Assembly: GCA_947568835.1 (NCBI GenBank)
Contig: OX387603.1
Span: 6,856,701-6,920,700, forward strand
DNA length: 64,000 bases
Direction of reading: 5' to 3'
DNA from: Protonemura montana
Taxonomy: Eukaryota; Arthropoda; Insecta; Plecoptera; Nemouridae
In this document: piece by piece, positions 1 to 64,000 of the stretch
How positions within the stretch are numbered: the first letter of the stretch is position 1
How the letters are laid out: each line of letters begins with the position of its first letter
Notes under the pieces: model-generated
Seen by the model: only the letters and a program-made list of their open reading frames with translations
What the model was told of the DNA's origin: nothing
Database searches by the model: none
Translations under genes and position numbers: made by a program

Positions 1-927
1 TGGGACACAAGTCAAATTCAACAACACAGCTGGCTTGGAGCTCTAGGATGGGTAATTTCCTTTAGCTTGATCAGTATTGCTTAATGGAAAACTAGGGATC
101 GTCTTAATCCAAATATCTATTTTATCATTCAGAGCGGGGTACTGGTTGTTGGCTGGTACCTCAGTCAGCCAACTCGACTGCGGACACTTCTTGGCAAACC
201 TTCACCACGGGATGAGCTAAAATATGAAAGCCTTTCAAACGTTTTGCTGTACTCTGTGCTTGCACAACCAGTAAACAATATTTTGCCAAAAGCATTGACT
301 CCAAAGGAGGAAACCCTGTGCTTTGAACCAAAAGAAGACTCCAGCAGAAATTTGAAAGCTGAGACTTTGGATCAAGCTGCTGAAAACTTGGGACAAGTCC
401 ATGGGTCAGTTGAAAACCGACTCGCAATGGAATTATCCAGGCGCAAACACCATAAGGAAGCAGCCATTTTATTTCAAAAAGCAGCGGAGAGAGGAAATGC
501 TTCCGCGGCCTTCAATTTAGGCCTCTGTTACGAACAGGGGCTGGGAACAGTGCAAGACTTTCGTAAAGTAAGTAATACTTAAATATCCTTACCGAATATG
601 TGTGAAAGATTTAATTTCTTTATCTCTTACTTATTTCCTCTTGGTACATAGGCAGCAGAATGCTACGAAATGGCAGCAAACGGTGGGCATGCATCCGCCA
701 TTTACAACTTGGGTGTTTTCTACGTCCATGGCTGGGGAGGCAAGAAAGCTGATCGAGCTCGTGCTCGGCAGCTATTTGTCGCTGCTGCTCGTTTGGGTCA
801 GGTAGAGGCTAGGAAAGCTCTGGGAATTGCAGACAAGAAGTCCAGTATACCGGAAAATGATCTCACTGCGCATCATAACGCAGTGCAAGACTCGATCACT
901 AACTATGCTAAATTGCTCCAGGTTTGA
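1..927 (+). CDS. DELE1: SEL1-repeat protein, probable DELE1 homologue (3' part)
   Basis: The gene enters from the left edge, so its start is missing. Exons seen are 1-51, 133-567 and 652-927. All junctions are phase 0 with GT-AG borders, and the stop is TGA at 925-927. The first exon and the start of the second encode a hydrophobic stretch, GALGW then SGVLVVGWYLS. The C-terminal half carries SEL1/TPR-like repeats (AAILFQKAAERGNASAAFNLGLCYEQG, then AAECYEMAANGGHASAIYNLGVFY, quoted with the family residues A, G, Y and L in register). DELE1 is the mitochondrial stress messenger that relays damage to the HRI kinase. The assignment rests on the hydrophobic segment followed by terminal SEL1 repeats. 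Another SEL1-repeat protein is possible. An AATAAA at 1484-1489 could end the transcript. Confidence 0.6.
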
Positions 928-3900
928 GAGTTGCCAAGTCACTTGATAATCGTCACAATAATAGCTTGTTTCGAGTGTTAATGTGGCCTGGTCTAGTTGC
1001 TTGGTTGTAAATATAAAAATATGTATGTTTTAGATACAAAGCCTACCTGTCACAGAAGCAAATCCAATTTTGTTAATTTCTTATTATTTTTATATCGGCA
1101 TGTCAACTGTTGACCTTGATATATATTTTTTGTTGGTACACTTGAATTACAAAAAAGTACTTTTCTTGAAAAGGGGAAAAATGAAGGCTAACATTTTTTT
1201 ACCCTCAAAAGTTACAATGTGCTCATCGTTTGGTCCTTAAGGATTTGGTATGCTTTTTACTGAGCAAAGGTATAAAGAGCAGCCTGATGGTACTTTTTAT
1301 TGCTTCTATTTGCTTTTTATTTGGCTATTTATTGTTGACCGTAGAAATTGAAGACTTCAAATTGTGCTCAAAAGTCTTCCTAAAGGTCATTCAGTTATCA
1401 AACCACTGAAGTTGTCAATTTTCTGATCGACTGGCAATTGTATTTTTGGTGTACTTTCTATTACCGTACTGTGCTCCAGTAAAAATAAAAAACTTTTAAA
1501 GTTAATGAAACAGTGTTATTATGTGATAAATCCCAGATGCCATCCGAAGACTTGTTATATCCCTTATGACATCATTCAGAACAGCCCTTTAAACAAAGAT
1601 GAAAGAAACAATTTCAGAGAAGAAAATAATTTAACAGCAACTTGAAGCATGCAACAACTTTGCTTATAACAAGGGGAACTGACATCATTAGAACTAAAAA
1701 CTTGCCAAAAACTAAAAAAAAGTTCCCAATTATTCTTGTGAATGGGAAAGCTATTAGTAGGATTTGAATTCACTTACAAGGGTAAGAATCAGGATAGTTT
1801 TTTTGGAAAATATTCAGGCAAAGTTAGTACAAAGTTATTTGAACAATGACTATACATTGTGGGCAATAATTTGAGTTATATACATTGGCAACAAATAAAT
1901 CTAAGGTGTTTCCACGGAAAATTCCCTCTTTACCCAGTTAGATTCGTTCGCCGACGTAGACAGTTGCGTGTGCTATTTGCTCTTAAAAAAACCAATGATT
2001 ATGTTTCAAACCGTTGAGAAAACCGACATGCTGGGAGTTGTTTGTGGTGAGTTCAATCAATTGCATCATATGAATTGATAATTCCAGCTTTTTAAACGAC
2101 GTTAGTAATTTCTCGGCAATATAGGTGAATGCTGGACGTGTAGCACCATTGACTTTGACCGCCTCCGCCAATTGTTCCTTCATCACAGAATCCACACTTT
2201 ATAAAATCTTGTAAGACAAATAAATAATGCTAACTACTACACTGGTTCACAAAGTGCAAGATATTGTTGCAGTGCCGCTTATCACATGAGAGAGTTTCTA
2301 GATGGGTTCAAGTTCAGATTTTTACTTAACTTCGTAGCACAAACTTGATACTTTCACAGGTACTTTAGTTTTATAATCAACTTGACAGCTGTCACAACGT
2401 ATTACACTTGAAATAACAATATCTTGGCCGCCTTGAAAACTTCCACATCAGCGAGACCTAATTGACTTTGCTAATACAGCCTTCTAAATAAATTTAATGG
2501 GTGTCTTGATTTAAGTAGAACTTTAACGTTGGCAAGGGAAGACACTCTTGCCGTAATTGGTTAATGGAATAGAACATACTTTGGTAAAGCACATTCAGCA
2601 ACTATAAGACCGTATTAACAATGGCCATCCATTGTGAATAACAATTTTAATTCCTAACACCGGCAACAAATAAACCCAAGGTGTTTCCGCGGAAACTTGC
2701 TTCTTTACCCGGTTAGATTCGTTTGCCAATGTAGACAGTTGTGTGTGATATTTGCTTTTCAAAAACCAAGAATAATGTTGCAAACCATTGAGAAAGCCAA
2801 CATGTTGAGAGTTGTTTGCGGTGAGTTCAATCAATGTCATGGTACGAATCAATAATCCTGCATTTCGAAAGTTTTTTTTCTTGTTTAGTAATATTAGGGA
2901 TTGTCAATGGAATGCACTTAGTTTCACCCAGATAGAAAGTTAGTTGCATGCAAATGCAAGTCATTGTTTTCAAAACATGCCACACAAAGATGTCAGATAC
3001 AAAAACGTATCAAAACAGACGATAATTTTCTTCTCGCTGTCAAGACACATTTTTTAATAACCCGACTAAAACAGCACCGAAACGATGTTGACACTCGCAT
3101 ATGAATATTTTTTCTTGTCTCACACTTGTCCAAAATTTGTCTTAGCCACAATACAAAGGTAGCAGTTCGTTAACGCTGAAGATTCAAACCTATCGTCAAA
3201 TGGTGTGCTATGCACTTTTGGGCCAATAACATAGTAATAAATTCCCATTAAATGAATCTGCAAAGAATTTTATACACCTAGTCTCATTTTAAAACATCGT
3301 TCAGACAGAGCATATGGTTTGTCATAATAATACCTGCAAATTGTTGTCCAGATAACTTTGTAATATATACATAGCATTAAAATTTGATCAACCTGACAGC
3401 TGTCATGACTGCAAACAACATGTCTTGACCCTCTTGAAACACAGTTTTTTATTAAGAAACTAATTAACTCTGCTGAGAGGGCCTTCTAAAGTAATTTTTA
3501 TTTTCCAGTCTTTAACAAATTTGCATCTTCATTATGATGATTCATTCTTCCTATTTCCACGCCAATTTTCGGCCCACACGTACCCTAAAAATATAGAACT
3601 TGACTTCATTAAGTGCCGTTTATTAGTAGCTAATTCAAGCATGTTTCTCTGTTCGCAGATTCCGCAAAGGAGGGATGCAGTGGGCACGCTGGAGGTGGGC
3701 AATAAACAGCTAAATGAACTCCCATTTGGTTTGGTGAAAGCTTGTCAAATTTCTTCTTGATCATAAACAAAGCTGAGTCCACCAGAAAATCAGCTCCTGC
3801 TATTCAAGCTGTTGACGTTAGGCGAACACGGCCTCTTAGTCGAAGCATATGGATTGGGAATGTAACAGGAATAGATGTTTATTGATACATACTACACTGA

Positions 3901-5387
3901 GTAGTACTTTCTTGAACCCAGTTTATTTATGATTGCTTTGCGGTGCTAAATGGCATACTTGGTAAATTGACATAATTTGGTGAACTTACAAATGTCATCA
4001 TTAACGGTTAGTGACAAAAAGCTGTCATATGTAATTGTGAAGAGAAAAGAAGAAACACAACTTACCAAGGCTGAAAATCTGGTTGCAAAAGATACAGAGT
4101 TGAAGTACATTTTGGCTATGTTGTCTTGTTTACATCGTAAGAAAATGTAAAATATTTATTAAGGCAAATAGCCGAAATGCTGTTCAACCATAGTTACAGA
4201 GGCTGTGGTCACTATGGCTTTTTATTTCTATAGTTAAACAATCTCCCGCAATCACAACCACCTTTTCAACCGAAGTTAATTGTGTCCTTTCTTTCCTATT
4301 CTCCTTTACATAAATAGTATATTCTATTTCTAGTTGTTTATGAGTAGAATCAGAATTACTGATTGTGAATAACATTGGTGACATTAATATTTTGTTACCA
4401 CTGAAGGTTTTTCTGAGATCTTTTCAACATAAAGGTGATTGGCACGACAGAAAAAACAGACATTGCAGAAATAAGTATCACAATCAACTAAAACTAGATC
4501 ATTTTTCTCCTTTAGCCATAAACAAGACTACTGTAAAAAGCAGATTACGTAAAAAAAAGCAGGTTTACGACAACCTTGACAAGCTTGTTAAGATAAGATG
4601 CTGGATCATGTAATGTGACAGACCCCTTGAGGTTTGGGAGCGTTGACAAAATAATTGGCACATGCCCTGACTAGAAATTTGCACTCGATTTGCTTTGAAG
4701 ATATTTTCAATCTTTGTGCCAACCTTAGGTGACTTGCCACTTTATTTCTAACTCTTCACACATAAGCACAATCAGCTACAATATCACATCTGGCTGCAAA
4801 ACTGCCTAGCCAGCATGCACTGCAAAGTGCGTTTAATTCAAACATACAGCATCCATTTTCTGTGCCTCTTGCAAATCTTTGGCCACTTGCATGCAACATT
4901 CAGCATTTTTGGCTATAGCAAATGAAAAGTATTCCTAGCAAACTGATTGTTACTACTGACTCTGCTATGTTGCAAAGTCACTAGACTTAAAGTTCTTGTC
5001 CCTTGCGAATATTACTTGTTATGGGTGTATTTCTTATTAGATAAGAAAACACTGTTAGCAACAAATCGGGTTAAGTAGTACCGTGAAAGTCAAAATACAC
5101 TAACAAAATAACAAGTATCATTTCTTCATCCGCGTATCATACGTTTAACTCTTGGCATTTGAGATGTGACATGGAAATTTGCCAATACTCGCAATTAATT
5201 GAAACCATGGATAAAGTCAACTTTAAGGCAATAACTCTTGACTTTAAAATGGAATGCATTCCTACATTAGCTCAAAGTCTTGGTTTCAGTTCACATGGCA
5301 AAACGAGTAGAGTAACAGGTAAAATCAATCAAGACTGAATTGATAATGACTTCCTGATAAATCCAGTGCTGATGTAGCTCTGGCTTC
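928..5387. other. Intergenic stretch without a confident gene
   Basis: This lies between the convergent 3' ends of the SEL1-repeat gene and KIF3A. It is AT-rich with many stops in all frames. The only clear structure is the tandem duplication at 1812-3511. Short open frames at 3521-3760 and 4184-4613 show no recognisable motif and no exon-like GC rise. The first part, up to about 1490, is probably 3' UTR of the upstream gene. A reverse-strand AATAAA (TTTATT on +) at 4741-4746 may serve KIF3A. Confidence 0.6.
1812..3511. repeat. Diverged tandem duplication, two units
   Basis: Unit 1 covers roughly 1812-2505 and unit 2 roughly 2593-3511, in the same orientation. Matching landmarks occur in the same order: GGCAACAAATAAA (1888 region and 2663 region), GTTAGATTCGTT, GACAGTTG, GAGTTCAATCAAT, then CTTGACAGCTGTCA against CCTGACAGCTGTCA (about 2380 and 3390), and GCCTTCTAAA near each end. 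Unit 2 is longer in its middle third. On the minus strand both units can be read as NNSQHVGFLNGL followed by HTQLST-ANESN, but unit 1 has stops. This could be a decayed duplicated gene fragment or a repeat. I do not recognise the product. Confidence 0.65.
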
Positions 5388-12624
<7,237 letters not shown>

Positions 12625-12869
12625 TTTAAAACTTCAGCCAAGATTGAATTAGGTGTAAGAGTTTCGGATAAAAATACGCATTTTGAAGCTAGACTAAAAT
12701 AAAACGTTCAGCGATTGGAAATAAGAACAGAATCGCCATTTAACAACAATCTTCTTTCGCGGCTGATCGATCGAAAAATTTGAACTGTCAATGTCATACG
12801 ACTAGCTGTCAGTTTTCTGTCAATCTCGTGAAGGCAATTGCTGTCTTTTATTTACAATTTCGTTTCAAA
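12625..12869. promoter_or_regulatory. Shared promoter interval, KIF3A / zinc-finger gene
   Basis: The two start codons face away from each other with 245 bases between them, so both 5' UTRs and promoters must fit here, unless upstream non-coding exons exist. No TATA box placed convincingly for either gene was seen. This is inferred from geometry only. Confidence 0.55.
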
Positions 12870-15866
12870 ATGGGAAATATTGATTCTCTAACGGAGCTAG
12901 CAAATACATTAGATATTTTTTTTAAAGGGGTATGACATTTTTATATTTATCTGTTATATTTTGCCTATAATTAACTTTCATGGCACCTGTCCTAACCTAA
13001 CTTATTACTTGTTGCAGTTATCGGAGTGCAATTTGTTGACAATGTACTCACTTCAACTACAAGCAACTGCAGTTGACTCTCCAATTCAAGAAAAATTTCA
13101 ATGCTTGGTTCACCAATTTATGAAGAATCTTCAGTGTTTGTTATCCAACATTCCCAAGTTTCCTGGACAGGAACTCTATTTTGATGCTTCAACGCAAACT
13201 GTTGATGGTACTCACAACGATACGAGTGGAGAGCTCTTATTGGTACCGGACAGTTTAGTTCAGCCTCTAACGAGCTTCACAATTGACACAAAAGCGTGGA
13301 ATGAAGAAATTTCAATACAGGTTGATACAGAACATAAACACACCACTGACGAAATAAATGTTATTTGTGAATTGACTAGCTCAGAAAATATTGACAGGCA
13401 TGTTTTTGTTTCAAACGAAATGGTAATTTCTGAAGAACATCAAATAGTTAACCAAACTATTCAGTTTAAAGGTGAGAATAAATTTGAATTGTTATTATAT
13501 TGGACTTAAGTAGTCAATACATATTATAAATATCTGAATGGAAGATATGAACCTACCTAACATCTGCTATATAACATTTATATACATTTTGTACCTCTAG
13601 ATGGTTCAGAGAATGAGGATAACCTCAATGTCGAGAAAGACCCCCTAGAGGAAATTCCCTGCGAGAGTCTTATGCAGGTAGCGTCATCTTCTGAATCGGA
13701 AGAAACGACCTCAGAACCAGCAGCAATCTTTATCTGCGAAACTTGTGACAAAACATTCAACACTGCTCGAAGTCTAGCTCATCATCTTAGCTTAAAGCAC
13801 GGGAACAAAGGACAGTGTGATAGATGTTCACAGGTGAATCTTTATATTTTCTCTGCAAATGCTTGATTTAATACATTTAATTTCTTTTGTGTATTTAGAC
13901 CCACAAAAAAGTTTTTAAAAACCTTGATGATTAATTGTCATTCATGGGTGTATTGCAAGTCAAGCCTCTGTAGTTCTCAACCTTGAAAGAAACTCAACAG
14001 GTTCCAGGATTAACCATATTATCTGGTGACCAAAACTTTGACAGTTCTCTGCCCAGTTATCACTGAATTTCACTCTGGGCCCCTGGCCCTCAGGAAAGTT
14101 GAACAGCCTTCTATTGTTTCTGGCGAGTCTTACGTAATGTTGCATATATTTTTAATCCGGGGGGAATAATCACTGATGCCTAGCCTGATCTGATGTTTGA
14201 TCTGATATTTGTTGCCTTGAAGCAGCCCTCAGGTACAAATTCTTAACAAAAAACATCACGAAATATAAAGAAATCCCTGAACCACTTCATAACAACAGAC
14301 CTCTGACCAATGTTGTGTTACTGTTTTGAGACAATACCGATGGTCTTATACATTTTTTCCGTCATCAGCACTTCCCGTCAGTTCAAAGCCTGCAAGATCA
14401 CTGTCGCGCAGAACACGGTGGCGCCGGCTGCTTCACGTGCCCCACGTGCGGTCGCCGCTTTATGGCCAAGCTCAGCTACCGACGACACCTGGACACTCAC
14501 AACGGCAGGAAGGCAGCCGTCTGCGACGTAAGCCCCTCCCTCAAAGAGGGAAAGAGCCCCTAGGCCCCTTGAGAGCCTAGGGCCCTCTCCCCAAATCTTA
14601 GAGCCAAATCAAAAGCCATGATCTATCCCTCAAAAACCTAGTCCCCTTTCTTTTGGTGAACATCTCATTAATGTGCAATCTTACTCCAATTGCAAATGCT
14701 TGCAATTGGCAAAGTATTTTATTATTTGGAACACTTATAACCTCTCATAACTGTTTTCTCTTTGATTTGTAGAAATTCACTTTGCAAAAGGCTGCTTCAC
14801 AAATTTAGATGCACATAGCAGACTCTGTGCCTATAACTTAAATGCCTTTGACTAAGGTATCTGATGGGTTACAATAAATTTATTTATAATGGATAGTTTT
14901 GAAATAATCTTATGGAGGTCACCAAATTTTGATCACAACTTAAGCATTGACATAGACACTTAGTTTGACCCTGGCCTTGTTACTGTGTCCAGGTGTGTGG
15001 GCGAATGTTCAGCCGAGCTGACTACCTGCAGAAGCATTACATGACGCACACAGGATTGCGACCGCACCCATGCCACCAGTGTCCACGCAGATTCGTCAGC
15101 TCTGGCCAGCTCAAGGTCAGTCCCTCTGTCCATTCTGGCACGTTTACGTAACTCTTGCCTCCTCTGTGTGAGCCTTCACTCAGCAGATTCTGCTAGATAA
15201 AAACTTTGTACATGCAATTGAAAAATTTATCTAGGAAAAACAATTTCATGAATTTGGGTCTATTATATGACTAGATGTCTGTCATAGATACTTAATATGA
15301 CTAGATTTCAGGGCACAGCTTTCCTATTGTGACATTTTTTAGTTATTTACCTAGACATCTGTTTCAAATCTTTTACCCTTAATAAACTAGGACATTTTAT
15401 AAGATAACAGGAAAAAGTATACTACTTTCCTTTATAATACCCGTTTTTTAAATAGTTTTTCTTTTAACTCCTTGGGTTCTTAGTACTGTATTTAGTGCTG
15501 CACTGCATTTTTCCCAGGATTTAAAAACATTGAGGACAGGTTGATGTTTTCTTGAGACTGGAACAGGGATGAGTGGCCTTCAGGTTGGTACCTCTGTTTT
15601 CCCAGGTGCATGAGCGAACACACACTGGCGTACGAGAGCACGTATGCGGCGTGTGCGGTCGAGCCTTTAGCCGGCTTGACAAGCTTAAAGAGCACACTCT
15701 GCGCCACCTGAACATCAAACGCTTTGCCTGCAATCGGTGTCCACGATCGTACGCAGAGAAACGCGATCTCAACAACCACCTCAAGGTCCACAATGCAGAG
15801 GATACAATGACCTCTAATAGGGTAGGGACTAACTCAACTCCTGGAGAGGCGGTACCAGCCACTTGA
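12870..15866 (+). CDS. C2H2 zinc-finger protein, seven fingers
   Basis: Six coding exons (12870-12929, 13018-13471, 13601-13833, 14369-14527, 14993-15115, 15606-15866) join in frame to 429 residues. The N-terminal half (to about 195) is not recognisable and is rich in acidic and polar residues. It has runs such as SSSESEETTSEP just before the fingers. The C-terminal half has seven C2H2 fingers starting CETCDKTF, CDRCSQHF, CPTCGRRF, CDVCGRMF, CHQCPRRF, CGVCGRAF and CNRCPRSY, the later ones with TGxRPHPC-type linkers. Introns cut fingers 2, 4 and 5. The protein probably binds DNA in the nucleus, and no orthologue can be named. The start was chosen as the first ATG whose exon ends in phase with the next acceptor. 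AATAAA occurs near 16374. Confidence 0.85.
14688..14750 (+). repeat. Degenerate copy of the foldback repeat family
   Basis: Within a zinc-finger gene intron, the sequence has the TTGCAAATGCTTGCAA module, a TATTTTATTATT spacer and then GGAACACTTATAACC, which corresponds to the arm start of the elements at 8337 and 19483. The second arm is missing or decayed. Confidence 0.5.
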
Positions 15867-17097
15867 CACTGTGCTGCAGAAAAGATTTAGATACTACGTG
15901 GGAGAAGAGAATCTTCTTTTGTTTTTTCTCGATTTTTTATCGTTTCCTACGCAGCCTAGCCCTTGTTTCTCATAAGCAGACAAGATGTGTACTTTAATAG
16001 AGTACTTAGGCAAGCGAATAGGTTCTGTACTTAGCATTTATACAATGCTTTGGAAGTAAGCCAACGTGATTGTGAGGCTTCGATTTTTTGGTGCTCAACG
16101 ACACACTTTTTTGACAATTGGCCTAGTGGCGCTAGTCTAATGGAGTCATCGAATGAGTCCGTGATGATGAACCTAATCTAATCTAGAAGGGAAGAGCCAG
16201 TGCCAACACATACACTATGCTGGTCATCAAAGGGACTACCGGCTTTCATGTCCATTCCAAAATAAGGTATAATTTTAACAGTAGAATTCATCCACTAAGG
16301 CATGCTGTTGAGAGAATGATAGGCAAGGTGGATGAAGTTGTATGGACTTTGCTCTATCTAACCTTTTTTTCCAAATAAAACTGGTAGTGAGTATAATGAT
16401 CACCCACCCAATACCGTACCCGGCAAAGTGTTGCCTAACTTTGGTGATCTCAAGAACCAGTGTTTTTAGCGTGTTAAACCGTTCGGTTTGAGCCTGTTAA
16501 ACTGATGGTATTGGCAAGTATTATGGCTTGGGATTTACCTCGAATTATTACACTGCATGTTACTGGCATCTGCAGTGTCAAACCATTTTTACGCGGTGTT
16601 GGAAAGATGTGCTACCGTGCGCCTGGCAAGTTGAGATCATTTTTAATAACCATAGAATTTTTTAATATACTAGTATTTAGGACTGTCTGCAAATAAACTA
16701 CCTCCAAGATCCAAAGTACCTACTTATTTAACTTGAGAAGTGTTTACAAATTATGTGTATACTTTTTTCAACCTACATTATTAAGAGATTAGGTGAGCAA
16801 TAAAAAATAAAGTTTGCTTTTCTCCTAAGGTACGTTGTAATAATTGACCAGATCCTACTCTGTGCAAAAGCCAGTTCAATCGGAAACAAAAGCTAGATTC
16901 CCATTGCCAGACTCAAAGCCTATTTGGAAATACTAACATGTTAATAAATGTCAAGTGCAGTAGTAAATTTTATTAAAATAACAAAATAAATATAAATATT
17001 GTAACTCAAATATCTGGTAACTAAGAAGACTGTGTTAGCTGAACAAGACTTCTAGCAACGCTTCTAGCCTAAACGACTAGTTCTGTGCTGGCAAAGG
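15867..17097. other. Intergenic, convergent 3' ends
   Basis: This region lies between the stops of the zinc-finger gene (+) and PRCP (-). It contains AATAAA for the plus gene near 16374 and again near 16806, and TTTATT at 16969-16974 (AATAAA on minus) for PRCP. No coding signal was seen beyond short chance frames. Confidence 0.6.
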
Positions 17098-20000
17098 TCA
17101 TTGAAATAATGAATCAAGGCTGTTGTCACTGTCTTGGCTGACCCACGTACGGATGGCGTTCCGATGGATATCTCTCGCCAGCACTACGGAAATTGGATCG
17201 GCAGAGTTTCGCCCTCGAAGGTCAAGATGGTGTGCCCCCTCGGGGATGATGATGGCTATTGCAGTTGCAGACAGATTTTTCATCACCCCTCCACTAGACC
17301 ATGGATCCAGCAGGCCTAGAAATCGGGTTCACGTTAACTTACATTTCAAGCACTTTATGGATCTGTCTTCCTCTAGCTCAAAAGTATATTCAAATATTGT
17401 ACATATTTGAAGTTATTCACCCAATTCAATCTAATTTTTAAGTTTCCTTGAGGTTATGCCCTCCCTATTTAGTTTCTTTCACCACACCAATTATCCAGCC
17501 TTTTGGCAGTAATTATTAGTGTGAAGCATTAAAAAACTATCTGCGTAATTTGTTTCTTTTAATTTTTTGTGTAAAGCCATGTATCGACATGAAACAAATA
17601 TCTGTTGGTGATGATGGTTTTTAGACTCATGTCTACTTGATTTATCTTTAGCACAAGTTTTTCTAAAAATCTGTTGGTGATTTGGTTTTTAAACCCACAT
17701 CTAAAATGTCTAATTTCACGTCTAATTTAAAATTATAACAAAATTTATTGTATATAAAATTTATTTTGATAAAAACCCAGTTTTTAAACAGTCTTGTTCA
17801 AAATCGATGATCTTTTTGATGCTTACCATTGCTGAAGACGATGTTGGAGGCTGTCGAAAGATCTTTGATGTGGCCCCCGAATCGGTTGACGATAAGGTTG
17901 GGGTCAGGGCGCACGCCCCACCGCTTGAAGCATCCATCCGCATACGATTTCATGTTCCAATCACTAGGCTCGAAAAAGTCCTTCTTGCCGTCGTAGCACA
18001 TTGGCATCACCTGCGACACAACCATACGGGACCAGATTTCAGAAGCGCAAACAATTACGAATAAGGAAAGAATGTGACGATCAGTATGTCAAGAGAGAGC
18101 GCGCAGAATTAGCCTTAAGTACCACAGTGATCTGCTACGGCTCATTATGTTGATGGGTACGCTTTCCATTATGGATCGAAGGAGTACTTGAGCCCTAAAA
18201 AGTGTTTTTGCTACCTTTTTACTGTGTGCTTCTACCAAACATAATGCATATGCTCTGTAGATAAAACAACATATACGTGAAACCAAATGATGCATATTAT
18301 TGTTCAAAATTTCATTTACTGTATCTCTCTTAGACAGAGACTACCTTCTTACCATCTCGGTACAGGCCTGGAAATCCCAGCCCCTGTCTCCCAGAGCTGG
18401 GGTGGCGTTCTGCTCAACATCGAGGCACTTGGCGGCACCGGTGAAGTTGGAGTAAACATTGATCGCACGCCTCAGTGCTTCGAGCAGCGGCCGATCAGGC
18501 AAGGATGAATTATGCAAGTGGTTGCACACAGCCTGGAACAATCAGGAAGCGCATTTTGAATGATTCCTGTACGTATGAAAAGCATTATCATAACAGCTTT
18601 ACATTACACTATTCTCTGAATGCTTCCTTCTATCTTTAGGTGATCTGTTTTTCATATTGTGTTCCAATGCCAAATTTGGTTACTACTGGTTTGAAAGCAA
18701 AAAGAATCATAATTGAGAAGCTCTGTAGGGCAATCTTAGCGTCTCCATGTCAACCAAAAGTTGAATCTACCAATGCACCAATTATGCTTGATAATATTTT
18801 TTGTTTTCAAAGGTAGCAACGAAAAAGTGTGTTTAAGAAAATCTTCTCTATAATCATATTTTTTGGCTCAGATGATTAAAAACACCCGTTGAGACCCTCT
18901 AAACTGGAACACAAGCATACAAACTTGTGTACGAGCATTATTTGGTTCACCTTGATTGGGTATGCCGGCAGGGGAGCGAGAAAGTTGGCCTTGTAGGGAT
19001 AGTCAACCATGGCTAGGTTGGTCAGGACGTCAGCCAGCCACTCTTTGAGTGTTACCACGTCGCTATTGGCACCGAGGGGCTTGCAGAGCTGCCATGCCTT
19101 GCTCAGCCATCCTTTACCTTCGGCTGCAACAGATGAGCCCAAGTTCCAAACCACCCCATCTTGAGAAAGATTGCTTATCCTAAGAGTGCTTGAGCTCACA
19201 GATTCAGGAAACTTTAAAAGTAATTTCCTTAATTATATCTACCTAGGTATAATCAGAGATGGGCAAGACACTAAAAAAATTACCTGAGATACAAGATATA
19301 TTTAAAAAATATCCGTGATATAGGTACAAGATGCTTCCACAAAAAGTATCTCAAGATACAAGGCACGTAAGTATCTCGTATCCCCCATCCCTCGATACCA
19401 TATGTTACATTATGCAGGGCCCACTGCCAACGAATGTGTTGCTTCTTAGCCAGTTAATCTACCGATTAGGATGAATCTTATTTAAATTGCCAACGCTTGC
19501 AATGCGCGAGGTATTTTATTATTATCAACACTATAACCGTCTCAGAAATTGATGCCCAAAAATCCCCGTTTGAGCATCAATTTTTGAGACGGTTATAGTG
19601 TTGATAATAATTAAATCTACCGATTATTCAAGGTAGATCGGACGACGCATTACCAGTGGTGGCAACCCTGTTGATGGCAGCCCAGGACTTGCGGACACTC
19701 TCCGCACACTCGCGGTTGGCAGCGGCGAAGTCGGAGGTCACGATGCGGCCAAATGCATCGCACGGAGTTGAGCCTGGGAACTGCAGGATCGGTGCCGAGG
19801 CTGCAATCGCCCTACACAAAGCAGGCAGCTTCCAGTCAGTAGGGTCACAGAATAGGGAGAGACAGTCATGATGTAACAGTGATTCCAAACATACAATTAG
19901 TGTGGTGCTGTACTTAAAGGTGGGAACATGGAAATTCCCACCAACTGGGGGAGGCAGAACTTATGAGATTTTAATTTCTAGATTTTTTAGCGATATTAAT

Positions 20001-22613
20001 TTTTCGTTTCAAAGAACAATTCCAAATTTATGACTTGGCATTTTTTCAGAGTGCGGTAATCTCCTTGAATGGGTTTCATCAGCAGGTCTAGTTAAATTCT
20101 TTAAATTAGTTCATTTCCATCATAAACCCAAGTCCCCTAGCGTTCTGGTAAGTTGTGGCTATGATGTTACGACAAGAATATACATCAATATTCTGCGGAC
20201 TGCGTACACCCTTGTGCATTGACCACTAAGTCTCTGCATACAAAACAACATTCTAAAACGGATTCAAAAATGCGTAAGATAGCTTCTGATCCAATTTGAC
20301 AAAATTCCTTTCGGTAGGGCACTTGTATGTTCATATTTCAGAATTGCTAAACTCATTAGCTTAGCTTCATCCATTTACATCCTTGGTAATACATTTCTCT
20401 TCAACAGATAAAGAATGCAGCATTGTGTGTACCCGGCAACTATGTGAGGATACTTCATACGAAACCATGCAGCGAGCATGCCGCCATATGACCCGCCAAA
20501 TGCAACGACGTGGCTCTGAGCAGCGTTAGCGTTGCTCTTGATTGCGGCGATGACGTCGACAAAGTCCTCCAATGCTTGCGCTGACGTGAGTAAGCCGAGG
20601 TGACGTGGATCCGAGTACGAGGCGTTGCCGAAAGGTAAAGACTGGCCGTAGTAGCGATGCTCGGCAAATACCACCAGCGCGCCGAATTCCGGCGCTATGT
20701 CCCACATGAAGCCCTGCACAAAGCCACTGGCATGTCTCATTCGGACTCTTTATCAACGATCTAAATTAAACAAAGTTTATATTGATATCTTAACATTTAT
20801 TTACGATCATTTGCTGGTACTGCTAAGCAAATTACCTAAAAAAGAAGCACATGCATAATAGTCTTGTTCCCATAACTTCCTCTAAGGTGCTATTACAATG
20901 ACATTGGTGTCAGAGAATGCCTCAGCCTCCCTCAGTAGATAAGATAGTTTTGTTTGGGTCTGATCAAGTTCATTCTCAATTAACTTGTGAAATTACTTCT
21001 AATAGAAACTAATAGGTAACACTGAAAACTTCAAAATATTGAGTTCTTTATTTTTAATTGTTGCATCTTGAATGTGAGCCAGATAAATTATTATCATGTA
21101 AGGGAAAGTGCGGAGGGACGTTACCGTGTTTTGAGCAAACATCTCGATGTCACCCTCGTTGCCAGTGTAGAAGAATATCGGGGCATTGGGAGTCCACCAC
21201 GTATCGTTCACCAGATACCGTAGCTTAAACGTTGTATTCGATGTGAAACTGAACTGGTCCACCTGGAATCCACATCGACATGACCCATGACCTCTACCAT
21301 GGATTGTTCAACAAGCGCACCTCAAAGCTAGGTACCCATTTTGCACAACCTGGCCATTTTGTAAAGAAATGAGAACATATTATCTAAAACGTGCAAGTGA
21401 GCTAGGGTTATCATGGCCAACAAAGGCCAGCAAAGGTCAATTTTTAGGCCATTGGGAACAATTCCCAGTTCAATTCAGTCCCTATCAGGCTGTTCCCTAT
21501 TAGCCACTGTTCAAGACCCAGTGGTTATTTTGGGCGTTCGCTCGAGTACGCGCCGCACACCCACCTTTTCTTGCAATAGTGTACGTCGATCACTCATTTC
21601 GGGAAAAGTTTTATCTACTCTACATTTAAGTTCCAGAAACACGTGTAATTTTTACGTGTTGGTGAAAATTTTACACGGAATCTTATCATTCTGAAAAATA
21701 AATGCGAAATACACTAGCTCATAATTATGACTATGCAAAGCGATAGCAAGGCTAAGCTTAGCTAAGCCCAGGCATGCTACACTTTGTCAGGCAGCGCCGA
21801 CAACGCATAGCCAGAGTATAAAAATTGTTTAATGTTTTTTGCCTTTTACCTGATTTCAATTAAGAGCCTACCCACCTTTGTTACAAATTAACCATTGTCA
21901 AGACCCTACTGTTCAGCATAGCTAGTGGAGGAAATTTGGGTACCTATTCCTTACACATGCCTCTAGATAAAAGGGTTAGATAAAAGAGACATTACTGATA
22001 CCTACATAGAAAATGATAGAAAAATAATCAACTAATTTTATTCAGTTCTATTAATTTCATAGGGTATGTCACAGTGAAAAAGACAAGTGCCAAAACATAA
22101 AAAATATAAGTGTACTCACAATGCTTCATTTTGTTTTAAGTTTCCTGTAAGTTGCACGCTTTCTTTTTCCTTCCAGCACCAATAACCACATACAAAGTAG
22201 TATCCCAGCCCAGCTACTTATTTACATAACAACTAATGCCAGCAGCTTTGTCTATTTTTTTAATTGTTAACACGAAAAACAAGTGTGGCACTCCCTAATC
22301 TAGGTTTTACCCCACCAAACCAAAAATCCATACTATCTTACTGTACAAAGGTGCATGGGGATGTTTGAGCTAGATATTTATATTTTGTATTCCTTTCGAG
22401 TTTTGAAGGATACCAAAAGCTGGTGCACAAATACACAAACAAGTAAAATAACTTCCTCGAGGTAGGTACTAGAAAGCAAAATGAAGGCAGACATACCGGC
22501 AAATCGACATATTTGGTGGTATAGCTGTACTTTCTGTCGGTGACGGGACGTCTAGTGCAGGAAACCCCAGAGATCAGCAGCAGAGCCAATACCATGAAAC
22601 TCATTGATATCAT
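17098..22613 (-). CDS. PRCP: Lysosomal/secreted Pro-X carboxypeptidase-type S28 serine peptidase
   Basis: PRCP removes C-terminal residues that follow proline. Eight coding exons (22613-22497, 21262-21125, 20713-20433, 19811-19654, 19123-18951, 18532-18353, 18010-17827, 17315-17098) give 482 residues (human about 496). The chosen ATG opens a signal peptide, MISMSFMVLALLLISGVSC. Catalytic landmarks are Ser160 in GGSYGG, Asp414 in LLDPWS and His439/440 in EGAHHLDL. Other family blocks are YTGNEGDI, GFMWDIAPEFGA, FAEHRYYG, AMVDYPY and WDFQACTEM. PRCP rather than DPP7 is supported by MLAAWFRMKYPHIV and LDPWSSGG. The 39-residue first exon is spliced over a 1.2-kb intron. A foldback repeat sits in the intron between exons 4 and 5. 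Confidence 0.93.
19254..19396. repeat. GATAC-rich short element, possible hAT-type MITE
   Basis: Located in a PRCP intron. It opens near CAGAGATGGGCAAG and closes near CCCCCATCCCTCG, which are imperfect inverted ends. The interior repeats GATAC/GTATC motifs many times. CAGAGATGGG resembles hAT termini, but no 8-bp target duplication could be identified, so the class is uncertain. Confidence 0.35.
19483..19611 (+). repeat. Foldback element (38-base arms)
   Basis: The arms 19518-19555 and 19574-19611 pair with one mismatch around an 18-base loop. The left side is preceded by the module AACGCTTGCAATGCGCG and TATTTTATTATT. The arms share ACACTATAACCGTCTCA with the element at 8337-8475, but this copy has lost most of the loop and its B-box. 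It sits in the PRCP intron between exons 4 and 5. Confidence 0.75.
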
Positions 22614-23334
22614 GTTGGTGCTAGCTTGCCCTTCCAAGAGCTACTGACCATGTCCTCTAGTGATTACGTATCAGCACTTAAAAGCAGTAGCTGTCAGTTC
22701 AAAAGTCAATCTGGCCAGGGGTCAGACACTCATCAAATATTTCATTAAAAGTCAATACGTCTAATAAATACTATTATTAAATTTCATTGGCTGTAAGAAT
22801 GAGCTGATTAGAATTTTTAATTGACACTATTAGCTAGCTGGCTGCTTTGATTGTAGTAGAAAATGCTGCTTTGGCAAATTAGAGTTCACTAACCTATTCT
22901 TTTCAGAAGGCAAATTGATCAGTTTATTTTTGTGGTTGGTTTATATATGGAATGTTGCTAAGGAGATAAAGATAGACCAAGAATAAAGGATATTTTGATT
23001 CAATGTAAAAACTCTCATAATAAACTGTAATTAAAGTGTATTTACAAAAACAAAAGCATATTATATAATGTCACAGAAATATTATAGAGGTTGATAGATG
23101 TATTGCTATTTAGTATGAACAATTATAATAAATACTCCATAATTCCTAGCTTGCTTACTGAAATCCGGGCCACTGGGCCCAAACCCCACGTTTTCGTTTG
23201 AACTCGCTCCTCAAAATGTTCCAGAAACATCAAATGTTGTCAACTGATGGTAAGCTGTCCATAGAAACAACAATAAAACCATGTGTATTGTGTGAATGAG
23301 AGGCATGGTGCATGAATTACACCAATTTGACATT

Positions 23335-23926
23335 TCAGCCTGTTAAAAATTTCTTCCCGTAGAACTGAGCTTTCCTTTCAAATGCTGGGGCTTTAATTGG
23401 TGTGTTTTGCTTGTAAAATGGATTCATTGAATACTGAAAAATAGTAGAAAAAAATACATTTTATTACAAATCTAGAAATTATACCATTACATTTTAACTT
23501 TCCACTGGTAACGTACCTTAATATAGCTTTCGTACATTTCCATAAAGAAGCTCTTTATACCATCCTCATTCTTGTTATCGTGTACCATAATAAACCGCAT
23601 ATTGCTTGCAGTAATAAACGCTGACACAAACCACTGGTTAAATTTGTCGACGGATTTTAAATACATGTTGTTTGTTTTCCACATATGCTCATCCACTAAA
23701 TCTAGTGCTGCGTGAGCAATAAATTGATTGAGATGCCGATGATCTTCTTTCTACAATAAAAATATTAAATTTCATGTAAAAACTGTAAAAATACGAAAAA
23801 GTGATTAAATTTCATTTCTTTCATTGCTTAACTTACTTTAACATCCTTATTGGCGGGTGATAGCTCCATTTCAAATACCGGATTATCCAAGTGTCCCACA
23901 ATTACAAAATAGTACGTTCCAGACAT
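23335..23926 (-). CDS. TRAPPC2: TRAPP complex subunit 2 (sedlin)
   Basis: Sedlin is a small longin-fold subunit of the TRAPP tethering complexes that act in ER-Golgi traffic and Rab activation. Exons 23926-23837, 23750-23517 and 23433-23335 give 140 residues, the usual length of the family. It starts [21 protein letters not shown], with [19 protein letters not shown] in the middle and [20 protein letters not shown] near the end, all strongly conserved blocks. The last exon is short (33 codons including the stop) and easily missed, because the middle exon reads on into the intron. The gene is head to head with DPH3 (197 bases between starts) and in tandem behind PRCP. Confidence 0.96.
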
Positions 23927-24123
23927 TTTAACTCGTTTTAAAATTATTTATTCTTGTGTCAGCAGCACACTTCATTGACGTTTCTTACTCAACACTTTTA
24001 GCAGCTGACAATTCGGGTGACCACCGCCTTTCGATCTTATTCCACGATTGGAACTTGAAAGGCTGTGGTTTAGAACATTTGAAGGAAAATGGGTCTTTTT
24101 ATCGAATATTGTAGAATCTAATC
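23927..24123. promoter_or_regulatory. Shared promoter interval, TRAPPC2 / DPH3
   Basis: Only 197 bases separate the divergent start codons of two housekeeping genes, so a bidirectional promoter is likely. No clear TATA box was seen. Inferred from geometry. Confidence 0.6.
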
Positions 24124-27100
24124 ATGTCTGTTTATCACGACGAAATTGAAATCGAAGACTTCGAATACGACGAAGATACAGAAACGTATTACTATCCTTG
24201 TCCTTGTGGAGATAGATTTCAAATAAGTAAGGTAATTGAAAGTTACACCTTTGTCAAGCATGGTATGGTATCTATAACCTAACAGATATATCTTCAAAAC
24301 TTGCATTTCTATGCTTGCATCCTCTACATTTCTGAATTTAAATTTATTTTGACATTTAATTTACTGACTGAAAGTATTCTTACCTCCTTGATGTGAACTT
24401 ACATTCCTTGGTGCCAGGACTGTTCAAGCAATTGCAATACTTTCACAAATGGATTTTTGAAAATTTCACAATAGGACTGGTTCTAACATAGAATAAGGGT
24501 TCTAATAAAGGGCAACTCTCAGGCTAGTTCTTCGGAGTGAAGCACCAATCCTGGAATCAGTGGCAGTCGGTTTTATTGCTCTGGTCAGAAAAACTGACTA
24601 AACCCGAGTCGCTCTTGGCCAATTACAACCCAGTGAGCAACAGTTTTTAATGTGATTTTGATTACCATGGTTATAAAAAATCGCAAAGAAAAGAGCTGCA
24701 GAAAATTATGCTCTTTTAAATTTAAGTTAATGATTTTCTTTAGATTTTTTTAGGCAGAATTGGGTAGATCCTCAGAAAATGACTGCACCCAAGTTGTCCC
24801 AACACTAGTAGTAAGGGACAGCAGGCGCTACGATTTACAGACTTACAAACTTTAAAACATGTCTAGGAAGAACTGGAAGCCGGTGAGGAAACTGCTACCT
24901 GCCCAAGCTGCTCTTTGGTAATAAAAGTGATTTATGACCCGGTAAGTACTAAACGCCTTATAATTTGGAATATTGAGCCTTCTAAATCTCCAGAAAATAT
25001 TAAATAAACTAGGGCTTCGCAAACGCAATTTGAGTCGCATTGTAAAATGAGCTTAGCTATATTTTTTGATGGTAAAAAGGTGATCCGATCAGTGGCGTAA
25101 CTACCGGCAGGGCAGGCGGGGCGACCGCCCCCGGGCCCAGAGGTTTTTCCCTCATAGGGCCCGTGGGACCCGTCAGGATAGAAAAACGCGAGCGTTTGCC
25201 ATACTCACGCCGGCCGACGAGCTCGTACCCACGACCCACGTTAAATGTATTTGTTGTGTTTGCTTTAAAAATCTTAAAGTTTAGAGTTGCATTTCAAGCA
25301 CTCTCACTACCCCGTTGAGGCTCTGGATCTAGCCTACTCCTCGTAATGGTAACATACTTACTACGTTGCTACTGCCGCTGAGTGCGTAGGCTACACATTC
25401 AAAGCTACTGCCGTACTCTTTGTCGGCGCAAATGACCGAATTTGAGTTATTTTTGCGGGTATGGGTAACTTATTTTTCCCAATTGTGGGAAAAAAATGCT
25501 GTTACACAATACAATAAGTAGTTCAGTAGTCACTGCTACTAGGGCTATAGTGGCTGACAGCAGTCACCGTGGGGACATCACGGGGCCTAATAAGGCGTGT
25601 TAAATGTGACAATAACAACAAAGTGAATAAACTTCTTAAAATCAGCAGCTTTTTCGTACCGACTGGTTAGAGTTTTCTGGTATGCAGCAATAGTTTGGCC
25701 GTGACAAAAGAACAAGACACAAGAAATTTGTCTGACGTGCACCACACGAAAATACAGTGAGAACAGATTAGGTAATACTTTTGCAATGCAGGGGTTAATT
25801 AATAATAATCCCAGTTTCAGTTATTCTCAGTCAAATTTGGTACAAGTTGTCATGTTTCCTTTCCTCCCATATAAAGTTTAGTATGCAGTCCCTTCAATCA
25901 TAAATCCATCATACTTTCTCAATCTGTAGTCACGAAACATTTCCCGAAATATTTCTTTGTTGACAAAGGCCCATGCCGTCTGTAGGGGCATTTTCCTAAT
26001 TGTACTGAGTCAAAACTAAGCTTTTCTGCTAGCTGCTATGAAACAAAATCCAAAACGGGGCTTGGCTATTCACCTGCACTCGATGTTGCGTATTGTCAAT
26101 CGTGTTGGCTATTTGCTGACAGAAAAGAAGACAAGTAGCTGTTTAAATAAAGGGAAGCTACCCCAGGGGAAAATAGAATACATGACTGGAAACATATATT
26201 TATCACTTTTCACCTAGGATCGCTTTTGGTGAACTTATACAAATGTGTGCGATACTGAAACATTAGAACTGTTTATTTTGTTTATACCCTTTCCTTTTGG
26301 ATGTGTGTGGGGGGGGGGGGGAGGGGGCCCAACGAAAAATCTTACCCCCGGGCCCAGGGATACCTAGTTACGCCACTGGATCCGATCCACTCTGTAGATC
26401 AAAGCAAAAATAAAATTCACAAAATTAAGTCGGAAATTTGTGAACAGAAATGAGAAGGGAAAGACGTGCGGGCTCAAAAACTTTGCAACTTCTTAATTTT
26501 GATGTACTAGGTTTTTTTCAGTTCCAATGAGTATTGGCTAGCTAGGATTTATAAGTTTTTGTTTGGTTCTCCCAGACATTAGATCAGGTCTAATGAGTTT
26601 TTACCAGTTAATCAGCAATGGCTAATCAGGAATAATCAATTTTAACATGATTCAACCTCGATATTTTGTAACAGACCTAATGCGTGTATACCAGTTTCTA
26701 TCAGCTTATCGGAAATAATCAGTTTAGGCATAAAGTTGTACAATTTTTGATAACTTCCAGTATGTGCATACATATTTGCTGAGAATTGTGGTATCATTAA
26801 TCTGGACATGGGCAAACAATAAGGTAAAAACTGGCTTTGAAACTTAAAACGATACCCATGATATACCTGGGATTGAGATCCTTGGTTTAGTGCCTTTGAC
26901 TAAATGGACTTGGAACATCCAGCAGAAAACCTTGTTCTGGTTAGCAAGAATTGTGCCTGAAGGCCTTAGTCCAGGAGACCCTATTCAGCTTCCCCTTGAA
27001 ACTTTTTAATTGTAAATACTAATAATGAAGCGGCTGGATATGGATTCTGGTGAAGAAAAAAAGAGAGACCTTACCGGAGCAAGAAGCACTTTTCAAAACA

Positions 27101-27262
27101 TTTTTAGTATTTGTAGTAAAATCTGTCTTTCCTTCTTCACGACGATCGGTGAATTGAAATGCTTGCTTATTCCTGTATCTCCTTGATTAGGAAACCTTTG
27201 AAAAAGAAGACGTCGAGCAAGTAATACCCGCAGAGAAAGAGAAGCAACTTCAGACAGCCTAA
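24124..27262 (+). CDS. DPH3: Diphthamide biosynthesis protein 3 (CSL zinc-finger)
   Basis: DPH3 is the small iron/zinc-binding electron donor for the first step of diphthamide synthesis on elongation factor 2, and it also serves Elongator. Exons 24124-24231, 24867-24941 and 27191-27262 give 84 residues (human 82). The metal ligands are Cys26 and Cys28 in CPCG and Cys48 and Cys51 in CPSC. The start [18 protein letters not shown] is typical of the family. The C-terminal exon ([13 protein letters not shown]...) is divergent, as in other species. Intron 2 is about 2.2 kb because it holds a 1.29-kb hAT-type element. The stop is one base from the POLR3G start codon, and no AATAAA lies before it, so the transcript must run into or through POLR3G. 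Confidence 0.95.
25090..26378. mobile_element. hAT-type non-autonomous DNA transposon
   Basis: A 1289-base element begins CAGTGGCGTAACTA and ends with its exact reverse complement. It is flanked by a perfect 8-base target duplication, GATCCGAT (25082-25089 and 26379-26386). Subterminal GGGCCC/CCCGGG-rich segments mirror each other. The 8-base duplication and CAG-type ends fit the hAT superfamily. No open frame resembling a transposase was found inside, so mobility would depend on a copy elsewhere. A run of G at about 26308-26320 lies inside the 3' end. It sits in DPH3 intron 2. Confidence 0.88.
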
Positions 27263-27263
27263 C

Positions 27264-28515
27264 ATGTCGCGAGGCCGAGGTCGAGGTGGAGGCGGCAGCA
27301 TGTCGTTCTCGATGGAGCAGCTCGGCTTCACGGCAGGCGAGACTCTGCCAGGGCCGGTGCTGCAGCCGCCGCCAACTTTCCCCAAAATGGAACGGCCACC
27401 GGCGCCCATCGCGCTCGACCCCGAACTCGAGTACCTTCTGACGCTCAAGCGCGACTTCGTTGACTTTGTCCGTGACTCGCCGGCATTCATTCGGCCAACG
27501 CGGCCCAAAGCAGACATCGCGAGGTACTCAGACCGGTACCAGGCGACACAGGCCGAGCTCAGTCTGCACTGGCCGCACTTCCCGGAGGAGCTGAGGCCAC
27601 AAAACAGCAAGCGCAAGGCCAAGAGTCCTAAGGTGCGCTTGCATCATGCAAAGTTTTTCTGCCTTTTTTAACTCTGTTTTGAAACGGTACAGTGATTTTA
27701 CAGTGAATAAACAAACAATAGCTCAAACTTGTAAAAGATTCTAGAACTACATAGATAACTATTTGTTTGATAGCATTAAGGGTGTAATGGCAACTTTGTC
27801 TGAACCAATTTAGTTGCAAATTTGATTGCCCGTTGGTACTTGAATAGCCCACTCGGCCACATATAAAAAGAAATTTCCTACTTCTTATCCATGACACTTC
27901 AACAACTACCATGACCAATAATAAGGCAATAAAAGCTTTAACAATCAGAGTATATCAACATTTGGTCTGCAATCTTCATGTGCAAAACTTGAAATTTTAT
28001 CCTTCGTACATCTAATAGAATTTCAAACAAGTCATTAAACCAATGAGATAAATGATCTAAATAAAATAAAAACAAGGTAGCAAGCATTGAAAGAAACTAT
28101 TTAAAACTGGGTTTAAAAGCTAAGTTAAAAAAAAAAGTAAATTTCATGACATTTCAAACTTATGCCTGTTACTTTATTAAGGTTGATAACAGTTGAAAGT
28201 AGAGAGGAGTCTAAAAAGCATCAAAATTAGCAAGCACTTCCTGTGTCTTTCCAGGCTGCCGTGCCGAGCAAGGTGCTGAAGACGGCAGAGTCACTGTCAA
28301 ACCGACTGGAGGAGCTGGAGAAGACAGAGCAGGCAAGCGGGGACGAGGATGAGGAGCAGGCGAAGGAGAAGGAGGGCGAGGAGGAAGAGGAGGTGGAGGG
28401 TGAAGACGTCGACGAGGAGATGGACGACGGCACCGACTATGTCAATAACTACTTTGACAACGGTGACGGATACCTAGACGAAGACGAAGAAATGGACGAT
28501 GGGCCCATTTATTAG
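27264..28515 (+). CDS. POLR3G: RNA polymerase III subunit RPC7 (C31 family)
   Basis: RPC7 belongs to the trimer RPC3-RPC6-RPC7 that helps Pol III initiate on tRNA and 5S genes. Exons 27264-27632 and 28255-28515 join in phase 0 to 209 residues (human about 223). The N-terminus is basic and glycine-rich (SRGRGRGGGG), followed by the family blocks MEQLGFTAGETLP, QPPPTFP, LDPELEYLLTLKRDF and RYSDRYQ. The C-terminus is a long acidic tail ending DYVNNYFDNGDGYLDEDEEMDD, characteristic of C31/RPC7. The product could be called POLR3G or POLR3GL, since invertebrates usually have one gene. It starts one base after the DPH3 stop. AATAAA occurs at 29078-29083. Confidence 0.93.
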
Positions 28516-31500
28516 TCTGTTTTGGGCGGTTACAAGGAGCCTTGACTTGACGCTTCTCCTCATTGATTGTTTGTGTACATTTTTGTGACTGGATAATTCA
28601 CCAATAGTGTTTTCGGCTGAATTGCACTGGTGCGGGTTTGAAACTTGCTCAATGCTATGATGGTTTTACAGGTGGTTCCCATTCATCTAAGGAAGGAGTT
28701 TTCCCACCCTATCAGTAAGGCAGATTTCCTTGCATGGCTGAAAATATCAGAACGAGAAATGTGCTCTGGCAGAGACCCGAAAGCATGCATATCAACCACA
28801 AAATATTGCGCTCGGGCAATTTGCAATTTAATGAAATTAAGTTAAATTGACTCATGTTTAGCGTGTACATCTTCACTAAATTATTGGCATCAATGCAAAT
28901 TTGTTGCTGATAACATCAGTCATATTCAAAATTATAAAGAGTCGTGAAATCTTGGGTGTGCTCTTTTGAGAAGCGAAAAGTCAAATCTCTTTGGGTAGAA
29001 ACCTTGCATTCGATTGCAATGTGCTGTGCACAATTTGCTACTTATTTTTAGTAAAAATGGCGAGAGGCTTCAACCAAAATAAATGTCTCTCTTATTTTAG
29101 AGATACTTATTTGTTTTAGAGCCTTTGTTTAGTTGGAAGTTACCTTCTAAGTATTGATTTTGTTGATAGTGCCTTGATTGTGCCAAATAATGTATCATAT
29201 TAGGAAGTTGTTTAGAAACATTTCAAGCAAGGCATATATAGTTTGTAACAAGTAAACAAGGCAAGATTCTTGCTTGTTTTGATCCCTTGAGGATCAATGA
29301 TAGATCACACTTCCTTTATACGCCCCCTTCTTGGTCCTTTTGAAGAGCTTCTAGGTTCTTAGTGCCCTCTCAAAGAACCCCCTTCAAAACTATAAATGAC
29401 ATTACAAAATCATCTGCAATGTGCAAGGCATTAAGATTTTTTTTTTTTTTTTTTTTTGCCATAGCATATGCAACTGACACTTAATTTGCCCACAACAATC
29501 GAGCATTTTTTCAAAAGTTTCCTGCATAATTTTTTATTTTTATTCTATGTCATTTAGATATAATTTTTGGCGAGTTATGAAGATGGTCAATAGACTGCTG
29601 TTGGGTTCGTCAAGAGGTGATCTTTGTGACGAACTGGTTCCAAGCCACATGGAATGTCAATAAATTATCTTAATTAAAAGAAAAACATGCACAAAAATAA
29701 AACTGACAGCAACAATTGCATCTTGCTAGTTACTAGCAATGCTGCAAGTGGAAAGTGTATTTATTACTAGTTTTAACGACGACTGTCAAGCTGCTAAAAT
29801 GGTTCAGTGGCTGTTATTTGCTTTGTGAGGAAAGAAAATTACTGCTACTCCTTCCAGCAACGGACTATTGCGGACATCAAGCTATTGTGCTCTTGGCTCA
29901 CCTATTGAAATTCTTTCCATGATCCACAAAATTTTACTGATTTGCTACCAGCTACTCCCAGTAGGATGGGAACAGGATATAAACATTGTGGTAAAGTGGT
30001 ATTTTCCGTGCTAAGCTGAGAAAAATTGGCCACAACACCAAATTTGCCAAGGTGAACATGTACCATCCACGAACGGTTGGGTTGCAAGTTAGAAGCAAGA
30101 CATTTTCAGCGATTCTTTAATCAGCTTAAATTCAAAGTACCTATTTGAATTACATTCATGACAACTTTGTTCACTTATTTATTTTATAATCATTTTGCTC
30201 TGGCCATTTCACAACCATTCTCAACAACGTCAACCATCCAGCACACTTAAGCTTTATCTGCTTAAGTATCGATTCCACCTCAAGGACTCCAGAAAAAGAG
30301 TTTGTACATAACAGCAAGTTCTTCTTTCCAGTTGATTTCTAGAAAGCTCGATTGAGCTTTTTGTCGAACGTCAACAAAGCCAGACAGATAGCATTGCTGA
30401 GAAAATTACTGGGTTAGCGGAGTACGTAGTTGCTTCTAAAATTGAAGGCAACATCAAAACTGCTCAACACAACTCTTTGCAGTGTAGGTGTGTGTGCTAG
30501 AATATTTGCAAACTAATTTGTTGAAAACCAGTCCTTACATCAAAAATCAGACATCAAACATTGTGTAGGTTTCCTATTCTCAATAGCACTATGTGGTCGG
30601 CTACTTTTATGAAGGTAGATACTAGATGGTGATTACTGAGTAGATACTGTGAAAGCACATACTTTGTTCAATCTGTTTAATTGGGGGTACAGCAAACTTA
30701 AACCACAGATAGATCTGTTTCAGTTCTGGGAAAGTTACTGATGAATGACAATAGAATATATTTATAATTAAGCTATGAATAAATAAATTGTTAAAAAATT
30801 GGGCTTGTGTGAGAAAACGTTCACAAATACAAGTATGGTTCTATTTACATGAACATAAAGTAGTTAATGACTAGAAAACTTATACCCATATAATTTCATT
30901 TCATGCTGTATATTACACAGTATTTCAATAAATAGGTGGGTATGTAATTACACGTTTTATAAGCGTGCACCAATCACAAATGTGACGAGGAATGTTGCAA
31001 AGCAATTTCAGAAATAACTTATTCAAACCAAGGATATGGCCAAAAAACGAGAACATGCTAAATCACAAAAAATATTAACACATAAACCCATCACAGAGTT
31101 TAAAGAAATAAAAGTCAATAAATAACATATTTCTGAGAATATTTTCAGCAATTACGTACTGAAAGATGGCTTCTGCCGTCACTTCTATATCTCTAGGTTG
31201 AACCTTTCAAATAAAAAAAATAAAATGTTGAGTGCATAGCCTGTTCTTATAAATCTCTGCAACAACTTACAAGCTTCGTCACATTCACTAAGCAAAAATT
31301 ACAAAATATATGCATACAGTATTCTGTACGGTACATATTAGGACTTACGTAGTTAACTTCTTTCATTCCATTTACAACCAGACTCAAAACTAGTTACTAC
31401 TACAATAACAGTAGGCAGGTAGATGCATACCTAGCAATGCACTACAGTATCTTATTCATCTTGCACCACCCTATCAAGTACCAACACAAGCAAAATGTCG

Positions 31501-32093
31501 AGGAATTACCTGCTAATCGTACCAAGCAAATTACTTTGAGAAGGATTGAACAGTTGAAACCGTGACTAGCAGATAAAACACAATTGGTAATGTGAATGTA
31601 GCAAACGATAACTCACGCATAAAGGCAGATAGACTGCGCTTCAGTGTGGCTTATCTTAAATTCATCCATAATTGCAAAAATGCAGCTTGTTTGCAAAATA
31701 TGGACCAGAAAATTTCATCGTAAACCAAATTTTCCACGACGATTTGTTCCTAGGATATATATTTATATATATGTATATCATAATTTTATTTGCCAAAATC
31801 ACAAAGACCCCGCAACCTCGCAAACCTGTGATCCCTACGTGGGATAAAATCTGCAGACTCAACCCACAGTCATTTATCATACATACTAGGTATGTCAATG
31901 TAACGCGAATAATTTAAATCTCAGTGCTAATTCATAGAACCATGTCAAGGTAAAGTAGTACATATCTGTTAAAAAGTCAGTTAAAAAATTGCATGCTACT
32001 TCAAAGTTTCAAGGTATCATAACAGCCGGTCTTGATTATTAACCAACTAGCGTGAAACTGGTCCGGACTTGTCGTGGCAGGGCGTTCAGAGCG
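28516..32093. other. Intergenic, about 3.6 kb, no gene recognised
   Basis: AT-rich DNA between POLR3G (+) and arfaptin (-), whose 3' ends converge. It contains a run of T near 29440-29457, an AATAAA for POLR3G at 29078-29083 and TTTATT at 31785-31790 for arfaptin. Open frames at 28645-28845, 29902-30087 and 31644-31917 are short and show no known motif. Confidence 0.6.
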
Positions 32094-35000
32094 CTAGTTT
32101 TCTATCCACGATGGGATGCCAGCGTTGGGCGACTTCACCTTGATGTTGAACTGCTTCAACGTCGCCTCCAACGCAACCTGGTTCCCCGAGAAGTACGCCG
32201 AGATCGCATTGTGGAACAGTAGCAGCTGCTTGTGCATCACTTTGATCTGAAAAACAACACCAAGCATTTAGTGGCGCTAGTTAATATTTTAATCACAAGT
32301 AAAGTGTGAACCAAAATTGTATTATTGATTTTGTGATGTTAACCTTAGTGCTGTTTTTACAGTGGGCCCTGTAGCTCTGGTCTTTTGGCATAGCCAAGTA
32401 TCGGGAGAATGATTATGATTAGAACCTAACCTGGAAGCCAGAAACTCATAGCTTGATTGTAACCTACTCCTGACAAAGACTGCCATGAGGATCACCATCT
32501 TCATGTCGCTTTTAAAGGACAGAACAACTTGAACAACAGGATTCCTCAACAAATCCATGCTGTAGAGAGGTTGATAGGTAAAGCAAGTACAAGTGTTGTA
32601 CTAACTTAAAGCCATCCAACTAAAGTTTTAAACAGTTTGGCCATGAGATAGATAAAATATCCATCAACAAACTGACCCAGCACAGTGTTTCAAACAGTTG
32701 TTTTTATCCAGCATTTCTTTTTACTTCGTATAAACCACTATAGTATTTTACCCTGTTCTCGTCTAAGAACTTGAGTTTGATGGCAACATCCGAGCGCAGT
32801 TTCTCGAATGAGACTCTGTAGACGTTGAAATTCTGCTGGGCCTCTTCGATGCGAGCAGTTACGGCTTCAGTCCGTGGTGTCTGGGCAAGAAGTTCGAGAT
32901 CCGTTCGATATGCGTCATACTCTATCCTGGATGTCTCATACTGGCGAATAGTAAGCAGCGTATCTTCAATTGTTTTGTTACAGAGTGTGTTGACAGACGA
33001 AACAAAGAAGTTTAAGGCTCCTAGTAGAGTTTCACCATTCTTGGTGAGATTGCGCTGAGTTTCAGCATTGTAGAGGAACTCTTCCTGGAGTTCAGGCGAC
33101 TTCTGGGCCAGGTCGGCGAAAGTCTCTCCCAGAGCGTGCTAAAATAAAATGTTCACTTGATATGAATCAAATTGTAGTGGGTAATGGTTAGAGCCAAGAT
33201 TTTATGGTGTTATGATTTCGATAATTTCGTGGTAAGCTTTTTGGATTTCGGTGTTATGGCGGTGTTATGGAAAAAGTACAGAATTTCGTGTCTATAGCAG
33301 ATTTTAGACATAGGTGACGAAAAAAGAAGGTACGCGTTTTTAGCATTAGTTTTATCGAAATTTTAGTGCTAATTATTTAAATTTTAGCGTTTATAGCTAA
33401 ATAGAAAAAAAGAGCTTTTGCGATCTACATTCGAAAGGAATGAAGATTTAGGGTAAGCACTGGGATCTCTAATAAAGAAGTGATCAATAATAATTACAAT
33501 AAAGCAAATATTTAGTGTAGGTCCTCAACATCGGTATTTGTAAGGGACTTGGAACAAAATGAATAGCACAAATCAATATTTTACATAAATGCCACCATGA
33601 AATACATTGTATGGCAGTATGAGCGACACCTACTACTTGTTAAAACTTAACATTGAACAAGTTTCAATGGTAGCTTCCTTCATTCTTGTTCCTTTGTCAG
33701 TCAGCACAAGGTTTTATTGACTAAAAAACCTCTCTGCATCAACACTGTTCACAGGGGCTCAAATAGTTTGCTAAGTCAGAACTGCAAATGAGGGGTTTGA
33801 GATTTTTATGTCCATTAGAAATTGAATTAGACCCACTGCCTGGTACTAACAACATACTTTGCAAGATTGTCTTTTTTCTCCCAGACAAGTCTGGTGTTCC
33901 AGATTCCACACATCAAAATATATCCATCACTCACAAAGAGTTGCTTTGCTTGATCCTCAAAAGTCAAAGATTTATTACACCCAATTGAAATTTGAAATCC
34001 CAGCTAATCTCTATATAGACTGAATGCATGTGGTGCTGGTGCTCACATGGCAAGGAGGGGAAGATTCAGCCAACCAATGGCAATGGTTTCCTACAGCAAA
34101 CATTTTGCCCCACTACTTCTACCCCATAAGCTTAGGAATGTTGACAGCATTTGATGAGAAACAGACCTGAATATGACAAATCCATGGAAATGTGTGTTTA
34201 TAGAGATAAAATAAACATTTTACATTTTTGCACGGAAATAAGTGGCTATTTCGCAAAATACACGCATTTTAGTGAAATAGCTTCATTATCTCTCAATTTA
34301 GCATAAAAACAAATGGGTTTGTTTATTTATTTTCCGTGAAATATGATTTGATAAAAATGAAAAAAATAACAGATTATCTGAAATTTAAGATAATTGGGCA
34401 GGAAAAGGCTCATTTCGCGATGATTTCGCGGGAAATAGTTGATTTCGGTGTTATGAATGATTTTTCGTGAATTTCGCGTTTTGTCGCGATGAGCTTCTTA
34501 CATATTTGAGATGGGAATTCAATGAATCGCACTCATTTGTAAGAAAAACAAGAGATAAGAACAATTCGCGATTTCGCGCATCACCATATAATCGTGGCTC
34601 TAGTAATGGTACATAAAAAATTTAAATAAATTAAGTGGAAAGGTTGGTTTCTGTTGACAACTGAAAGTACACAAAACTCTCATTTAAAGAATTTGAGGAT
34701 ATTTAATTTGAAAGTGACATGCATTTGACAGCTAATTTTTTATATGTTACGGAGTTATGAAAATCATGTTTTTTAAAGAAGTAGACCATTTAATCTATGT
34801 GATGAATTGGAATGGTATTGGAAAAGATATTATACTTTTAAATCGATCACAGCTTCTTTTTTACGGGTAGTGCAAATTACTCACTTGGGTTTGAACAACG
34901 TGGTAGAAATGGCTTGCCATGGCACGAGATAGGCGCAATACATTAGAATATTTTCTCTGCGTATCTCGCAAGAGTTCAATTTGGGTCTCCAATTCAGTAT

Positions 35001-35379
35001 CCACGGTTCTTGATGATTTACCAAGCTTTTCAAACATTAGCTGCTTGGTACATTTGTATGTAGAAATACTCCAATTCTTAATCGTCTCAATCTTGGATTG
35101 ATTTGATTTTAAAAGTGAGTGGTCCCCATTTTGAGATGGACTAGTGGGTGAGGTAACTGCAGATGATGGCGCCGCTGGAGAAGATAGCGGCAGAGATGAT
35201 GGGTGTGAAAGTCCTACATGTTGTGGAGTTATCGGAGGAGCAGTGCTGCTTCCTGAGTGAACAGCGTTTTTACTGTCATTCATTACGGGCGTATCTTTCA
35301 GCATCTCGTGTATGTTTCTTTCCTTGGGTCCACTCTCTACTGAATGGCTACTTGAATGAACCACTTGAGACATGGTCAT
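32094..35379 (-). CDS. ARFIP2: Arfaptin (BAR-domain Arf/Arl1 effector)
   Basis: Arfaptins bind Arl1/Arf and Rac at the trans-Golgi through a BAR domain (AH-BAR) and shape membranes. Coding exons 35379-34885, 33138-32752 and 32246-32094 give 344 residues (human ARFIP2 341). The N-terminal 100 residues are Ser/Pro-rich. The BAR domain follows, with [71 protein letters not shown] and [20 protein letters not shown] in family order. An acceptor (TTTGTTGCAG) ends at 35387, eight bases above the start, so an upstream non-coding exon is likely. The family match does not separate ARFIP1 from ARFIP2. A 1.4-kb hAT element occupies the first coding intron. Confidence 0.94.
33189..34602 (-). mobile_element. 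hAT-family element, copy 1, with decayed transposase C-terminus
   Basis: A 1414-base element with ends TAGAGCCAAGATTTTATGG and, read inward from the other side, TAGAGCCACGATTATATGG. It is flanked by a perfect 8-base duplication, GTAATGGT (33181-33188 and 34603-34610). On the minus strand, about 33765-33620, the reading [12 protein letters not shown], stop, [19 protein letters not shown] resembles the hAT C-terminal dimerisation region. It has in-frame stops, so it is a broken remnant. The subterminal DNA repeats TTTCGCG-type motifs. It lies in the arfaptin intron and is the inverted partner of 51473-52851. Confidence 0.88.
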
Positions 35380-35727
35380 ACAAACACTGCAACAAAAACA
35401 GCAACAAAAACAGCAATCAGTCAAAATTATTTCATGACACAAGTCGCCTGGCTGTCAAATTAACCTAGCTTTGATCGGCCGTGCTGTTTACCAAAATTAT
35501 CTTTGTCCAGGAATTTCGAAGCAAATTCTTCAATGAAAATGTATGAACTGACAAAGCAGGCATGATTAAATAGTAGTATCTCTGGCGAAGAACATTAAAA
35601 GAGAGCAAAATTTCATGCAATCAACTCTCACCTCAAAATCTCTAAATTTCTGAAGTTTCGATGACGTCACGTTCAGCAGACACGCAAGTGGTAGTTCAAA
35701 CTTTGAGCGCGATTTATAAGCGCTAAG
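35380..35727. promoter_or_regulatory. Shared promoter interval, arfaptin / FRG1
   Basis: There are 348 bases between the divergent coding starts. The arfaptin side has a splice acceptor just above its ATG, so its promoter may lie further inside this interval or beyond it. Inferred from geometry. Confidence 0.4.
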
Positions 35728-36764
35728 ATGGCGGAGTACGAAAATGTCAAAAGGGGGAAATTGGTTTTGAAAGGAGAAAAATCAAGGTAATTCGAAAATA
35801 ATAATAATGCTGCAAAGGAAAAATAAATGCTTAGTAATTATCTTTGTTTTAATTCAACTAAATAGCCACGGTGCTTCTTTTTGTCAGTTTTCTCACCAGG
35901 TAACTTGTAACTAACCTCAAATTATTTGTTTTGGGCACAGTTCTCATAAGAAACGCAAGCATAAAAAGCAAAAGACCGCTCAAGACATAGCAGACGGTGT
36001 AAAAAATGAAGACTCAGCACATCACGGTTGGTATCAAATCCCTACCTGATTGATCGTATTTGTTGTACCTATTTATTTCATGGCAAGCTGCTAACAGTCT
36101 GATTTGTACTACCTATACAGGGGGATGGTGGGAGGTGAATCGTATCGAAGATATCACTGGAGCCATTGCTATGGAGTTTGGAACGCAGACATATGTAAAG
36201 GCGCTTGATAACGGTCTCTTCACACTGGGAGCTCCGCACGATCAGGGCGATGTTCCGTCACCTGAGGAGGTTTTGACAGCAATTAAGGTCAATGAAACAA
36301 AGATAGCTCTCAAATCAGGATACGGCAAATATCTCCGAGTGGACAAAGATAGCAAGGTGACGGGTCGGTCAGACGCTGTTGGAGTTATGGAGCAGTGGGA
36401 GCCTATCTTTCAAGATGGAAAGTTAGCCCTGCTGGGATGTAACAGCTGTTTCATGTCTGTTGATCGTGAGGACGACACATTAGTTGCCGCTAGCACGACA
36501 GCTGGAGCTGACCATGTGATACAACTCAGAACAGCAGCAGTTAAAGATGTCGATCCACACGCAGGATTACCTGTCGAAGAGCAGGGAAATATGGCGCAAG
36601 TCGAAGAGAACTACGTTCGCAAGTTTCAAAAGTTTCAGGATAAGAAACTGCGGATGAACAACGAAGACCGGGCTGAACTGAAGAGAGCCCGCACTGATGG
36701 AAGCTTGCATGAGACTCTTCTCGACAGGCGAGCAAAGATGAAAGCTGACCGTTATTGCAAATAA
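35728..36764 (+). CDS. FRG1: FRG1 protein
   Basis: FRG1 is a nuclear, actin- and RNA-associated protein linked to spliceosomes, with a fascin-like beta-trefoil. Exons 35728-35786, 35941-36026 and 36121-36764 join in phases 2 and 1 to 262 residues (human 258). It begins MAEYENVKRGKLVLKGEK, followed by a basic nuclear signal, SHKKRKHKKQK. The trefoil then shows GGWWEVNRIEDITGAIAMEF, YVKALDNGLFTLGAPH, GYGKYLRVDKD, GRSDAVGVMEQWEP and CFMSVD. The C-terminal basic helix ends in KADRYCK. The start ATG has a strong context (AAGATGG). AATAAA lies at 36919-36924, a short 3' UTR. Confidence 0.97.
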
Positions 36765-38234
36765 AAAAGTTATTTGCTGATTTCTTAGCTGATGAGCAAT
36801 GGTTTAACTTATTTCATAAATACTGTAAGAGGAGAGGAAGCTTGTAAGGATTAGAAGAGCTTGTTCTTCTTTTCATGTGGTTTTTATTTTAAATAATACA
36901 ATTACAGTCATTAAATTCAATAAACCCTAGGTATTTCCTGTTTTACAACCAGAACCAACAGGCAGGTAGGATCTGCCCTTTCATTTCTTGGCGGTATTTT
37001 TGCTTACACATTATTGTATGCAGATTTTCTTTTAATGTGTCTACTCTTGACAGTAGCAATAATTTTTAATAAACAACTTTACATTGCAAGTTGTTCTATC
37101 CAAGACCTGGGTGAAGCTGACATTCTTATTCACAGATTATGCATTCCACAGAAATTTACAAATCATTTGCATGTGGGCAGATATAATCATCATAATTGTG
37201 TAATACCTAATTTAAAATATTGACATTTACTTTCACACCACTGTTGCGGAGAGAGCTCTAATCGCACTGACCGAGCAGTGATTCATGCCCTGTTCCTGCA
37301 CGGCATCCACTTTTTACCATATCCATAACTTTACTCGGGTAATAAATTAGGCACAGAAAAATATGACAAAGAAGACTTTCAAGATCTTGAGTATTGTGTA
37401 TTAGATATGTAAAGCCAAGAAAACCGACTGCTTTGAAAGGATCCTGAAGTATCCTAGTTCCAGCCTTGGCAACAATCACGGAACTCACTTCCACGGAAAT
37501 CAACGTTTACAACACAAGAGGTGTTTTATTTGGCGCACGGTGAGAGCTACATTACGTGAATTTCCAGGCAGGTCTAAGAGTATGAAGTAAACACCTACCA
37601 AATAACAATAATACAAACGTAGACAAAACAGAAACGTGTGCACGTTTAGGCCGACCACAGATCTCTGCATTCTGACATGTATCACTGAACAAACCGACGA
37701 GTGATGCTAAAAGACAGGCAAGCTAGATTTCTTGTTTGGCATTTCTTGTCTATTTTGCAAACGAGAAGTTTTTCCTTGTTGCCACATCTTTTTGCACACC
37801 ATATAACGTGCAGTAGGTTCTCATCAATATACTTGTCATTCTCACGCTTTACCCGGAAATGTCTTTTACAAGAACGGAAAGATGTAGCTGCCCACAGGTC
37901 TCTGAATCCCATGGCCCCCAAAACAAAATGTTTCAAGAGACTGTGGCAGCCTTAACATCTTACCCTTCTCAAAAGTGACAGTGTGTCTATCACACTCTTC
38001 ATTGTCGTGAACCAAGAAATCAATTACATGGAGGCGCTAACGAATGACAGCCTTTAGGGGCGTCCGCTGCATTACATGGAGCGAAACGGGCAGCCGGCCA
38101 CCCAGACTCGTTTGAATTGGGGCGGGGCATAGCGTGTGCGGCAAGGGGTGACGTAATGGGGGTGGGTAGTGGTCTTGGCGGCGATGCAAGACTCGAGGGG
38201 CGGGTTTCAGGGGTGGCGGGCACGCTACGAGGTT
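36765..38234. other. Intergenic / 3' UTR stretch
   Basis: This lies between the convergent stops of FRG1 and the DCN1-like gene. TTTATT at 37525-37530 gives AATAAA on the minus strand, which would make about 37510-38234 the DCN1-like 3' UTR. The minus-strand open frames at 37258-37936 abut one another, but they use GTG or TTG starts and match nothing known. Confidence 0.55.
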
Positions 38235-41200
38235 TCAGCTGCGGTAGCCGTCGCTTGTCTTTGACGGGCCCTTCAGCCACTCGACAAACTCGTCCAGCAT
38301 CACCGGCCCTGCAACACGGACAACCCTTGTCAGTCTCGGACTCCATCTTGAACTAATGTTCTAATGAACTAATGTGAACTAATGTTTGTGTAGATACTGC
38401 ACTCACTGATAAAATACTTCTACAACATGTTTTAAGACACCAATGAATGATAGGTGAAAATAGATACAGAGATTGTTATGGTTCTTTCTGAAAAGCCACA
38501 ACACTAATGGCATGCATTACACTTAAAAAAAAAATGTAATGTCGACACTTAAAAGACGGTCACTCCAAGGACAGTACGTCCCCGTTTGGGCACCAATATT
38601 TGGAAGGTTACTTATTTAGTGTTCCTATTAAACAAATATTCTGCCTCTAGCAAGAATTTGCAGTTTCAATACTATTTGATACCATTTTCTTTGATCAACT
38701 GTTCATTTTTCCATAGACTGGAACTCATGAACCAATAAACCCATCATCACTACTTTCACAATTAATACAGAAATTATCAATATTTCATTTCAACCAAGGT
38801 GCAGAATTTTCTTGAGTTGCAGACCCATTGCTAACTTGGGGTTGATTTCACAAACATCAGGCTTATTTTGGTTTAGGCTCCGGGTTGAAATAGATTTACG
38901 CCACGATTATGTCTGGCACTACTTTCTTTGAACTCTATGTGAGCGGTTTAAAATTTAAATCTTTTCTTATCTAGGTAATGAAGATAGGCAAAATTTAAAA
39001 ACTGCTGAAAGCTTCAAAATTACTTTGTTTTGAAGTGACACAGCAATGCCTTCTTGAATAAATACCACATTTAAATGTAAATTTCCATCTCATTTTGGGT
39101 ACCTGTACAATAATTTTTATCAAGCGTTTTCAAATATCACAAAATATGTTCATGTAAATTTGAAATAAAAACGAGTAATAATGAGTAATAACAAGTATAA
39201 TTGTTTCCAATAATAACTCTTGGCTTCGTGTTTACTTTGATTAGCGAACCTTACAAGTTTAAACCAAGTTTAGCTCGATGTTGGTAAAATTGGGTATAAG
39301 TAAACACACTGAAAGAGTATCAACGAAACAGCAAAGATGTTTTCTCAAGGGCACTAAATAGTACAAAATTGACTCACATGCGCCGTCGACGTCGTAGTTG
39401 GCAAGGTCGTTGCTAACGGTGCGTGAGAACTCGAGGATGTTGCACCACTGGTCCTTGTTGATCACCTTGTACTTGGAGTGCTCGAGGAAGCTGTTGAACT
39501 GGCCAAACAGTGCCCAGTACTTGCCCAGCAGCAGCGCCAGCATCGCCTTGGCCGTCTCGATGTCCATGCTCCGCTGGTCTTTGTCCTGTAAACGACAACG
39601 TCCCCAACATCACATACAGTTGCTTAGTAAATTAATAGGCCCTTGGTTAGCAAAATATTATTGTGTTTTCGACAGTTTCCAGTTTTATTTGATCTATTTC
39701 CAAAGGCTAGCATACCGATTACGATCAATAATTTTTTAAATTTCGAACAACCGTTAAAGAAACACATATCAAAATCAACCCATACTACCTCTTCAAAACA
39801 TAGCTGGGCTTATCTTTCATTGACTGAAAGATGTAATTGGTCTGCAGGAATGAACACAAGTTTTTACTAGCAGGTATAAGGTTCCACAGGGGTCCACAGT
39901 GCTACATTGCACTTTCAGCTATTTTGATAAAGCCTAATTGTTTATGCATCTTCCTTATTTTTATAATGAAATTTGTGTAACTAACTAAGATGAAATGTTG
40001 CCAAGCATTTTTTCATTTGTTCCACTTACCCTGGCAAAGTCGTACGCATATCTATAGATACTTTTAAAACAGGTCTGATCGTTGAGGCACCCACGGAGGT
40101 GATCCATATTATTTTGTAGCTTCGGTATTGTGTCGACCCTGTAAGCAATGGCAGTAAATGTAGTGCCTGTGAGAATTCCAACAAATTCGTAGAGCAAAAT
40201 TAATATTTTATGACAGTATAACTTACTGCAGGTCATTAAGTCCTTTGTACCACTCTTGTTGCGTAAAATAACCCATTTGCTTGGCGTTCATTTTCCACGC
40301 TAGAACCAGCATGACGATATTCTCCGGGGCTACACCTGTCGCACAAAACAAACGTGTTAGTAGGTAAAATAGCTATACTGATGTTATGCAACTTAAAGAC
40401 GGTTAACTTAATTTCACTTGAGTTTTTAACTCATAATTTTTCTAATGCCAGCAAAGTGTAGGGAAAAAGTTTTTTACTTGGGTCTAAATGCTGGTTACAA
40501 CATAGTGTTATTGAATATCTAGGTGAGTGGCATCTTTTTTCCTGGCATATCTCTATAGTTAGTGGTGGTCCCAATAAAAGTAAGTGTAGGTTAGGAAACT
40601 GATTTTGGATTTATTTGAAGGTAAAAAATGAAACTGTATTTATAGTTTACTCTGGAGCAAAAGTGCAAGAGTTGCCTTGTATCGAGGTTTTAAGGTTAGC
40701 TTGACCTCCATAAAAAGAAAAAGAGACTTGCCGATGTCTTGACAGAACTTCTCCATGCCAGCGGGCGCAAGGATGTCGGGATCGTCAGGAGTCGTGTATT
40801 CACGAAACCAGGCCATACAGCGCTTCTTGCTGAAGCTAGGCACCGAGTCTTCGGGCTTGGAGTACCGCCGCTCACTGTAGCTGAATCAATAAACCAAACT
40901 CAAACACAAGGCAAAAGTATCGGCAAATAACCAGGTCATGTATTATGATTCACATTTGAACCATCTGTAACTGCATAAAACACCTGAACAAAATTCACAA
41001 TTACTGAATAGCAATGGCTGGTAGACAAAAAATTATAATAATGTAATAATTTTCACCTGTCCATGTATAAGATTGAAATAATATAGCTTGTTTACATCAA
41101 CAAAAACGCCATCGAACTGACTAACCTAGGGTTATGTGTATAGGTCTTGGACAGGAGATCTAGACTTGAAGCTATTTTTAGAGTTAATTGGGCCAAGCCA

Positions 41201-42035
41201 AGAACATAAGCCAAGATTTTGATGGCATCAGATTCACAACAAAATTGGTTGGATAGGTACTGTAATGCAACATCTTTACTTAGTCTTGTAATCATTAGTA
41301 ATTGTAGAGTGGTGTGATGCTATTGTCATTCTAAGGTCTAGGTGGCCATAGCGTTCCAAGTCAGGTACGAGCACAGTTGTCCACAAGAAGGAATGCAAAA
41401 GTGACAGAAAAAATATCTATGCCAATCCACACTATCTTACCTAGAAATCCTCTGCTCAAAATAAGTGTCTGTAAAAATTTTGCAGTGCCTCAAGTTATTC
41501 AACTAGCAAAAATGTCAAAACGTGGCAACGGAGATACCAAATAGTTCTTAGAATATTTTTAGCAACTAGGAGTGAGGTATCGATTGATTCTTATGCAAGT
41601 TGACACAAGAACTTTCTTAAGTTGCCATTGAAACAAATCTTTCTGTCGTTTAGATGTCATTCGTGTTCCGAGTGTTTTATTCTAGTTTAAAACCAGGGGG
41701 CCGAATGCTAAAAGATGTAGAATGAGTTTTTGAGCTTCATTTATGGCACTGCCAAGTTAAAACACATTGATAACCTAGAGAACTGACTAGATATCACGTG
41801 AATACTTTTCCACAAATCTTGCACAATCACCCTCCTGTTTGGATTTTGAAGGCTTGCGGCTGTAAACTGTCAACGCAGGAAAAAAAATAAAACTGTATCT
41901 ATTTAAACTTACATTAATGATCTGGTCAAGTACAATGTAAATTTACCTTTGTGAACTTCTCAGCCGTTTATTGTAGTGTCGCTCATCTTCCTCGGAGGCC
42001 ATGTCAGAAGCACTTCGTCTCTTGCTACGTGGCAT
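38235..42035 (-). CDS. DCUN1D5: DCN1-like neddylation co-E3 (DCUN1D4/5 type)
   Basis: DCN1-like proteins bind cullin and the NEDD8 E2 and stimulate cullin neddylation. Six coding exons (42035-41947, 40880-40732, 40335-40227, 40138-40030, 39585-39378, 38308-38235) give 245 residues (human DCUN1D5 237). A basic N-terminus (PRSKRRS) suggests nuclear import. The PONY domain runs from [20 protein letters not shown] through [30 protein letters not shown] and [16 protein letters not shown] to [17 protein letters not shown]. This includes the conserved D-x(n)-DGAWP cullin-binding patch. The exon order and short N-terminus fit the DCUN1D4/5 branch. DCUN1D4 remains possible. The intron after exon 2 requires a GC donor. 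Confidence 0.92.
38551..38630 (+). repeat. Degenerate copy of the foldback repeat family
   Basis: GTCCCCGTTTGGGCACCAAT matches the loop and arm of the element at 8337-8475 with few changes, and TAGTGTTCCTATTA ends it. The left arm is poorly preserved. It is located in the last DCN1-like intron. Confidence 0.45.
40731..40732 (-). promoter_or_regulatory. Non-canonical GC splice donor in the DCN1-like gene
   Basis: The exon ends GACATCG at 40732 and the intron begins GCAAGT. The next exon starts GTGTAGCC at 40335, giving the family reading [13 protein letters not shown]. The alternative GT further on (GGCAA|GTCTCT) breaks the frame. Confidence 0.85.
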
Positions 42036-45000
42036 GGCAGGTGCTCCCTCGATGAACACTGCCGTTTACCACCACAATCCCCTAAGACAAACACGTCTCA
42101 TTTAATATCTTCTTGATAGGTAGATGGATTCCAAAAAAGAATACGGGTGCCTTTTACAGTTAACTTCACTGGAGTCTTACTGACTTTCAACAATCTTGAA
42201 CCATTTTAAGGTTGTAATTTAAGTACAGATGTCACAGGCTGTTCTTATGAATTCCAGATAGTTCCTAGCTCTTAACATTGTAAGTTTGTACCCGCTAAAA
42301 ATGTGCTAACAGTTCTGATTAAAAAATGCTAATAAGTAGCTAATAATCATATGTCAAAAGTGGTGAGCACACAAAACTATCAGTTGTCTACCCAATTGTA
42401 TAATGCTTGGGCTTGGTTAACTGTCAGTATAATTTGAATGAGAGCCATCAAAGGATATTATTATAATCAAAGTTAAGCCTGCTCAGAGCAGGATGGGTCC
42501 ATAGACCTTCTGTTTATCTCAGGGTCGACCTGCAACCATGAAACAACCAAAAATTGATCAACCACAGCTGGGAAATTAACATTATAGGACCCACTCACCT
42601 GGAAACGAATTTATCCAAAATTCAAATAGTTCATAAATATGCTTCAGTGTAGAATATAAAGAAACAATTTAAGAAGAGATAAGCTATTCGCAAAATTCTG
42701 ATTAGTCAACTGTAAAAACACGACTAATCAAACCAAACCTCAACCCGAGTGCTGCTTGTTGGGGCTGTGATGGTGGCAGCCTGTAAAATTGGCACGCCAG
42801 CCTCATGCACAAGCCTATCAAGTAATTAATTAGGTATAACAAAAATAAATGTTTATGTGATTTACTCGAAACACGCCTTATTATCCACTAAGCATTTAAA
42901 ATAAATTCCAGACCCGCTTAGAATACCATTTTGCTCCGTACCTTCAGCAGGCGGAGACTCCCTAGCTGTCAGATGCGCTGACCTTCCACGCTCAGACCAA
43001 ACATAACCTTAAATTATTTTCAGTTTTCAAGTCATGTGTTTTGAATGGTATCTATTCCTAGAAGTGAACAAAGAATATGTCTTAAGTTCAATCTATTATT
43101 TTTATGTATATTTCCGTTGGTTAGGCAGATTTTGACCTGACAACGATTTTTTTTATCGTGACTCTACAACAGCCCACTGTAGGGAGAAAACCCTATGAAT
43201 CCAAAATCTTGGAGAGAAAATAAACTCGGAGAGAACACATGCAGCAGATGACATTCTTGCAAATAATTTTAAGAACTAGCTTGATGAAAAGAGAAATCTC
43301 AGGCAGCCAATTTACATAACCAGGAGATTTGCAAAAGCAGAGTCAAAATTCTATTATGTCATGGAAACTGATTTTATAAAGATGAGTACTGCATCTAATC
43401 TATAAGATGAGGTCTTTACTCTACTCAAGAACAAAGTACAAAGCTTTGATAGAAAAATATCTCCTATAAATTGATGAAATTGAATTGCTGTACTGCAATA
43501 ACCCATGGTCCAATTAGTTGCGGAGAAAATTGTCTACAAAATAATTTTTCTCAAGCTATTTTCACAGTTTGACTGGGAAGGAATCCCCAGAAGAGGATTT
43601 CACTTGCACCATCTAGCACATGTCAGGGTCCTATTACCTCTAAGCTATTTCTATTAATTTAAATTACCACCAACACAATAATGAGTAAGTTTTGCTTTGA
43701 TGTGTTATTTGTTGTGTGTCAACGATATCACATCGCTGTAAGGTTCTTTTGTTGCTTTTGTGTAAGTTCTGGAATAATTTCTCCACACTCTCAAAGGTGG
43801 TCGCATTTTGGTCTCTCCTTAGTCATCGAGCTACGTTTTGTTAGTTTTGATTTTTCAGTGAATTCGGTTCCAGGTGGAAGTCAGGCGAGTGGCCTGGCCT
43901 TAAAACGTAGAAGAAATTATTTGAACCAGAGTCTAAAAAGTGTTCAAAATGAATAAACAGCAGTGGTTATACCCCATTCAGTGGAGAATTTGTCCACTTG
44001 GCAATGCGATTTGGCTGATATTAGAGAATAGATTGGGTACTAGGAATTATTTGTTTTATTTGGATTTATATGTTCCATAGACAAAACATTGCTGATGCTA
44101 ACCATTTTTGACAATGATGTTAATGGAGCGATCACTTTATGACCCAAAGGGATTTCTATTTAGTAATTCCAATGTAGTTCAAACCAACCGATCAAACAAT
44201 TTTTGATTTAGGCTTCTTGGCCACCCCGCACCGAATAGGTTTCTTGCTGATACCACTGGATCATATCGACCTGTGGGCCCGTTCCCCAGGGATGCAAAAG
44301 TTTAATATACAAGTCCTATAACCACTAATCTGATCTAGGACTTAGTTTTTTTTATCAAATTTTGGGGGGGGGGGGGGGGGGAGTAACTGCATCTTCCCGT
44401 TCCGACACTATCACGTTTTAATCAAAGATGTTCATGGTCCATATTCACGCTAGTTGTAGTCAGTCCTGATTCTTGCATCCTTATAAGATTCACTGACAAG
44501 GCCGCGACTGTCGTGCCTTGTCATACAACATGAAATTCTTTGTTTCACTTGTCGTGTTATCGGCCAATTCATGTTTGTAAAATAAATGTTAACCTAATCA
44601 AGTTCAAAAATGTGCGGCTATTGGATTGATGACGTCCTACCCCTCTACCGCCCCCCTCCAAACAACCCACTAATTACCTAACCCCTTTCTTCGCAGCTGA
44701 AGTTTTGCAAACATTCCATTGTCATCACGTGACGCGTGCGACAGTCGTCTAGCTGTGTAAATGCGCGGTTTCGCAAATGATAAGATAACGGTCAGCGACT
44801 CGTCTTCATTGCCATTTAATGTGAATGTGTGAAGTCAGAACTTCGTGCAATGCTTTTTGTTTGGCACCATTCATTCACTCCCAGCGCCTTTCAACACTTG
44901 TCGGATCCACTGTTTTTAGCACCTGTAGGTGCAAACACACAAAGGTACTTGCTATTGGGTACTGTTTTAAAGCAAACCTAAATGTGCAGTCAACGCAATT

Positions 45001-45051
45001 TTTCTTGTTAAACACAAAGGCCATGTTCTCTTGCAGCACTAAAGATCAGAG
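42036..45051. other. Intergenic, divergent start regions
   Basis: About 3 kb lie between the starts of the DCN1-like gene (-) and N4BP2 (+). A run of 17 or more G residues lies near 44364-44382. Near 44725-44790 a CpG-rich patch contains the E-box CACGTG followed by ACGCGTGCGAC and TGCGCGG, plausibly the N4BP2 promoter. An acceptor (CTCTTGCAG) ends at 45036, so N4BP2 probably has an upstream non-coding exon. Frame 43681-43956 looks like chance. Confidence 0.5.
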
Positions 45052-48000
45052 ATGTCGAACAACAGTAAAAAAAATCCTTTCATCCCTGCTGGTGGTGGAG
45101 CATGGAAAAAGTTAGATCGCCCTGCACAACCTCCTCGACGACTCTCTGCTACTGACTCTGATAAGAAGCTGGTTTTGAGACAGCTTACAGAGTTTTTTGG
45201 AAGTGTAATAGATCAAAACGTTATTGAAACGGTTGCATCCAGCTGTGGCTGGAATGGTAGGTCCATGTTCTATTTTTGCTCTTTTTGCCAAGCATTCAAT
45301 GAAAGAAATTTTACTCGATGTTTTTGTTTACAGTTCAACTTTCAATTGATGCTTTGATTGAAGTTTCGTCAAATGTAAATACTTTTTCAACAAGAAAAGT
45401 TGAAACTTCAAATATTGTTTCTCAGACAAGAGAGATGAAACCGCGACAGTCGCCATCTACTGTCCCTTCTCTGCAAGCGATTAAGGTAGCGTACGAGGGC
45501 TACGATGATAGTTCCGACGATGCTGATGTAATCATTGAAGATGAAGAGGAAGTACAAATAGTCCAGAATGTCTTGCCTCGCCTTGGCTTGCCGTCTAGCA
45601 ATCTGCCGCGAACCCAACCTCTAGGGAAACCAGTCCCTAAGGAAACAAAACATGGACCTTTTAAAGGTGCACAAAGCCTCGAAATTGATGTTGTCACCGA
45701 ATCAATAAATAGAGGCATTAAGATCATGGTTCTAATGAGAGGCGTTCCTGGGAGCGGGAAATCATTCTTGGCAAAGAAACTCATCACAGATTCTCTTCTG
45801 GATGCCAAGCCTGAGCAATTCATCTTTTCCACGGATGAATTCTTCTGCCAGTCTGGCCAGTATGTGTTTGCCCCACAAAAGCTTCCGGAGGCTCACGAAT
45901 GGAACCGCAGGCGCGTGGTTGCTGCTCTCCAGAGAGGCACGAGTCCCCTCATAGTCGACAACACCAACACTGAGGTGTGGGAGATGAAGCCCTACGTTTT
46001 CCCAGCCGTTCATTACGGCTATGCCATCGAGATCCTGGAACCCACCACTCCATGGTGTCGCAAAGAGTCGGAACTCTGCCGGAGAAACACCCATGGGGTG
46101 CCCAGACAGAACATACGCAACATGTTAGAACGGTGAGTGGGTAGGTCATCCTTAGTTGTATTCCATGATGATGGACACACCATTTTCTTTTTTACATAAA
46201 GAAAAGGACATAATCTATTGCCATATCTTATCAGGCCTAGTAAGAATTTTCAAGGGGCTTTTTAATCTAAACACATTATCATATAGTTGTTGTGTGCACT
46301 GTACAGTTACCCAATTATTCGTGGCAATAGTTTCTTTACCTACCGAGGTTTTACTAACTAGATTTACTATTTAGTGTACCACTAATATAAACTGTAGTAT
46401 ATTGCCAAATAAAGTTGGCTGCTTCTTTGTTGGCAGCTGCAGTTAAAACAAATACATTCTTTTCAATTCATTTATGTTTCCATTTTTTCTTAGTTTGCAA
46501 ATTTTCAAACAAGAAAATTAATATTTTGGGGACATCCTGTAGAAAAAAATACTTTCCTATATTTTTTAAACCACGACACAGAACAGTGGCATTTTTGTTG
46601 CTTGTAGCCTGTGCAATATAGGGAGTGTAGAGTTAGATTTCTACAAGGCCCATCCAGACTGTAAAAAATTGGGGTTTATACATATATTATATGGTGACTC
46701 AATGACTATGACTGTTGATCAACATTTTTCTACTCTATGTTTTAAAGGCATTATTTGTCATTAGTTACTTTTGGTGCTCATGTAAATGGTTTGCTCAAAC
46801 ACCAAAGATCTGATCTCAGAGGGCATCATAACTATGTAAAGAAAAATAAAGCGCTTAATACAAAGTTTGGGTTGTGCGTATGACTCGCCTTTGCAGGTAT
46901 GAGAAGACGAACGTGGCCGACATGATGTCGAGATTCGAGTGCTCGTACGCGTACGGCAACATTCCGCCGCAGCCGTGCAGCAACAAGCCCAAGATGAAGA
47001 GCGCTCGGAAAGCGCAACGCGAAATCGGAAAGCGCCGCAAGTCTACCAGCGAGCCACGCGAAAACTCAAGGTCACCGCGGGTGGCCGTCGGGAAAAACAC
47101 GAAGAATGGAGAGCTGCAGGTGAATTTGCTTTTTGGTTTTTTAGTAGATAGATCTTATGTTGCATGAATTATCATAAGGATTTCAACATTTATGCTTTTG
47201 GATTGGGAAAGTGGTTCAGTTCCATGTGTTTACATTATTTAGTAGGTTAGCTATACCATAAAAATGGAGAAATGCCTACTCAAAAGAAATCACTCCTAGT
47301 CACTTGGAAATGTGTCGCAGTAGTGTGTTGCATCACAGCTGTAAGAAAGAGAGAAAAAAAGGAACCAAAAACTGTTTAGATGATCAGCAGTGCGAGACAA
47401 GACAAAATTGCAAATATAGCCATTCGTCGGAAGTTCAAACTATTTTAGCTTGTGTAGGTGAGAGGAATGTTGATGCTGTAAAACCTTGTGGTTAAACTAA
47501 AACTTAACCATTTCCTAGGTGGGATATTTGGAATATTTGCTATATCTGTGGTAATAATTGATGGCACTGTCAAATTCACTTACATTTTTGTATTTTTTGG
47601 CTGCAATTAATTCAAAGTATAAATAAATATAAACATTTCAAACATTTTTTATCGTGCAAGTGTGTGTAATTGATTCTCTGTTCCTATCTTTATAGCCATA
47701 TTATATTAGGAACTGTTATACTCATAAACGAGAATGTTTTCATCTGCCAGATAATCATTTTTTTGTGCTTTCCATCTCTTTATCAGGTGAACAATCGGCC
47801 TCAACCACAACGCGTCGCAAAGCAAGTCAGTTCCAACGTCGTGAATGTCACAGCTCGTGATCTGCTGCTTGCAACCTGCTACACAGCTCTGGAGAAAGAC
47901 ATCGAGGTCAGGTCCACACTGTGGCTATTTCTTTAACAATACATCTATCTAATGGTAACAGACACCAGTCCTCCACTGGCCAGCCCAATATCCCCAGACT

Positions 48001-51000
48001 TGTCCACACTTTGTTGAACTTAACTGATTTTTCAAAATTAATTTATAAATAAAACCAAAATACTATATAAAAAAAGCAATTTTTGACTTGCTATATGACA
48101 CCTTCTAGCCTGGAATTTTACTCCACTATAACATAATTTGCTCACACTTTGTTTTTCCAAGAAATTTCCAGTGTGATAAATTCAAAGCATGCCTGGGTAT
48201 CTAAGTTAATTGTACCTAAGAATCCCTTATTTTTCTTTGCAGACAAAGGCATCGCAGAAAGAGGTCACCAAGCCATTAGAATCAGGTTCAGATTGCTCTG
48301 CAGGCAACCTCATAGATATCGAGCCAGTAAATGTGACGAATGTAAATGCTGGATGTGACCTCGAGGAACCAGCAACTCTAGCTGTTGGCCACGACGACGT
48401 ACGTACAAAGATGAAGCTCGAGCTCAAGGGTAGCCTACGTTTGCAGGGACCGAGGGGAGAAATGGGAGATGTGGTGCATGAAATTTTCAAGGAAGACGTG
48501 TTGGTGCGACTGGGACAGCGAGATGCGCAGAGGGCTGGGCTTTCCGCGGAGGAAAGGCTTGTAGTAATGGACCGGGAGGTAGATCAATTGGTGGACGAGA
48601 TGTGGGAACACTTTATCCAGCTAAATGGTACGGGAAGTGATGGAGACGATTCAGCTGAAGTTGAGATGAAATCGGGGAAAGATGGTGCGGTTGCGATAGA
48701 TCAACAAGATTATGGAATCCTGGCTGCTACAGTTAATGCGACTGATATAAAGACTGAGTCAGAGAAACTAGGAGTTTGTGCTCTTGCTAGAGATGATCAA
48801 GATTGCAAAATTCTGTCTGCTAAAGAAGGCGAAGTGGTTGAAATCAAGACCGAGTCTAGGAATGATAGCTTGCTTGCCGAAAGCCGAGATGATAACAAAA
48901 CTTTGGCTTCTAATAAAGATTTGGCAGTTTCTAAAGAAGTTGCTGCTGATCTCATTGAGAACTTAATCAATTCTGTTGATAGTGTCCTGACCTTAGCTGA
49001 GGAGAGAGGAAATTCTTCAGCCCCCAAGAATGTCACTAAAGTTCCCAAGCCAAATGATGTGATCGAAAAATCAGTAAATGTCCCAATCAGTAAATCAGTA
49101 AGCATTTCCAGTATTAAGGAGGATGACAGCTTGTCAGCTGAGTATTCACTAGTTGCCCCTTTACTGTCTGGTCTCGATTCCCCCCCAATAGGGAATGTTA
49201 AGACTGAGACCGAAAATAATGTGGGTGGCGAAAAGCAAAGTGACCGGCAGCCCTCGGAATGCCCACCCCCTACTACGGCTGAAGGAAGCACCAATCAAAA
49301 TGCGTCGATCACAACAAGCAGCATTTTCACAGACGTCTCGGTTACGAAAGTGATGGCGAAAGAACCAGAGAAGCCAGCTCCGAAGCAGTCTGGCTTGTTT
49401 TCTTGGCTCTTTCCGAGGAAACCAGCTGCTGCACCTGTTAACTCGGTTCCAGCAAAAGTTGACATCGTCTTTGGGTTCAGTGACCCTTCATACACGGTTT
49501 TTGATCAGGGAGTCAATTGCAACCCTGGCAAGCAGCTACACAGCGTTGATCGAAATGTCTCTCCGGTAGAACGAGACTCAGAATTGTTTACCACTGAATC
49601 CATTCCTTCTAGAAGCCAATTGCTGAGAGCTCTTGAAAATTGTTCCGAGTTGTCCAACCAGGAAGCAATTCAGCACGCCGAGGATGAAGAACTCTCGCTC
49701 TTAATAGATGCCGCAGACTTGTCAAATGAAGCCGAAACGTGTGTTGTCATACCAGCAATCGATTGTCAAACACCGAGTGTGGAGGGGATCCTGGAGACTC
49801 GAGAGATTGCCTCAGATGCTCTTGCAGGCTTTGAAGAGGAAGAGAGAGCTATTGACATCCTTTTATCAAAATTATCAACTGACAAACTAAACAAGATTAA
49901 CCCTTGTTTAGAAATCCTTCCACCCACATTGATGCAAGGAACAGAAGAAACATTTGATGAACTCAGCCTTGTCAACCAATTTGAAATTGTTCCATCCGAC
50001 TCCTTACTGGGAACGAATGAGAAATCTGAAGATCTCAACCAAGTTAATCAATCTTTTGAAACCCTTCCACCCAACTCGGCGGAAAATAAATCTTACCCTC
50101 TTGAAGAAATCAACGCGATCCCTGACTTGTCAGGCTTCACTAACCCATGGGCCGAAGTCGAGTCGAAAGCTATTGTCGACGTATCACCACCACTGCCATT
50201 AGATTTGAAGCCACGCGAACCGAAAGCCACACGAAACAGTGCCACCAACACAACCCACGCAGACTTCAGCGCCGCGGAAGGCAGTGCCGCATTTTCGTCA
50301 GAGTCGACGGTGGTGTCGGCTCGAGGTCGCAGCATTAACGACGACAGCCCGGCGACGTCTGGCGTCGATGAGGAGCGAACGCGGCCTGCGTTCTTCTCGC
50401 TGGACAAGGGCTGCATGACAAGCCCGGTGGAGAGCGAACCTCGGCAGCATGACTTTGACCTCCTCGTCAACATGTTCCCACGCATCGGTGCCGACGACTT
50501 GCGTGAGGTGATTACTGAGTTACATTTTTTTTCACCTAATTTTAACATTAGTATTCAAAAGCAGCTTTTTACTGGAATGGTAATTTCACTCTGGATTCTT
50601 CTTGCTGGGGATGTTCCCAGAAGTTCAGACAGGTTCCCTGGCATTAACGTCAGTTCATTGATGTTAGAAACCAGGGCCCAATGGGCAAAAAAACTACGGG
50701 TGAGCAAACTTTTAGAAAGTCATTAAATTTATTTGTTAATGTTTACATTTTAAATTTTGCATATCGGTGTCTTAAATGTTCAAATTTCTCTTTAAATACA
50801 CAATTTTTATTTTTGAAAATTTCTTGAAATTTACTAAATTTTGCCATACAATTTGCTCCATCCAAATAAAAATATATACAAATTATCGAATAGGGAATAG
50901 AGAAATAGGGAACGCAACCTACCCGGGTTAAAATAGCTGATTGCGGTAGATTGCCAAGATAGATACAATGTTTCGGCTATCTTGTCTTATCCACATAGTG

Positions 51001-54000
51001 TAGAAGAATTCAACTTTAGCTTAAAAATAGCAACGAAAGCATGTAAAAACCCAAATTATTCAAAACATTTAACTTTCATTAATTGAATGGAATATGAAAA
51101 TGGCCAACCATCCCCTTCTTGACTTGTTCCACCTGGCCATATCATTTCTCTGGCCAATTTTTAAGAAGACAGTTGATTCCACAAACAAATTGTTGGGAAA
51201 AAATCCAGACAGAAAATACCATGAGATATGGGATTATTAATAGTGTTGTCTCCCTGTGCAGGTGTTTGACAAGTGCCGGCACGAGATCAACTGGACTGTG
51301 GAGCTGCTGCTGGAGTCGGGCTATGACTTTGAGCCACGGGACGAAGTAGACACTGGGTTCGACGTCGCACAAGGCCTCGAGACCACGCAGCATCTCCTTG
51401 AGGAACTCAACACAAGGGACCAAAGCATGATCCCGGATTCCATCAAGCAGGTAGTTTGCATTACTTTATTGGTAGAGCCACGATTATATGGTGATGCGCG
51501 AAATCGCGAATTGTTCTTATCTCTTGTTATTCTTACAAATGAGTGCCATTCATTGAATTCCCAACTCAAATATGTAAGAAGCTCATCACGACAAAACGCG
51601 AAATTCACGAAAAATCATCCATAACAACGAAATCAACTATTTTCCGCGAAATCATCGCGAAATGAGTCTTTTCCCATCCAATTATCTTAAATTTCAGTAA
51701 TCGGTTTTTTTTTTCATTTTTATCAAACCATATTTCACGGAAAATAAATAAACAAATAAAATAACCGGTTTGTTTTTATGCTAAATTAAGAGATAATGAA
51801 GCTATTTCACTGAAATATGTGTATTTTGCGAAATAGCCACTTATTTCCATGCAAAATATTTAAAATGTTTATTTTATCTCTCTAAACACACATTTCCATG
51901 AATTTGTCATATTCAGGTCTGTTTCTCATCAAATGCTGTTAACATTCCTAAGCTTAGGGGGTAGAAGTAGTGGGGCAAAATGTTTGCAGTAGGAAACCAT
52001 TGCCATTGGTTGGCTGAATCTTCCCCTCCTTGCCATGTGAGCACCAGCACCACATGCATTCAGTCTATATAGAGATTAGCTGGGATTTCAAATTTCAATG
52101 GGGTGTAACAAATCTTTGACTTTTGAGGATCAAACAAAGCAACTCTTTGTGAGTGATGGATATATTTTGATGTGTGGAATCTGGAACACCAGACTTGTCT
52201 GGGAGAAAAAAGACAATCTTGCAAAGTATGTTGTTAGTACCAGGCAGTGGGTCTAATTCAAATTCTAATGGATATAAAAATCTCAAACTTCTCATTTGCA
52301 GTTCTGACTTAGCAAACTATTTGGGCCCCAGTGAACAGTGTTGATGCAGAGAGGTTTTTTAGGGAAGCTACCATTGAAACTTGTTCAATGTTCAGTTTAA
52401 CAAGTGGTAGGTGTCGCTCTTACTGCCATACAATGTATTTCATGGTGGCATTTATGTAAAATATTGATTTGTGTTATTAATTTTGTTCCAAGTCCCTAAC
52501 AGATACCGATGTTGAGGACCTACACTAAATATTTGCTTTATTGTAATTATTATTGATCACTTCTTTATTAAAGATCCCAGTGCTTACCCTAAATCTTCAT
52601 TCCTTTCGAATGTAGATCGCAAAACCCCTTTTTTCTATTTAGCTATAAACGCTAAAATTAAAATAATTAGCACTAAAATTTCGATAAAACTAATGCTAAA
52701 AACACGTTTTTTCTTTTTTTCGTCACCTATGTCTGAAATCTGTTATAGACATGAAATTCTGTACTTATTCCATAACACCGCCATAACACCGAAATCCAAA
52801 AAGCTTACCACGAAATTATCGAAATCATAACACCGTAAAATCTTGGCTCTATTTATTGGTTATGAATTGCTGAATTCCAATTTTCAACTCTTGTTTTTAA
52901 TTTTAAGCAGTTAAGTGTACTTCAGGGTTGTGGGGAGTCCACCTCACATTCAAATCTTCTAAATGAACTCTAAAGCGGCTGTCTAAAGCGAGAGAGATTT
53001 GCTACAATCCTTGGTTATTTTGTTATCCATGTACCCAAACCCTTGGCTTCCCAACAAGTTTTTCTTCCCAGACTATTTTCTCTTCATATGGTTGTAATTG
53101 TGTCTACCCAACCCCACCATTTTTTTGAAATTAGTTACTATCACCATTTGCCCCTATCAGAGGCCACTGATAACTGCCAAACCATCCTTATCAATAGTAA
53201 ATACACATTATCTTTAGGTATTTTTTATCACCTTTTAATGAGACTTACTATCATACCATTGTAGATCAGTTTAACTGTCTGACAAGTCACTGTCAAGTCT
53301 GACATAAACTTCTGTATTAGTTTATTTATTTAACCACAAAAGATATGTTTAAGTGGTGGTTTTCTGAAATATATATTTAAATTGTTTACTGATAGCTTAG
53401 AATATGATCTTCTGGTGGCTGTGCACTTTTACCGATTACTTGCTAGTACTTAGTATAAAAAGCATAGCTTTTTAAAAATTCCATCGCATTGTTACTTTCT
53501 GCATCGTTACTGGTAGGAATGAATGAAACTCCTTTCTAAAACTCTTTTCTGTTGTACCGAATTCTTAACAGAGGTGAGCAGGAGGCATGAGAATTAATAG
53601 GTGAGGAATTGGGGACAAGTGATAAATAACCTGATTATTACTGATTAGCTGTTTGGGAATCCCCAAATAAGTCCTTAAGCTGGGTTTCATTCTTCACTTC
53701 TCTTAATAATAGTTTTGCAGTCTTTGTTAGCTGCACACTAACTTGCTGAAGAAACCACAACACGCTCAAACATCTTTGCTGCAATGACAATCCATTACTG
53801 TAATTGTTTATAAGAGAACCACCAACACGTAGAGATACTTGTCCTGTCATGACGGAGACTTGGGAAAAGTTTTAATCTATATGACACAGTCTAGAATGTG
53901 CTTAGATCCGTCAAAAGGTTAAAATCCCACATCAATAGTCCATTAATATCAATGATTTTAATTTGTTATGTTTATGTTTTGTTGACATTTTATTAATGGT

Positions 54001-57000
54001 TTGATAATGTTGTGATAACGTTATTTAATGTTTGACCTCCCACTTACTGCATCTGCAGGAACCGTTGCCGCAGCAAGAGCCGAGCTCATTTCCATCCGAA
54101 CCGTCTACAAGTTCGCCGGCCACCAAAAAATCACTGAAGAAGCCGTCGCAGCTGACCTTGGCGCTGCAGCGACAGGTGGAGAGTGGTGTGCACATTGGGG
54201 AGAGCTTCTATTCGGAGCATACTCGAAAGCTGCGGAGACTGCGGCACGGCGAATCGGAGCCTTTGGAGGCGGAGCCGGCTGGTCCAGACTCGGACTCTGA
54301 AACAATGGAAAACGAGGACGAGGCAGTCGTGCCTCTGACGGTGGACACCGAGTTCTTGCGGCAGCTGCAGCGGCTTTTCGGTCAGCTGCCGTTCCAGTAT
54401 CCAGAGGGGGTGCCGCCCGTGGTGCAGCTACCAGTTGCGTTAGCACGGCAAATACATGGATATCTCATCGAGTCGCAGCAACAGCAGCTAGACAAGCAGG
54501 AAGAGTACTTTCAGAACATGATCAAGGGTATGTATCATTGTGAGGTGATGCCCAGGCAGTTGGGTGTAATTTCATGTTAGAATTTGCGTGAATACATCGG
54601 TCAAAAATACAGATGGATGTTGGATAACTACCAACAAATGTTATGAAACAAGCGACTCTCAAAATTTGGGGGTCTCGTGAACGAATGGCCTATCTGGAGT
54701 TAATGGTTTGTTATTCTTAGATGTAGCGGGAGTATCTTTAACTCCTTGAAATGGGAGTGGACCGAATCTTAGCATTATAGAGCTATTTTCTTTTCGGTGC
54801 CTAAATGGCATTGGTTTGGTATTAAAAAACAAGTAAACTTGAAAAACTGAATACTATTGCCACATGAATTTAGTAATTCAGAATTTTATCAAGTTTTTCT
54901 AAAAATGGTATTGCCAACTTTTAAAAGTCTAGTAAAATACTCATTTTCATAGTTTCTTCTTAATTGCAATTTTGCAATTTTTCCTGAATAGTTTTTATAA
55001 TTAGAGGTGAGCAAAATATTTTTGGTAACTAGATTCTACAAACCAAGTCTTGTAGCTGCATCTGATTCAACAAAAATTTCCCGCTTAATCTTTGCCTAAT
55101 TTCGTCTAATTTTTGACGAGTATATCCTGTACCCCAATGTCTGGTCTGCAGACGAGGAATTTGCACGGCGACTTCAGCAAGAGGAGATGCCAGCGCCAGA
55201 CCTGCGCGAGATCATGGACATGGAGCTCGCGCTGGAACTGTACCGTGCGAGTCAGCGCGAGCCGAACCCAGCGCAAGACGACCTTGCGACCCGCCTATCG
55301 CGACAGAAGCTGCTGCAGCAATTCCCCAACGTGAACCGAGACGTACTTGCCGAAGTGTTCGCCGCGCATGCGTACTCCTTCTCGGAGACGGTGGCCGTCA
55401 TTGAGGCGTCCGTCAAGGCGGACGGGGAACAGGTCAAGAACGTCTTGTCGCCAGAAGCTTTGCTGGCGTTGGAGAAGCAACTAATTAAGCAGGCACAAGA
55501 AGAGAGCAAGAAGGTTGGTGCTCTGTCTTCATTGTAGGCCTTTTTCACTGGTTGTCTATGATAGTTTCACAATTAATATACCTTATCATCTTTGATTGGA
55601 CATCTCTTGATTGGTTGTACCTTTTTGGATGAGAGTAGGGAACATAGTAAGCCAAGCAAAAACTCAATTTGACTGCCAAAAGTTTGAAATGGCAAAGTGG
55701 TTCAGAGCCATTGGAAGATGGTGATGTTTTGTATGGTTTTGCTCTGTTGAGACTTGCGCTCCTGAAAAGGGCCTAAAAAGCTTAAAATCCTTTTTGGGAC
55801 CGCAAGTTTGTCTCAACAGAGCAAAACGATACAACTCATCACCATAAAAAATCTTCCTTTTTTTTTCTCTTTTGCATTATGCACTTACGTTTTTTAGATA
55901 CACTTTATATCCTAGAAAATCTAATTGTAAGCAGAGTAATTCTTGATTGTTTCTTGCAACAAATACATTTAAAAATTATAGTACTCTGTGTGAGTAAGTG
56001 GTGCAGGACTGATGCTATTGTATTGTATCTCCTAACGACGTGCACGTTAAGTTCATGTCCTCCGATTCGCTCGTAAGCCAAGTTAGCAAAACAACGCCAC
56101 GTTCCGTCACCTCAACAAACATGCATTGCGCCCTTGCAGCAATCCGAGTCCAGCAGCGCTGCGGAGGGCGGCGAGTGGTCGGCAGTGGGTGCCCGCGTGA
56201 CCCCTGCAATGGACAGCGCACGGAACTTCCGCGAAGAAGCTCTGCGTCTGGTTCAGCTGCGGGGCGAGTGCTTCCGCAAGGCCAGCGATGCGCATCGCAA
56301 GGGGCAGACGGCTGTCGCTTCGTACTACGCACAAGTCGTGAGTTCAAGTGCTGATTGGCCTGAGAGAACTGATTTTTCTTACGATCTATCTTGTGTTATC
56401 AAGGTATTTTGAATCAATGCTGAGGGCTGTTCCAAATTGCAGGTCTGTTGAAACTGTTTTTGTTCTCTGCTTTTATAATCAGTCCAAAGTTTAAGAATTG
56501 GAACCAATATAGTGTTAAGTTTACAACAATTGGACAGAAAATGCCATATGATTTGGTGGAAATTTGATGGTAAAAATTATTTTGGAGCTTTATGTATTTT
56601 TATCTTGTGTTATCTGGAGTTTTAAGTCCAAAAAATTCTTCAATTTTTAGGACACACCCCTTAAAAACACCACCGAAAAGCTTTTTTTTTTAATCTATGT
56701 GTTTGCTTGTGATAAGATAATTATTGGAGTTGGATTTACCTTCATTAATGCTCTACAAGAATGATTATTGTCTAACAAATTATTTAGGAGCAGGAGTTGA
56801 TCAGTATTTAGTATAATAACAGCAATCAGCAACAAAAAATAACTGTTAGCCAAGTGTGCTATGCAATGCTTATTTTCAAGTAGCTAGCATTCCGTAACCA
56901 ATTCACATCAGCCGAAGTCTGTTTGTCCAACTTAAGAGTGGAGAAGCATAAGAGTTTTAAATGCCCTCGAGAACCTTTGACAAATTTCAACCCCGATATT

Positions 57001-57715
57001 CCTGCAGGGCCACCTCTACAAGGAACACATCGAGGAGGCTAACTCTCGTGCCGCTGCCGCCCTCCTAGCAGCTAACGCCGAGGATCGACAGTCAACAACA
57101 CTGGACCTGCACTTCCTCTACGTTGCCGAGGCACTGGAAGCTCTCGACATCTTTCTGGACCACCATGTAGCATCCCTAGCCACAGCAGGTAGCCAAGTTT
57201 TCGGAAATTATTCATTACCTAACTTTTAAAATATGTCGAACTGGGCTTTGAATGCACCTTTTCGCTATGTTCAAGGGCTTGAGACAAAAGACATGATTTG
57301 TAGAAAGATTTGACTGTTATTTTCAGGCTGTAGCAATTAAGACAGTCGAACATTTAAGACTGAATATATTGCAGTTTTGCACTTTAATTGCCTGCTTTAC
57401 CACCCACAGTATTTCCACTAAATAGCCATCTTTGCAGTTGCTCTTGGGGATTGATGGTGCACTTGACCAGCCATTTTAACTTGATATTTTTACAAGGGAA
57501 ACTCTTAACAAATGCACGATTTCACAGGCATCAACGACTCCCGACCGTTGTTCATCATCACAGGAGCCGGCCAACACAGTGCAGGCGGACGACCGCGAAT
57601 CAAGCCTGCCGTAGAACGACGCCTTGCGCAACGTAAGGCCAAGTTCTTTCAAGTCAACCCGGGGATGCTCAAAGTAACTGCCACCAAAAACATGCCGCTA
57701 AGCAGCAGTCTGTAA
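45052..57715 (+). CDS. N4BP2: NEDD4-binding protein 2 (CUE / polynucleotide kinase / Smr)
   Basis: N4BP2 is a large protein with ubiquitin-binding CUE, 5'-polynucleotide kinase-like and Smr nuclease-like domains. Eleven coding exons (45052-45256, 45334-46132, 46897-47119, 47787-47906, 48243-50507, 51262-51450, 54059-54527, 55152-55513, 56140-56337, 57008-57188, 57528-57715) sum to 1732 residues (human 1770). A CUE-like segment lies at about 38-90. The P-loop GVPGSGKS is at 205-212, with VDNTNTEVWEMKPYV after it. A low-complexity, acidic exon of 755 codons follows. A CUE-like segment, FPRIGADDLREVFDKC, crosses exons 5/6 (about 1195-1235), and a third possible one lies at about 1474-1512. DUF1771 (about 1573-1640) and Smr (LDLHFLYVAEAL, then ITGAGQHSAGGRPRIKPAV) end the protein. 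A hAT element sits in the intron after exon 6. Confidence 0.95.
51473..52851 (+). mobile_element. hAT-family element, copy 2, with decayed transposase C-terminus
   Basis: A 1379-base element, inverted relative to 33189-34602, has the same ends (TAGAGCCACGATTATATGG ... CTTGGCTCTA) and its own perfect 8-base duplication, TTTATTGG (51465-51472 and 52852-52859). The plus-strand reading [11 protein letters not shown] then [12 protein letters not shown] (about 52328-52400) matches the hAT-C-like remnant of copy 1, but about 45 bases in the middle are deleted. Different target duplications show independent insertions rather than segmental duplication. It lies in N4BP2 intron 6, 14 bases after the exon ends. 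Confidence 0.88.
55718..55845. repeat. Short inverted repeat (hairpin element)
   Basis: The arms at 55718-55758 and 55801-55845 share GTTTTGCTCTGTTGAGAC and ATGGTGATG, with a few mismatches and a 4-base insertion, around a 42-base loop. It sits in N4BP2 intron 8. It is probably a small MITE of a different family from the 8337/19483 elements. No target duplication was resolved. Confidence 0.6.
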
Positions 57716-59362
57716 ACTCGTGTGATATAGCAAGCTTTCAAGCTAGTGCTATTCATTCAGATAATGTGTCCTCGGTTGTTGTCATTAACTTTGGAAACCG
57801 TGAGGTTGGACTTGACTGTACTTCGGATTTAGTGATCTATGGGGTTGGTAATTTGTGAACAAACTATAACTGTGAAAGTGTGTGAAAGGTTAGATTTTTC
57901 AACGCAATGGATGTCAGCAGCTGGGTTGGCTGTAAATTTGCCGAGTTGTAATTCCGGTCATAGGTTATCGGTAAATTACTGGATTCATAAGGTCTGAAAT
58001 CCTCAGTGGAATACGCAATGCTGTGGCCAAGAATGTCGCGGGGATCCGAGGATGAACAGAAGATCTTGAAATTTTGGTTAACTTTTGTCGTGGGATTTTG
58101 TTCCAAAGGGTATGTAACGGTGTGAATAGTAGATTCAGTTTGCATTTTCAGATTTGAAGCGCTTATTACTCTTCTAAAACAGGTAAAATATTTTATAACC
58201 CAGTCACCCAACGGTGCAATAATGGAATTGCGCATCAGTTGTATATTTTTTTAACTTACATCGTGGTTTTCCACCACTTTTATTCTTTATTGTATTTTTT
58301 AATGACTTCTCTAAAAGTAGCATATACCTAAGACACTTCGAAAAGTTTGCTCAATTCCAGTTCAAATGTAGGAAAGTCAGTCCCAGCACTAAAGTTACTA
58401 ACAAAATGATATTTGCTCGAGTCACTGTCTTTTTGAGTGTTAAAGAAACTTTGATTAGTTTTATCTTGCAGAAAACTTCCATTTAAACTGGATTATGCTC
58501 AAATGATCGTCAATAATCTTTATTGAACGATTGATCAACATTTATTGATATTTTGAGATATGTTGGCAAACAACTGTCGCAAACGCCATCAGGTGGCACC
58601 TACCACTACCTCGTGTTGCCTGTTCGTTTGCTAAGCAGAACTTTTAACATTAATGCTGGAACTCATGACTAAAACCTTAGACCCATTGTTACTTTATTTC
58701 AGAAAATTTTACGAACATCTACATATCTATTTTCATGGCAAACTTTCAAATAAACTTTTGTTTATAAATGGCGTTTTTTGCAATTCTTAATACAAGTTCA
58801 CTGGTCACAGCTATTGAAATATTGAATTAAATTTCTGTCAACAGAAATTTGCTCGACATGTCACTAGACTAGGTCATGAATGCAATGGCATTAAAAGCCA
58901 TTTGCTTCAACCGTAAGTCCCTGTATTGTACAATTAAATAATATTTTGTTAGTCAAAGATTTTTACTTTCATGGTTTTACTTTTGACTCGATGTCGTGTG
59001 AGCTGTGTTAATAATGTCATACACCTGAGTACGTTATGATGGATACTATGTTTATATACTATATTGTGTTATTTGATATTTTGATGGTATTTTTAAAACA
59101 TGATTACTTTGTGTCTTTCTGTTGGGGATTCTGTGAAAAGGGAAAATGAGTCCATGTCCTGACTGCTCTTTTTAGCTTATTTTCAAAACAATTCTATTTT
59201 GTATTTATATTCCTTTAAAATGAGTGTGATAATTGATATGCCTATAATACTATGTGTACATTATACATTTTATTGCCATAATGTTTACAAAATAAATATG
59301 ACATTTTACAAATTAATAACAAGCAGATTATCCCTCTTCTTGTACCGGCAGAAACATTCGGG
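57716..59362. other. Intergenic, convergent 3' ends of N4BP2 and MOK
   Basis: AATAAA at 58749-58754 (and a second near 59290) could end N4BP2. TTTATT at 59269-59274 is a minus-strand signal for MOK. A 123-codon minus-strand open frame at 57864-58235 shows no known motif and is probably chance within the N4BP2 3' UTR. Confidence 0.55.
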
Positions 59363-62300
59363 TCAAGTTTGCCTACGACTAAAGTACGTTTGCTTCTCGT
59401 AAAGAGGAGTGATCTCGGGTTGGCGATAGTGTGGCTGTTGGGGGTTAGCAAAGGATGCACGACGGGGTGGGCATTGCGGAAGGAAAGACGCGTATGCGGG
59501 CTTGGGCTCTGCTCGCTTGGACACGATTGGAGGCAGCCGAAGGAAATTGGCTTTTGGGGCATTCGACAGCGACTGCACCTCCCTGGAATATAGACACGGT
59601 GGGCTTATGTTATGCATTTATGTTTTTGTGCCGTGAAACTTATGAATTTTGGCAATGGAATCATGATTGTTGCTTAGTAGCCTTCATGTTTGCCTACCTT
59701 GGCCAATGTCAACATTTCCCACCTTCAATAATCGTATTTAATTTATCTGTTTTTCTAGAAATGGCAAAGTGTGAAAAAACTACTTAGTTTTATATATATA
59801 TATATATATATGAACTTCTAATGAAACCATGAATTCAATGATTCAATGATCTTTGAAAAAATGGGCCGCTATAATTCATCAAAAGGTGCTTACGATGGCT
59901 GTGGTCGCCGATAGCTGCTGAGTTTGGTTTCCACTCGTTCTTGAGCAAGGCCAAAGGGTCCCCGATCGATAATGTCTGGGCGATGGAGGGGCGGCAGCAA
60001 GAGGCGGTCCCTGCCTAGTACGGGGCTGGGAAACAAAGTTGGCATCCGCATCGACATGCTGGAACTGGCTGCTACATCCACAGGCTGGATCGCAGGAAGC
60101 CGTGCACCACACAACGGACGCTCCACGGGCAGGTCACTCTGCAGGGCAAAAACAGCATCTGGCTGTTTTTAATACGTCGAAGCCAGACTGCTAAACCAAC
60201 ACCTCTGCAACCAATGAACAAATGAACCTGTGCTGGACAAAATTTGAATAACAATGTACATTTTTGGCACGCCTGTATCAGAACGGGCCTCTACGAGCAT
60301 ATTCTGAATTAGTACTCAAGTGAATTATTTTTGGGAATGGTAAAACTTGAATGGCTGAACCTTGCAGAACTATACCCTGTGTGAACTGTGTACCAAATGC
60401 TAGGTGAAGTGATTACTACTGTGCTTGCCTCCCTGCGCTGCAACTTGCGTCGGGCAAGCTCTGTTGTGTTGACTGCGCGATCCGCCTGCCGCACCCGCGG
60501 CACCGACGCCTGTTTCACGATATGTGACGGCACTTTGTGCTGAGCTGCCACCACCGCCTTCTTCGGATCCTCACTTGTGATGGTTGTTGGCTGCAAAACG
60601 TTACAACTTATCTAGCGCAGCATATAGACCGTAGCATATAGAAATATAGACCTATTTCTGCATTTTTTATATCAATACCAACAGTGCTCAAAGAGACCCA
60701 CAATTACGTTTATGCACTCCTATTCCGAGCTATGACCCGATATAAATTTAATTTTCTAACTAGTTTCTTTTTGAAGTCCAGAAACTGCCATTAGAAAAGT
60801 TGCTGTTGATGAAGATCATTTGATTTTTCAGAAGCACTCATTATGGACGTCTTTGAAGTGTTTTTAATATAAAAGCCAGATAAAAAAATATGGTCAATGC
60901 TGTGAAAAGTTATTTAAATGCAAATGCTTGCAATAGGTAAATTATTTTATTATTAGGAACACTAACAAAAAAATTAGCCAGTGTTCCTATAAATGAAATG
61001 GTCAGTTCAAATGTTCCTATTTTTACCTATTATGAACCACTTGGATATTTAATTACATATTTTAAATTAGCCTAGGGAAATTAAACACAAACCCTGTTTG
61101 AAAAATGGTACATCATATAGAAAAAAAAAGCAATTAAACCAAATTATTTCTACCTTGACCTTCTTCCTCTTGGCAGCAGCCGAAGTCAGGTAGCTGAGCA
61201 GCATTGGGTTGCGCCACTCGCTGGACTTCGTCGACATTTTGTCGGTTCCAGTATTGGAAGAGCGTCTCTTGACCAAGTCCTCGCCATCGCGCAAGTCGTT
61301 GAAGTAGCGGTGCTCAAGCAGTCGTCGCACGTGCGAGCGCAGGTCAGGATCGTACACGAGAGTCTGCTCGATGATGTCTCTTCCTGCCTCGCTCACGTTG
61401 GGCAACAGGTTGCAGATACCGCGGCCCTGCTTTGCCGGGAACAAGCACTCGCAGTTCCGGTTGCGCCTATAGAAAAAAGTCGACGTCGTCACCTTACTGG
61501 CAAACTTGCACAGAGCATTGCTTACTAAGGACAGTCGAGTGAGGAATGGCTTGTTAATGGATGTACACCTTTGGCTAAGGGCTGCTTCTTACATGTGTTT
61601 CAGTTTTGAAATCGTTCTGTAGGTTGGCGTCCCTATGATGTCATGAATCTTGTGGATCATGTCGATTTCTGTGCTGCCTGGAAATAGCGGCCTCAATCTG
61701 GAATGTTCCGGTTTTTTATTAATTAATTTACACAGAAGTTTTATTGTTTATTTTCAGAAATCATTTATTACTTTACTACAGACATGTGTATTAATTAACT
61801 GGTTGTAATTGTCCATAAGTCTCCAACTTGCCCGATAGACTGAAAAATTCTACAAGCTTTAACCAGATTAGCAAAAAAAAAAAAAATCTGATATCACTAA
61901 TTAGTAATTACTAATTAGATGCTTATTTCTCACGTGATTAGCTCGTAAAAGACGCATCCCGTTGCCCAAACGTCCATCTTCGGTCCATATACACCCTTAG
62001 TTAGCAGACACTCAGGTGAACGATACCACCTTGTTGAAATGTACTCAGTGAACGGTCTTCTCATGTAAATCCCTTTCACCGAGCCAAGATCGGCAATCTT
62101 CACCACGTCATTCTGCAAATTGCAAAGATTTTGAAGGACTATTTATGTAGAGGTTTGATAAAGTTGGCATTAATTTCTCTAGGACTAACAGTGTCCTCAC
62201 CTCACCTTAAGAAGAATGTTCTCAGGTTTTATGTCACGATGGAATAAGCCATTTTTGTGCATGTGGGCTAGTCCAAGAAATATCTGAAATATATACTGTT

Positions 62301-63059
62301 TGACACGAGATTCTGGGATACATCTGAAATTGATGCATGTGATTAAGATAAGGTAAGTCACAAAAAATTCTACTATAACTGTTTATGCCCAGTTAAAAAT
62401 TGCGTACCTTTTTCTTGATTTGATTAAATCATAAAGACTCATGTCCATCAATTCGAATATTATAGTTAATTTTCCAGGAAAAGGATCTCTGAAATAAGAA
62501 AACTGTGCTGTTTGACAAAAGTACAACAACGAATTGCAAGCATTTGAGAATAAATTAAATTAAACTCACACGTGTTTTTCAATCATGTTTAATATGTGAG
62601 GATGGGAGCTTAGTTTTAACAAAGATATTAACTCGGTGCATGACAGCACTTCATCCATACTGAAACAATCAACACAATCAACATCCAGTAGTAAAATAAA
62701 AAATTAATTGTTTTTGCGTAGTTCGACTCACCTCTGCCGTATCTTTTTTAATCTCTTTGCAGCGACGAGCGCGCCAGTCTCTCGCTCCTGGCATTTCAGA
62801 ACCTCCGCAAACGATCCTTCGCCTACTTTGCTTAAAACCTTGTACTCTAAAAAATATAACATTCATTTAAAATAATTTTTATGTTGTAGAATTTTTGGAG
62901 ATGCAAATTTGAATAATCCCACAATTTCAGTCAGGCAGTAACCAATCACATGCGAGTTAGACCATGCTGTCAGTTTGGTTTGAAAGACGAGAAAAATGCG
63001 AGAGGGTACCGGGTGTCTGCTTTTGTGAACTTACTTTGTAGAAAACTTGAAGATGACAT
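59363..63059 (-). CDS. MOK: MOK (MAPK/MAK/MRK overlapping) protein kinase
   Basis: MOK is a CMGC serine/threonine kinase of the RCK group associated with cilia. Coding exons are 63059-63035, 62846-62732, 62659-62570, 62488-62408, 62323-62206, 62112-61934, 61697-61593, 61466-61154, 60590-60420 (or to 60429), 60138-59894 and 59582-59363, about 553 residues (human 419). The kinase domain has VGEGSFAEV, the catalytic HRDIKPEN (Asp134) and the activation motif TEY (165-167). It continues with STRWYRSPECLL and the CMGC insert FPGSTEIDMIHKIHDIIGTP. The metal-binding triad is DLG (151-153), not DFG. MOK rather than MAK/ICK is supported by TEYISTRWYR and the GCVFYEL segment. The long basic, proline-rich tail is divergent. 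The end of exon 9 is ambiguous between two donors. Head to head with MUS81. Confidence 0.93.
59788..59811. repeat. TA dinucleotide microsatellite
   Basis: A pure run of about eleven TA units in the last MOK intron, likely length-variable between individuals. Confidence 0.9.
60918..60993 (+). repeat. Degenerate copy of the foldback repeat family
   Basis: Located in the MOK intron after exon 8. TGCAAATGCTTGCAATAGG and a TATTTTATTATT-like spacer are followed by AGGAACACT and, 20 bases on, the inverted AGTGTTCCT. The arms are shorter and differ from ACACTATAACC, so this may be a sub-family shared with 14688-14750 and 38551-38630. Confidence 0.5.
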
Positions 63060-63331
63060 ACTATGACCCACTACCGTCTTCCTAACGGTCTGAAAGTACA
63101 GAATTCTCTGCGTTTTTTCATTAGAAATTGCATATTTACTTCTTTGATATCACTGTATAATTTTTCATTGCCATGGCTTTTAGGTTAGTGAATTCAATCA
63201 CCTAATTTTTCTGTCTTACACCATTATTGTGTATCCTCTAATCTGAAAACTTATGTTATAAAAATGTATCTTTAAATGCATTATAAAAACGATCATTGTA
63301 GTTAACCTGCGGTAATTAAGCGGGCATTACT
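63060..63331. promoter_or_regulatory. Shared promoter interval, MOK / MUS81
   Basis: There are 272 bases between divergent start codons. Geometry suggests a bidirectional promoter. No strong core promoter motif was recognised. Confidence 0.5.
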
Positions 63332-64000
63332 ATGGCAACTCATACAATTGCACAGCCTGTAAGACGAATTACCGTGCGACCAAAGAAGTGCCCCAATCCA
63401 CTGTTCATTAAATGGATTGAAGAGTGGATAGAAGAGGCTGTAAAGAAAGACATGAAAGTCCGGTTTGGTTATCGTAAGGTGAGGGTTACCAACTTACCAT
63501 CATTCTCTGCATGGACCATGCCTTTGTTAGGTACAGAATTTTTGGGTAATGATTGGGTGATCTGATCTGTAAACTCATGTACATTTTTCAGGCCTTAAAT
63601 TCATTGAAGCGCTATCCACTTGTTCTGAACAGTGGAAAGGAATGTGCCGTCCTTCACGATTTTGGGCCAAAGTTGTGTACGAGGTTAGATAACAGACTTG
63701 CGGTGTACAATAAAACTTGTAATGCAACTGGTAAATTTACCTTTTTATTTCTGATATATTTATTTATTTCTCTAGTTATTAATAAGCTTAGCAGGTTACA
63801 CATTTAAATTTTAATTGAACCAGTGGCTTTTATTGAGATCTAGAAATGCTAATTTATTTGCAGTTCGATAGTAATAAAATGTTGGGTAGTAGGCATCTAG
63901 GTACTGCCAAAACCATTGAGTGTAATACCTACACTCTCAACTGCAGTAGATACTTAGTTAGAATTATGTTACAGGTCCTCCTAAAACTCCTCGGGCAAAG
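63332..64000 (+). CDS. MUS81: MUS81 structure-specific endonuclease subunit (5' part)
   Basis: MUS81, with EME1/EME2, cuts branched DNA such as stalled forks and Holliday-junction precursors. Three exons are visible: 63332-63478, 63592-63730 and 63975 to beyond the window. The N-terminus reads CPNPLFIKWIEEWIEEA, then FGYRK joined to ALNSLKRYPLVLNSGKECAVLHDFG and LCTRLDNRL. This is the family's N-terminal helix-hairpin-helix region (human CPNPLFVRWL, KALRSLRRYPLPLRSGKEA). The third exon begins PPKTPRAK, the variable linker. The winged-helix, ERCC4 nuclease and C-terminal HhH domains lie past the window edge, so catalytic residues cannot be checked here. Confidence 0.93.

Follow-up and report, generated by a model that had tools for sequence, protein, structure and literature searches.

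DPH3 and POLR3G lie one base apart on a shared exon in Protonemura montana, a probable dicistronic locus

How is POLR3G expressed when its start codon lies a single base beyond the stop codon of DPH3? The question is raised by a locus of the plecopteran insect Protonemura montana, within a 64,000-nucleotide stretch (C2:6856701-6920700; hereafter the window, in which positions are given unless another contig or locus is named). The TAA of DPH3 occupies 27260-27262 and the ATG of POLR3G 27264-27266, 1 nt apart on the plus strand of the same exon, and translated exon models bear out the preliminary description of this DNA, which had placed the stop and the start one base apart on one exon. The shared exon, its one-base spacer, the intactness of both genes and the absence of AATAAA from the shared exon can all be read directly from the sequence. 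Beyond these observations, we favour the reading that DPH3 and POLR3G probably form one dicistronic transcription unit.

Gene models and copy number

The DPH3 model comprises three exons and encodes an 84-aa protein. Exon 1 (24124..24231, plus strand) ends at a phase-0 donor, GTAATT; exon 2 (24867..24941, plus strand) contains the sole other ATG of the spliced mRNA upstream of POLR3G, at 24934; and the coding part of exon 3, the last coding exon (27191..27262, plus strand), carries the TAA and contains no ATG in any frame. Beyond the spacer, a C at 27263 on the plus strand, POLR3G coding exon 1 (27264..27632, plus strand) is continuous with DPH3 exon 3 and runs to a GT donor after 27632. Coding exon 2 (28255..28515, plus strand) follows an acceptor, TTTCCAG, at 28248-28254 and ends in a TAG stop, giving a two-exon model of 209 residues. 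GC content jumps sharply at the junction, from 43% in DPH3 exon 3 to 64% in POLR3G exon 1 (27263-27632).

Both products match known families over most of their length. The Pfam CSL zinc ribbon profile PF05207 matches DPH3 across the full domain (7.5e-26, positions 1-55 of 55), and the Pfam profile RNA_pol_3_Rpc31 (PF11705) matches POLR3G at 1.5e-29 (positions 11-212 of 212). Among solved structures in the PDB, the DPH3 homologue 2jr7_A covers residues 1-75 of 84, including 14 residues encoded by exon 3, and leaves the last 9 residues, beside the junction, unaligned. The RPC7 structure 7a6h_Q covers POLR3G residues 4-206 of 209 (1.4e-26), and the POLR3G start is therefore well supported. As the DPH3 and POLR3G frames differ, readthrough of the DPH3 stop would not by itself yield a fusion protein. 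Both ORFs are complete, lie close together on the same strand and belong to known families, as expected of the non-operon dicistronic gene pairs of animals, a class further defined by a mature mRNA that carries both ORFs.

Genome searches covered an assembly of 258.5 Mb in 34 contigs. The PF05207 profile gave three matches, namely DPH3 exon 1, DPH3 exon 2 and a separate locus, L002, which on our reading of its J-domain-like sequence is a DNAJC24/DPH4-like protein; at L002 1213-1659, J-domain-like sequence and the CSL zinc ribbon match lie within a single 148-aa open frame. PF11705 gave one match, this POLR3G locus, via exon 2 only. The junction string occurs once in the genome, and a DNA search of the genome with the joined exons returned no other copy of DPH3 or POLR3G. 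Because such searches score best candidates only, a single copy of each gene is likely but not proven. With no second copy of either found, both proteins are probably supplied by this locus. Judged from sequence, two intact genes 1 nt apart with no other copy found are not a chance feature of ORF calling.

A probable shared transcript

In the reading we favour, transcription would start in the interval between DPH3 and its divergent neighbour TRAPPC2 (sedlin), three introns would be spliced out and the mRNA would end near 29078. The TRAPPC2 5′ exons lie at 23487..23926 on the minus strand, with the start codon at complement 23924-23926 and a Pfam Sedlin_N match (1.4e-32) on 23487-23750. The head-to-head interval (23927..24123) leaves 197 bp between the two start codons and is a putative bidirectional promoter, to judge by its position and one reverse CCAAT at 24047. 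At the other end, the first AATAAA past the POLR3G stop (29078..29083, plus strand) is preceded by TATAAA at 28933 and AGTAAA at 29050, is followed by T/GT-rich sequence and probably directs polyadenylation of the shared mRNA. Between the two ends, the first AATAAA past the DPH3 stop lies at 27706..27711 (plus strand), within the POLR3G intron as previously described, and could serve as an early poly(A) signal if an mRNA carrying DPH3 alone is made; the same AT-rich intron holds further AATAAA at 27928 and 28060.

Spacing around the DPH3/POLR3G junction is looser: TRAPPC2 is 197 bp off and, among the 17 coding stretches tested in the window, the nearest rightward one with a Pfam match is at 32704. 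Window-wide tRNA and Rfam scans gave no matches. DPH3 intron 2 holds a 1,289-bp transposon-like insert (window 25090-26378) whose 14-bp terminal inverted repeats and 8-bp target duplication, GATCCGAT, are both perfect; it contains no ORF longer than 90 aa and is presumably hAT-like.

Several alternatives had been offered for this junction by the preliminary description. Its dicistronic mRNA is the best supported, with a MOCS2A/MOCS2B parallel in the same genome (below), and its options of trans-splicing and of splicing onto a CTTCAG find little or no support. The 1-nt gap falls inside the range of −34 to 319 nt given for fly loci with polycistronic mRNA only (PMC4528330). No retrocopy of the spliced dicistron turned up in a DNA search of the genome. 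The search gave 32 matches, 4 from the locus itself and 28 weak ones (66-79% identity), the latter all within query positions 712-872, the acidic repetitive tail, and a retrocopy was accordingly set aside as proof of the mRNA.

A stronger form of the proposal is that POLR3G lacks any separate transcript and is translated solely as the downstream cistron of DPH3 mRNA, every molecule arising by leaky scanning or coupled reinitiation. We consider this form possible but doubtful. If it held, start-codon choice would determine how much of a diphthamide/Elongator factor is made relative to a Pol III subunit. POLR3G, as a Pol III subunit, is probably indispensable.

Alternatives to a shared mRNA

The main rival is a POLR3G promoter inside DPH3, in the tail of intron 2 (26379-27190), with DPH3 exon 3 serving as 5′ UTR. 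Exon 3 could be unspliced in such a transcript, or a non-coding first exon could be spliced to the 27190 acceptor, and the DPH3 mRNA would end at the intronic AATAAA at 27706, which is available for that role, or run through. Exon 3, without any ATG, would make a clean 5′ UTR, and the intron tail has CCAAT at 26524 (forward) and 26533 (reverse) together with Inr-like matches at 26518 and 26719, against about one Inr-like match expected by chance from a hand calculation. By contrast, a scan of 26382-27190 with fly-derived motif strings found TATA, DRE, TCT, NRF1-like and fly motif 1 and 6 elements all absent. A rise in CpG at 27051-27600 does not mark a promoter, as the window contains 59 such merged peaks, this one included, and the CpG profile was dropped as a promoter marker on that ground. 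Taken together, we regard an internal promoter as unlikely, although it outranks every other alternative.

Far less probable is a POLR3G transcript in which an upstream exon is cis-spliced to a second acceptor immediately 5′ of the ATG. The candidate named earlier, CTTCAG, had been placed at 27249-27254 and in fact lies at 27248-27253; it supplies an AG dinucleotide but is purine-flanked, with 27% pyrimidines at −18 to −4, and looks unusable. In the modelled genes, the four acceptors show 53, 67, 73 and 87% pyrimidines over the same positions (73% being the 27190 acceptor). Each of the 11 AGs lying between the 27190 acceptor and the ATG falls within 20-47%, which makes a second acceptor just before the ATG unlikely. 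The 14 AGs examined in 27100-27263 also include intronic AGs at 27107 and 27116, both with 67% pyrimidines.

Resolution of the transcript by operon-style spliced-leader trans-splicing, likewise raised earlier, finds little support and is highly improbable. Copepods and amphipods have rearranged mitochondrial gene orders; the mitochondrial genome of this assembly (C34, 15,885 bp) has tRNA-Leu(UUR) between cox1 and cox2, and its tRNA and protein gene order is one that we take to be the ancestral pancrustacean order, which argues against trans-splicing. A search of the genome for SL1 (RF00198) gave no match, but its controls were equally silent. Close spacing has a precedent in predicted Ciona operons, whose median gap is 1 bp, but the same source states that insects have no spliced leaders and that operons are unreported in copepods and amphipods (PMC7986045), and no pyrimidine-rich acceptor lies from 27191 to the ATG. 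As a separate observation on the mitochondrial contig, C4:5759425-5763762 (L005) is 99.84% identical to it across 4,338 bp and is either mitochondrial DNA that entered the nuclear genome very recently or an error of assembly.

Finally, a gene-model artefact, with the real last exon of DPH3 or first exon of POLR3G located elsewhere, could appeal to the 9 terminal DPH3 residues left uncovered by the best solved relative but is hardly credible against the alignment of 2jr7_A into exon 3, the near-complete alignment of RPC7 to POLR3G and the failure of genome searches to find further copies of either gene.

Possible routes to POLR3G translation

On a dicistronic mRNA, DPH3 would be the first translated cistron. 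POLR3G would be reached chiefly by 40S subunits that bypass the DPH3 AUG and scan on through the AUG-poor 255-nt DPH3 ORF (leaky scanning), and some POLR3G would come from reinitiation by ribosomes that had just terminated at the TAA one base upstream; between these two routes we lean slightly towards leaky scanning. The exon 2 ATG is the only one between the two starts on the spliced dicistron, stands in a poor context with T at −3 and opens a 13-codon ORF that ends at 27224. This single out-of-frame ATG compares with a mean of 2.9 expected when the synonymous codons of DPH3 itself are shuffled (P(≤1) = 0.090), and with 4.0 expected when codons are drawn from other ORFs of the window (P(≤1) = 0.044; a pool of 2,046 codons, some from ORFs without a Pfam match). 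Other window ORFs, sampled as 121 overlapping stretches of 256 nt with ATGs counted in every frame, gave 8 stretches with one ATG and none with zero. This depletion mildly fits leaky scanning.

Start-codon context points the other way. The DPH3 start has A at −3 and T at +4, and the POLR3G start has A at −3. Judged by the general rule for start contexts, the DPH3 AUG, with its A at −3, is not plainly weak as a first-ORF start, a point against leaky scanning being efficient.

An ORF of 84 codons and a gap of 1 nt would make ordinary reinitiation inefficient. Reinitiation assisted by DENR-MCT-1 is described as needing no distance but as declining when the uORF lengthens (PMC5972666). The TURBS core TGGGA (UGGGA in the mRNA) is absent from the DPH3 ORF. 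An exon junction 370 nt beyond the DPH3 stop could trigger decay of the mRNA if POLR3G were untranslated. Upstream of the POLR3G AUG, the 97 nt next to it are poorly folded relative to shuffled sequence (z = +1.37; 189 of 200 shuffles do as well or better). Strong folding is predicted for the first 90 nt of POLR3G (−42 kcal/mol, z = −2.14; 4 of 200 shuffles as good). Such a pattern could favour choice of this AUG, but we draw no conclusion from it.

Relation to known dicistrons

No description of a DPH3/POLR3G pair was found in the literature searched. On sequence grounds, the locus is probably a new case within a familiar class, an ordinary dicistron, and leaves general understanding unchanged because such loci are already well documented. 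If the reading is correct, an arthropod expresses a core Pol III subunit and a translation-related factor from one mRNA, a housekeeping pair joins the list of dicistrons, and the 1-nt spacing provides a clean case in which to test how ribosomes of metazoans gain access to a second cistron. The arrangement also holds a caution for annotation pipelines, in which one ORF may be dropped or both fused.

In Drosophila, 159 dicistronic pairs are annotated and 2.5% of protein-coding gene models include a polycistronic transcript, though only 45 of the 159 loci yield both proteins exclusively from dicistronic mRNA (PMC4528330). Two of the known fly cases, stoned and Snapin, are reported to use leaky scanning through AUG-poor first ORFs, as indicated by in vivo bicistronic reporters (PMC11892635, citing an earlier study). 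They resemble the present locus in being dicistronic with an AUG-poor first ORF but differ in that their first-ORF start contexts diverge from consensus, whereas the DPH3 start has A at −3. Bicistronic genes of green algae likewise carry two ORFs per mRNA, with a short inter-ORF distance in some (14 nt in one), and start-context mutants there support leaky scanning; they belong to another eukaryote lineage and, unlike DPH3, have weak first-ORF start contexts (PMC11892635). Spliced-leader operons of Ciona share the median intercistronic distance of 1 bp among predicted operons but are resolved by trans-splicing (PMC7986045, which states that spliced leaders are absent in insects), whereas POLR3G has no good upstream acceptor.

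MOCS2A/MOCS2B, the counterpart of Mocs2/CG42503 in Drosophila, was chosen for look-up in this genome because it is a known dicistron, and it is known here from genomic sequence with predicted splicing. The pair lies within C3:4224000-4232000 (L020, L021 and L022). MOCS2A occupies one exon at C3:4226948-4226678, and a predicted GT-AG intron links it to an exon starting at 4225381, where its frame runs into a TGA immediately after the splice. MOCS2B begins with an ATG at 4225366, which follows this predicted stop by 10 nt on the same exon. MOCS2A shows no ATG depletion (2 observed versus 1.7 expected), and ATG poverty is therefore not a requirement of the dicistron class. The MOCS2 locus differs from DPH3/POLR3G in its gap of 10 rather than 1 nt and in a first stop that lies just beyond a splice junction. 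To our knowledge, DPH3 and POLR3G are not known as partners. The two MOCS2 products, by contrast, belong to a single enzyme as its subunits, and among fly dicistrons Mocs2/CG42503 is named as a case of high conservation (PMC4528330). What the two loci have in common is that each encodes two different small proteins, with the stop codon of the first and the start codon of the second on one exon.
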